Shown here: positions 1-41,007 of the stretch, in pieces
How the letters are laid out: the number at the start of each line of letters is the position of its first letter
Numbering within the stretch: position 1 is the first letter of the stretch
Origin: Deltaproteobacteria bacterium
GTDB lineage: Bacteria > Desulfobacterota > Deferrimicrobia > Deferrimicrobiales > Deferrimicrobiaceae
Length of the DNA stretch: 41,007 nucleotides
Direction of reading: 5' to 3'
Assembly: GCA_020346465.1 (NCBI GenBank)
Contig: CP070783.1
Span: 1,255,005-1,296,011, forward strand
Notes under the pieces: model-generated
What the model saw: the letters and a program-made list of their open reading frames with translations, nothing else
The model's database searches: none
What the model was told of the DNA's origin: nothing
Made by a program: the position numbers and the translations under genes

Positions 1-758
1 GGTTTTCGGACGATTTCCATCCTCCCCCTCCCGGCGGGCTGGACCCGGTGAAGGAGTTCCGGGCGATCGAGTCGGAGCTGGTCGTCTCCGACTACCTGGT
101 GGCCCAGAAGAGGATCGAGCGGATGACAAAGGAGGCCCGGCGGGACACCGAGTGGGCAGTCCTTCACAAGGCCGTGGAAGCCCTCGAGAAGGAGATTCCC
201 CTGCGGCAGCTTCCCCTTGCGGCCGAGGAGACCCGCGTTCTCGCGGGGTTCCGGTTCGTGAGCCAGCTGCCGCTTCTGCTGGTGCTGAACGTTTCGGAGG
301 GCGCACTTTCCTCGGATGCGTATCCGGAGCTCGGGGGGGCGGCCTCCTCGCAGGGCGCCTCCCTGATCCGCCTGTCGGCGAGGATCGAGGAGGAGATTTC
401 GCTCCTGGCCCCCGATGAGCAGACCGTTTTCCTTGCGGAAATGGGAATTCCCCGCCCGGCGCGGGAACTGCTCCTCCGGGGCGCGTTCGAGGCGATGGAC
501 CTCATCTGCTTCATGACGGTGACCGGGGACGAGGTACGTGCGTGGAATGTTCGCCGGGGAACCGTGGCCGTTCACGCGGCGGGAAAGATCCATTCCGACA
601 TGGAGAAGGGGTTCATCCGCGCCGAAGTGATTCCGTGCGAGGAGTTCTTCCGTTGCGGCTCGATGGCGCAGGCAAAGACCGAGGGGAAGCTGCGGCTCGA
701 AGGGAAGGAGTACGTCGTCCGGGACGGGGACATCCTGCACGTTCGCTTCAATGTCTGA
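1..758 (+). CDS. ychF: Redox-regulated ATPase YchF (Obg-like), C-terminal part
   Basis: The 5' end lies outside the window: the frame is open to base 3, so the GTG at 48 is an internal Val, not a start. What remains is the end of the GTPase fold, the coiled-coil/helical insertion, and the C-terminal TGS-like domain that defines the YchF branch of the Obg family. The first visible residues (FSDDFHPPPPGGLDPVKEF) match the family segment before the helical arm. The end is diagnostic: EVRAWNVRRGT, then AAGKIHSDMEKGFIRAEV, then GKLRLEGKEYVVRDGDILH, finishing in RFNV, as in E. coli YchF. YchF binds ATP rather than GTP, associates with ribosomes and affects oxidative stress responses. The nucleotide-binding motifs are not visible here, so specificity is taken from the family. 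Confidence 0.93.
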   Translation, partial: FSDDFHPPPPGGLDPVKEFRAIESELVVSDYLVAQKRIERMTKEARRDTEWAVLHKAVEALEKEIPLRQLPLAAEETRVLAGFRFVSQLPLLLVLNVSEGALSSDAYPELGGAASSQGASLIRLSARIEEEISLLAPDEQTVFLAEMGIPRPARELLLRGAFEAMDLICFMTVTGDEVRAWNVRRGTVAVHAAGKIHSDMEKGFIRAEVIPCEEFFRCGSMAQAKTEGKLRLEGKEYVVRDGDILHVRFNV

Positions 759-828
759 CTCCCCGTTTCCTCCTGGCGCGGGACATACGGGCTGAATATT
801 TCAAGGGTTACGGTCGATAAGTAGGGGT

Positions 829-1950
829 ATGCAGGCCCGGGGAAGCATGATCGCCGGAACCGGTACGTCCTGGTGCAAGGACGTCAGGGTTCTTGTCGTC
901 GACGACGAGGAGTTCATCCGGTCCATTATCCGGGAGCGCCTGGAGATAGAAGGCTTTTCGGTGGACGAGGCGCAAAACGGAAACGATGCGCTGGCCAAGC
1001 TCGGCACCGGCTCCTATTCCATCCTGCTCACCGACATCCAGATGCCGGAGATGGACGGCATTACCCTTCTCCGGGAGGTGTCCCGACGGTTTCCGGAGAT
1101 GGCACGGATCGTCATGACGGCCCACGCGGAGCTGGAGACGGCCGTCGCCGCCCTGAAAAACGGCGCCTACGACTATATCCTCAAGCCGTTCAGTTTCGAC
1201 ATCCTCTTCCTCACGATCCGGAACGCCCTCGAGAAGGCGTCGATGGAGTGCCGGCTCCGCGACTACCAGGCGAACCTGGAGAACAAGGTGAAGGAGCAGA
1301 CCGGCCTCATCAACTCGATGTACCTCCGTTCGATCCATTCCCTGATCAAGGCCCTGGAGGCCAAGGACCGGTACACACGGGGCCACTCGCAGCGGGTGAC
1401 CCTCTATTCCATGGCCATTGCGTCGCATCTGGACCTGCCTCCCGCGCCTCTCGAGGATCTGCGGTACGCGGCCGTTCTGCACGACCTGGGGAAGATCGGC
1501 GTCCGGGAAACCATCCTGAACAAGCCGGGGTCCCTCACCTCCGAGGAGTTCCTCGAGGTCGAGCGGCACCCCGCGGTGGCAACCCGGATTCTTTCCCCCA
1601 TTCCGCTCTTCCGGGACATCCTTCCCGCCATTCTGCACCATCACGAGCGCTTCGACGGCAAAGGCTACCCCGGACGGATCGCAGGGAAAGAGATCCCCCT
1701 CCATTCGCGCATCATGGCGGTCGCCGACACCTACGACGCGATGACGTCGACCCGCGCCTACCGCCCGGCGCTTTCCGAGGAGGAGGCGTCCGCGGAGATC
1801 CTGCGCTGCGCGGGGACGCAGTTCGATCCGGAGGTTGTCTCCGTTTTCCTTTCCGTGAAGGATAAGCTCGACGGGAACGGGGATCTTCTCCCCCTCGAAT
1901 GGCGGGGAGAGGGGGAGAGCCCTGATGAAGACGTTCTGTCCGCACACTGA
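829..1950 (+). CDS. Two-component response regulator with HD-GYP phosphodiesterase output
   Basis: The 373-residue protein has two domains. Residues 18-135 are a receiver with acidic pocket D25/D26, phosphoacceptor D69 (LLTDIQMPEMDG), T97 and K119. A short helical linker (about 136-165) leads to an HD-GYP domain (about 166-350) with the metal ligands HSQRV at 186, HDLGK at 218 and the signature HHERFDGKGYP near 271-281. Such proteins hydrolyse cyclic di-GMP to pGpG or GMP when phosphorylated, typically controlling motility and biofilm traits. All catalytic motifs appear intact. The chosen ATG follows a GGGG-containing stretch directly upstream; an ATG at 847 is an alternative that loses six residues. 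No histidine kinase is adjacent, so it is an orphan regulator in this window. Confidence 0.93.
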   Translation: MQARGSMIAGTGTSWCKDVRVLVVDDEEFIRSIIRERLEIEGFSVDEAQNGNDALAKLGTGSYSILLTDIQMPEMDGITLLREVSRRFPEMARIVMTAHAELETAVAALKNGAYDYILKPFSFDILFLTIRNALEKASMECRLRDYQANLENKVKEQTGLINSMYLRSIHSLIKALEAKDRYTRGHSQRVTLYSMAIASHLDLPPAPLEDLRYAAVLHDLGKIGVRETILNKPGSLTSEEFLEVERHPAVATRILSPIPLFRDILPAILHHHERFDGKGYPGRIAGKEIPLHSRIMAVADTYDAMTSTRAYRPALSEEEASAEILRCAGTQFDPEVVSVFLSVKDKLDGNGDLLPLEWRGEGESPDEDVLSAH

Positions 1951-2058
1951 GGTCCGGCGACTCCCCTGAGGGGGCGGAAATTCCCCGGCGGGAGGAGGAG
2001 TCCCGTGCCGGGTTGCGGTACACGGAGGCAGATTTCCGCAGGAGGTGGAGAAGGGGTC

Positions 2059-2622
2059 ATGGAAGAACCGACTGCGAGCCGGCGGGGAACCTTTTCCCCC
2101 CAGGAGCGGGAGGAGCTGCTCCGGATCGCGCGCCGCGCGCTTTCGACCTATGTGGGCGAGGGGAGGATGCCCGTGGAGGATCCTGCCCTCGCGAGCCTGT
2201 CCGTCCCGGGGGCGGCGTTCGTGACGCTTCGCGGCGGGGAGCGTCTGCGGGGGTGCATCGGCTACACGGAGCCTCACGCCCCCCTCTATCGCACCGTCCA
2301 GGAGTGCACGGTCGCCGCGGCGACGGAGGATCCGCGGTTTCCCCGGGTTACGGCGGGGGAAGTGGGCGATCTGCGGATCGAAATCTCGGTCCTGACCCCC
2401 CTGTCGCCGGTGCGACCGGAGGACGTGAAGGCAGGCGTCCACGGCCTGATGATCCGGAAGGGGGAGCGCCGGGGTCTGCTCCTTCCCCAGGTAGCGCTCG
2501 AGCACGGGTGGGATCGCGAGGCGTTTCTTGCCCAGGTATGCGCGAAGGCGGGTCTTCCCTCCGACGCCTGGAAGGAAGGCGCGGAACTCTATTCCTTCAC
2601 GGCCGAGGTGTTCGGCGAGTGA
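2059..2622 (+). CDS. AMMECR1 domain protein
   Basis: The 187-residue product is essentially one AMMECR1 domain. It carries the family core LRGCIGYTEPHAPLY (about residues 75-90), a central ISVLTPLSPV strand, and the C-terminal FLAQVCAKAGLPSDAW segment. The biochemical role of AMMECR1 proteins is not established. In many bacteria and archaea the gene occurs with a MEMO1-like gene and a radical SAM gene, and neither partner is visible here. The ATG at 2059 is preferred over an upstream in-frame ATG at 2005 because GGAGGTGGAGAAGGGG lies directly before it and the domain begins shortly after. Its 3' end overlaps the convergent Sel1 gene by 26 bases. Confidence 0.88.
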   Translation: MEEPTASRRGTFSPQEREELLRIARRALSTYVGEGRMPVEDPALASLSVPGAAFVTLRGGERLRGCIGYTEPHAPLYRTVQECTVAAATEDPRFPRVTAGEVGDLRIEISVLTPLSPVRPEDVKAGVHGLMIRKGERRGLLLPQVALEHGWDREAFLAQVCAKAGLPSDAWKEGAELYSFTAEVFGE

Positions 2623-3250
2623 CGTCCCCTCCCGGGATCCTCTCCTTCTTCGGCTTCCACTCCCGTGCCAACCGTTCCGCCTCGGCGATCTGGGCGGGGG
2701 TCATCAGCGAGCCGACAAGATCTTGATATCGGACAGCGTCATTCAGGGTCTTTTTTGCTGATGCAGGGTACCGCGCAGCCGCAAGGTTGAGCCACATATG
2801 AGCCAGGACGTAGTCCTGCGGGACTCCCCGCCCTTTGCAGTACATGATGCCGAGGTTTACCTGGGCTTCGGGGATTCCCTGCCCGGCGGCCCTCCGGTAC
2901 CACTTCACCGCCTCGGTGTCGCTCTGCGGGACTCCTTGGCCGTTTTCGTACATGAGGCCGAGGTTGTGCTGGGCTTCGGGGATTCCCTGCCCGGCGGCCC
3001 TCCGGTACCACTTCACCGCCTTGGTGTTATCCTGCGGAACCCCTCGGCCGTAATCGTACATGACGCCGAGGTTGTGCTGGGACTTGGCGTCCCCCTGTTC
3101 CGCCAATGGCTTCATCAACCGGAACGCTGTTGCATAGTCGCCCCGTTCGTAAGCGGCGATCCCATCGTCGAAGGGTCCTCCGGACGCTGGGTCAGCCGAT
3201 GATGCAGAGATCAGGAGGATGAGCAGACCGAACCTCAGATAGCGAACCAT
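2597..3250 (-). CDS. Exported Sel1-repeat (TPR-like) protein
   Basis: The 217-residue protein starts with a signal peptide (charged MVRYLR, hydrophobic LLILLISASS, then Ala/Ser-rich) followed by Sel1-like repeats of 36 residues, each ending in AVKWYRRAAGQGIPEAQ or similar and containing NLGxMYxxGxGVPQ. Two full repeats and two divergent flanking ones can be seen. Sel1 repeats form alpha-solenoid scaffolds for protein-protein contacts, here in the periplasm or outer envelope; the partner is unknown. The two central repeats are almost identical in DNA, implying recent duplication or gene conversion. A GGAG about 9 bases upstream supports the ATG at 3250. The C-terminus (RIPGGDVTRRTPRP) is encoded antisense to the end of the AMMECR1 gene. 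Confidence 0.88.
   Translation of the reverse strand: MVRYLRFGLLILLISASSADPASGGPFDDGIAAYERGDYATAFRLMKPLAEQGDAKSQHNLGVMYDYGRGVPQDNTKAVKWYRRAAGQGIPEAQHNLGLMYENGQGVPQSDTEAVKWYRRAAGQGIPEAQVNLGIMYCKGRGVPQDYVLAHMWLNLAAARYPASAKKTLNDAVRYQDLVGSLMTPAQIAEAERLAREWKPKKERIPGGDVTRRTPRP
2861..3021 (-). repeat. 108-bp tandem repeat inside the Sel1 gene
   Basis: Bases 2861-2913 and 2969-3021 are identical over 53 bp with a period of 108 bp (36 codons). They encode consecutive Sel1 repeats. Identity at DNA level over this length is far above what repeat-protein selection needs, so the copy number could vary between strains. Confidence 0.9.
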
Positions 3251-3409
3251 CCCTTTGCGCTCCCGGATTTTGCCGTCCGTCTATCTTACCTCCTTTCCCG
3301 CGGAACGACTCGTCGTATCCGTCCTCCCGAACCTCAAGGCCGTTCCGTCGCGGGCACGGTCCGGCGCTAGCCATCAATGGGGAGGGCCCTCGCAGGCCAG
3401 ATACCGATT

Positions 3410-3418
3410 TGGTACAAT
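3410..3418 (+). promoter_or_regulatory. Candidate extended -10 promoter upstream of the small gene/nth pair
   Basis: TGGTACAAT has the extended -10 TG and a TACAAT hexamer five of six like consensus. No good -35 is seen 16-18 bases upstream. It sits 90 bases before the first start codon of the small gene and nth, and the same TGGTA motif recurs before other genes here. Confidence 0.35.
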
Positions 3419-3507
3419 GAAGCCCTCGACGTCGCAGGGAGCCGCAGGGAAGCGCAAGGTGGGGAAAGCGCTTGAGGATCGGACAGTTCTGAGGTTGGGG
3501 GCCCTCG

Positions 3508-3774
3508 TTGGAAAACGAAGAAAGCATGGAGATGGAAGTCTATCCCATCGAGCACAAGGGGAGAGTCTTCAACATCATCACCGCGTACGACATGACCTTC
3601 CGGGAGGTCCGGGGGATGCTCGACTGGCTTTCGGAGCGCGGCGCCTTTCGTTTTACGCCCGAGGACGAGTTCCTGGGGCCGGGGAAGATATTCACCTGCG
3701 AGGTGGAAGGCGTGCGGCTCGAGGTGGACGTGCAAGGGTACGAGGTGATCGTCTACCGGCGGAGCCCCGCCTGA
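3508..3774 (+). CDS. Small conserved-looking protein of unknown function, coupled to nth
   Basis: The 88-residue acidic cytoplasmic protein has no signal peptide or membrane segment. It reads as a compact alpha/beta domain: strand-rich YPIEHKGRVFNIITAYD, helix FREVRGMLDWLSERGAF, then TCEVEGVRLEVDVQGYEVIVYRR. No family is recognised. Two starts are possible, TTG at 3508 or ATG at 3526 (MEMEVYP); the latter follows a purine-rich GAAGAAAG. The stop codon overlaps the nth start in TGATG, so the two genes are probably translationally coupled. That hints at a link to base excision repair but could be simple operon packing. Confidence 0.7.
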   Translation: MENEESMEMEVYPIEHKGRVFNIITAYDMTFREVRGMLDWLSERGAFRFTPEDEFLGPGKIFTCEVEGVRLEVDVQGYEVIVYRRSPA

Positions 3775-4424
3775 TGCCCCCGGGGAAAGGACCGCGGTCC
3801 GTTCCGTTCATCCTCGAGGAGCTCGCCGCCGCTTACCCGTCCGCCCGCGTGGTCCTTCGGTACCGGACGCCCTTCGAATTGCTGGTCGCCACCGTGCTGG
3901 CCGCCCAATGCACCGACGACCGTGTCAATCAGGTTACGCCCGCGCTCTTTGCCCGGTATCCCGGTCCGAAAGCGCTCGCGGCGGCCTCGCAGGAGGAGAT
4001 CGAGGAGGCGGTTCGTCCCACGGGGTTCTACCGGAACAAGGCCAGGGCGCTCAGGGGAATCGCCTCCTGCCTTCTTTCGAGGCACGGAGGGCAGGTCCCG
4101 CGGAGGATGGAGGACCTGACGGCGCTTCCCGGGGTGGGAAGAAAAACGGCGGCGATCCTCCTCGGCGCCTGCTTCGGGACGCCCGCTCTCCCCGTGGATA
4201 CGCACGTCGGCAGGGTCTCCTTCCGGCTCGGCCTCACCCGGTCGAAGGACCCGTCCCGGATCGAGGAGGACCTCGCCGCGGCCGTGCCCGAGAAGAAGTG
4301 GTGGGAATTCGCCACGCGGCTGGGCTGGCACGGGCGGCAGGTCTGCGTCGCCCGCCTTCCCCGCTGCGGCGCCTGTGGGCTCTCTGCGGGGTGCCCGCGC
4401 AACGGCGTCACCCGGTCCGCCTGA
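3774..4424 (+). CDS. nth: Endonuclease III (DNA glycosylase/AP lyase)
   Basis: The 216-residue protein removes oxidised pyrimidines from DNA and cleaves the resulting abasic site in base excision repair. The helix-hairpin-helix LPGVGRKTA carries catalytic Lys124 and the HhH-GPD Asp is Asp142 in VDTHV. The C-terminal 4Fe-4S loop is complete: C191-x6-C198-x2-C201-x5-C207, the exact E. coli spacing. Length is typical (211-220 residues). The ATG at 3774 overlaps the upstream stop by one base. The gene is convergent with the XRE-cupin regulator, 69 bases away. Confidence 0.97.
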   Translation: MPPGKGPRSVPFILEELAAAYPSARVVLRYRTPFELLVATVLAAQCTDDRVNQVTPALFARYPGPKALAAASQEEIEEAVRPTGFYRNKARALRGIASCLLSRHGGQVPRRMEDLTALPGVGRKTAAILLGACFGTPALPVDTHVGRVSFRLGLTRSKDPSRIEEDLAAAVPEKKWWEFATRLGWHGRQVCVARLPRCGACGLSAGCPRNGVTRSA

Positions 4425-4429
4425 CGGTG

Positions 4430-4458
4430 CGTCCGGCGGCCGGCCTTTGAGCCGGACG
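4430..4458. terminator. Possible bidirectional hairpin between convergent genes
   Basis: CGTCCGGC (4430-4437) and GCCGGACG (4451-4458) form an 8-bp GC-rich stem with a 13-base loop between nth and the XRE-cupin gene. No T-tract follows on either strand, so it would be a weak or Rho-assisted terminator at best. Confidence 0.35.
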
Positions 4459-4493
4459 GGCGAGGGACGAACGAATTCCGGCTCCGGGAGGGG

Positions 4494-5039
4494 TCAGGAG
4501 GCGGATACGACCAGCAGTTCCGTCCCTTCCCGGTCGGAGGGGTTCCTCCACCGGAATGCCGTGTTCCCCCGGACGTAAAGGGTGTCCCCCTCCTCGAGCC
4601 TGACGGGGGTTCCGCCGATCTCCATTTCCAGAGCGCCCCGGATCACAAAGAAGAAATCGTCCCCCGGATGGTTGACGAAGTCCTCGCCGCTGTTTCCCCC
4701 CGGCTTGAGGATTAAGAGCTTCGGGTGGAACCTCTGGCCGGGCACCCCGGCCGCGAGGCCCTGGAGCTCGACCTCCCGGATCTCCGTGGCCAGCCGTTCC
4801 CGGTTCGAGGCGCGGGTCACGACGTACTCGATTTCCGCTTCCCCCAGCAGGGAGGAGAGCGATTCGCCGAGCGCCCGGCCGATGGCCGCGAGGGTGTTCA
4901 CGGTCGGGGACGACACGTTCCGCTCGATGGCGCTGATCGCGGTGGCGGACATCCCGCTTTTTTCCGAAACCTCCTGGAGCGTCAGGTGCTTCCTCTTCCG
5001 GATGCTCTTTATCCTTTTTCCGACATCGATCGTTTCCAC
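4494..5039 (-). CDS. XRE-family transcriptional regulator with C-terminal cupin domain
   Basis: The 181-residue protein has an N-terminal helix-turn-helix (residues 6-66: LTLQEVSEKSGMSATAISAIERNVSSPTVNTLAAI) and a C-terminal cupin barrel (about 105-178: HPGDDFFFVIRGALEMEIGG, then LEEGDTLYVRGNTAFRWRNPS). This architecture is typical of small regulators that sense a metabolite through the cupin, such as PuuR/SutR-like proteins; the ligand cannot be read here. The GTG at 5039 is chosen because GGGGGAAC precedes it and the helix-turn-helix starts at once; longer upstream reading has no family support. It is divergent from the malic enzyme gene across 228 bases, making that gene and itself the likely targets. 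Confidence 0.88.
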   Translation of the reverse strand: METIDVGKRIKSIRKRKHLTLQEVSEKSGMSATAISAIERNVSSPTVNTLAAIGRALGESLSSLLGEAEIEYVVTRASNRERLATEIREVELQGLAAGVPGQRFHPKLLILKPGGNSGEDFVNHPGDDFFFVIRGALEMEIGGTPVRLEEGDTLYVRGNTAFRWRNPSDREGTELLVVSAS

Positions 5040-5060
5040 GGACGGTTCCCCCACCCGATT

Positions 5061-5090
5061 ATGGTACTCCCGGGGAAGTCGCGCTGTAAA
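5061..5090 (-). promoter_or_regulatory. Candidate promoter of the XRE-cupin gene
   Basis: On the minus strand TTTACA (5090-5085), an 18-base spacer and TACCAT (5066-5061) lie about 20 bases upstream of the GTG start. The match is moderate. Confidence 0.35.
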
Positions 5091-5189
5091 CGGATTCTCC
5101 CAAACATTGCAGCCGTTGCGGGAATACCGTTGAACCGATCCATTCCTGGTTGCCTTGCCCCGGGATGCCGCCCTCCCGGGGGAAATTGC

Positions 5190-5218
5190 TTGAATTGGCC
5201 GGTTAGGCTCAATAGAAT
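5190..5218 (+). promoter_or_regulatory. Sigma-70-type promoter of the malic enzyme gene
   Basis: TTGAAT (5190-5195), a 17-base spacer and TAGAAT (5213-5218) are each five of six or four of six to consensus. The predicted start near 5225 gives a leader of about 43 bases with AGGAGG just before the ATG. Confidence 0.55.
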
Positions 5219-5267
5219 CACATGTTGCGATTGGGCCTTCCGGAAAGGGTCCACGCAGGAGGCTGCC

Positions 5268-6713
5268 ATGCCAGCGACGTTGTCGCCAAGCGAGAGTTAC
5301 AGCATCACCATGCGCGTGGATATCCAGAACAGGCCCGGCATGCTGGGAAAGCTTACGACGACGATCGGGGATGCCGGCGGCGACATCGGCGCCGTGGACA
5401 TGAGCGGCGTCGGGAAAGGCACGGTCATGCGGGACGTTACGATCCGCGCCCGCGGGGTGGACCACGCGCAGGAGATCATCAAGGCGGTCCAGCAGGTCGC
5501 GGGGGTGAAGATCATCAACGTCTCCGACCGGACCTTCCTCAAGCATCTCGGGGGGAAGATCGAGATCAGCGGCAAGATTCCGGTCAAGACCCGGAACGAC
5601 CTCTCCATGGCGTACACGCCGGGAGTGGCGCGCGTGTGCATGGCGATCGCGAAGGACGTGAAGAAGTCGTTCACCCTGACGATCCGGCGGAACACGATTG
5701 CGGTGGTATCCGACGGGACGGCGGTTCTGGGTCTGGGGGATATCGGGCCCGAGGCGGCGATGCCCGTCATGGAAGGGAAGGCGCTGATCTTCAAGGAGTT
5801 CGCCGGCGTGGATGCCTGGCCGATCTGCCTGGCCACGAAGGATACCGACGAGATCGTCCGGATCGTGAAGACCCTGGCCCCCTCCTTCGGCGGGATCAAC
5901 CTCGAGGATATCTCCGCTCCCCGGTGCTTCGAGATCGAGGATCGGCTCAAGGCCGAGATGGACATCCCCGTCTTCCACGACGACCAGCACGGGACGGCCG
6001 TCGTGGTCCTCGCCGCGCTGCTCAACTCCCTGAAGATCGTCAAGAAGCGGATGGAGGATTTGAAGGTGGTGGTGGCCGGCGTCGGCGCCTCGGGCGTGGC
6101 GTGCAGCAAGATCCTGATGAATGCGGGTGTCCGCAACATCATCGGCGTGGATCGCGTCGGCGCGATCTACAAAGGGCGCAGGCAGCATATGAATTTCATG
6201 AAGGATTGGTATGCAGGACACACGAACCCGTCGAACGAGAAAGGGAAGCTGTCGGACGTCATGGCAGGAGCGGACCTGTTTCTCGGGCTGTCCGGCCCGG
6301 GGCTTATCACGGTGGACGACCTGAAGAAGATGGCCAAGGATCCCATCGTGTTCGCGATGGCCAACCCGGACCCCGAGATCCAGCCTGAGGATGCCTCCCC
6401 CTACGTACGGATCATGGCGACGGGCCGTTCCGACTACCCGAACCAGATCAACAACTCCCTGGTCTTCCCGGGGATCTTCCGCGGGGCGCTCGACTCGCGT
6501 GCCTCCTGCATCAACGAGGATATGAAGATGGCGGCGGCGCACGCCATCGCCTCCTGCGTGGGGAAAGACGAGCTCTCCGAAGACTACATCATACCGTCGA
6601 TGTTCAACCGGAGGGTCGTGCAGGCCGTCGCGCGCGGGGTTTCGAAGGCGGCGCACCGAACCAAGGTCGCCCGCCGGGCCTCCCGGGCGTACGCCGAGAT
6701 CCACCTCGAATAG
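5268..6713 (+). CDS. NAD(P)-dependent malic enzyme with N-terminal ACT domain
   Basis: The 481-residue enzyme oxidatively decarboxylates malate to pyruvate, giving NAD(P)H. Residues 10-85 form an ACT domain (YSITMRVDIQNRPGMLGKL), a small-molecule-binding fold that usually gives allosteric control. The malic enzyme domain follows, with Tyr116 in SMAYTPGVA, VSDGTAVLGLGDIGPEAAMP, Lys171 in MEGKALIFKEF, the metal-binding INLEDISAPRCFEIE and FHDDQHGTA, and a Rossmann GVGASGVACSKIL near 271-283. The C-terminus has NQINNSLVFPGIFRGAL, as in short bacterial MaeB-like enzymes without a phosphotransacetylase domain. The ATG follows AGGAGG at 5257-5262. The divergent XRE-cupin gene may regulate it. Confidence 0.95.
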   Translation: MPATLSPSESYSITMRVDIQNRPGMLGKLTTTIGDAGGDIGAVDMSGVGKGTVMRDVTIRARGVDHAQEIIKAVQQVAGVKIINVSDRTFLKHLGGKIEISGKIPVKTRNDLSMAYTPGVARVCMAIAKDVKKSFTLTIRRNTIAVVSDGTAVLGLGDIGPEAAMPVMEGKALIFKEFAGVDAWPICLATKDTDEIVRIVKTLAPSFGGINLEDISAPRCFEIEDRLKAEMDIPVFHDDQHGTAVVVLAALLNSLKIVKKRMEDLKVVVAGVGASGVACSKILMNAGVRNIIGVDRVGAIYKGRRQHMNFMKDWYAGHTNPSNEKGKLSDVMAGADLFLGLSGPGLITVDDLKKMAKDPIVFAMANPDPEIQPEDASPYVRIMATGRSDYPNQINNSLVFPGIFRGALDSRASCINEDMKMAAAHAIASCVGKDELSEDYIIPSMFNRRVVQAVARGVSKAAHRTKVARRASRAYAEIHLE

Positions 6714-6723
6714 CGGAGACGCT

Positions 6724-8085
6724 GTGATCAACCCCCTGATATTCAGGGAGTACGACATCCGGGGGAGGGTGGGGGTGGACCTCACGCCCGGGACGGTCCT
6801 CTCCATCGGGAAGGGATTCGGGACGTACGCGGTCCGCAACGGGGTCGTCTCTCTCATGCTCGGGCGGGACTGCCGGCTGAGTTCCCCCTCCTTCCGGGAC
6901 GCCATGGCCGAGGGCCTCCTGTCGACCGGCGTGGACGTCGTCGACGTCGGGATCTGTCCCACCCCCCTCCTGTACTTCTCCATCATGCAGTTCGGGGGCG
7001 GGGGGGGGGTGATGGTCACGGGGAGCCACAACCCCCCCGAGTTCAACGGGTTCAAGCTGTGCGTGGGGCACTCCACCCTCTACGGCGGGAAGATCCAGGA
7101 GATCCGGCGGATCATCGAGCGGGGGGACTTCGCGACCGGAAGGGGACGGGAGAGCCGGCGGGAGGTGGTGGCGGACTACAGCGAGTACGTGAAGTCGAAC
7201 ATCTCCATCCCGCGTCGGCTCACCGTGGTGGTGGACGCGGGGAACGGGACCGCGGGGCCGGTGGCGCCGCCCCTCTTCCGAGCGTTGGGTCTGGAGGTGG
7301 TGGACCTCTTCTGCGAGATGGACGGGCGGTTCCCCAACCATTTTCCCGACCCGACGGTCCCGGAGAACCTCCGCGCTCTCATCCGGGTGGTGCGGGAGAC
7401 GGGCGCGGACGTGGGAGTCGCCTACGACGGCGACGCGGACCGGATCGGCGCGGTGAACGAAAAAGGGGAGGTGCTGTACGGGGATTACCTCCTGGCCCTC
7501 TTCGCCCGGGAAATCCTGGGGAGAAAGCCCGGGGCGACCGTGATCTCGGAGGTGAAGGCGTCGCAGAACCTGTACGACGACATCGCCCGGCACGGCGGGA
7601 AACCCGTCATGTGGAAGGCCGGCCACTCCCTCATCAAGCAGAAGATGAAGGAGGAGTCGGCGGAGGTGGCCGGCGAGATGAGCGGGCACATCTTTTTCGC
7701 CGACCGGTATCTCGGGTTCGACGACGCCATCTACGCCTCGGCGAGGCTCTTCGAGATCCTCGCGCATTCCGACCGCCCCTTGAGCGAGATGCTCTCCGAC
7801 CTCCCGCCCGTCGTCGCCACACCCGAGATCCGGGTGGACTGCCCCGACGAGCTCAAGTTCCGCATTGCGGAGCGGGTGGCGGAGATCGTCCGGCCGCTGG
7901 CGCGGGAGGTGATCGAGGTGGACGGCGTGCGGGCGCTTTTCGACGGAGGGTGGGGGCTCGTGCGGGCGTCCAACACGCAGCCGATCCTTGTTCTCCGGTT
8001 CGAGGGAAAGGACCGGGAAACGGTGGAGCGGATTCGCGGGGTGATGGAAGGGGCCGTGGAAACCGCCAGGGCCGGGACCCTGTGA
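6724..8085 (+). CDS. Phosphomannomutase/phosphoglucomutase (alpha-D-phosphohexomutase)
   Basis: The 453-residue enzyme interconverts hexose 1- and 6-phosphates to supply sugar nucleotides for envelope polysaccharides. The four family motifs are intact: phosphoserine loop TGSHNPP with Ser101, metal loop DGDADR (235-240), sugar-specificity loop GEMSGH (317-322) and the C-terminal phosphate-binding RASNTQP (about 424). GEMSGH is typical of dual PMM/PGM enzymes of the AlgC type, so specificity between mannose and glucose is left open. It starts with GTG 10 bases after the malic enzyme stop, within GGAGACGCT, and probably shares its transcript. A run of nine G lies near 6995, a likely sequencing-error or slippage site, but the frame stays open. 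Confidence 0.95.
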   Translation: MINPLIFREYDIRGRVGVDLTPGTVLSIGKGFGTYAVRNGVVSLMLGRDCRLSSPSFRDAMAEGLLSTGVDVVDVGICPTPLLYFSIMQFGGGGGVMVTGSHNPPEFNGFKLCVGHSTLYGGKIQEIRRIIERGDFATGRGRESRREVVADYSEYVKSNISIPRRLTVVVDAGNGTAGPVAPPLFRALGLEVVDLFCEMDGRFPNHFPDPTVPENLRALIRVVRETGADVGVAYDGDADRIGAVNEKGEVLYGDYLLALFAREILGRKPGATVISEVKASQNLYDDIARHGGKPVMWKAGHSLIKQKMKEESAEVAGEMSGHIFFADRYLGFDDAIYASARLFEILAHSDRPLSEMLSDLPPVVATPEIRVDCPDELKFRIAERVAEIVRPLAREVIEVDGVRALFDGGWGLVRASNTQPILVLRFEGKDRETVERIRGVMEGAVETARAGTL

Positions 8086-8095
8086 CGGTTCCCGG

Positions 8096-8896
8096 TTGAC
8101 CGTTTTCAAGGCCATACTGCTGGGCATCCTCCAGGGGGCCACCGAGTTTCTCCCGGTGAGCAGCTCGGGGCACCTGGTTCTCGCGCAGCAGGTCCTGGGG
8201 CTCAGGGAACCGGAGCTGGCGTTCGACATCCTCCTTCACCTGGGCACGCTGCTCGCCGTTCTCCTCTTTCTCCGGAGGGAGATCGCCGAGGTGCTCGGCT
8301 CTCTTTTCCGGCGGGGTCCGGAAGAACAGGACGAACCGTGGGGGCGCAGGGATCTCCTGCTGATGGCGGTGTCCACGGTGCCGACCGCCGTCATCGGGTA
8401 CGCCTTTCACGACGCGGTGGAGAAGGGGGTCTCCGTCCGGGAAGTGGGGATCGCCTACCTGGTCCTCACGGCAATCCTGCTGATCAGCAACCTCCGGTTC
8501 CGCCACAAGATGGACCCCGAGCGGATCGACCTCCGGGAAGCGTTCGCCATCGGGATCGTGCAGGGGATGGCCGTCCTTCCCGGGCTTTCCCGGTCCGGTT
8601 CGACGATAGCGCTCGCCCTCGTGCTGGGGATCGGGGCGTCGCGAAGCGCGAAGTACTCCTTCTTCATCTCCATCCCGGCTATTCTGGGGGCGGCGGCCCT
8701 GCAACTGCACATCAGGGGCGGGTCGGTGCTGCCCCCGTTCCTTCCTTCCGCCCTGGGCTTCCTCCTGTCGCTCGTGGTGGGGTACATCGCCCTGACGGTA
8801 GTCGAGAGGCTTGTTACCCGGGGAAAGCTCCTCCGGTTCGCCCCGTACACCTTCCTGCTCGCCGTTTTCTGCTTCTACCTGTACGGGCAAGGATAA
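8096..8896 (+). CDS. uppP: Undecaprenyl-diphosphatase UppP (BacA)
   Basis: The 266-residue integral membrane protein dephosphorylates undecaprenyl pyrophosphate after peptidoglycan and O-antigen polymerisation and contributes to bacitracin tolerance. Both signature regions are present: the Gln/Glu region and SSSGH in LQGATEFLPVSSSGHL (residues 12-27), and the PGLSRSGST loop (162-170) with Arg166. Seven to eight hydrophobic segments match the family and the length is normal. The TTG start lies 10 bases after the mutase stop and has only a weak ribosome-binding site, so translational coupling to the mutase is likely. It is convergent with the murU-like gene. Confidence 0.96.
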   Translation: MTVFKAILLGILQGATEFLPVSSSGHLVLAQQVLGLREPELAFDILLHLGTLLAVLLFLRREIAEVLGSLFRRGPEEQDEPWGRRDLLLMAVSTVPTAVIGYAFHDAVEKGVSVREVGIAYLVLTAILLISNLRFRHKMDPERIDLREAFAIGIVQGMAVLPGLSRSGSTIALALVLGIGASRSAKYSFFISIPAILGAAALQLHIRGGSVLPPFLPSALGFLLSLVVGYIALTVVERLVTRGKLLRFAPYTFLLAVFCFYLYGQG

Positions 8897-8960
8897 GACC
8901 CGGTTCGACCTTTCTGCTCCGTCCGCCGCGCCCCGGACTACCCGGGTCCGCCGGGGGGAG

Positions 8961-9911
8961 TTACCCTGCCTGGATGCGGCGCCGCGGGGTGAGAATCGCG
9001 CCGGCGAGCTCCTCCCCCGCGGAAAGAACCGCCCCCGGCCAGAGAATGGATCGGGAGACCGACGCCCCTTCGGCAACCGTGGCGCCGTCCTCGATGACGG
9101 CAGACGGGCCGACCCGGGCGCCACGGGTGAGCTTCGCCTTCGGGGAGATGTAGACGGGCGGGATGATCGTGACGCCGTCGACGTCTGCATCGGGAGGCTT
9201 TCCGGCCTGCTTCTTCCCCGGGAGCATGGCGAGGGTCCCTTCCAGATAGTCTGCCGGGGTGCCGAACTCCTGGAAGCGCCCCGACGAAAGGAACCCGAAG
9301 ACGGGGGCCCCCTCGGCAACGAGGGGAGTGTAGGTCTCCCGGATGATGCACGACGCCCTCGCCGGCGGGATCCTCGCGAGGAGCGCCGGTTCGACGATCT
9401 GGCACCCCGTGTAGAACCCGGATCGCGTTCCCTCGCCGGCTTCGTTCCCGAACCCGGTGATCCGCCCCTCTTCCCCCACCCAGATGGGCGTGTACCGTTT
9501 CGCGGGATCCGGAAAGAGGATCAGGGTGGCCAGCGCTTTCTTCTCCCGGTGAAAGGCGAGGGCGGAGGCAAAGGGGAAGGAGACGACCGTATCCCCGTTC
9601 ATGGTGACGAAGGTGCCCCCTTTCAGGAACTCGCGGGCATTCCAGATTCCTCCCCCCGTGCCGAGGATGACAGGCTCCAGCGTGAAATCGACGCGAACGC
9701 CCTTGCCCGCCCACCCCGTCACCCGCTGCTGGATGAGTTTCGGGCGCGTGTGGAGGTTCATGACGAACGAGCGGATCCCCATCCGACGGAGGAACTCCAT
9801 GTTGTAGGTGCACAGGGGCCGGCCCAGGACCGGGACAACGGGCTTGGGCAGTTCGTAGGAGAGCGGGCGAAGGCGGGTCCCCAGGCCGGCTGCGAGGATC
9901 ATCCCTCTCAT
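8961..9911 (-). CDS. murU: Sugar-1-phosphate nucleotidyltransferase, MurU/ManC-like, with left-handed beta-helix tail
   Basis: The 316-residue protein begins with the nucleotidyltransferase signature ILAAGLGTRLRP and continues with ELPKPVVPVLGRP and the metal-binding MNGDTV. After the catalytic domain (about 1-235) come hexapeptide-like repeats (VTIIPPVYISPKAKLTRGAR onward), a partial left-handed beta-helix. Its start overlaps the upstream kinase gene by ATGA. In Pseudomonas an adjacent AmgK/MurU pair turns MurNAc into UDP-MurNAc in peptidoglycan recycling, and the pairing suggests that role here. Pseudomonas MurU is shorter and lacks a beta-helix, so GDP-mannose or UDP-GlcNAc synthesis is a real alternative; the symbol is context-based. 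Confidence 0.75.
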   Translation of the reverse strand: MRGMILAAGLGTRLRPLSYELPKPVVPVLGRPLCTYNMEFLRRMGIRSFVMNLHTRPKLIQQRVTGWAGKGVRVDFTLEPVILGTGGGIWNAREFLKGGTFVTMNGDTVVSFPFASALAFHREKKALATLILFPDPAKRYTPIWVGEEGRITGFGNEAGEGTRSGFYTGCQIVEPALLARIPPARASCIIRETYTPLVAEGAPVFGFLSSGRFQEFGTPADYLEGTLAMLPGKKQAGKPPDADVDGVTIIPPVYISPKAKLTRGARVGPSAVIEDGATVAEGASVSRSILWPGAVLSAGEELAGAILTPRRRIQAG

Positions 9912-10984
9912 GACGGCGCCTCGGAAGCCGCCTTCGCCGCGAGGTCGGACAGGATCGGCAGGAGTTTCCGGGCCAGCGGCTTCATCCGCGGGTTCCGGTC
10001 GAAGTTCGAACAGAGGTGGGCCACGGTCGGCGGGATGAACCGGAGGTAGAACGTTTTTCCGAGGTTGTGGGACTGGTTCCCGAACGTGCCGATCGCCTTG
10101 ACGTTCCTCTGCAGCGCGGAAACGTCGAGGCGGTGCGCGAACGTGGCCTGATCCCCCCCCATTCTCCTGAGCCCGGCAGGGGCTGCGTCCCGGTACGCGT
10201 AGACGAGTTCGTCGACCGCCTTTTCGGGCAGCGTCACGTAGGAGTCCCGCAGGAGGGAGCAGAGATCGTAGAAGACGTTTCCCATCCGGGCGTCCTGGAA
10301 ATCGAGGACACGCAATGCCGGGGCCGCACCACCCTCCCCGCCGGGGATCACCATGATGTTCCGGCTGTGGTAATCGCGATGGGCGAGGATGCGCGGGAGC
10401 CCCGCCAGTTCCGAGAGAAACGGCAGGAACAGGTCCTCCAGGGCGCGCTCCTCGGTTTCCGACAGGGCGATTCCCCCGTACTTCCGGACGGCGTTCTCGA
10501 AAAAGAAGTCGATCTCCTCGGCGAATTTCCCCACGTCGAACGCGAGGCGGGAGGGGATCGCCTCCCCGTCGAGCGCTTTCGTCCCGTCCCATTGGATGCG
10601 GACCAGGATCTCGATGCACCGCCCGTAGAGCGGGAGCACCTCTTCCGCGGTGCGGGCGGAGTGGACGGCCCCCTCCAGCATCGTGTCGCCGGCGTCCTCC
10701 AGGAACAGCCGTTTGGCTTCGGGGACGGCAAGGTAGATCTCGGGAACGGGGACGCCCGCTTTCCGGAGGTACCGGTGCACGTTCACGAACGGGAGTTCCC
10801 GTCCCCGGGGAATCTCGTCCGGATACTCCATCATGACGAGCGAGGGGATGGGGGACCCCGGGGCCATCCGGACCCGGTAGTACCGGCGGGTGGAGGCGTC
10901 CCCCGCGAGCTCCGCGATCTCTTCCACGCGGGCCGGTCCGGGGAAGAGCGCGGACAAAGCGATCCCGATTTCCCGTTCGTTCAC
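9908..10984 (-). CDS. amgK: Anomeric sugar kinase, AmgK-like aminoglycoside-phosphotransferase fold
   Basis: The 358-residue protein has the choline/aminoglycoside kinase fold. Key residues seen are the catalytic HRDYHSRN (Asp204, Asn209) and metal-binding Asp228 in LDFQDARMG; the N-terminal GDASTRRYYRV replaces a classical P-loop, as in this family. AmgK phosphorylates MurNAc or GlcNAc at the anomeric carbon, feeding MurU and bypassing de novo, fosfomycin-sensitive UDP-MurNAc synthesis. The GTG start overlaps the upstream TIM-barrel stop as GTGA, and its own stop overlaps the next start as ATGA, so all three genes are coupled. The substrate is inferred from family and neighbour. Confidence 0.8.
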   Translation of the reverse strand: MNEREIGIALSALFPGPARVEEIAELAGDASTRRYYRVRMAPGSPIPSLVMMEYPDEIPRGRELPFVNVHRYLRKAGVPVPEIYLAVPEAKRLFLEDAGDTMLEGAVHSARTAEEVLPLYGRCIEILVRIQWDGTKALDGEAIPSRLAFDVGKFAEEIDFFFENAVRKYGGIALSETEERALEDLFLPFLSELAGLPRILAHRDYHSRNIMVIPGGEGGAAPALRVLDFQDARMGNVFYDLCSLLRDSYVTLPEKAVDELVYAYRDAAPAGLRRMGGDQATFAHRLDVSALQRNVKAIGTFGNQSHNLGKTFYLRFIPPTVAHLCSNFDRNPRMKPLARKLLPILSDLAAKAASEAPS

Positions 10985-11838
10985 CTGCGGAGCCGCCCTC
11001 CTTCGCCGGCGTACCGGTCCAGCGCGCCGCGGCACTCGCCAAGGATCTCCTCGAAACTGCGGTAGGGCGGGTTCTCCCCGCAGGTGAGGTCGCGGAGCTC
11101 CACGGTGAACGGTCCGGAAAAGCCGATGTCGCGAAGCCCGGCAAACACCTCTCCCCAGGCGATCGCGCCGCGCCCCGGGACGAGGTGGTCGTCCTTCTGA
11201 CCGTGGTTGTCCGAGGCGTGCACGTGGATCAGCCGGGGGGCCGAGTCCCGGATGGCGTTCCCGACACCGCCCTCGATGTTGGCGTGGCCCAGGTCGAGGC
11301 ACACCCCGACCCGGTCCCCGGGGTACCGGGCGGCGATATCCATGACGATCTCCACACTCCCCGAGGAAAGCGGCGTATTTTCCACTGCGAATCGAACGGT
11401 TTCGGGAATCTGCGCGAGGAGCTCGTTCAGGGACCCGAGGAACGCCCCCCATCTTCTCGGGTACCAGTTCTCCGCGGGGAAGCTGGTGTGAAGAACGAGA
11501 GTCCCCCCGCCGTTGCCCGCCAGCCATCTTCCCGCCGCTGCGGTGGATTCCACCGACAGCCGGCGGTGCGATTCATCCTCCGTGGACAGCGAGTACCAGC
11601 GGTCCTTCCTGTACCTCCGGACGTCGGGATAGAGCGGTGCATGGAGGCTCGCAACGGTCACTCCGTTCGCGGCCAGAAGGGAGGCGATCTCTCCCGAGGC
11701 GACCGGATCCCCGTACGGAAAGTGGGGCGGCATGGCCCACAGTTCCGCGGAGGAGAACCCGAACTTCGGGAAAAGGGACACGATCGATTCGTCCAGGTCC
11801 CGGAAAACGAACAGGTGGGTCGACAGCGAGAATTCCAT
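10981..11838 (-). CDS. TIM-barrel sugar isomerase/epimerase-like protein (xylose isomerase-like superfamily)
   Basis: The 285-residue protein matches the AP endonuclease 2/xylose isomerase-like TIM barrel: LSTHLF at the first strand, SSAELWAMPPHFP, VTVASLHAPLYPD, TLVLHTSFPAENW, VRFAVENTPLSSG, VGVCLDLGHANIEG, LIHVHASDNHG and FTVELRD. The Glu (VEN), Asp/His (DLGH), His (HVHASD) and final Glu (VELRD) at strand ends are the usual divalent-metal ligands of epimerases and isomerases. The reaction is unknown. It is the first gene of the coupled TIM-barrel/amgK/murU operon, so a role in handling an amino sugar or sugar acid from the cell wall is reasonable but unproven. AAGGAA precedes the ATG. Confidence 0.85.
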   Translation of the reverse strand: MEFSLSTHLFVFRDLDESIVSLFPKFGFSSAELWAMPPHFPYGDPVASGEIASLLAANGVTVASLHAPLYPDVRRYRKDRWYSLSTEDESHRRLSVESTAAAGRWLAGNGGGTLVLHTSFPAENWYPRRWGAFLGSLNELLAQIPETVRFAVENTPLSSGSVEIVMDIAARYPGDRVGVCLDLGHANIEGGVGNAIRDSAPRLIHVHASDNHGQKDDHLVPGRGAIAWGEVFAGLRDIGFSGPFTVELRDLTCGENPPYRSFEEILGECRGALDRYAGEGGRLRR

Positions 11839-11880
11839 GGGTTCAGGCCGCTTCCTTGGGTTCTCGGCGAGACTTCCGCG

Positions 11881-11889
11881 ATAATAGCA
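11881..11889 (-). promoter_or_regulatory. Candidate extended -10 promoter of the TIM-barrel/amgK/murU operon
   Basis: The minus strand reads TGCTATTAT, an extended -10 with a TATTAT hexamer, about 43 bases upstream of the TIM-barrel start codon. No clear -35 is seen. Confidence 0.4.
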
Positions 11890-11920
11890 CGGAGATGGAA
11901 ACCCTTCTACTTTTCGCTCC

Positions 11921-12217
11921 CTACGAAGGCTGATCTTCCTCCGGGGACAGTTGGGGGACAGTCCGGATGTAATGGGTGCGTGGCAAAGGAATGGCGTGTG
12001 CCTGCCAACAGGGGGACGGAATCCTCCCCCCGGCATTTTGGTAACGTTCGGTTTGGGCAAATTCCGAATTCGAGCAACCGGACGGGCATTGAAACGCGCC
12101 TTCGTTGAACCACCCATCCGGTCGTTGGGGGGGATACCAAACCTTCCTGCACATCTGGCACTCAACCTTGCCGCTGTCGACATCGACAAGTTTTCCGGTC
12201 CCGTTCGATTTCCTCAT
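11921..12217 (-). CDS. Small zinc-ribbon-like protein of unknown function
   Basis: The 98-residue protein starts with MRKSNGTGKLVDVDSGKVEC. Four cysteines form a likely zinc site, CQMC at about 21-24 and CPSGC near 46-50, around VWYPPQRPDGWFNEGAFQ. This looks like a small rubredoxin-knuckle fold; no specific family is named. The ATG at 12217 is chosen over 12283 because GGAG lies 9 bases upstream and the conserved-looking part begins there. The last 30 or so residues (IPLPRTHYIRTVPQLSPEEDQPS) run through a repeat-like sequence at 11941-11959 and do not resemble the rest, so the native C-terminus may have been replaced. Confidence 0.6.
   Translation of the reverse strand: MRKSNGTGKLVDVDSGKVECQMCRKVWYPPQRPDGWFNEGAFQCPSGCSNSEFAQTERYQNAGGRIPSPCWQAHAIPLPRTHYIRTVPQLSPEEDQPS
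11941..11959. repeat. GGGGACA-type repeat, copy 1
   Basis: CCGGGGACAGTTGGGGGAC resembles the element at 13326-13346 (CCGGGGACAATCTGGGGGAA), which lies on the other side of the recombinase remnant. Both consist of two G-rich GGGGAC-like blocks 11-12 bases apart. Whether this is a dispersed REP-like family needs the rest of the genome. Confidence 0.35.
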
Positions 12218-12302
12218 TGTTCCTACTCCATGGGGTTGTAGAGTCCCGGTTGCCATACACCTCCCTGTAAGAGATAACGACATGCGATCGGTTGCTCTTT
12301 AA

Positions 12303-12435
12303 TTGGCGGCGAAAGTTCGTTCCGGGGACGCTCGAAACGCGGGAGCCGATATCGCAACGGTGCAGAAGAGGATGGGGCATGCCGATCCTGCCACTACGGC
12401 GCTCGCGGAGCAGGATGCGGGAACATATTCCTTGA
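12303..12435 (+). pseudogene. C-terminal remnant of a tyrosine recombinase (integrase)
   Basis: Frame 3 from 12303 reads a short peptide containing GADIATVQKRMGHADPATT, the conserved block of tyrosine recombinases that holds the box II LGHxxxxTT histidine just before the nucleophilic Tyr. A TAA at 12300 cuts it off upstream near where the HxLR motif should be. At about 12396 the reading must shift by +1, after which RRSRSRMREHIP and a stop at 12433-12435 read like the usual integrase tail. The Tyr-containing residues are missing at the shift, consistent with a small deletion. The rest of the gene is gone, so this is a decayed scar of a mobile element. Confidence 0.65.
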
Positions 12436-12460
12436 CATTGATGTACCCCGGGGCTATGAG
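12432..12460 (+). promoter_or_regulatory. Candidate promoter for the structured leader and repeat protein
   Basis: TTGACA (12432-12437), a perfect -35, is followed after 17 bases by TATGAG (12455-12460), four of six to the -10 consensus. A start near 12467 would give a leader of about 258 bases before the ATG at 12725. The -35 overlaps the last codon and stop of the recombinase remnant. Confidence 0.45.
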
Positions 12461-12527
12461 GAAACTGTAAGGCTCGTCCCCAGGAAACCAACCCGATTAC
12501 CTTACAGCCATACGGGAACCTACAGGC

Positions 12528-12588
12528 AACCGTTTTCCCTTTCGATGAAAGGGGGGCTGGGATGACTTTCCTTTCTCCCAGAACGGTT
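12528..12588 (+). ncRNA. Candidate three-way-junction RNA element in the leader of the repeat-protein gene
   Basis: Read by eye, AACCGTT (12528-12534) pairs with AACGGTT (12582-12588) and encloses two hairpins: CCCTTTC-GAT-GAAAGGG (12537-12553) and CTGGGA/TCCCAG (12557-12562 with 12576-12581). No known riboswitch consensus was recognised; the GEMM cyclic di-GMP core was looked for and not found. It lies inside the predicted 5' leader of the gene at 12725. Confidence 0.35.
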
Positions 12589-12647
12589 CGCTATCACTTC
12601 CATCCGTCAGACCTGTGCCAGTTCCGGCCGCCGTAAGCCCGATGAAC

Positions 12648-12687
12648 AAGGTTTCCCGATAAAAAGGGGAAACGCCTTGCGCGGCGT
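12648..12687 (+). promoter_or_regulatory. Overlapping alternative hairpins before the ribosome-binding site
   Basis: GTTTCCC (12651-12657) pairs with GGGAAAC (12667-12673). ACGCC (12672-12676) pairs with GGCGT (12683-12687) and shares two bases with the first stem, so the two cannot both form fully. They lie 20-60 bases upstream of the GGAGG that serves the gene at 12725. This might modulate translation; that is inference. Confidence 0.3.
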
Positions 12688-12724
12688 CATCAATCTTCCA
12701 TCGTGACCATGGAGGAGAAAGAAT

Positions 12725-13126
12725 ATGAAAATAAAATGGATTTGGGGGTGCATTGGGTTGGGCTCTCTCCTGGTCGTGCTGGCTGGGATTTCCCCGGCCG
12801 TGGGGGAGAGCGACAAATTGGGGGGAACCGAGAGACCGGTGATGGAGGCGATGGGAGCCCCGTCGTTCGGGGCCGAGGATTGGGTACCGCCCCAGGGAGA
12901 GACCCGGGTAGTGAAGGTGGAAACCCCGTCGCTCGGGGCAGAGGATTGGGTACCGCCCCAGGGAGAGACCCGGGTAGTGAAGGTGGAACCCCCGTCGTTC
13001 GGAGCCGAGGATTTCTTGGTGGCGGAAACCCCATCGTCCGAAGCCGCGGATTGGGCAGGGTCCATGGAACCCTCCGATGCGGTGGGAACCGGTGCGATAC
13101 CGGCACCGGCACCGGAGAAACGCTAG
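12725..13126 (+). CDS. Secreted protein with 22-residue tandem repeats, unknown function
   Basis: The 133-residue protein has a clear signal peptide (MKIKW, then a hydrophobic stretch to about residue 24, cleavage near VGES). The mature part is a tandem array of the unit PSFGAEDWVPPQGETRVVKV at residues 46-67 and 68-89, with shorter degenerate copies at 90-102 and 103-114. It ends in a low-complexity AIPAPAPEKR tail. No cysteine is in the mature protein and no domain is recognised; it is probably disordered or a small periplasmic or surface repeat. GGAGG about 10 bases before the ATG supports the start. It is a single-gene unit, with its own promoter and long leader and a terminator at 13182-13210. 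Confidence 0.75.
   Translation: MKIKWIWGCIGLGSLLVVLAGISPAVGESDKLGGTERPVMEAMGAPSFGAEDWVPPQGETRVVKVETPSLGAEDWVPPQGETRVVKVEPPSFGAEDFLVAETPSSEAADWAGSMEPSDAVGTGAIPAPAPEKR
12858..12989 (+). repeat. 66-bp tandem repeat within the secreted protein gene
   Basis: Two 66-bp units are nearly identical; bases 12875-12922 recur exactly at 12941-12988. A partial third copy follows. The uniformity at silent positions points to recent expansion. Confidence 0.9.
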
Positions 13127-13181
13127 ATGGACGACCACTATCCCGGCTGAACGGACGCGAAGAGCCAACCGGAGCGCGAAG

Positions 13182-13210
13182 AAGGGCGGGTTTCACATAC
13201 CCGCCCTTTT
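13182..13210 (+). terminator. Intrinsic terminator after the secreted repeat protein
   Basis: AAGGGCGGGT (13182-13191) pairs perfectly with ACCCGCCCTT (13199-13208) around a 7-base loop, followed by TTTT through 13210. It lies 56 bases after the stop of the repeat-protein gene. Confidence 0.8.
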
Positions 13211-13325
13211 CATCTGCGCGTCCCGGAAGTCCTCCTTGGCGGAAAACCCGGGGAAACGCGGCACCCTACCCTGCCGGGCAACTCGCGGATGAAAAAACCC
13301 ATCAAATAGCCGAAAGGGGAGTGCT

Positions 13326-13346
13326 CCGGGGACAATCTGGGGGAAC
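13326..13346. repeat. GGGGACA-type repeat, copy 2
   Basis: CCGGGGACAATCTGGGGGAA is similar to 11941-11959 and lies on the opposite flank of the recombinase remnant, 1.4 kb away, in the same orientation. Confidence 0.35.
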
Positions 13347-13447
13347 TTTTTATCGGGGGATTTCCTTTTTGGATTCAAGGAAAGAATGGGATCCGCGATA
13401 ATACCATACCGGGAAACGTTTCCGGATTTCCTAGAGGGGATGACCTT

Positions 13448-15703
13448 TTGAGGCAAGCACGGATTCTCGCATCGCCGATCCTCTTCCTGCTCTTCCTTTC
13501 CCCTCTCGCCCATGCGGACTCCTTCTCTGCGGCGGACAACACCTTCCGGGAGGGGTGGTCCCTTCTGTCCGAAGAGAAATTTGCCGAAGCGCGGGAAACG
13601 TTCCGCGGCATCTCCCCCGGCGAGTACGATCTCGGAGATTACGTGTTCTTCTTCACGGGGGTCGCCCTGGTCAGGGAGGGGAAGCCGGCGGAAGCGGCCG
13701 GCGTCCTCGAGCAGCTCGTGTCCGTCTTCCCGGACTCTCCCCTGGTCCCTTACCTAGCCCACGAGCTGGCATTCGCTGCGGCGAAGGAGGGGGACATTCC
13801 GTCCGCGCGGAAGTATTCCGAGGCATCCCGGGGGAAGGTCTCGGGGAATGGCCGTCTGGCGGCCGAGGGATTCATCGCCGCATGGCTGGGGGAGACCCGG
13901 GGGGAGGAACAGGAGCGCAACGTCGCGTGGAAGAAGGCCGCGGAGGCGCACCTGGAGAACTTCTCCGCCTACACGGTGCAGGAGGGCGCGGTGCTGTCGA
14001 TGGACCGCATATGGGCTTGGCGCGAGGAAGGGAATCTCCCGGAGTGGGGTCTTCCCCTGTCCTTCTACCGCAGGTTCGCAAAAGCCCTCTTCCGCGCGGG
14101 AGAGGACCGGCGCGCCCGGGCCGTCTACCAGGAGGCGCTGGAGAAGTTCCCCCCCTCGGATGAGTATTACAACGTTCTCCTCGATTATGCGGAGTTCCTC
14201 CGGAAGCAGGGAGAGACTTCCCGGGCGCGGACCCTGCTGGTCCAGGCGAAGAAGGACGCTCCCCCGCCGTTCCGGTCGGAAGTCGATTATCTCTTCGCCA
14301 GGGTGGAATGGAAAGCGGGCCGGACCGCGGAAGCCCGCCGGACATTCCTCGAGATCGCGGAAAGCGAGGCGCGTCCGGAAACCGCGGAACGCGCCCGGTA
14401 CCAGGCGGCATGGATCGCCGAGGAGGAGGAGGATTGGCCGGCGGCCACGGGGCAGTTCGAAAAGCTCACGGGAGCCCGGGACGAGCGCATTCGGCAGGAG
14501 TCGGTATTCCGCCGCGCCTTCGGACTCTACCGGCAGGGACGGTACGCCGAGGCGATTCCGTTGTTCGAGGAGGGTGCCAAGGCGGCGACATCTCCGGTGG
14601 AGCAGGCGCGCCACTTGTACTGGGAATCGGCGGCCCTCCGGGAATCCGGGGAGGAGCAGAAGGGGAAGGCCCTGCTCCCCGGGATCGCCGCGGATCATGG
14701 GGCGGGACCCTACGCGTTCTTTGCGAGCCTTCGTCTCGGAAGGGATCCCTTCGCGATGTTCAACGCCCCCTCCAGCGGCGAGACCGCCCAGTGCGGAATG
14801 GAGAGGGAGAAGCTCTGGACGATGGTCCGAAGCGCCACCTGGTCGGCAGAGGATGCGGAAAAGGTCCGCCGTGCGGAGCGCCTCACCCTGCTGGGGCTGG
14901 TCGAGTACGCGATCGTGGAAGCCGACCGGGTGGAGCGGGCCGCCGTCCGGAAGGCGACGGGGCTCAATGAGGATGGGGCGCCCGGGCTGTTCCGGTACCT
15001 CGCCGGTGACCTGCGGGGGGCGATCCTCGAGACGGTCGGACATTCCCCGGGAGGGTCCGCGGTGGGGCTCATCAACCGGGTGCAGTACCCGCTGGCGCCG
15101 CAGTACGTGGGGGATTGCGACGGGAAGAGGTCCGGCGTGGATTCCCTCGTGCTCCACGCCGTCATCCGGCAGGAATCCCTCTTCCAGCACAACGCCCTCT
15201 CTTCGGCGGGGGCGGTGGGGCTGATGCAGCTCATGCCCCGGACGGCCGCCGAGGTGGCCCGGAGGGAGAAGATGGGGAAAACGCTCCGCCGGAGCGACCT
15301 GCTGAATCCGGAACGGAACGTGGCGCTCGGCGCGTCCTACCTCGCGGGCCTTCTCCAGGGGTACGACGGCGATTACTTCCGCGCCGTCGCCGCATACAAC
15401 GCGGGGGAGTCGGCGGTGGACCGGTGGTGGAAGAGGGCGAACGGGGACCCGGCGATGTTTCTGGAAAGGGTGACGTACCGGGAAACACGCTCTTATCTGC
15501 GGAGGGTGTTCTTCAATCTTCTCCAATACTACCGGATCTACCGTCCCGAGATGCTCGTCCGCTACTTTCCCATTGATCAAACAGGAGACGGGACAGTTCC
15601 CGGTTCTTCCTCGTCCCCACCTGCCGCAGCGACGCCCGAGGGGAAGCAGGGCGACCTCCCGGAGGGGACAGAACCCCCCGCAGGCGAGAAACCCGGCGAG
15701 TAG
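13448..15703 (+). CDS. slt: Soluble lytic murein transglycosylase
   Basis: The 751-residue periplasmic enzyme has a signal peptide (to about residue 23, LAHADS), a long alpha-superhelical TPR-like region (about 30-480) and a C-terminal lysozyme-like domain. The catalytic Glu is Glu576 in HAVIRQESLFQHNALSSAGA, followed by GLMQLMPRTA and the later AYNAGESAVDRW motif. Slt cleaves the MurNAc-GlcNAc bond non-hydrolytically to give 1,6-anhydro-MurNAc products. Beyond about residue 705 the tail is Pro/Gly/Glu-rich and overlaps the convergent nagZ by 191 bases. The TTG start follows GAGGGGA at 13434-13440 with a 7-base spacer. Confidence 0.93.
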   Translation: MRQARILASPILFLLFLSPLAHADSFSAADNTFREGWSLLSEEKFAEARETFRGISPGEYDLGDYVFFFTGVALVREGKPAEAAGVLEQLVSVFPDSPLVPYLAHELAFAAAKEGDIPSARKYSEASRGKVSGNGRLAAEGFIAAWLGETRGEEQERNVAWKKAAEAHLENFSAYTVQEGAVLSMDRIWAWREEGNLPEWGLPLSFYRRFAKALFRAGEDRRARAVYQEALEKFPPSDEYYNVLLDYAEFLRKQGETSRARTLLVQAKKDAPPPFRSEVDYLFARVEWKAGRTAEARRTFLEIAESEARPETAERARYQAAWIAEEEEDWPAATGQFEKLTGARDERIRQESVFRRAFGLYRQGRYAEAIPLFEEGAKAATSPVEQARHLYWESAALRESGEEQKGKALLPGIAADHGAGPYAFFASLRLGRDPFAMFNAPSSGETAQCGMEREKLWTMVRSATWSAEDAEKVRRAERLTLLGLVEYAIVEADRVERAAVRKATGLNEDGAPGLFRYLAGDLRGAILETVGHSPGGSAVGLINRVQYPLAPQYVGDCDGKRSGVDSLVLHAVIRQESLFQHNALSSAGAVGLMQLMPRTAAEVARREKMGKTLRRSDLLNPERNVALGASYLAGLLQGYDGDYFRAVAAYNAGESAVDRWWKRANGDPAMFLERVTYRETRSYLRRVFFNLLQYYRIYRPEMLVRYFPIDQTGDGTVPGSSSSPPAAATPEGKQGDLPEGTEPPAGEKPGE

Positions 15704-16658
15704 ACGCCGCGACGGATTTCCGGAATCCCCTGTCGTCCGTCCATGCGCGGGCAATCGCCTCCACCGTTTCTTCCTGGTTCCTCTCCCCCCGGCAGACCAG
15801 GACGACGTCGCACCCGGCGGAAACCGCACGCACGGCGGCCTCTCCGATCCCGTACCGGGAGGTGACGGCGCCCATCTCGAGCGCGTCCGAGAAGAGGACC
15901 CCGCGGAACCGGAGCTGTTTCCGGAGAAGGTCGCCCAGGATCCTCCTCGACAGGGTGGCGGGGAATGCGCGGTCCAGCGCGGGGTAGAGAACGTGGGCGG
16001 TCATCAGGGCAGGGATCCCGGCGCGGATGGCGCGGCGGAACGGGAGGAGGTCCCGGGAAAGCAAGGTTTTTCGGGCGCTCCGGACGACCGGGAGCGTTTC
16101 GTGGGAGTCGGCGTCGGTGGCTCCGTGCCCGGGGAAATGCTTCCCCACCGGAATCACGCCCCGGGAGAGGGTGCCGCGGAAAAAGGAGACCCCGAGACGG
16201 GCGGCCAGCTCCGGATCGGTCGACAGCGCACGGTCCCCGATCACCGGGTTGTCCGGGTTGCTGTCCACGTCGAGGACCGGGGCGAAGTTGATATCCACCC
16301 CCACGGCGCGCAGCTCCCCGGCGATCGCCCCGGCAACGGCCTCCGCCGCGCGCTCTGCATGGGCGCGGAGGGTGGAGTAGGAGCGGGCGGGCGGGAAGCG
16401 GGTAAAGCCCGGCTCCGTCAGACGCTGGACCCGGCCCCCCTCCTGGTCGACGGCGATGAGCGGGGACGGCCCCCCCTTCCCGACGGCGGCGCGAACCTGG
16501 CGGCACAGGTCCCGCGCCTGGCGGGGGCCCTCCAGGTTTCTCGAGAACAGGATCACCCCGTTCACCGCTCCCTCCCGGAGCCATTTCGCCAGCCGGGCCG
16601 GAACCGCCTTCCCCTCGAACCCGACGATCAAGGGACCGGGGCCATCGGGCCGTCTCAT
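15513..16658 (-). CDS. nagZ: Beta-N-acetylhexosaminidase NagZ (glycoside hydrolase family 3)
   Basis: The 381-residue cytoplasmic enzyme removes GlcNAc from muropeptides during cell-wall recycling. Family 3 hallmarks are visible: IAVDQEGGRVQRL (69-80), KHFPGHGATDADSHETLP with the Asp184/His186 acid-base dyad, and the nucleophile Asp258 in FSDALEMGA. There is no signal peptide. The catalytic domain ends near residue 330; the last 50 residues are polar, low-complexity and encoded antisense to the 3' end of slt. GGGAGGAAG before the ATG supports the start. Free sugars made by NagZ would be substrates for AmgK/MurU encoded 5 kb away. Confidence 0.94.
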   Translation of the reverse strand: MRRPDGPGPLIVGFEGKAVPARLAKWLREGAVNGVILFSRNLEGPRQARDLCRQVRAAVGKGGPSPLIAVDQEGGRVQRLTEPGFTRFPPARSYSTLRAHAERAAEAVAGAIAGELRAVGVDINFAPVLDVDSNPDNPVIGDRALSTDPELAARLGVSFFRGTLSRGVIPVGKHFPGHGATDADSHETLPVVRSARKTLLSRDLLPFRRAIRAGIPALMTAHVLYPALDRAFPATLSRRILGDLLRKQLRFRGVLFSDALEMGAVTSRYGIGEAAVRAVSAGCDVVLVCRGERNQEETVEAIARAWTDDRGFRKSVAASTRRVSRLRGVLSPPGGRPASPRASLRQVGTRKNRELSRLLFDQWESSGRASRDGRSGSIGED

Positions 16659-16790
16659 CGGATGCTTCCTCCCGGGCTCGCGGATTGCCCGGCCGTTTCC
16701 GAAACCTTTATCACAGTCCCGGATCGAAGGGGAAGCAGATCCGTTATCATGATGGGGGGTTCCCGATCCCCTGCGAAAGGAGGCAACACC

Positions 16791-17741
16791 GTGAAAGCCA
16801 TCGTGATCGATTCGTTCGGGGGGCCGGAGGTGCTTCGCGCGGCGGACGTTCCCGCTCCCGGGCCGGGGGAGAACGAGGTGCTGATCGAGGTGGCCTGCAC
16901 CGGCGTGAACCCGGTCGACTGGAAGATCCGGGAAGGGATGCTCTCCGGAATGTTCCCGCACGAGTTCCCGATTATCCCGGGTTGGGACGCGGCGGGGAGG
17001 GTCAAGGCGGTCGGGAGGAACGTCAAGGGCTTCCGGGACGGCGACCGGGTGTACGCCTATTGCCGCAAGCCGAAGGTAAAGGACGGCACCTACGCCGAGT
17101 TCGTCACCATGGACCACGCCGCGGTGGCGCCCATTCCGGAGAATGTGGGGTTCGCCGAAGCGGCCTGCATCCCCCTGGCCGGGCTGACCGCCTGGCAGTC
17201 CCTGTTCGACGCCGCGAAGATCGGGGAGGGGGACAAGATCCTCATTCACGCGGGGGCCGGAGGCGTGGGGAGCCTGGCGATCCAGTTCGCAAAACAGGCG
17301 GGCGCGAAAGTCTACACGACGGCCCGCACGGCCAACCATGCGTACGTAACCTCCCTGGGAGCGGACGCGGCCATCGACTACACGAAGGAGAGTTTCGTCG
17401 AAGCCGTCAGGAAGAGGGAGCCCGGCGGGATCGACCTCGTCTACGATGCCGTCGGGGGCGACGTGCAGACGAAAAGCTACGAAGTGCTGAAAGAAGGGGG
17501 GAGGCTCGTCTCCATCGTGAATGTCCCCTCGAAGGAAGAGGCGCGGCGCTACGGGGTCGAGGCGTCCCACGTCTTTGTCACGCCCGACGGGGGGCAGCTC
17601 CGCCGGATCGGGGCCCTCCTCGAACGCGGCGCCGTCCGGCCTCCCGCCCTCGAAGAGATGCGCCTCGAGGAGGCGGCCGGGGCGCAGAAGAGAAGCCAGG
17701 CGGGCCACGTGCGCGGGAAGATCGTGCTCAAGGTCCGGTGA
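16791..17741 (+). CDS. NADPH:quinone oxidoreductase-like enzyme (medium-chain reductase family)
   Basis: The 316-residue protein has the N-terminal GroES-like domain (KAIVIDSFGGPEVLR, GVNPVDWKIREGM, PGWDAAGRV) and a Rossmann domain with AGAGGVGSLAIQFAKQ. The structural and catalytic zinc ligands of alcohol dehydrogenases are absent, placing it with zinc-independent quinone or enone reductases. The physiological substrate is unknown; detoxification of quinones or alpha,beta-unsaturated carbonyls is usual. AAAGGAGG at 16776-16783 precedes the GTG start. It is divergent from nagZ and convergent with the sugar permease, with 18 bases between. Confidence 0.9.
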   Translation: MKAIVIDSFGGPEVLRAADVPAPGPGENEVLIEVACTGVNPVDWKIREGMLSGMFPHEFPIIPGWDAAGRVKAVGRNVKGFRDGDRVYAYCRKPKVKDGTYAEFVTMDHAAVAPIPENVGFAEAACIPLAGLTAWQSLFDAAKIGEGDKILIHAGAGGVGSLAIQFAKQAGAKVYTTARTANHAYVTSLGADAAIDYTKESFVEAVRKREPGGIDLVYDAVGGDVQTKSYEVLKEGGRLVSIVNVPSKEEARRYGVEASHVFVTPDGGQLRRIGALLERGAVRPPALEEMRLEEAAGAQKRSQAGHVRGKIVLKVR

Positions 17742-17759
17742 GCTCCGGCGGGGACCCCG

Positions 17760-18614
17760 CTACTTGATCGCGCCCACCGTGAACCCGGCGATGAACCGGT
17801 CGACGAAGAGGTTGTAGAGAATGGCGATGGGGACGGAGGCGATGAAGCAGGCCCCCATGAGCGAGCCCCAGAAGTAGACGTCGCCGCGCACGAGGAAGGT
17901 GGGGACCCCGACGCTCACGGTGAACCTCGAGGAGGCCGTGATGAAGGTCAGCCCGTAGACGAACTCCTGCATGACCAGCGTGAAGGTGAAGATGATCACG
18001 GTCAGGACGCCGGCGATGGACATCGGCATCACGACCTTCAGGAACGCCCCCAGGCGGCTGTGCCCGTCGATCATGGCCGCTTCCTCGATGTCCTTGGGGA
18101 TGACCTTGAAAAATCCCATCAGGAGCCAGGTGCAGAAGGGGATGGTGAAGCTCGGGTACACGAGCACGAGGGAGTAGAGAGAGTCCTGCAGCCCCAGAGA
18201 ACTGATCACCTTGGACAGCGGGATGAACAGGATGGTGGGGGGGACGAGGTACGTCAGGAAGATCCCGATCCCGAGCCGTTCCCCGGTTTTCCCGGTGAGC
18301 CGGGCGAGGCTGTACCCTGCGGGGATCGCGGTGATAAGGGTGATGAGCACCACGAGGAACCCGACGAAGGCCGTGTTCCAGAGCCATTGCAGGTACAGCG
18401 TGTCGAAGAACAGGACGCGCACATGCTCGAGCGTCGGCCGCATGTGGTACAGGTACGGGTTGTGGTTCGGGTTCATGAGGTCCCGCGTTTCCTTGAACAT
18501 CGTCATGAGCATCCAGTAGAAGGGGAAGGCGGCGAACGCGATGAATGCGGCGAGGATGCCGAAGTTCCCTCCTTTGGCCCCCCATGCTTTTGCCTTGTAC
18601 ATCCCCTTGGACAC
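17760..18614 (-). CDS. Carbohydrate ABC transporter permease, MalG-type
   Basis: The 284-residue protein has six hydrophobic segments and the cytoplasmic EAA loop EEAAMIDGHSRLGAFLKVVMP, which contacts the ATPase. Features such as FPFYWMLMTMFKE at the first membrane span and the C-terminal RFIAGFTVGAIK are characteristic of the MalG/UgpE branch. It is the last gene of the four-gene sugar importer. The GTG start is preceded by GGAGGTGA, which overlaps the end of the other permease gene, so the two are coupled. Confidence 0.93.
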   Translation of the reverse strand: MSKGMYKAKAWGAKGGNFGILAAFIAFAAFPFYWMLMTMFKETRDLMNPNHNPYLYHMRPTLEHVRVLFFDTLYLQWLWNTAFVGFLVVLITLITAIPAGYSLARLTGKTGERLGIGIFLTYLVPPTILFIPLSKVISSLGLQDSLYSLVLVYPSFTIPFCTWLLMGFFKVIPKDIEEAAMIDGHSRLGAFLKVVMPMSIAGVLTVIIFTFTLVMQEFVYGLTFITASSRFTVSVGVPTFLVRGDVYFWGSLMGACFIASVPIAILYNLFVDRFIAGFTVGAIK

Positions 18615-18616
18615 GG

Positions 18617-19519
18617 TCAGGTCACCTCCGTGCGCCGGGCGAGCCGCAGCATCAGGATGGCGCTGACCGCCAGCACCGGGAAGAGGAACAGGGCGATGGC
18701 GGCGCCTGCCGCGAGGTCTCCCCCGTCGATTCCCGTAAAGAAGGCCAGGCTCGCCAGCACCTGGGTGGTGTCGTACGGCCCGCCGCGCGTGAGCACGTAG
18801 ATGACGATCATGTCGGTGAACGCGAAGACCACCCCGAACAGCATGGCCACCAGCATGATCGGAAGGACCAGGGGGATGGTGATCTGGAAGTTGTGGCGCC
18901 AGAACCCGGCTCCGTCCACGGCCGCCGCGTCGTGGATATCCTGGGGGATGGAGGTCAACCCCCCGAGCAGGATGACCGTCGCCAGCGGCAGCAGCCGCCA
19001 GACGTGAACGGTGATGATGGAGGCCATGGCCAGGGTGGGCTGTCCGAGCCAGATGGGCCAGGTCGCGGGGCCGAAGATGCCGAGCGCCCTGCCGGTCCAG
19101 TTGATGACGCTGTAGACCGAGTCCAGGATCCAGAGCCAGCCGATGCTGCCCAGGGAGATCGGAGCGACCCAGGGGAGCAGGATCAGCAGGCGGACGACCC
19201 ACTTTCCCCGGAAGTCCTTGAGAAGGGAGAGGGCCAGCGTCTTCGCGAGCACCAGCACCAGCGCCTGGGACACGAAGGCGAATACGAAGGTGTTCCGCAA
19301 CGCGCGCAGGAATGTCCGATTGTGAAGGAGATGCCGGAAGTTTTCGAGCCCGATGAACGACGTCTCCGTGCTCCCGACCGTGATGTTGCTCACGGAGTAG
19401 AAGAGGGCGAGGAAAAAGGGGAAACCGACGAGTGCGACGATGTAGACGATCGCAGGGGCGATCATCACCCGCCCCAGCCATCTCTCGTTGTCTGCGAGGC
19501 TCTGGGTATGCTTGGTCAT
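18617..19519 (-). CDS. Carbohydrate ABC transporter permease, MalF/UgpA-type
   Basis: The 300-residue protein has six membrane segments and the EAA-type loop DIHDAAAVDGAGFWRHNFQITIP. The N-terminus (MIAPAIVYIVALVGFPFFLALFYS) matches the UgpA/LacF type without the large periplasmic insertion of MalF. The ATG overlaps the ATPase stop as ATGA. Together with the MalG-type subunit it forms the channel for the sugar captured by the Tat-exported binding protein. Confidence 0.93.
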   Translation of the reverse strand: MTKHTQSLADNERWLGRVMIAPAIVYIVALVGFPFFLALFYSVSNITVGSTETSFIGLENFRHLLHNRTFLRALRNTFVFAFVSQALVLVLAKTLALSLLKDFRGKWVVRLLILLPWVAPISLGSIGWLWILDSVYSVINWTGRALGIFGPATWPIWLGQPTLAMASIITVHVWRLLPLATVILLGGLTSIPQDIHDAAAVDGAGFWRHNFQITIPLVLPIMLVAMLFGVVFAFTDMIVIYVLTRGGPYDTTQVLASLAFFTGIDGGDLAAGAAIALFLFPVLAVSAILMLRLARRTEVT

Positions 19520-20562
19520 GACCGCTTTTCCCAGAACCGCCGCGGTTCGGTGCGCAACCCCGTGCTCCGATCGAAGAACTTGATGTCCTTCTCCTTGACG
19601 GCGAACTCGTAGACCTCTCCGGGGGTGATCTGCATTTCCACCGTGAACGGGATGTTGATGATCACCTTTTCGTTCGGGAAGGTGTCGCGCATGGTCCCGT
19701 ACAGCAGGCGGTCCGCCCCCAGGTGCTCCACCCGGTGGATCTTGGCCCACAGCGTCACCAGGGGCTCGCTGGTGTCGTGGAGGCCGACCGGGAGAAACGT
19801 CTCGGGGCGAAACCCCGCGATGTAGTCGTCCCGCTCGAAGAGGTTCATGGGCGGGGAGCCGAGGAACCCGGCCACGAAGGTGTCGGCCGGCTCGTTGTAG
19901 ACCTCCTGGGGCGACCCCAGCTGCCTCACTTTCCCCCCGCTCATCACGGCGATCCGGTCCCCGAGCCCCATCGCCTCCACCTGGTCGTGGGTCACGTAGA
20001 TGGTGGTGGTCCCGATCCTGCGCTGGAACTGCTGGAGTTCGTCTCTTGCCGACGTTCGCAGCTTGGCGTCCAGGTTGGACAGCGGCTCGTCGAGCAGGAA
20101 GACGCTCGGCTCCCGGACGACGGCCCGCGCAAGGGCGACTCTCTGCCGTTCCCCTCCGGACAGCTCGCGGGGTTTCCGGTGGAGCAGCTTGCCGATCCCG
20201 AACGTCGAGGCCGCCCACTCCACCTTCTGGGGGATCTGGTCTCCGGGAAAGCCCTGGGCCTTGAGCGGGAAGGCGATATTCCTGTAGACCGTCATGTGCG
20301 GGTAGAGGGCGTAGCTCTGGAAGACCATGGCGATCTTCCTCGCGCGCGGGGGCAGGTCGTTCACCACCTGCCCGCCGATGAGAATGTCCCCGGAGGTCTG
20401 GGTCTCCAGCCCGGCGATCATCCGGAGCAGGGTGGTCTTCCCGCACCCCGACGGGCCCAGGAAGACGAGGAATTCCCCCTCCTTGACCAGAAGATCGACG
20501 CCGTCGACCGCCTTCACATCGCCGAATAGTTTTCGGATGTCCCTTGTCTCGACCGTGGCCAT
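19516..20562 (-). CDS. Carbohydrate ABC transporter ATPase, MalK/UgpC-type
   Basis: The 348-residue ATPase shows Walker A GPSGCGKTT, Q-loop VFQSYALYPHM, signature LSGGERQRVALARA, Walker B FLLDEPLSNLD and the H-loop in YVTHDQVEAM. The C-terminal third (about 240-348) is a TOBE-type regulatory domain (IAGFRPETFLP, then DRLLYGTM), as in MalK and UgpC, which can drive several sugar permeases. The ATG at 20562 is preferred over 20610 because family alignment begins with ATVETRDIRKLFG. It follows the binding-protein gene across a 125-base gap containing a strong inverted repeat. Confidence 0.94.
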   Translation of the reverse strand: MATVETRDIRKLFGDVKAVDGVDLLVKEGEFLVFLGPSGCGKTTLLRMIAGLETQTSGDILIGGQVVNDLPPRARKIAMVFQSYALYPHMTVYRNIAFPLKAQGFPGDQIPQKVEWAASTFGIGKLLHRKPRELSGGERQRVALARAVVREPSVFLLDEPLSNLDAKLRTSARDELQQFQRRIGTTTIYVTHDQVEAMGLGDRIAVMSGGKVRQLGSPQEVYNEPADTFVAGFLGSPPMNLFERDDYIAGFRPETFLPVGLHDTSEPLVTLWAKIHRVEHLGADRLLYGTMRDTFPNEKVIINIPFTVEMQITPGEVYEFAVKEKDIKFFDRSTGLRTEPRRFWEKRS

Positions 20563-20599
20563 GGGTGATCCGTCATCTCCCGTTCGCAGAATCCGCAAA

Positions 20600-20649
20600 A
20601 CGGGGGACACTCGTTAGCCCGGGCGGCCGGGCCGGGGAGTGTCCCCCGT
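20600..20649 (-). terminator. Perfect 13-bp inverted repeat between binding-protein and ATPase genes
   Basis: ACGGGGGACACTC (20600-20612) and GAGTGTCCCCCGT (20637-20649) are perfect inverted repeats around a 24-base GC-rich loop. On the minus strand the stem is followed by TTTTGCGG. It may be a partial terminator, a 3' end protecting the binding-protein message, or a REP-like element carrying the GGGGACA motif seen at 11941 and 13326. Confidence 0.6.
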
Positions 20650-20687
20650 GATGGCGGTTCCTCATTCCAACAGGTTGTTCCCCCGCA

Positions 20688-22040
20688 TCAGATCATTTTT
20701 CTCTCTTGCCACTTGGCCCAGATGCGCTTGCACGCGGCTTCCGCCTGCGCGAGCGCCGCCTCGGGGGTTTCCGCGCCGACGGCCGCCTTGGCGAACATCG
20801 TGTTCAGGACCCACGTGCTGAAGACCTCGGCGATCGCCGCGTTCGCGTACCCCGGGTACCCGACGTTCGTCGCCCAGTCCAGCACGTCCGAGAGAACCGC
20901 GTACTTGTCGGGCGGGTTCGACTTGGGGTCGTGCGCGATCAGTTTATTGATGTCGGGGACGGTCTTGGGGAAGCAGGGGAAATTGTAGAACTCGCTGGCC
21001 AGGAACCCTTTCTGGAAGTTGCCGATGTAGTCGACGAGGAACTTCTTCGCCCCCTCGATGTTCTCGGCGAACTTCCAGATCACGTAGACGTCCATGACGT
21101 GCTCCAGGCCGATCCTTCGCACCGGGCCCTTGGCCGCCTTTGTGACCAGGATATTGTCGCCGATCGGCATCTTCTCGTTCTCCGCCGTCCGGGTGACGGA
21201 GATCGCGTTCAGGACGGTGGAAACCTTTCCCGCCAGCATCGCGCGGTTGTTCGAGGAGGCGTCCCACGCGAGGACCTCCGGGGTCATCGCTTCCTCGAAG
21301 AGCGCCTTCACGAACTTGATGGACTCGAGCGTCTGCTTGGAGTTGAGGACGAGGTTCCCTTCCTCATCCTGGACGGAGGCCCCGTGGGAGTACATGATGG
21401 CCCGCATCGCCATCCCCGTGTCGATCTCGGCCGACAGGCCGACTCCGACCGGGATGCCGTGCTTCTTCTTGATCTTCGCCCCGCCGACGCGCATGTCGTC
21501 CCAGGTGTCCGGCCCCTTTACCATCCCGACATCGCCCCAGAGATCCTTGCGGTAGTTGATGGGGTCCGGGACGTAGCTGTCGGAGAAGCCGTAATATTTC
21601 TTCGTTTTCGGGTTGTAGGTGCTCTTGACGGCCAGGTCGATGGGCTTGCCGTACTTCTTTTCGCACTCCTGGTAGATCTCCTTGTGATCGATCACCTGGT
21701 CTTCGAAGTCCGGGGGCGGCCACAGGAACATGAACAGGTCGTGCCCTTTCTGGGCGGAGACCTCCGCGGCCGCGCGGGCGTTGATCCCCGCGAGCCCGAT
21801 GTTGTCCACGATGACCTCCATGCCGTTCTTCGCGCCCCACTCCTTCGTGTACGTGTTGTTGAACCACTTGTCGTACCCCGGGACGAAGTGGTTCCACTGG
21901 AGGATCTTCAGGGTCTTGCCCGCCCCGTAGGATCTCCGGGGGATGATGATGGTCGGTCCGGCTCCCGCCGCGACCGCCCCGATTCCTGCCGCCTTGATGA
22001 AGTCACGCCTCGAAATGGTTCTCCGTTTCGTGTTCCCCAT
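20688..22040 (-). CDS. Tat-exported sugar ABC transporter substrate-binding protein
   Basis: The 450-residue protein begins with a twin-arginine signal (RRTISRRDFIKAAG followed by a weakly hydrophobic AVAAGAGPTIIIP), so it is exported folded. The mature part matches the extracellular solute-binding protein family 1 fold: KILQWNHFVPGYDKWFN, then VGLSAEIDTGMAMRAIMYSHGA and WDASSNNRAMLAGKVSTVLN. The sugar is not predictable from sequence. Start: AGGAGGGTAGGAGA directly precedes the ATG. It heads the importer operon behind a strong promoter and is followed by the inverted repeat at 20600-20649, a common layout that gives more binding protein than membrane components. Confidence 0.92.
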   Translation of the reverse strand: MGNTKRRTISRRDFIKAAGIGAVAAGAGPTIIIPRRSYGAGKTLKILQWNHFVPGYDKWFNNTYTKEWGAKNGMEVIVDNIGLAGINARAAAEVSAQKGHDLFMFLWPPPDFEDQVIDHKEIYQECEKKYGKPIDLAVKSTYNPKTKKYYGFSDSYVPDPINYRKDLWGDVGMVKGPDTWDDMRVGGAKIKKKHGIPVGVGLSAEIDTGMAMRAIMYSHGASVQDEEGNLVLNSKQTLESIKFVKALFEEAMTPEVLAWDASSNNRAMLAGKVSTVLNAISVTRTAENEKMPIGDNILVTKAAKGPVRRIGLEHVMDVYVIWKFAENIEGAKKFLVDYIGNFQKGFLASEFYNFPCFPKTVPDINKLIAHDPKSNPPDKYAVLSDVLDWATNVGYPGYANAAIAEVFSTWVLNTMFAKAAVGAETPEAALAQAEAACKRIWAKWQERKMI

Positions 22041-22184
22041 TCTCCTACCCTCCTTCTGTGGAAGAACGATACGTTTCCAGCAGAACACCGACTCTCCATT
22101 TGTGGAAGGAAGATGACAGGTCCTTGGTGGATCACCCCCCCTTGAGGGAATGCTCCCGCGAAATAAAATAGGGTTTGTTTCGTA

Positions 22185-22214
22185 ATTACAGTCGATGCCC
22201 CGATTCTTTGTCAA
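22185..22214 (-). promoter_or_regulatory. Strong sigma-70 promoter of the sugar importer operon
   Basis: The minus strand has TTGACA (22214-22209), an 18-base spacer and TGTAAT (22190-22185), five of six to consensus. The palindrome GTAATTAC overlaps the -10 and could be an operator. The leader would be about 140 bases. Confidence 0.65.
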
Positions 22215-22294
22215 GGAGATAGATTCTGTTTTTCGGGAATGGTTTCCTGAATACGGAACTTCGGGGAAAGAGGGGCGATTTCACCCCTGCCGGC

Positions 22295-23146
22295 CTACCG
22301 GATCTCCTCCCGCACGTCCATCGCATCCCGGATTCCGTCCCCGAGGAAGTTGAACGCCATGACGGTGATCATGATGGCCAGCCCGGGGACGGTGGTCAGG
22401 TGGGGCGCGACGAAGAGGAAATGTCTCCCCTCGTTGATCATCGCACCCCAGGACGGAGCGGGGGGCTGGACCCCCAGGCCCAGGAAGGAAAGCCCCGCCT
22501 CCGCAACGATCGCCCTCGCGATTCCGAAGGTGGCCTCGACGATGACGGGGGAGACCGCGTTCGGGAGGATGTGGACGAGGAGGAGCCGGACCGGCGGGCT
22601 TCCGACCGCCCGCGCCGACTGGACGAACTCCAGCTCCCTCACTTTCAGGATCTGTCCCCGGATGAGCCTGGCGTACCCCACCCAGCCGAGAGCGGACAGG
22701 GCGATGAGCACGTTGCGCAGGGAAGGCCCGAGGACGGAGGTGATCGCGATGGCGAGCAGAATTCCGGGAAAGGCGAGGAGGATGTCGGCCAGCCGCATGA
22801 ACAGGTGGTCGACTCTCCCGCCGAGGAATCCCGACAGCGATCCCGCCAGGAGGCCGATCGCAAGAGACAGGGAGACCGTGCCGAGCCCCACCACGGCCGA
22901 AATCCTCGCCCCGTAGAGGAGCCGGCTCAGCAGGTCACGGCCCAGCCGGTCCTGCCCGAGCCAGTGGGACCACGAGGGGCCGGACAGTCCGGCGTCGAGC
23001 GACTGCGCCGCCGGGTCGAACGGGGCGAGCAGGGGGGCGAGCGCCGCCACGAGGAGAAGCAGGACCACGACGGCGGAACCGGCGACGGCCGCCCGGTGGC
23101 GCGCGACGCGCCGGAGGAATCGTCTCCGGGGGGGGCGTTCACTCAT
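22295..23146 (-). CDS. dppC: Peptide/nickel ABC transporter permease, DppC/OppC-type
   Basis: The 283-residue protein has the long N-terminal cytoplasmic region rich in Arg, a first membrane span (AVVVLLLLVAALAPLLAPFDP), the family motif HWLGQDRLGRDLLSRLLYGAR, and the C-terminal EAGLSFLGLGVQPPAPSWGAM. The start overlaps the dppB stop by 8 bases (ATGAGTGA), so translation is coupled. It is the last gene of the cluster; no OppD/OppF ATPase follows before the sugar importer promoter. Confidence 0.94.
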   Translation of the reverse strand: MSERPPRRRFLRRVARHRAAVAGSAVVVLLLLVAALAPLLAPFDPAAQSLDAGLSGPSWSHWLGQDRLGRDLLSRLLYGARISAVVGLGTVSLSLAIGLLAGSLSGFLGGRVDHLFMRLADILLAFPGILLAIAITSVLGPSLRNVLIALSALGWVGYARLIRGQILKVRELEFVQSARAVGSPPVRLLLVHILPNAVSPVIVEATFGIARAIVAEAGLSFLGLGVQPPAPSWGAMINEGRHFLFVAPHLTTVPGLAIMITVMAFNFLGDGIRDAMDVREEIR

Positions 23147-24059
23147 ACCGTATCCTCGGATCGAGGCGGGAGTACAGGAGGTCCGTCACGAGGTTGACCG
23201 TCACCGTGCAGAGGGCGATGAACAAAATGCAGCCCTGGACAAGCGGGTAGTCCCGGGCCTCGATCGCCTGGACGGTCAGGCGGCCGATTCCCGGCCAGGA
23301 GAAGATGGTCTCGGTAATGATGCTCCCGGAGAGCAGCGCCCCGAACTGCAGGCCCATCACCGTGAGGACGGGGATGAGGGAGTTCGCCAGCGCGTGGCGC
23401 AGCACCGCGTCCCGCCGGGAAAGCCCCCGGGCGCAGGCCGCCCGCACGTAGTCCTGCCGGATCTCCTCCAGCAGCGAGGAGCGGAGCATGCGCATCAGGA
23501 TCGCCGCCATCCCCGCTCCCATGGTCAGCGCGGGGAGCACCAGGTGACCGGCGGTTCCGTACCCCGAGACGGGGAACAGCCCGAGACCGATCGAGAAGAT
23601 CAGGATCAGGAGCGGCCCCAGCCAGAAGTTGGGCATCGACAGACCGAGCATCGCGAGGAAGCCGGAGAGGTGGTCGACCGGCGAGTGCTGCCGCATGGCG
23701 GACAGCACCCCCAGGGGAACCGCGATGAGGAGGGCGACGGCCATCGAGGCGCCCGAGAGCAGAAGGGTCGCCGGAACCCGCCGGAGGATCTCGCGCAGGA
23801 CCGGCTCCCGGCTCCGGAAGGAGGTTCCCAGGTCCCCCTTCGCCACCCCGAGGAGGAACTCCCCGTACTGCACGGCGACGGGCCGGTCGAGGCGAAGCTC
23901 CCGTCGCAGCTCCTCCTTCTGCGCCGCGAGGGCGCTCTCGCCCAGCATGATCTCGACGGGGTCGCCGGGGATCAGGTGGATGAGGAGAAAGACGACCGTC
24001 ACGACCCCGAACACGACGGGGACCATCTGCCGCAGGCGGGTGAGGAGATATCCCGTCAT
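23139..24059 (-). CDS. dppB: Peptide/nickel ABC transporter permease, DppB/OppB-type
   Basis: The 306-residue permease begins with the classic YLLTRLRQMVPVVFGVVTVVFLLIHLIPGDP, with the conserved PGDP after the first span, and ends with FSWPGIGRLTVQAIEARDYPLVQG, then DLLYSRLDPRIRY. Six membrane spans are apparent. The ATG overlaps the binding-protein stop as ATGA. With DppC it would form the pore for short peptides or a related ligand. Confidence 0.95.
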   Translation of the reverse strand: MTGYLLTRLRQMVPVVFGVVTVVFLLIHLIPGDPVEIMLGESALAAQKEELRRELRLDRPVAVQYGEFLLGVAKGDLGTSFRSREPVLREILRRVPATLLLSGASMAVALLIAVPLGVLSAMRQHSPVDHLSGFLAMLGLSMPNFWLGPLLILIFSIGLGLFPVSGYGTAGHLVLPALTMGAGMAAILMRMLRSSLLEEIRQDYVRAACARGLSRRDAVLRHALANSLIPVLTVMGLQFGALLSGSIITETIFSWPGIGRLTVQAIEARDYPLVQGCILFIALCTVTVNLVTDLLYSRLDPRIRYE

Positions 24060-25612
24060 CTTCCCGCCCCCTCCTCCCGTCGAACGCTCATCTCCTTCAC
24101 GGAGGTGTAGTCCTCGCCGGGCGTGATCTCGAAGCCCTCGAGCCGGCGGTCCCTGACGAGAATGTTCCGGCTGATCCAGAGGGGGAAAACGGGCAGGTCG
24201 CGGGCGAGGAGGAGCTGCACCTTGCCGTAGATCTCCTTCCTTTTCCCCCGCGAAGGCTCCCGCCGGCCTCTCTCCACCAGCCGGTCGACCTCGGGGTTCC
24301 GGTAGCCCCCCCGGTTTGCCCCCTCGGGGGGAACCTGCCCGGAGTGGAAGGCGTAGTAGAAGATGTCCGGGTCCTGGATGTTGACCCAGGTCAGGCTGTA
24401 GAGCTGGAAGTTCCCTTTCCGGATGTCCGAAAAGAAGGTCCCCCACTCGAAGGACTGGATCTCCAGGGCGATCCCGACCCGGTGCAGCTGCTCCTGGATG
24501 ACGGCCGCGATCTGCCTCCGCAACTCGTTCTGCGAGGTCTTGTACGTCAGCCGGAAGCGGGGCTGCGGGCCGTCCCCGTCCGGGTCGCGGTAGCCGGCGG
24601 AGTCCAGGAGACGCCGGGCCGCGTCGGGGTCGAACCGGACCGACGGAATCCCGTCCGCGTGCGCCCAGAAACCCGGGGCGAGGATGGAGTCGGCCAGGTC
24701 CGCGTGTCCCTTCCACAGGGACCGCACGATTGACTCGCGGTCGATGGCATGGGCGATCGCCCGCCGCACGAGCGGCTCGGACAGGACCGGGTCCCGGAGG
24801 TTGAACCCGAGGTAGGAGGCGTTGCTTCCGGCCGCCTCCTCCATCACCAGGTTCCCGTGTTCGAGGGCGGCGGGGATCAGGTCGGGATCCACCCCGTTCA
24901 GGACGAAGTTGACGCTCCCCTTCGCAAGTTCGAGGAACCGCACGTTGGTGTCGGGGAGGAACTTGACGACCACCCGTTCGATGGCCGGGGCAGTGCCGAA
25001 ATACCCGTCAAAGCGGGAAAGGCGGATCTCGGAATCCTGCTGGTAGTCGTCCACCCGGTAGGGCCCCGCCCCGATCGGGGGGGAGTACCCCGCGGCCCGG
25101 GACCCGGTGGGGACGATCCCGCGGACCATGCCGGCCAGGAACGGGGCGGACGGCTCGAAGAGATGAAAGATCACGGTGCGGGGGTCGGGAGCGTCGATCG
25201 CGCGGATGGTCCCGTACGTCGCCCTGTGAGGAGAGCGGTTCGCCGGGTCGAGGATCCACGCAAAGGTATACCGGACGTCCGCGGACGAAAGCTCTTTCCC
25301 GTCGTGGAACCGCAGCCCCTCGCGAAGGCGGAAGACGATCTCGGTGGGGGACCTCTCCTCCCATCGCTCCGCGAGATCCGGCACGGGGTTCCCCGCCGCG
25401 TCCATCCGGATCAGGGAGGCGTGCGTCATCTGCAGGATCTGGGTCCCGTATGCGTCCGTCGCCAGCCGCGGGTCGATGCCGGCCGGAGCCCCCGGGAAGG
25501 CGATGACCAGCGTCCCGTCGTCGATCGGCGGTTTCGGGGAACACCCGGACAGGGCGGCGGCGAGGGCCAGGAGAAGCACGGCGTAAGGGAAGCGGTTTTG
25601 CACGTCGCCCAT
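24056..25612 (-). CDS. Peptide ABC transporter substrate-binding lipoprotein (SBP family 5)
   Basis: The 518-residue protein has a lipoprotein signal (hydrophobic core then LSGC, lipidated Cys at about 23) and a full family 5 binding domain: LVIAFPGAPAGIDPRLATDAYG, RLREGLRFHDGKELSSADVRYTF, PIGAGPYRVDDY and LLDSAGYRDPDGDG. It would capture peptides for DppBC. Two starts are possible: ATG at 25612 or GTG at 25603. The GTG lies seven bases after an extended -10 element that overlaps the ATG, so if that promoter is used the message would be leaderless and start at the GTG. No good ribosome-binding site is seen for either. Confidence 0.9.
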   Translation of the reverse strand: MGDVQNRFPYAVLLLALAAALSGCSPKPPIDDGTLVIAFPGAPAGIDPRLATDAYGTQILQMTHASLIRMDAAGNPVPDLAERWEERSPTEIVFRLREGLRFHDGKELSSADVRYTFAWILDPANRSPHRATYGTIRAIDAPDPRTVIFHLFEPSAPFLAGMVRGIVPTGSRAAGYSPPIGAGPYRVDDYQQDSEIRLSRFDGYFGTAPAIERVVVKFLPDTNVRFLELAKGSVNFVLNGVDPDLIPAALEHGNLVMEEAAGSNASYLGFNLRDPVLSEPLVRRAIAHAIDRESIVRSLWKGHADLADSILAPGFWAHADGIPSVRFDPDAARRLLDSAGYRDPDGDGPQPRFRLTYKTSQNELRRQIAAVIQEQLHRVGIALEIQSFEWGTFFSDIRKGNFQLYSLTWVNIQDPDIFYYAFHSGQVPPEGANRGGYRNPEVDRLVERGRREPSRGKRKEIYGKVQLLLARDLPVFPLWISRNILVRDRRLEGFEITPGEDYTSVKEMSVRREEGAGR

Positions 25613-25680
25613 AGTACCACGCGGTTTCCCGACCCGGGTCCCGGGGATTGGCGGTGGTTTTGCTCGTTCTGGTACTATGG
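25609..25680. promoter_or_regulatory. Divergent pair of extended -10 promoters as an 11-bp inverted repeat
   Basis: CCATAGTACCA (25609-25619) and TGGTACTATGG (25670-25680) are perfect inverted repeats. Each carries TGGTACTAT pointing outward, an extended -10. The plus element ends 6 bases before the sthA GTG (25685) and the minus element 7 bases before the GTG at 25603 of the binding-protein gene. The palindrome GACCCGGGTC (25631-25640) lies between them and could bind a shared regulator. Confidence 0.5.
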
Positions 25681-25684
25681 AAAG

Positions 25685-27064
25685 GTGAGCCACTTCGACC
25701 TCCTTGTCATCGGATCGGGCCCCTCCGGCCAGCGTGCGGCGATCCAGGCGGCCAAGCTGGGCAAGCGGGCGGCCGTGATCGAGAAACAGCAGGTGGTGGG
25801 CGGGGCGTGCGTCAACACCGGCACCATCCCCAGCAAGACGTTGCGGGAGGCTGTGCTGTACCTCACCGGATACGGGCAGCACTCGATCTACGGGACGTCG
25901 TATGCGGTGAAGGAGAACATCGGCCTAAACGATCTGATGGTGCGGATCTCCTTTGTGATCGGGCGCGAGCTCGACGTCTTGCTCGCCCAGATGCGGCGCA
26001 ACCGGGTGGAGCTGATCTTCGGGGAGGCCTCCTTTGCCGATTCCCATGGACTGACCGTGCGGGGGCAGGCCGAGACGAGCGTCCATACCGCAGACCGGAT
26101 CGTCATCGCGGTCGGCACGCAGCCTGCGCAGCCCGGGAACGTCTCCTGCGACGGGGAGACCCTGATCAACAGCGACGGAATCCTGGGGATGAAGAGGCTC
26201 CCCCGATCGCTGACGGTGGTCGGAGCGGGCGTCATCGGGCTCGAGTACGCCTCGATCTTCGCCGCCCTCGGGATCAAGGTCACCGTCATCGACAAGCGGA
26301 ACCGCCTGCTGGATTTCGTGGACCGGGAGATCATGGAATCCCTTTCGTACCACCTCCGGCAGCGCGGGACGACGATCTGGCTGGGGGAGGAGGTCCGGGA
26401 GATCGGCGTGCGGGGGGGGAGAGCGGTCGCGGAACTGACGAGCGGGAAGAAGGTCCACTCCGACATGATCCTCTTTTCGGTGGGACGCATCGGCGCCACG
26501 GCGGGGCTCAACCTCCCGGCCGCGGGACTGGCGGCCGACAGCCGCGGGAGGATCCCGGTGGACGAGCATTACCGGACGGAGGTTCCGCACATCTACGCCG
26601 TGGGAGACGTGATCGGGTTCCCGAGCCTGGCGTCCGCGTCCATGGAGCAGGGGCGGCTGGCGGCGGCGCACGCCTTCGAGATGGATCCCGGCCCGATCGC
26701 GAAGCCTTTCCCCTTCGGGATCTACTCCATCCCCGAGATTTCGATGATCGGCCCCACCGAAGAGGAGCTGACCGTGGCGGCCGTCCCCTACGAGGTGGGC
26801 GTGGCCCGCTACCGGGAGATCGCCCGCGGGCAGATCCTCGGAGACGACACGGGCCTGCTGAAGCTCATCGTCCACCGGGAGACGGGCCGCCTCCTGGCCG
26901 CCCATGCCATCGGAACGGGGGCAACCGAATTGATCCACATCGGGCAGGCCGTGGTGACGCTTTCCGGGACGCTCGACTATTTTCTGCGAAGCGTGTTCAA
27001 CTACCCCACGCTGGCGGAGTGCTACAAGGTCGCGGCCCTCGATTGCGCCAACAAGCTCGGCTGA
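25685..27064 (+). CDS. sthA: Soluble pyridine nucleotide transhydrogenase
   Basis: The 459-residue flavoprotein has an FAD-binding LLVIGSGPSGQRAA (6-19), an NAD-binding VVGAGVIGLEYASIF, an EVPHIYAVGDVIG segment and a dimerisation domain ending in YPTLAECYKVAALD. It aligns with dihydrolipoamide dehydrogenase-type proteins, but the redox motif is GGACVNTGTIPSK: Cys42 is kept and the second Cys is Thr47, as in SthA, which transfers hydride between NADPH and NAD without a disulfide. The GTG start is only 6 bases from an extended -10, suggesting a leaderless or near-leaderless message. It is divergent from the peptide importer. Confidence 0.92.
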   Translation: MSHFDLLVIGSGPSGQRAAIQAAKLGKRAAVIEKQQVVGGACVNTGTIPSKTLREAVLYLTGYGQHSIYGTSYAVKENIGLNDLMVRISFVIGRELDVLLAQMRRNRVELIFGEASFADSHGLTVRGQAETSVHTADRIVIAVGTQPAQPGNVSCDGETLINSDGILGMKRLPRSLTVVGAGVIGLEYASIFAALGIKVTVIDKRNRLLDFVDREIMESLSYHLRQRGTTIWLGEEVREIGVRGGRAVAELTSGKKVHSDMILFSVGRIGATAGLNLPAAGLAADSRGRIPVDEHYRTEVPHIYAVGDVIGFPSLASASMEQGRLAAAHAFEMDPGPIAKPFPFGIYSIPEISMIGPTEEELTVAAVPYEVGVARYREIARGQILGDDTGLLKLIVHRETGRLLAAHAIGTGATELIHIGQAVVTLSGTLDYFLRSVFNYPTLAECYKVAALDCANKLG

Positions 27065-27113
27065 TTCCCCTTCCGGGAGGCGGTGCGGGGCCGGCCGGGG
27101 CCGGGAGTTCTGC

Positions 27114-27142
27114 TTGTTCGCCTCCCCTTCGTGAATTACAAT
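27114..27142 (+). promoter_or_regulatory. Sigma-70-type promoter of the ccsA-like/hem operon
   Basis: TTGTTC (27114-27119), a 17-base spacer and TACAAT (27137-27142) end 6 bases before the ATG at 27149, the usual distance to a transcription start. This promoter would give a leaderless message for the first gene and drives the hem genes downstream. Confidence 0.5.
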
Positions 27143-27148
27143 GATTGG

Positions 27149-27976
27149 ATGCACGTTTCGCTGCTGAAGGGAACGACCTTCTTCTATCTGGTCGGGGCTC
27201 TCCTCTATCTCTACTTCATCGTCACGCGGAAAGAGAGGGGAGCGCGCCTGGGCCGCATGTTTCTCCTGGTCGGCGTTCTCCTCCACACCGTGGGGTTTGC
27301 CTTCCGGTACGCGGCGGCGGGGTACACCCCCGTCACGAACCTGTTCGAATCGCTCTCGTTTTTCGCGCTGTCGATCGTCGGCGCCTTCCTCGTCGCCGAG
27401 GTCCGGTACAACCTGCGGACCCTGGGGGCGTTCGTCGCCCCGCTGGCCTTCGTCTTCAGCATCTTCGCCGCGTTCCTGCCGGGGGAGATCGCCGGGCTGG
27501 CCCCGGCCCTGAACTCCTACTGGCTCCCGATCCACGTCCTTCTTCTGTTCGTCGGCGATGCGGTCTTCGCCGTCGCCTTCGCCGCGGGGATCATGTATCT
27601 CCTGCAGGAGAAGCAGGTGAAGCGCAAAAAGATGGGACCGCTGTTCAAACGTCTGCCGTCCCTCGACGTGCTCGACGAGATCAATTACCGGTGCCTGACG
27701 ATCGGGTTCCCCCTCCTCACCATGGGGATCATCACGGGATCCATCTGGGCCGAGTACGCCTGGGGGTCGTACTGGAGCTGGGACCCGAAGGAGACGTGGT
27801 CGCTCATCACGTGGCTCCTCTACGCCGCGCTTCTCCACGGCCGGCTGACGGTGGGATGGCGGGGGCGCAAGGCGGCGATCCTCGCGATCGTCGGGTTCTG
27901 CGCCGTCCTGTTCACCTTTTTGGGCGTCAACCTCCTTCTGCCGGGCCTCCACTCCTACTCCAACCTGTCGCGGTGA
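27149..27976 (+). CDS. Cytochrome c assembly protein, CcsA/ResC/HemX family
   Basis: The 275-residue membrane protein has eight hydrophobic segments and the WWD-type heme-handling motif WGSYWSWDPKETWSLITW near residues 205-222. Conserved His residues in LLHTVGFAFR and NSYWLPIHVLL fit axial heme ligands of the family. Members next to hemA are often called HemX or ResC; together with ResB/Ccs1 they deliver heme to apocytochrome c. No ResB gene is in the window. The ATG at 27149 lacks a ribosome-binding site but starts right where a TTGTTC/TACAAT promoter would begin transcription. A GTG at 27083 after GGGAGG is the alternative and would add 22 residues that do not look like the family. Confidence 0.88.
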   Translation: MHVSLLKGTTFFYLVGALLYLYFIVTRKERGARLGRMFLLVGVLLHTVGFAFRYAAAGYTPVTNLFESLSFFALSIVGAFLVAEVRYNLRTLGAFVAPLAFVFSIFAAFLPGEIAGLAPALNSYWLPIHVLLLFVGDAVFAVAFAAGIMYLLQEKQVKRKKMGPLFKRLPSLDVLDEINYRCLTIGFPLLTMGIITGSIWAEYAWGSYWSWDPKETWSLITWLLYAALLHGRLTVGWRGRKAAILAIVGFCAVLFTFLGVNLLLPGLHSYSNLSR

Positions 27977-27998
27977 GAGGGAGGGCGCGGGATTCCCA

Positions 27999-29324
27999 AT
28001 GGGCCAGATCATCATCATAGGGCTCAACCACCGGACGGCGCCCGTGGAGATCCGGGAGCGTCTCGCCTTCCCCCCGGAAGCGATGGGGCGCGCGCTCCGG
28101 GGACTCCTGGAGAGGGAGTCCCTCAAGGAAGGGGTGATCCTGTCGACGTGCAACCGGGTCGAGGTCTGCTCCCTGACCCGGCAGGGGTTCCTGGGCACGA
28201 CCGAGGTCAAGGAGTTCCTGGCCGATTACCACGCGATCCCCCCGGAGGAGCTGAACGGGTATCTGTACCACTACGAGGGAGACGAGGCGGTCAAGCACAT
28301 GTTCCGGGTGGCCAGCAGCCTGGACTCCATGGTGCTCGGCGAGCCGCAGATTCTCGGGCAGGTGAAGGACGCCTACGGCTACGGCGCCGAGTTCCAGACG
28401 ATCGGGCCGATTCTCGACAAGTTCTTCGCGAAGACCTTTTCGGTGGCGAAGCGGGTGCGGACGGAGACCCGGGTGGCAAGCAGCGCCGTGTCGGTCTCCT
28501 ACGCGGCGGTCGAGCTGGCGAGAAAGATCTTCGGGGATCTTTCGGACAAGACGGCGATGCTCATAGGGGCGGGGGAGATGTGCGAGCTGGCCGCCCGGCA
28601 TCTCCTCTCCGCGGGCGTCCGGGGGATCCTGGTGACCAACCGGACCTTCGAGCGCGCGGTGAAGCTCGCCGAGGAGTTCGGGGGGACCCCGATCCGGTTC
28701 GACGAGCTTCCGGTCCACCTGAAGAGGGCCGACATCGTCCTGTCCTCCACGGGAGCATCGCACTTCATCATCCGGAAGCACGATGTCGAGGAGGTCATCC
28801 GGGTCCGGAAAAACCGCCCGATGTTCTTCATCGACATGGCCGTCCCCCGGGACATCGACCCCGACGCCAACCAGGTCGACAACGTGTACGTCTACGACAT
28901 CGACGACCTGAACAACGTCATCGACCTGAACCTGGAGGAGCGCCAGAAGGAGGCGGTAAAAGCCGAGGAAATCGTGGAGGAGGAGGTCCGGTCGTTCCGC
29001 CGCTGGCTCGATGCGCAGCAGGTCACCCCCACCATCATCACCCTCCGCAGGAAATACGAGGAAGTGAAAAACGTCGAGGTGGCCAAGGCGGTGTCGATGC
29101 TGGGGGCGGAGGATCCCAGGACGAGGAAGGTGGTGGAATCCCTCGCCTCCTCGCTTCTCAACAAGATCCTCCACGCCCCGATCGCCTCCCTGAAGAAGGA
29201 AGCCGACGGCCGGAACCATATGGAGCTCGTCGCCCTGGTCCGGGAGATCTTCGATCTTCCGGAGGCGTCGGGCCGGACCGAGGACGGGGACTCCGCCGGA
29301 ACCGGGGAGACCACGCGGGAATAG
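27999..29324 (+). CDS. hemA: Glutamyl-tRNA reductase
   Basis: The 441-residue enzyme reduces glutamyl-tRNA(Glu) to glutamate 1-semialdehyde with NADPH, the first committed step of C5-pathway heme synthesis. The catalytic Cys51 lies in LSTCNRVEV; GLNHRTAPV at the N-terminus, SMVLGEPQILGQV, the NADPH-binding LIGAGEMCELAARHL and FIDMAVPRDIDP are all present. The dimerisation helix (about 330-420) is complete. It begins 22 bases after the ccsA-like gene and is the first of four consecutive heme genes. Confidence 0.98.
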   Translation: MGQIIIIGLNHRTAPVEIRERLAFPPEAMGRALRGLLERESLKEGVILSTCNRVEVCSLTRQGFLGTTEVKEFLADYHAIPPEELNGYLYHYEGDEAVKHMFRVASSLDSMVLGEPQILGQVKDAYGYGAEFQTIGPILDKFFAKTFSVAKRVRTETRVASSAVSVSYAAVELARKIFGDLSDKTAMLIGAGEMCELAARHLLSAGVRGILVTNRTFERAVKLAEEFGGTPIRFDELPVHLKRADIVLSSTGASHFIIRKHDVEEVIRVRKNRPMFFIDMAVPRDIDPDANQVDNVYVYDIDDLNNVIDLNLEERQKEAVKAEEIVEEEVRSFRRWLDAQQVTPTIITLRRKYEEVKNVEVAKAVSMLGAEDPRTRKVVESLASSLLNKILHAPIASLKKEADGRNHMELVALVREIFDLPEASGRTEDGDSAGTGETTRE

Positions 29325-29350
29325 GACGCACGAACCATGAGGAGCGGGGA

Positions 29351-30292
29351 TTGGGAAAGGCGGAACCGGTGATCCGGCTCGGAAGCCGCGGCAGCAAGCT
29401 TGCCCTGTGGCAGGCCGAGTTCGTCCAGTCCGAAATCGAGAGGAGAACGGGAAGGAAGGTAGGGATCACGAGGATCAAAACGACCGGCGACATGATCCTC
29501 GACGTCCCGCTTGCCCGCGTCGGGGGAAAGGGCCTGTTCGTCAAGGAGATCGAGGAGGCGTTGCTTTCCGGGAAGATCGACCTCGCGGTCCACTCGATGA
29601 AGGACGTTCCCACCGACCTGCCCGACGGGCTCACGATCGTCGCCATCACGCGGCGCGAAGACCCTCGCGACGCCTTCCTCTCCGTGAAGTACCGGAGTTT
29701 CGGGGAACTCCCTCGCGGGGCGAAGCTGGGGACGAGCTCCCTGCGGAGGCAGACCCAGCTTCTCGGGATCCGGCCCGATCTTTCCGTCGAGAGTCTCCGC
29801 GGGAACCTCGACACCCGCATCCGGAAGATGGAGGAAGGCCGGTTCGACGCCATCATCCTCGCGGCGGCAGGGCTTCGGCGCCTGGGGTGGGAATCGAAGA
29901 TCACCCAATACATCCCCGAGGAGATGTCGCTTCCCGCCATCGGGCAGGGAGCCCTGGGGATCGAGGTCCGCAGCGATGACCCGGAGACCCGGGAGGCGGT
30001 CTCCTTCCTCAACGACCGGGAGACCGCTCTCGCGGTGCGCGCCGAGCGGGGGTTCCTGAAACGCCTCGAGGGGGGGTGCCAGGTTCCGATCGCTTCGCAC
30101 GGCCGGGTGGAAGGGGACAGGATCACCCTGCAGGGGATGGTGGGGCGCCCCGACGGGTCCGAGGTCATCCGCGGCAGCGCGCAGGGAAGCATCTCCGATC
30201 CCGAGGCGCTGGGCGTGGCGCTTGCCGAGCAGCTGCTCGGCCGCGGGGCGAGGAAGATCCTCGACGATGTGTACCGGGCGGCAGGGAGCTAG
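29351..30292 (+). CDS. hemC: Porphobilinogen deaminase (hydroxymethylbilane synthase)
   Basis: The 313-residue enzyme polymerises four porphobilinogens into hydroxymethylbilane. Motifs are intact: IRLGSRGSKLALWQ, GGKGLFVKEIEEALL, AVHSMKDVPTDLP with the catalytic Asp, GTSSLRRQ, IGQGALGIE, and LEGGCQVPIASHG with the dipyrromethane-binding Cys243. The start is uncertain: TTG at 29351 has GGAG at 29341-29344 with good spacing, while GTG at 29369 gives a minimal VIRLGSRG N-terminus. It follows hemA by 26 bases. Confidence 0.96.
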   Translation: MGKAEPVIRLGSRGSKLALWQAEFVQSEIERRTGRKVGITRIKTTGDMILDVPLARVGGKGLFVKEIEEALLSGKIDLAVHSMKDVPTDLPDGLTIVAITRREDPRDAFLSVKYRSFGELPRGAKLGTSSLRRQTQLLGIRPDLSVESLRGNLDTRIRKMEEGRFDAIILAAAGLRRLGWESKITQYIPEEMSLPAIGQGALGIEVRSDDPETREAVSFLNDRETALAVRAERGFLKRLEGGCQVPIASHGRVEGDRITLQGMVGRPDGSEVIRGSAQGSISDPEALGVALAEQLLGRGARKILDDVYRAAGS

Positions 30293-30297
30293 CTGCC

Positions 30298-31089
30298 GTG
30301 TCGATCCGGGGGAAAAGGATTCTGGTGACCCGGGCCGATGTGCAGGCGGAGGAGTTTTCCGCGATGATCCGGAAGCGCGGGGGTATCCCCGTGGTGTTCC
30401 CGACGGTCACGCTGGTTCCCCCGGAAGACCCCGCTCCCCTCCACGAGGCGATCGCCCGCCTGGGGACGTTCGATTGGGTTCTTTTCACCAGCGCCAACGC
30501 CGCGCGTTTCTTCTTCGGGTGCGCGGCGGCGCGGGGAGTCCGGGCGATCCCGGCGGGAGTCCGGGTTGCCTCCGTGGGGCCCGGCACGACCCGGGAGATC
30601 GGGCGGCACGGTTCCCCGGTCCATCTCGAAGCGAAGAAACAGACTGCGGAAGGGCTGGTGGAGGCGCTGGCCGCTGAGGGGTTCCCGGGAAAGCGGTTTC
30701 TGTTTCCGCGCGCGAAGGAGGGTCGCGAGACGATTCCCGAGGAGATCGGCAGCAGGGGAGGGACGGTCGACGTCGTGACGGTCTACCGGAACGGCCTTCC
30801 TCCGGCGGACAGGAAGGCCGCCGGGGAGATCGGGGAGAGACCTCCCGACGTGTGCACCTTCGCGTCCCCGTCGGCGTTCCGCAACTTCTTTCTCCTGCTG
30901 GGGGAGGACCGCGCGTCGTTCGTCCTCTCCCGGAGCCGGATCGCCGTGATCGGGGAAGTGACCGCGAGGACCGTCCGGGAAAGGAACGTCCCCGTGGACA
31001 TCATGCCCGAAACGTTCACATTGGCCGGGATGCTGGAGGCGATCGAGGCGCACTTCGCCCTCCTCTCCCGCGGAGGTGAGACGTCATGA
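30298..31089 (+). CDS. hemD: Uroporphyrinogen-III synthase
   Basis: The 263-residue protein cyclises hydroxymethylbilane with inversion of ring D. This family is poorly conserved in sequence, but the pattern is clear: [16 protein letters not shown] at the start, [69 protein letters not shown] and [17 protein letters not shown] at 30298 follows the hemC stop by 5 bases, with GGGAG inside the hemC end. Its stop overlaps hemB as ATGA. Confidence 0.94.
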
Positions 31090-32063
31090 CCTACCCCGAA
31101 CACCGCCCCAGGAGGCTCCGGAGGAGCGAGGGGATCCGCCGGATGGTCCGGGAGACGAAGCTCTCGGTGGATGACCTGATCTACCCTCTCTTTGCCGCCG
31201 CGGGAAAGGGGATCCGGAAGGAGATCGGCTCGATGCCCGGCGTTTTCCAGTTGAGCGTGGAGAACCTGGTGAAGGAGGTCCGGGAGGTCCGGGACCTGGG
31301 GATTCCCGCGATCCTTCTCTTCGGCATCCCGGCCAGAAAGGATCCCGTGGGGTCGGACGCCTGTTCCGACAACGGGATCATCCAGACGGCCGTCCGGGCG
31401 ATCAAGGACGCCGTCCCCGACATCCAGGTCATCACCGACGTCTGCTTCTGCGAGTACACCGACCACGGCCATTGCGGGATTCTCGCCCCGGACGGCGACG
31501 TGGACAACGACGCGACGCTGGATATCCTGGCCCGGAGCGCGGTGACGCATGCCCGCGCAGGGGCGGACGTGGTGGCCCCCTCCGACATGATGGACGGGCG
31601 GGTGGCGGCCATCCGCGGCGCGCTGGACGAGGAAGGGTACGCCGGGATCCCCATCCTGTCGTACGCTGCCAAGTATGCCAGCGGGTTCTACGGTCCCTTC
31701 CGGGACGCGGCGGAGAGCGCTCCGCAGTTCGGGGACCGCCGGTCGTACCAGATGGACCCTCCCAACGCGCGGGAGGCCCTCCGGGAGGTGGCCCTCGACA
31801 TCCAGGAGGGGGCGGACATCGTCATGGTCAAGCCCGCCCTTGCCTACCTGGATGTCATCTGCCGCATCCGCGACGCCTTCGACGTCCCGGTGGCGGCCTA
31901 CAACGTCAGCGGGGAGTATTCGATCGTGAAGGCCGGGGAGAGGCTGGGGTGGGTCGACGGCGGCCGGGTGATGATGGAGATCCTGGTGTCGATCAAGCGT
32001 GCCGGGGCCGACCTGATCCTGACGTACGCCGCCAGGGAGGCGGCGAAGGCCCTGGCGGAGTGA
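31086..32063 (+). CDS. hemB: Delta-aminolevulinic acid dehydratase (porphobilinogen synthase)
   Basis: The 325-residue enzyme condenses two aminolevulinates. The zinc site [14 protein letters not shown] has all three Cys (120, 122, 130), marking a Zn-dependent rather than Mg-only form. Schiff-base lysines are Lys196 in SYAAKYAS and Lys249 in [10 protein letters not shown]. The length is standard. The ATG overlaps the hemD stop by four bases, so hemC, hemD and hemB are tightly packed in order of an efficient heme operon. Confidence 0.98.
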
Positions 32064-32068
32064 CCGGC

Positions 32069-32269
32069 ATGACGAAACCGGCGCACGCCCCCTACAAGGT
32101 CGTCGAGATCCCGAAGGTCTTCGACGAGGAGATCGAGGCGGAGCTCAACCGCTGGACCGCGGAAGGGTACCGGTTCGAATCGATCCACTTCGTGACACAG
32201 CCCGGGAACCGCAGACCCACGATGGCGTTCCTTTTCTTTTCCCGGGCGACCGGGGAAGAAGGGGAGTAG
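32069..32269 (+). CDS. DUF4177-like small protein
   Basis: The 66-residue protein has the DUF4177 pattern: YKVVEIPKVFDEEIEAELNRWTAEGYRFESI followed by a strand MAFLFFSR. The function of the family is unknown. The ATG lies 5 bases after the hemB stop with GCGGAG at a suitable distance; a GTG at 32060 overlapping hemB is an alternative. It is embedded between hemB and the RDD gene in the same transcript. Confidence 0.75.
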   Translation: MTKPAHAPYKVVEIPKVFDEEIEAELNRWTAEGYRFESIHFVTQPGNRRPTMAFLFFSRATGEEGE

Positions 32270-32272
32270 GCA

Positions 32273-32749
32273 TTGGCGTTTCGCTGGGAGGAGCAGAGGA
32301 GGTACTTCCGGGAGGCCCGCCGCGCCCGGTATTTCGCGCGGGTCGCGGGGAAGGCGGCCGACGTCATCATCGCCATGTCCCTGTGGCACATTCCCGGCGC
32401 CGCGGGGGCGTTCGCCGCCCTGTTCTACATCCTGATGTGCGACGGGTTCCCCGGGAGACGCAGCGTGGGGAAGTGGCTGACGGGCCTCCAGGTCATCCGC
32501 GTCGACCGGGAGCCGATGGACCTCCAGTCCTCCTTCCTGAGGAATCTGACCGTGGCCTCGCCGTTCTTCCTCTACCTGGTGCCGTTCGTCGGCCCGTTTC
32601 TCGCCTTCACCGTCGGGCTGGTGGTCCTTCTCATCGAGACGTACCTCGGGTTCTACGACTCCGACGGCCGGCGGGCGGGGGACACCTTTGCCGAGACGCT
32701 GGTGGTGGAATCCGGACAGGCCGCAGATGACGTCCCTGTATCTGATTGA
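32273..32749 (+). CDS. RDD-family membrane protein
   Basis: The 158-residue protein has three or four hydrophobic segments and the RDD-family motif PGRRSVGKWLTGLQVIRVD after the second span, with a matching GRRAGDTFAETLVV near the C-terminus. RDD proteins are small membrane proteins, sometimes linked to ion exchange; no specific role can be given. The TTG start follows GGGGAGTAGG, and the gene begins 3 bases after the DUF4177 stop. Its 3' end overlaps polA by 23 bases. Confidence 0.8.
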   Translation: MAFRWEEQRRYFREARRARYFARVAGKAADVIIAMSLWHIPGAAGAFAALFYILMCDGFPGRRSVGKWLTGLQVIRVDREPMDLQSSFLRNLTVASPFFLYLVPFVGPFLAFTVGLVVLLIETYLGFYDSDGRRAGDTFAETLVVESGQAADDVPVSD

Positions 32750-35294
32750 CGGGCACAACGTTCTCTACCGCACCTTCTTCGGCCTGCCCCGGCTCTCGGC
32801 GCCGGACGGCACGCCGACCAACGTCGTGCTGGGGACCGCGCGAATCCTCCTGAAGATCCTCCGGGAGGAGAACCCCTCGGCCATCGCCGCCGTCTTCGAT
32901 TCCCCCGAGCCCACTCCCCGTCACCTCCTGTTCCCCGAATACAAGGCGAATCGGCTCAAGGCCCCCGAGGAACTCCTTGCCCAGGTCCCGCTGGTCAAGG
33001 AAGTCATCGATGCCCTGGGAGTGCCGAGGATCGAGGAGCCCGGCGCGGAGGCAGACGACGTCATCGGCACGCTGGCCCGGCTTGCCGAGGAGAAAGGGAT
33101 GGAGGTCGTCATCATCTCCTCCGACAAGGACCTCTACCAGCTGGTGTCGAAGCATGTCCGCATCCGGGACGGGCTGAAGGAAAGAACGGTGGGGGAGGAG
33201 GAGGTCCGCGAGGCCTTCGGGGTAGGGCCCGGGCAGGTGGTGGAGCTGCTCGCCCTGTCGGGGGACCCCTCCGACAACATCCCCGGCGTCCCCGGCATCG
33301 GGGAAAAGACCGCCTCCGGTCTGATCCGGGAGTTCGGGACGGTGGAGAACCTTCTCGCCAACACCGGCATGCTCAAGGGGAGGCAGAGGGAAACGATCGA
33401 GAAGAACGCGGAGATGGCCAGGCTCTGCCGGCGGCTGGCGGAGATCGACCGGAACGTTCCCCTCCCGCGGGGGATCGAGGAGTGCAGGCCCCTCGGGATT
33501 CAGGCGGAGAAGGCGGCCGCGGTCTTCCGGAGGCTCGGGTTCCGCAAGCTCATCGAGGAACTCGATCTTGCGTCTTCGGCGTTGCCCCTCTCCGGGGCTG
33601 CACCTCCCGCCCCGCGGGCGGTGGGAAAGGCCGGGACGGCCGGGGATCTGATCGCCGCGGTCGGAGGGAAGGCCCCTCCCCGTGCGGCCGTTGCCGCATC
33701 GGGGAAAAAGGGGGAGGAGGTCGCCGTCGCGGTGCCCGGCCGCGGGGTCTGGTCCCTGCCGGACCCGGCCGTTCCCGATCTTGTCCGGCGGGTCGTCGAG
33801 GCCGGGGGGTTGGTCTTTCTGGTCGATGCAAAGGATTTCCTGAGGCGGTTCGGAGACATTTCCCCTCCCCCCGGAAGCCCGCCGCTTTTCGACCTGCAGG
33901 TAGCCGCCTACCTTCTCGCCCCGGACGAAGGCACTCCCACGCTGGCCAAGCTGCGCGACCGGTTCCTCCCCGGGCGCGGCGCGGCGGAGGAAGGGGCGGG
34001 GGAACTCGCGGCCCGGGCGGAGGCTATCGCCGCGCTGGGGGAGATCCTCGAGGGGAAGCTCGGGGAAGCCGGCCTGTCAGGGATCTTCCGGGAGGTCGAC
34101 ATGCCGCTGCTGCCGGTCCTTTTCCGGATGGAGGAGAAGGGAATCCGGATCGATCCCGGGATCTTCGGGAGGCTGTCGGAGGAGCTGGCGGAGGGGACGC
34201 AAAAGATCGAGGAACAGGTTGCGGCGATCGCGGGCGCGGCGTTCAACATCAACTCCCCCAAGCAGCTTTCGTTTCTCCTGTTCGAAAAGCTCGGTCTGCC
34301 GCCGGTCAAGAGAACGAAGACCGGCTACTCGACCGACGTGGACGTCCTGGAGCGGCTGAAGGGGGCGCATCCGATTCCCGGCCTGGTCCTCGAATACAGG
34401 ACCCTCGCGAAGATACGGTCCACCTACGTCGACGTCCTCCCCGGGATGGTGGACCCGCGGGACGGCCGGATCCACACGACCTTCCACCAGACGCAGACGG
34501 CCACGGGCCGCCTCTCTTCCTCCGACCCCAACCTGCAGAACATCCCGGTGCGTGCCGATCTGGGCAGGAGAATCCGGTCGGGGTTCGTGGCGGACCCGGG
34601 GTGCCTCTTCATCGGCGCGGACTACTCCCAGGTGGAGCTGCGTCTTCTGGCCCACCTGTCGGGGGACGCCGAGCTCACGCGCAGGTTTCGGGAAGGGGAT
34701 GACATCCACGTCGCCACCGCGTGCGCCGTCTTCGGGGTGGCCCCCGACGGGGTCACGTCCGAGCTGCGCCGCCGGGCCAAGGTGATCAACTTCGGGATCC
34801 TTTACGGAATGAGCCCCTTCGGGCTTTCCCGGGAGCTCGGGATCGGTGGCCAGGAGGCGAAGCAGTACATCGACCAGTACTTCCGGCGCTACCCGGGCGT
34901 CCACCGGTATGTCGAGGGGCTCAAGGAGCAGGCGAGAAGGGACGGGTGCGTCCACACCATCCTCGGCAGACGAAGGGTTCTCCGGGACATCCGCTCCCAG
35001 AACCGGGTCCTTCGGGAGGCGGCCGAGAGGATGGCGATCAACACGCCGATCCAGGGGAGCGCGGCCGACATCATCAAGATGGCCATGATCCGGGTGGACG
35101 GGGAGTTCCGGCGGGGTCGCATGCGCGCCGGGCTGGTTCTCCAGGTCCACGACGAGCTGATCGTGGAGGCTCCCGAATCCGAGGCACCCGAGGTCGAGCG
35201 GCTTCTGAAAGATTCGATGGAGAGGGTGGTTTCCCTGTCGGTACCGCTCACCGTATCCGTAACGAGCGGGAAACATTGGGGAGAAGTACACTGA
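32727..35294 (+). CDS. polA: DNA polymerase I, apparently without proofreading activity
   Basis: The 855-residue enzyme fills gaps in repair and removes RNA primers. The 5' nuclease domain (1 to about 285) keeps its acidic metal ligands (LYLIDGHNVLYR, EADDVIGTLA, SSDKDLYQLV, GDPSDNIPGVPGIG). The polymerase domain has motif A DYSQVELR (Asp632), motif B RRAKVINFGILYG (Lys685) and motif C VHDELIVE (Asp809). The middle domain (about 300-460) is shortened and Ala/Gly-rich; the DxE of Exo I and the Tyr-x3-Asp of Exo III are not found, so 3'-5' exonuclease is probably lost, as in Taq. The ATG at 32727 (MTSLYLIDG) is chosen over 32688 by family alignment. Confidence 0.96.
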   Translation: MTSLYLIDGHNVLYRTFFGLPRLSAPDGTPTNVVLGTARILLKILREENPSAIAAVFDSPEPTPRHLLFPEYKANRLKAPEELLAQVPLVKEVIDALGVPRIEEPGAEADDVIGTLARLAEEKGMEVVIISSDKDLYQLVSKHVRIRDGLKERTVGEEEVREAFGVGPGQVVELLALSGDPSDNIPGVPGIGEKTASGLIREFGTVENLLANTGMLKGRQRETIEKNAEMARLCRRLAEIDRNVPLPRGIEECRPLGIQAEKAAAVFRRLGFRKLIEELDLASSALPLSGAAPPAPRAVGKAGTAGDLIAAVGGKAPPRAAVAASGKKGEEVAVAVPGRGVWSLPDPAVPDLVRRVVEAGGLVFLVDAKDFLRRFGDISPPPGSPPLFDLQVAAYLLAPDEGTPTLAKLRDRFLPGRGAAEEGAGELAARAEAIAALGEILEGKLGEAGLSGIFREVDMPLLPVLFRMEEKGIRIDPGIFGRLSEELAEGTQKIEEQVAAIAGAAFNINSPKQLSFLLFEKLGLPPVKRTKTGYSTDVDVLERLKGAHPIPGLVLEYRTLAKIRSTYVDVLPGMVDPRDGRIHTTFHQTQTATGRLSSSDPNLQNIPVRADLGRRIRSGFVADPGCLFIGADYSQVELRLLAHLSGDAELTRRFREGDDIHVATACAVFGVAPDGVTSELRRRAKVINFGILYGMSPFGLSRELGIGGQEAKQYIDQYFRRYPGVHRYVEGLKEQARRDGCVHTILGRRRVLRDIRSQNRVLREAAERMAINTPIQGSAADIIKMAMIRVDGEFRRGRMRAGLVLQVHDELIVEAPESEAPEVERLLKDSMERVVSLSVPLTVSVTSGKHWGEVH

Positions 35295-35339
35295 TCCACG
35301 GCGCCGGGGGATGAATAGATCGCGGGGAAGCGACGTCCT

Positions 35340-35930
35340 ATGAGTGCGGACGCGAAGATGCCCCGCCAGGACGAGGAACTCGTCCGGCGGGCGCAGGGAG
35401 GCGACGATGAGGCGTTCCGCGATCTGATGGAAACGTACAAGCGGCGGGCCTACGGGGTGGCCCTGGGGATCGTGGGAGACCCGGACGAGGCCCAGGACGT
35501 GGTGCAGGACGCCTTCGTGAAGGCGTACTACAAGCTGAAGGAGTTCCGGTTCGGGGCGAATTTCTACACCTGGTTCTACCGCCTTCTGGTCAACCAGGCG
35601 ATCGACCGGTGGAGGAAGACATCGAGGTCGCCGACGGTCTCCTTCGACGATGCATGGGTTTCCGGGGAGTCGTCGGAGCCCGCAGCCGTGGCGTACCCGA
35701 AGAGCCCCGAGGAAGTGGCGGGCGACCGGGAGCTCGCCGAGGGGATCACCCGGGCGATCGCGGCCCTTCCGGAGTACCACCGGACGGTCATCCTCCTCCG
35801 GGAAGTCGAGGGGCTGGCGTACGAGGAGATCGCCCGGATCCTGGATTGTTCGGTCGGCACCGTGATGTCGCGGCTCCATTACGCGCGGGCGAAACTGAAG
35901 GAGGCGCTCAAAGGGTTCCGGGAAGGGTGA
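35340..35930 (+). CDS. ECF-type RNA polymerase sigma factor (RpoE-like)
   Basis: The 196-residue protein has region 2 (about 12-92: DEELVRRAQGGDDEAFRDLM, DPDEAQDVVQDAFVKAY, TWFYRLLVNQAIDRWRK) and region 4 (about 135-190: LPEYHRTVILLREVEGLAYEEIARILDCSVGTVMSRLHYARAKLKEAL), with no region 1 or 3. It is followed after 4 bases by a zinc anti-sigma factor and then two secreted proteins, pointing to control of an envelope-related regulon. It lies 45 bases after polA, so it may be read from the polA transcript as well as its own. Confidence 0.95.
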   Translation: MSADAKMPRQDEELVRRAQGGDDEAFRDLMETYKRRAYGVALGIVGDPDEAQDVVQDAFVKAYYKLKEFRFGANFYTWFYRLLVNQAIDRWRKTSRSPTVSFDDAWVSGESSEPAAVAYPKSPEEVAGDRELAEGITRAIAALPEYHRTVILLREVEGLAYEEIARILDCSVGTVMSRLHYARAKLKEALKGFREG

Positions 35931-35934
35931 GGAG

Positions 35935-36408
35935 ATGGAGTGCAGGGAAGCGAGACAGAGGATCCAGGATTACATCGACGGGCGTCTCCCGCCCCGCCCG
36001 GCGGGAGAGGTGCGCGAGCACCTCGGCGCCTGTGGTCCGTGCGCCGCCGAGGAAAGGGACCTTCGGGGGGTCGGGGAACTTCTGCGCCGGTGGTCCGCCG
36101 CACGGGTCGGCGAAAGGGAGCCGCAGCTTTCCGCCTTGTGGACCCGGGTCCGGGCCGGCATCGAGGAGAGGAGGAAGCCGCGGCATGTCCCCCTTCTCCG
36201 CAGGTGGCTCTGGGTCCCGGCGGCGGCCGTGGTTGCGGTTTTGGCCCTTCTGTTCTATCCTTCGAATGATTCGAGGGCTCCGTTTCACCCGAACAGTTTC
36301 GACGTCACGGTGGAATCCATCGAATCCGACTCCGCGACCGTGGCCCTGGTGGACAAAGGGGAGGGACTTCCGCGGGTGATCTGGATCATCGAACATGGGA
36401 AGTCCTGA
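35935..36408 (+). CDS. Membrane-anchored zinc-binding anti-sigma factor
   Basis: The 157-residue protein has an N-terminal ZAS-type anti-sigma domain: MECREARQRIQDYIDG, then HLGACGPC (His29, Cys33, Cys36), the zinc-binding HxxxCxxC. One membrane span (about 90-108, WLWVPAAAVVAVLALLFY) separates it from a roughly 50-residue periplasmic tail. It should hold the adjacent ECF sigma factor inactive until an envelope or redox signal arrives. The gene starts 4 bases after the sigma factor stop. Confidence 0.92.
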   Translation: MECREARQRIQDYIDGRLPPRPAGEVREHLGACGPCAAEERDLRGVGELLRRWSAARVGEREPQLSALWTRVRAGIEERRKPRHVPLLRRWLWVPAAAVVAVLALLFYPSNDSRAPFHPNSFDVTVESIESDSATVALVDKGEGLPRVIWIIEHGKS

Positions 36409-36859
36409 TCCGAAGCCGCGGGGCTGCCTCCCCGCGATCGCCTGCATCGCCCTTCTTCTTTTCGCGCACACCGTGGGGGCCTCGCCAGACTCCCCGGTCG
36501 CGGTCGACGTGGGGGTCGTGCTGGCCTCCAACGAGGGGACCACGATGGACCCGGCACTCTCCTCGATCCGGAACCAGCTGCAGTCGATGTTCACCTACTC
36601 CTCCTACCGGATGGTGGACCGTCTCGGCCGCACCCTGAACGTGGGCGAGACGGGGGATTTCAGGCTCCCCGGGAACCGGTCCATGCGCGTGACCCCCGTT
36701 CCTTCCGAGGGGACCAGGGTGAGGCTTGCCGTACAGATCATGGAGGGAGACCGCAACATTCTCACCACGACCCTTGGCCTCAAGCGGGGGGGGATGGTGC
36801 TCGTCGCAGGTCCCACCTACGAGAAAGGCGTCCTGATTCTCATCATTTCCGCGAAGTAG
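36395..36859 (+). CDS. Secreted protein of unknown function in the sigma/anti-sigma operon
   Basis: The 154-residue protein has a signal peptide (hydrophobic LPAIACIALLLFAHTVGASP, cleavage near GAS) and a mature domain of alternating strands: VDVGVVLASNEG, SYRMVDRLGRTLNVGETGDF, MRVTPVPSEGTRVRLAVQI, LTTTLGLKRGGMVLVAGPTY and GVLILIISA. The last part resembles the GG-V-GG turn of secretin-like beta domains, but no family is claimed. It overlaps the anti-sigma gene by 14 bases and has only a weak ribosome-binding site, consistent with coupling. It is a likely part of, or target of, the ECF response. Confidence 0.75.
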   Translation: MGSPDPKPRGCLPAIACIALLLFAHTVGASPDSPVAVDVGVVLASNEGTTMDPALSSIRNQLQSMFTYSSYRMVDRLGRTLNVGETGDFRLPGNRSMRVTPVPSEGTRVRLAVQIMEGDRNILTTTLGLKRGGMVLVAGPTYEKGVLILIISAK

Positions 36860-36988
36860 CCGCCGTTTGAATTTCCACCCCGTCTCCTCCGTCCCATCAG
36901 CAGAACGAAGGAAACATCTCCTTGGGAAAGCGGGTTACACCCTGCAGGAAGGTCCCGAGGCGACCAAGGCGAGAAGGAGGCGAGGACG

Positions 36989-37417
36989 ATGAAGAAACTG
37001 GTGGCGATAACGGTTGCAGCGGCAGTTCTGGCGGTGGCCCCTTTTCCCGCCGCGGCCGGGGATGCGGAGTGGGCGACGGCCGGGAAGATCCTGACGGGGA
37101 TCATCGGCGTGACGATTCTCGGGAACGCGATTGCGGGCGCCCATTACCACCCGGCGCCCGTCTACGCCCCCCCTCCGCGGGTCTATTACCCCCCCGAGGA
37201 GGTGTGGGTCCCGGGACGCTACGAGACAAGGATCGAAAGGCGGTGGGTCCCCGGTCATTGGGAGATCGAGCGTCGGGGGCACGGGTACGGAGACGATTAC
37301 AAAAGACGGTACGGAGGCAACGGGAAACACCGGGGCCGGAGCATCTGGGTCCCCGGGTATTACCGGGACGTCGAGGTAACCGTGTGGATTCCCGGCCGCT
37401 GGGAGGTGCGCGGGTAA
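36989..37417 (+). CDS. Secreted protein with four W-[VI]-P-G-x-[YW] repeats
   Basis: The 142-residue protein has a signal peptide (MKKLVAITVAAAVLAVAPFPAAAGD), a short hydrophobic stretch (KILTGIIGVTILGNAIAG) and a mature region with four motifs: VWVPGRYE, RWVPGHWE, IWVPGYYR and VWIPGRWE. These resemble the aromatic YXWGXW-type repeats of small envelope proteins. A Pro/Tyr-rich linker precedes them and a basic Gly-rich loop separates the middle ones. GAAGGAGGCGAGG precedes the ATG. It is the last gene before the strong terminator and may belong to the ECF sigma unit. Function is unknown. Confidence 0.78.
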   Translation: MKKLVAITVAAAVLAVAPFPAAAGDAEWATAGKILTGIIGVTILGNAIAGAHYHPAPVYAPPPRVYYPPEEVWVPGRYETRIERRWVPGHWEIERRGHGYGDDYKRRYGGNGKHRGRSIWVPGYYRDVEVTVWIPGRWEVRG

Positions 37418-37463
37418 GGCCTCGGCGGAAGCGGCCGGGCGGCCTGTCAGCGGCAACGGACAT

Positions 37464-37499
37464 CCCCCCGGGGGCTTTCCCCCCCGGGGGGTTTTTTTT
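37464..37499 (+). terminator. Strong intrinsic terminator
   Basis: CCCCCCGGGGG (37464-37474) pairs perfectly with CCCCCGGGGGG (37481-37491) around a 6-base loop and is followed by eight T (37492-37499). It closes the long plus-strand run that begins with the ccsA-like gene. Confidence 0.93.
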
Positions 37500-37520
37500 C
37501 CGCCCCCTTCGTCCCTCGGG

Positions 37521-37526
37521 TATGAT
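37521..37526 (+). promoter_or_regulatory. Candidate -10 element before the AbiJ/HEPN-like gene
   Basis: TATGAT is five of six to the -10 consensus and is placed just after the terminator and 20 bases before the ATG at 37546. No convincing -35 is seen. Confidence 0.3.
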
Positions 37527-37545
37527 TTCCCGGGAGGATGCATTC

Positions 37546-38349
37546 ATGGGGGATGGCGGCGGCGGGGCGGGGACACCGCTTCGGAACTCGCTCTGGAATC
37601 TGCTGTACCGGGTCGTTTCCGGAACCGATCATTCCGGAACCGCGTGGGGGGCGATCCTGCGGGGCGCCTGCCTTGCGTTCTTCAAGGAGACGATCGACGA
37701 CCTGCCGGTCTCCGACAACGAGGCGTCGCGCCGTGCCCTGAAAGAGGCCTTTTTCGGGCTTCCGGACCACAGGGTCTACGACCTCTTCGAATTCCTTCTC
37801 ACGGGTGAGAGGGCCGGAATGAAGGAGGTGGACCGGAAGCTCCTTCGACGCGGCCTGAACAGGGTTCTCGAAGAGGAGGGCGCGACGGTCCGGCTTCTGC
37901 GCGACCGGTTCGTGCCCCTCCCCGACGGGATCGGCCTGGATTCCGTGGAGACGGCCCGGCAAACGCTCTCCCTGTTCGATCAGGACGCCGCCGCACGGCA
38001 TCTGGAGGCGGCCGTCGGTTTCCTCTCGCGCCGTCCCGATCCCGCGCCGAAGGAGGCCGTCCGCGAGGCCGTGATCGCGGTGGCGGCCGTCGTGCATACC
38101 CTTGCCGGCGGGCCGGCCGGGGTCGCGATGGGTACGGTTGCGCCCGTCGCCCGCAAGCTCGGGATCCCGCCGGAGCTGCAAGGGGGAATCGACTCGATGC
38201 TCTCCCGCTGCCATGCCGCAAGCGGATTGCCGGGGGGCGGAACCGCCGATGTCCCCGTCGACTTCGCCGAGGCGGCATGCCTCGTCGTCTTCTGCTCTTC
38301 GGTCATCAACCTGCTCCTCTCCCGGGCGGGAGGGAAGGCAGGGGGATAG
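37546..38349 (+). CDS. AbiJ N-terminal/HEPN-like protein, divergent
   Basis: The 267-residue soluble protein starts with LRNSLWNLLYRVVSG, like the AbiJ_NTD4 type LRNxLWNxLY. The middle reads GLNRVLEEEGATVRLLRDRFVPL, and the C-terminal helical part has HLEAAVGFLSRRPDPAPKEAVREAVIAVAAVVHTLAG and later AACLVVFCSSVINLLL. The order matches proteins of the AbiJ/HEPN type found in phage-defence and stress loci. Where those usually carry a GGIRH-like R-x-H ribonuclease motif, this protein has SGLPGGG, so it may lack nuclease activity. This assignment is from pattern memory and is tentative. ATG at 37546 follows GGGAGG with an 8-base spacer; an ATG at 37522 overlaps a candidate -10. Confidence 0.5.
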   Translation: MGDGGGGAGTPLRNSLWNLLYRVVSGTDHSGTAWGAILRGACLAFFKETIDDLPVSDNEASRRALKEAFFGLPDHRVYDLFEFLLTGERAGMKEVDRKLLRRGLNRVLEEEGATVRLLRDRFVPLPDGIGLDSVETARQTLSLFDQDAAARHLEAAVGFLSRRPDPAPKEAVREAVIAVAAVVHTLAGGPAGVAMGTVAPVARKLGIPPELQGGIDSMLSRCHAASGLPGGGTADVPVDFAEAACLVVFCSSVINLLLSRAGGKAGG

Positions 38350-38356
38350 GCCGGCC

Positions 38357-38941
38357 CTACAGCCGGGAAAGACGGGGAGGGGTGCCGGCCGGGTCCCGCC
38401 TGCGCAACAGGGCGTTTACGACCTGATCGCCGGAACCGACGATTTCCACCAGTGCGAGGTTTTGGCGGGAGACCATGCGCTGGTTCTCCGCGTTGAGAAA
38501 GTAGGAAAGGATCGGGTCGAACCAGCCGCCGGTGTTGGCCACGACGATCGGCTTCGCGTGCAGACCGAGCTGCTTCCACGTGAGGATCTCGAAGAACTCG
38601 TCCATCGTTCCGAATCCGCCCGGGAGGACCGCAAAGGCGTCCGCCCTCCGGCTCATCTCGATCTTCCTCTCGTGCATCGATTGCGTGACGATCATCTCCG
38701 TGAGGCCTTCGTGGGCGAGCTCCTCCGTGCGCAGGAACGTCGGGATGACGCCGATGACCTCCCCCCCCCGGCCCAGGATCCGGTCTGCCAGGATTCCCAT
38801 GAGGCCCACCGACCCACCCCCGTAGATCAGCGTGATCTTCTCCTCGGCCATCCGGTCGGCGAGGGCGATCGCGTCCTTCCGGAAATGCTCCGGAACCAGG
38901 TTGCTCGAACTGCAGAACACGCACAGGGCAAGATTTCCCAT
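38357..38941 (-). CDS. LOG-family nucleotide 5'-monophosphate phosphoribohydrolase (TIGR00730)
   Basis: The 194-residue Rossmann-fold protein has the LOG signature PGGFGTMDE (107-115) and the upstream basic HERK (90-93), both needed to release adenine-type bases from nucleotide 5'-monophosphates. The N-terminus LCVFCSSSN and [12 protein letters not shown] (38-49) match the cytokinin-activating LOG family; in bacteria the role is nucleotide turnover, and the label lysine decarboxylase is a known misannotation. Length is typical. ATG at 38941 is chosen over 38998, which would add residues outside the family. It is convergent with the AbiJ-like gene (7 bases apart) and divergent from cysK. Confidence 0.93.
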
Positions 38942-38991
38942 CCAGCAAAGATACAGCCAAACCCGGGAAATGGGAAGCGGGGAAAATCGTG

Positions 38992-39020
38992 TTGACACGG
39001 CCGGGGAGATTAAATACTAT
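38992..39020 (+). promoter_or_regulatory. Sigma-70 promoter of cysK with overlapping direct repeat
   Basis: TTGACA (38992-38997), exactly 17 bases, and TACTAT (39015-39020) form the best promoter in the window. The direct repeat ATTAAATAC occurs at about 39009-39017 and again 11 bases later (39020-39028), overlapping the -10 and start site, a plausible operator position. Confidence 0.75.
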
Positions 39021-39051
39021 TAAATACATCGTTTATGTCGGGAGGGTCGGG

Positions 39052-40035
39052 ATGTCCAGATGGTTCAAGGATAATTCGCTGTCGATCGGGAAAACCCCCC
39101 TTGTGCAGCTGAACCGGATCACCGAAGGTGCGAAAGCTACCGTATTGGGAAAGATCGAGGGGCGGAATCCGGCATATTCGGTCAAGTGCCGCATCGGGGC
39201 CTCGATGGTGTGGGACGCGGAGAAGAAGGGACTGCTCGGACCGGGAAAGACGATCGTGGAGCCGACGTCCGGGAACACGGGGATCGCCCTCGCCTTTGTG
39301 GCCGCCGCCCGGGGATACGGGATCATCCTGACCATGCCGGAGACGATGAGCATCGAGCGCCGGATGGTCCTCCAGGCCTTCGGGGCGAAACTGGTGCTGA
39401 CGGAGGGGGCAAAAGGGATGAAGGGGGCGATCGACAGGGCGTCCGAGATCGTCGCGTCGGACCCCGTGCACTATTTCATGCCGCAGCAGTTCACGAACCC
39501 CGCCAACCCGCAGATCCACGAGGACACCACCGGCCCGGAAATCTGGGAGGACACGGGGGGGGAGATCGACGTGCTCGTCTCCGGCGTCGGGACGGGGGGG
39601 ACGATCACGGGGATATCCCGGTTCATCAAGCAGGCGAAGCGGAAGCCGATCCTTTCCGTGGCGGTCGAGCCCGTCCACAGCCCCGTCATCACCCAGACGC
39701 TGGGCGGGGAGCCGCTCCAGCCGGGTCCCCACAAGATCCAGGGGATCGGAGCGGGATTCATCCCCGACGTGCTCGATCTCTCGCTGGTGGACCGCGTCGA
39801 GACCGTCAGCAACGACGAGGCGATCGAGTTCGGCCGCCGGCTTTCCCGGGAGGAGGGGATCCTTTGCGGGATCTCCTGCGGCGCGGCTGCGGCCGCGGCG
39901 GTGCGTCTCGCGAAGACCGCCGAATTCGAGGGAAAGACGATCGTCGTGATCCTTCCCGACGCGGGGGAGCGGTACCTCACGACCGCGCTGTTCGAGGGGT
40001 GGTTCGAGGGGGAAAAAGCGCAGGACCGAATCTAG
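39052..40035 (+). CDS. cysK: Cysteine synthase A (O-acetylserine sulfhydrylase)
   Basis: The 327-residue PLP enzyme makes cysteine from O-acetylserine and sulfide. PLP-binding Lys45 lies in [14 protein letters not shown], the substrate loop TSGNTGI at 72-78, the phosphate-binding GTGGTITG near 185, and the [11 protein letters not shown] segment near 285. Motifs match CysK rather than CysM. GGGAGG lies 6 bases before the ATG; upstream in-frame codons overlap the promoter and are excluded. The gene has its own strong promoter, and its stop overlaps the convergent ubiE by 4 bases. Confidence 0.96.
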
Positions 40036-40754
40036 CCGGGACGCTGTCGCCTGGTCCCGACGTAGAGGGTCACGATCCCGCGGGTAAGCGGCCGGACGGT
40101 GACCGGATCGCACTCCGCTTCCCGCATCATCCCCGCGAATGTGTGCGGAGACGGAAACTCCCGGACGGAGTCGGGAAGATAGGTGTATGCGCTCCGGCGG
40201 GAGAACAGCCCCCCCAGCCTCGGGAGGACCCTCGTGAAATAGAATCGGTACAGGGCTCCGAAGAGGGCGGATTCCGGCTGCGAGAACTCCAGGATCACGA
40301 GGCGCCCGCCCGGTTTGACCACGCGGCACATCTCCCTCAGCCCCCCTTCCCGATGCGCCACGTTCCGGATCCCGAACGCGATGGAAGCGGAGTCGAACAC
40401 CGCGTCCCGGAAGGGAAGCGCCTCGCACGGCGCCCGCACAAAGGCAAGCCTGCCTGCAAGACCTGCGCGGGCCGCCTTCTCCCGGCCGATCCGCATCATC
40501 GCCGCGGAGATGTCCACCCCGGCCACGAACGCCCCGTTTCCCTTCTGGCGGAAGATCTCCAGGGCGACGTCGGCGGTGCCGGTCGCCACGTCCAGGTGGA
40601 TCCCCCCCTTTTCCGGCTGGATCGACGCAACGGCTTCCCGGCGCCACCTGCGGTCCGTCCCCAGGGAAAGGAGCCGGTTCAGGAAGTCGTACCTGGGCGC
40701 GATCGAGGAAAACATCTCTTCGATCGACCGGTTATGGTCGCTCAGCCGGTGCAA
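40032..40754 (-). CDS. ubiE: Ubiquinone/menaquinone biosynthesis C-methyltransferase
   Basis: The 240-residue SAM-dependent methyltransferase methylates the demethylated quinone precursor (MenG or UbiE activity). Family motifs are clear: [25 protein letters not shown] at the N-terminus, SAM-binding [35 protein letters not shown], and the C-terminal [13 protein letters not shown] and [13 protein letters not shown]. Menaquinone is more likely in this type of organism, but the sequence does not decide. The TTG start follows GGGGGA with correct spacing; no ATG is available nearby. Confidence 0.94.
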
Positions 40755-40788
40755 GAACGATCCCCCTTTGCGGATCGAATGGATAGAA

Positions 40789-40797
40789 AGTATACCA
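40789..40797 (-). promoter_or_regulatory. Candidate extended -10 promoter of ubiE
   Basis: The minus strand reads TGGTATACT, an extended -10 with a five-of-six hexamer, placing the start about 28 bases upstream of the TTG. It is of the same TGGTA type as the motifs at 3410 and 25670. Confidence 0.45.
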
Positions 40798-40849
40798 GTC
40801 CTCGCGCAGGATGGGGTGGGCGGAACTTTCCCGTTCGGGCGGGGTTATA

Positions 40850-40855
40850 TACAAT
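40850..40855 (+). promoter_or_regulatory. Candidate -10 for the gene at the right edge
   Basis: TACAAT lies in an AT-rich TTATATACAATGATATA stretch that stands out from the GC-rich surroundings. A TTTCCC 17 bases upstream is a weak -35. Confidence 0.35.
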
Positions 40856-40986
40856 GATATAGGAGCGGGGCGGATCCGGGCGAAGGAGAGGCCGGGGGGT
40901 TGAATTCCACATCCCCCTTCGCCGTCAAAAAAGAAAGGATTCCGCCGCCGGAGCGCAGGGATCGGCGAGGGAAAGGGGAGGATGTG

Positions 40987-41007
40987 ATGAGATTCGTGAA
41001 ACATATC
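40987..41007 (+). CDS. Start of an unidentified gene, cut by the window end
   Basis: ATG at 40987 is preceded by GGGGAGG (40975-40981) at good spacing and opens MRFVKHI before the window ends. The frame is also open upstream to a TTG at 40900, so a longer N-terminus is possible but is Pro/Arg-rich and less likely. Seven residues are not enough to name a family. Confidence 0.45.

Follow-up and report, generated by a model that had tools for sequence, protein, structure and literature searches.

Introduction

The closest described relatives of the protein examined here belong to PDC-S32, which PADLOC lists as a candidate phage-defence family only, and in which an N-terminal AbiJ_NTD4 domain precedes a C-terminal HEPN domain. 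Defence genes usually turn over fast, and HEPN domains are often dimeric. Canonical PDC-S32 members are found on viral contigs, on a plasmid and elsewhere; they begin with an FSxRxG sequence, carry a GIRH motif and the glutamate of a SISAVE sequence, and have the HEPN domain as their conserved part. AbiJ proteins with an AbiJ-NTD4 domain likewise end in a HEPN domain, and Rx4-6H is given as conserved in AbiJ in Table 1 of Anantharaman et al. (2013; PMC3710099). That paper proposes that HEPN domains entirely devoid of conserved charged or polar residues bind nucleic acids, with RNA binding proposed for a subset of MtlR and for the HEPN domain of Swt1, and that AbiV and AF0298-type HEPN proteins have alternative active sites with a conserved histidine N-terminal to the usual motif (PMC3710099).

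Here we describe a gene of this kinship, referred to below as the pseudo-HEPN gene, in a stretch of DNA of 41,007 nucleotides (the window). Its product shares nearly full-length homology and the identical two-domain order with PDC-S32, and resembles AbiJ in its related N-terminal domain and C-terminal HEPN domain. Unlike canonical PDC-S32 members, the pseudo-HEPN clade lacks FSxRxG, GIRH and the SISAVE glutamate, occupies one fixed locus, and has the N-terminal domain as its better-conserved part; unlike AbiJ, it is without Rx4-6H. A HEPN fold devoid of the catalytic motif is a feature in common with the motif-less MtlR subset and Swt1, but these belong to other families and contexts, and no AbiJ_NTD4 domain is stated for them in the corresponding sections of PMC3710099. 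Among the titles and beginnings of abstracts listed by literature searches there was no account of this clade, no paper on PDC-S32, and no description of a ligand of an AbiJ_NTD4-type domain.

Results

The gene and its expression signals

The open reading frame occupies positions 37546–38349 of the forward strand, with an ATG at 37546 and a stop codon ending at 38349, and encodes a product of 267 amino acids. Its GTDB family comprises 24 genomes, 13 of which contain homologues with 55–96% identity; a chance reading frame is thereby ruled out, and this is a genuine gene. In the copy of genome G022 one TAA was listed inside the matched stretch, yet the frame is open over the homologous part.

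The original prediction described the reading frame as standing alone behind a strong terminator. A terminator scan confirmed an intrinsic terminator at 37464–37491 (forward strand), and comparison of genomes with the gene (carriers) and genomes without it (non-carriers) showed similar hairpin-plus-T-run sequences at the equivalent position in carriers and in some non-carriers, e.g. G003 and G007; for this reason we assign the terminator to the upstream gene. A GGGAGG ribosome-binding site lies eight bases 5' of the ATG, and a −10-like TATGAT was read by inspection at 37521–37526 on the same strand. Because these two elements precede the ATG, the pseudo-HEPN gene probably has a short promoter of its own. 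In several carriers TATAAT/TATCCT-type boxes can be seen by eye between the terminator and the start codon; the TATGAT sequence was not among the predictions of a promoter scan.

Family membership and the N-terminal domain

When the protein was compared with the PADLOC profiles, residues 11–261 matched positions 31–281 of the 285 positions of PDC-S32 (E 4.5e-31), i.e. nearly the whole length. The N-terminal domain (residues 11–137; 37576–37956, forward strand) matched Pfam AbiJ_NTD4 (PF18863) from profile position 24 onward with E 3e-6 and 28.2 bits, below the gathering cut-off of 34. At E <= 0.1, AbiJ_NTD4 was matched by 11 of 12 clade members (best 6.9e-9) and by all 20 canonical viral-contig rows; the same 20 rows all matched PDC-S32, and three of them Abi_C (E <= 0.1). 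A profile-profile comparison of the 12 clade members with these 20 relatives gave a probability of 99.8 and an E-value of 4.8e-29 over 249 columns. The resemblance to AbiJ N-terminal-domain proteins noticed in the original prediction was thus upheld. An NCBIfam profile search with the protein gave no match, and searches of its sequence for relatives of solved structure gave none that was credible (best E 0.7, and 0.28 in a second search).

The phenylalanine, arginine and glycine of FSxRxG are invariant in 20/20 canonical rows of the alignment (A5) and missing from the clade N-termini; the DNA upstream consists of the terminator and the start region.

The predicted HEPN fold

The protein was modelled with AlphaFold2 from an alignment of 23 rows (three clade members and 20 canonical relatives), giving a pLDDT of 84.8 and a pTM of 0.79. 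Residues 142–265 of the model (37969–38340, forward strand) were superposed by VIA-align 2 on six best chains that were all of HEPN type (1o3u, 1wol, 1ufb, 2hsb, 3mfn and 3o10), with Z scores of 9.4–11.0 over 105–116 residues and an rmsd of 2.7–3.7. Next came Las1, also a HEPN protein (Z 6.2), and the first unrelated chain had a Z of 5.9. For a helical bundle, Z scores of 9.4–11.0 alone are no proof; since they agree with the profile evidence and the best structural matches of the canonical model are likewise HEPN proteins, we accept that residues 142–265 are predicted to adopt the HEPN fold. Foldseek searches of PDB and BFVD gave nothing at E <= 0.001 with either the pseudo-HEPN or the canonical model; this, and the 20 canonical rows among the 23 used for modelling, count against the reading favoured below. 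Profile searching and structure prediction could each have contradicted the original prediction, and neither did.

In a separate observation, the AbiJ_NTD4 domain of a canonical relative (L088:1-831; model residues 25–128) showed weak structural matches to death-fold domains, namely PYD 5h7q (Z 7.1), DED 8yd7 (Z 5.1) and CARD 1cww (Z 4.4), which may reflect a mere common helical arrangement of the modelled domain.

Loss of the catalytic residues

In the pseudo-HEPN protein the region expected to hold the Arg-x-His motif reads SGLPGGG (residues 226–232; 38221–38241), as had been pointed out in the original prediction. The alignment of this stretch with the motif region of canonical relatives, where Gly-Ile-Arg-His is found, is free of gaps, so that the degenerate GLPG (residues 227–230; 38224–38235, forward strand) stands opposite GIRH, with Pro229 opposite the arginine and Gly230 opposite the histidine. 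Arg-His is present in all 42 relatives inspected outside the clade, which comprise 34 viral-contig loci, seven loci of the same phylum (L034-L040) and one plasmid gene; the viral-contig loci had been retrieved by patterns in two regions, GIRH not being among them.

Residues were counted in an alignment with 30 canonical rows and 13 from the clade, from which 12 of the 42 canonical sequences were excluded: L089, L090, L100, L106, L107, L110, L111, L113, L114 and L115 from viral contigs as near-copies or as having a partial or other N-terminus, and L038 and L040 because they were divergent or partial. The canonical arginine (30/30 canonical rows) is proline in 13/13 clade members, the canonical histidine (30/30) is replaced by glycine, valine or methionine in 13/13, and the SISAVE glutamate (30/30) is alanine in 13/13. 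The dead-looking motif of the original prediction is thus supported. In its place Gly-Leu-Pro is invariant (SGLP, 13/13), and Glu174 (13/13) and His152 are retained. As a point against the favoured reading, the family's own GIRH differs from the textbook Rx4-6H, so that calling the motif 'dead' is here a statement about conservation and not about chemistry.

The protein might still be an RNase whose active site has been relocated to residues that are invariant, or nearly so, in the clade. His223 (codon 38212–38214, forward strand) is present in 13/13 clade members and is serine, asparagine or cysteine in the 30 canonical rows, and it could form a candidate site together with Arg221 (12/13) and Glu174. 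Its place N-terminal to the usual motif, compared in sequence position only, is that of the conserved histidine of the alternative sites proposed for AbiV and AF0298-type HEPN proteins (PMC3710099), and AF0298 (2hsb), with a Z of 10.0, is one of the six best chains in the fold comparison. Against this stands the tyrosine in place of Arg221 in genome G001, and, more generally, the distribution of constraint described below.

Selection and domain constraint

The dN/dS ratio of the pseudo-HEPN gene was 0.116–0.353 in seven pairs, similar to that of its neighbours (0.065–0.442, without one rpoE pair of 0.737 at a dS of 0.02). The reading that the gene is a decaying relic without function would accommodate the lost active-site residues and the clean absence of the gene from several genomes, but not so easily these ratios, the retention of open frames across 55–96% identity or the invariance of SGLP in 13/13 members. 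The selection data, as read from the aligned genes, disfavour it, and we give it hardly any credence.

In 77 of 78 clade pairs the N-terminal domain was the better conserved of the two, and in 435 of 435 canonical pairs it was the HEPN domain (N-terminal domain 0/435), the pairs within each set overlapping and thus not being mutually independent. The dN/dS of the N-terminal domain was also below that of the HEPN domain in eight of nine clade pairs. This inversion is the strongest indication that the nuclease part escaped its former constraint while the protein remained useful. A HEPN domain that evolves faster than its N-terminal partner, the opposite of what is seen in every canonical pair, is not what a relocated active site would lead one to expect, and we consider such a site unlikely.

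A fixed locus with vertical inheritance

Within the limits of each contig, the same neighbours flank the gene in 13/13 carriers. On the upstream side are polA, rpoE, an anti-sigma gene, a hypothetical gene and the gene for a WVPG-repeat protein, and on the downstream side LOG, cysK and ubiE (cysK was not found in G020). In the window the upstream neighbour (36989–37417, forward strand) encodes a small secreted-type protein that we named for its WVPG repeats, there being no significant Pfam match, and the convergent downstream neighbour (38357–38998, reverse strand) belongs to the LOG or 'lysine decarboxylase' family (PF03641). The original prediction had placed the gene next to housekeeping genes, and neighbours of this type proved to be fixed in all carriers.

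Among the 11 family genomes in which the search gave no match, six (of the 24) have the two direct neighbours with an empty site in between, and G013 holds the last 22 residues of the gene at a contig edge. The other four have no readable empty site: in G004 the flanks lie on different contigs, in G008 the contig ends, in G014 LOG and rpoE were not found, and in G021 LOG and the upstream neighbour were not found. When 395 genomes of the phylum were searched with a clade profile, members of the clade type came from this family only; the matches in seven other genomes were all of the canonical type. All clade members fall into one group with full support (100/100), whose long stem measures 2.86 changes per column. 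Its gene tree broadly matches a tree of the neighbours, which is not independent because it was built from the same locus; in one conflict, G005 groups with G016 in one tree and with G006 in the other. According to these trees the gene was lost at least twice within the window's own genus, and this patchy presence makes a case against an essential role.

The original prediction had also raised the possibility that the protein antagonizes an active HEPN protein. A search of the 24 family genomes with the canonical profile found only the pseudo-HEPN gene and no active paralogue, and antagonism within the same genome was rejected as an explanation; since no canonical member was found in these genomes, antagonism of an active HEPN is unlikely. 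The gene's housekeeping-type neighbours, moreover, are shared with non-carriers. A related proposal is that the protein is a dominant-negative antidote, which would pair with active PDC-S32 proteins introduced by prophages or plasmids and so give dead heterodimers. The dimeric habit of HEPN domains and the occurrence of canonical relatives on viral contigs (34 loci) and a plasmid would suit this idea, but the identity to the viral-contig relatives is only about 15–26%, leaving little shared interface, and, again, no canonical member was found in the 24 family genomes. We regard the antidote as very improbable.

The protein could, alternatively, defend against phages without a nuclease, either as a sensor acting via another effector or by blocking phages directly. 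Its origin in a candidate defence family, the patchy losses that resemble those of a defence gene and the conserved N-terminal domain are in keeping with such a role. A search for a conserved partner gene, a check proposed with the original prediction, returned only direct neighbours that non-carriers keep as well, and no conserved defence partner was seen in the loci read. The fixed position among housekeeping-type genes, the neighbour-like dN/dS and an N-terminal domain that evolves fast in canonical relatives and slowly in the clade also speak against nuclease-free defence, which we judge to be no likelier than a relocated active site.

A defence-derived protein with a probable cellular role

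The explanation that we favour, and hold to be reasonably probable, is that the gene encodes a defence-derived, vertically inherited and domesticated pseudo-HEPN protein that acts without cutting and has an endogenous regulatory role. The comparison shows the kinship, the predicted fold, the lost residues, the synteny, the selection and the inverted constraint of the domains; the lack of RNase activity, the binding mechanism and the cellular role are inferences. A PDC-S32/AbiJ_NTD4-HEPN candidate defence gene would have been captured at one chromosomal site in an ancestor of this uncultured family. The captured copy would have been stripped of FSxRxG at its N-terminus and of the predicted catalytic residues (Arg, His and Glu) of the HEPN domain. 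Since then purifying selection would have maintained it through vertical descent, with several losses along the way. The HEPN fold would most likely serve as a non-cutting scaffold for dimerisation and for RNA or protein binding, and the well-conserved N-terminal domain would most likely be the working part, binding a ligand or partner in endogenous regulation. The domestication suggested in the original prediction accordingly gains support from the fixed locus (13/13), a dN/dS of 0.12–0.35 and the loss of residues in 13/13 members. A non-nucleolytic endogenous role is likely, its molecular function being a proposal drawn from the comparison; a role as a sensor, also contained in the original prediction, is possible, the N-terminal domain being the better conserved part.

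More tentatively, we put forward a narrower version, which could well be right or wrong: a prophage-type abortive-infection RNase may have become a fixed non-nucleolytic cellular regulator, with the HEPN domain as its scaffold and the former phage-sensing domain as its conserved working part. If this were true, the locus would offer a readable example of the passage from defence to housekeeping, and also a means of approaching the binding targets of AbiJ_NTD4 domains. In contrast to the usual fast turnover of defence genes, a toxin-like fold of defence origin is retained here at a single locus, with constraint inverted between the domains of the protein. Were the role cellular, the conserved N-terminal domain would be a stable target in the search for AbiJ_NTD4-type ligands.

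Insertions at the locus

Extra genes separate the WVPG-repeat gene from the pseudo-HEPN gene in G020 and G023. The interval in G023 (L023:8464-10324) contains a gene for an AbiEii toxin (PF08843, E 1.7e-16), an adjoining reading frame that has no Pfam match and stands in the usual antitoxin position, and a dipeptidase gene; that in G020 (L025:8527-9075) holds an outer-membrane beta-barrel gene (PF13505). This interval tolerates insertions. In G004 (L073:746-2754), one of the genomes in which the gene search gave no match, TerC and AI-2E transporter genes are situated upstream of LOG, in the place where the pseudo-HEPN gene would be expected.
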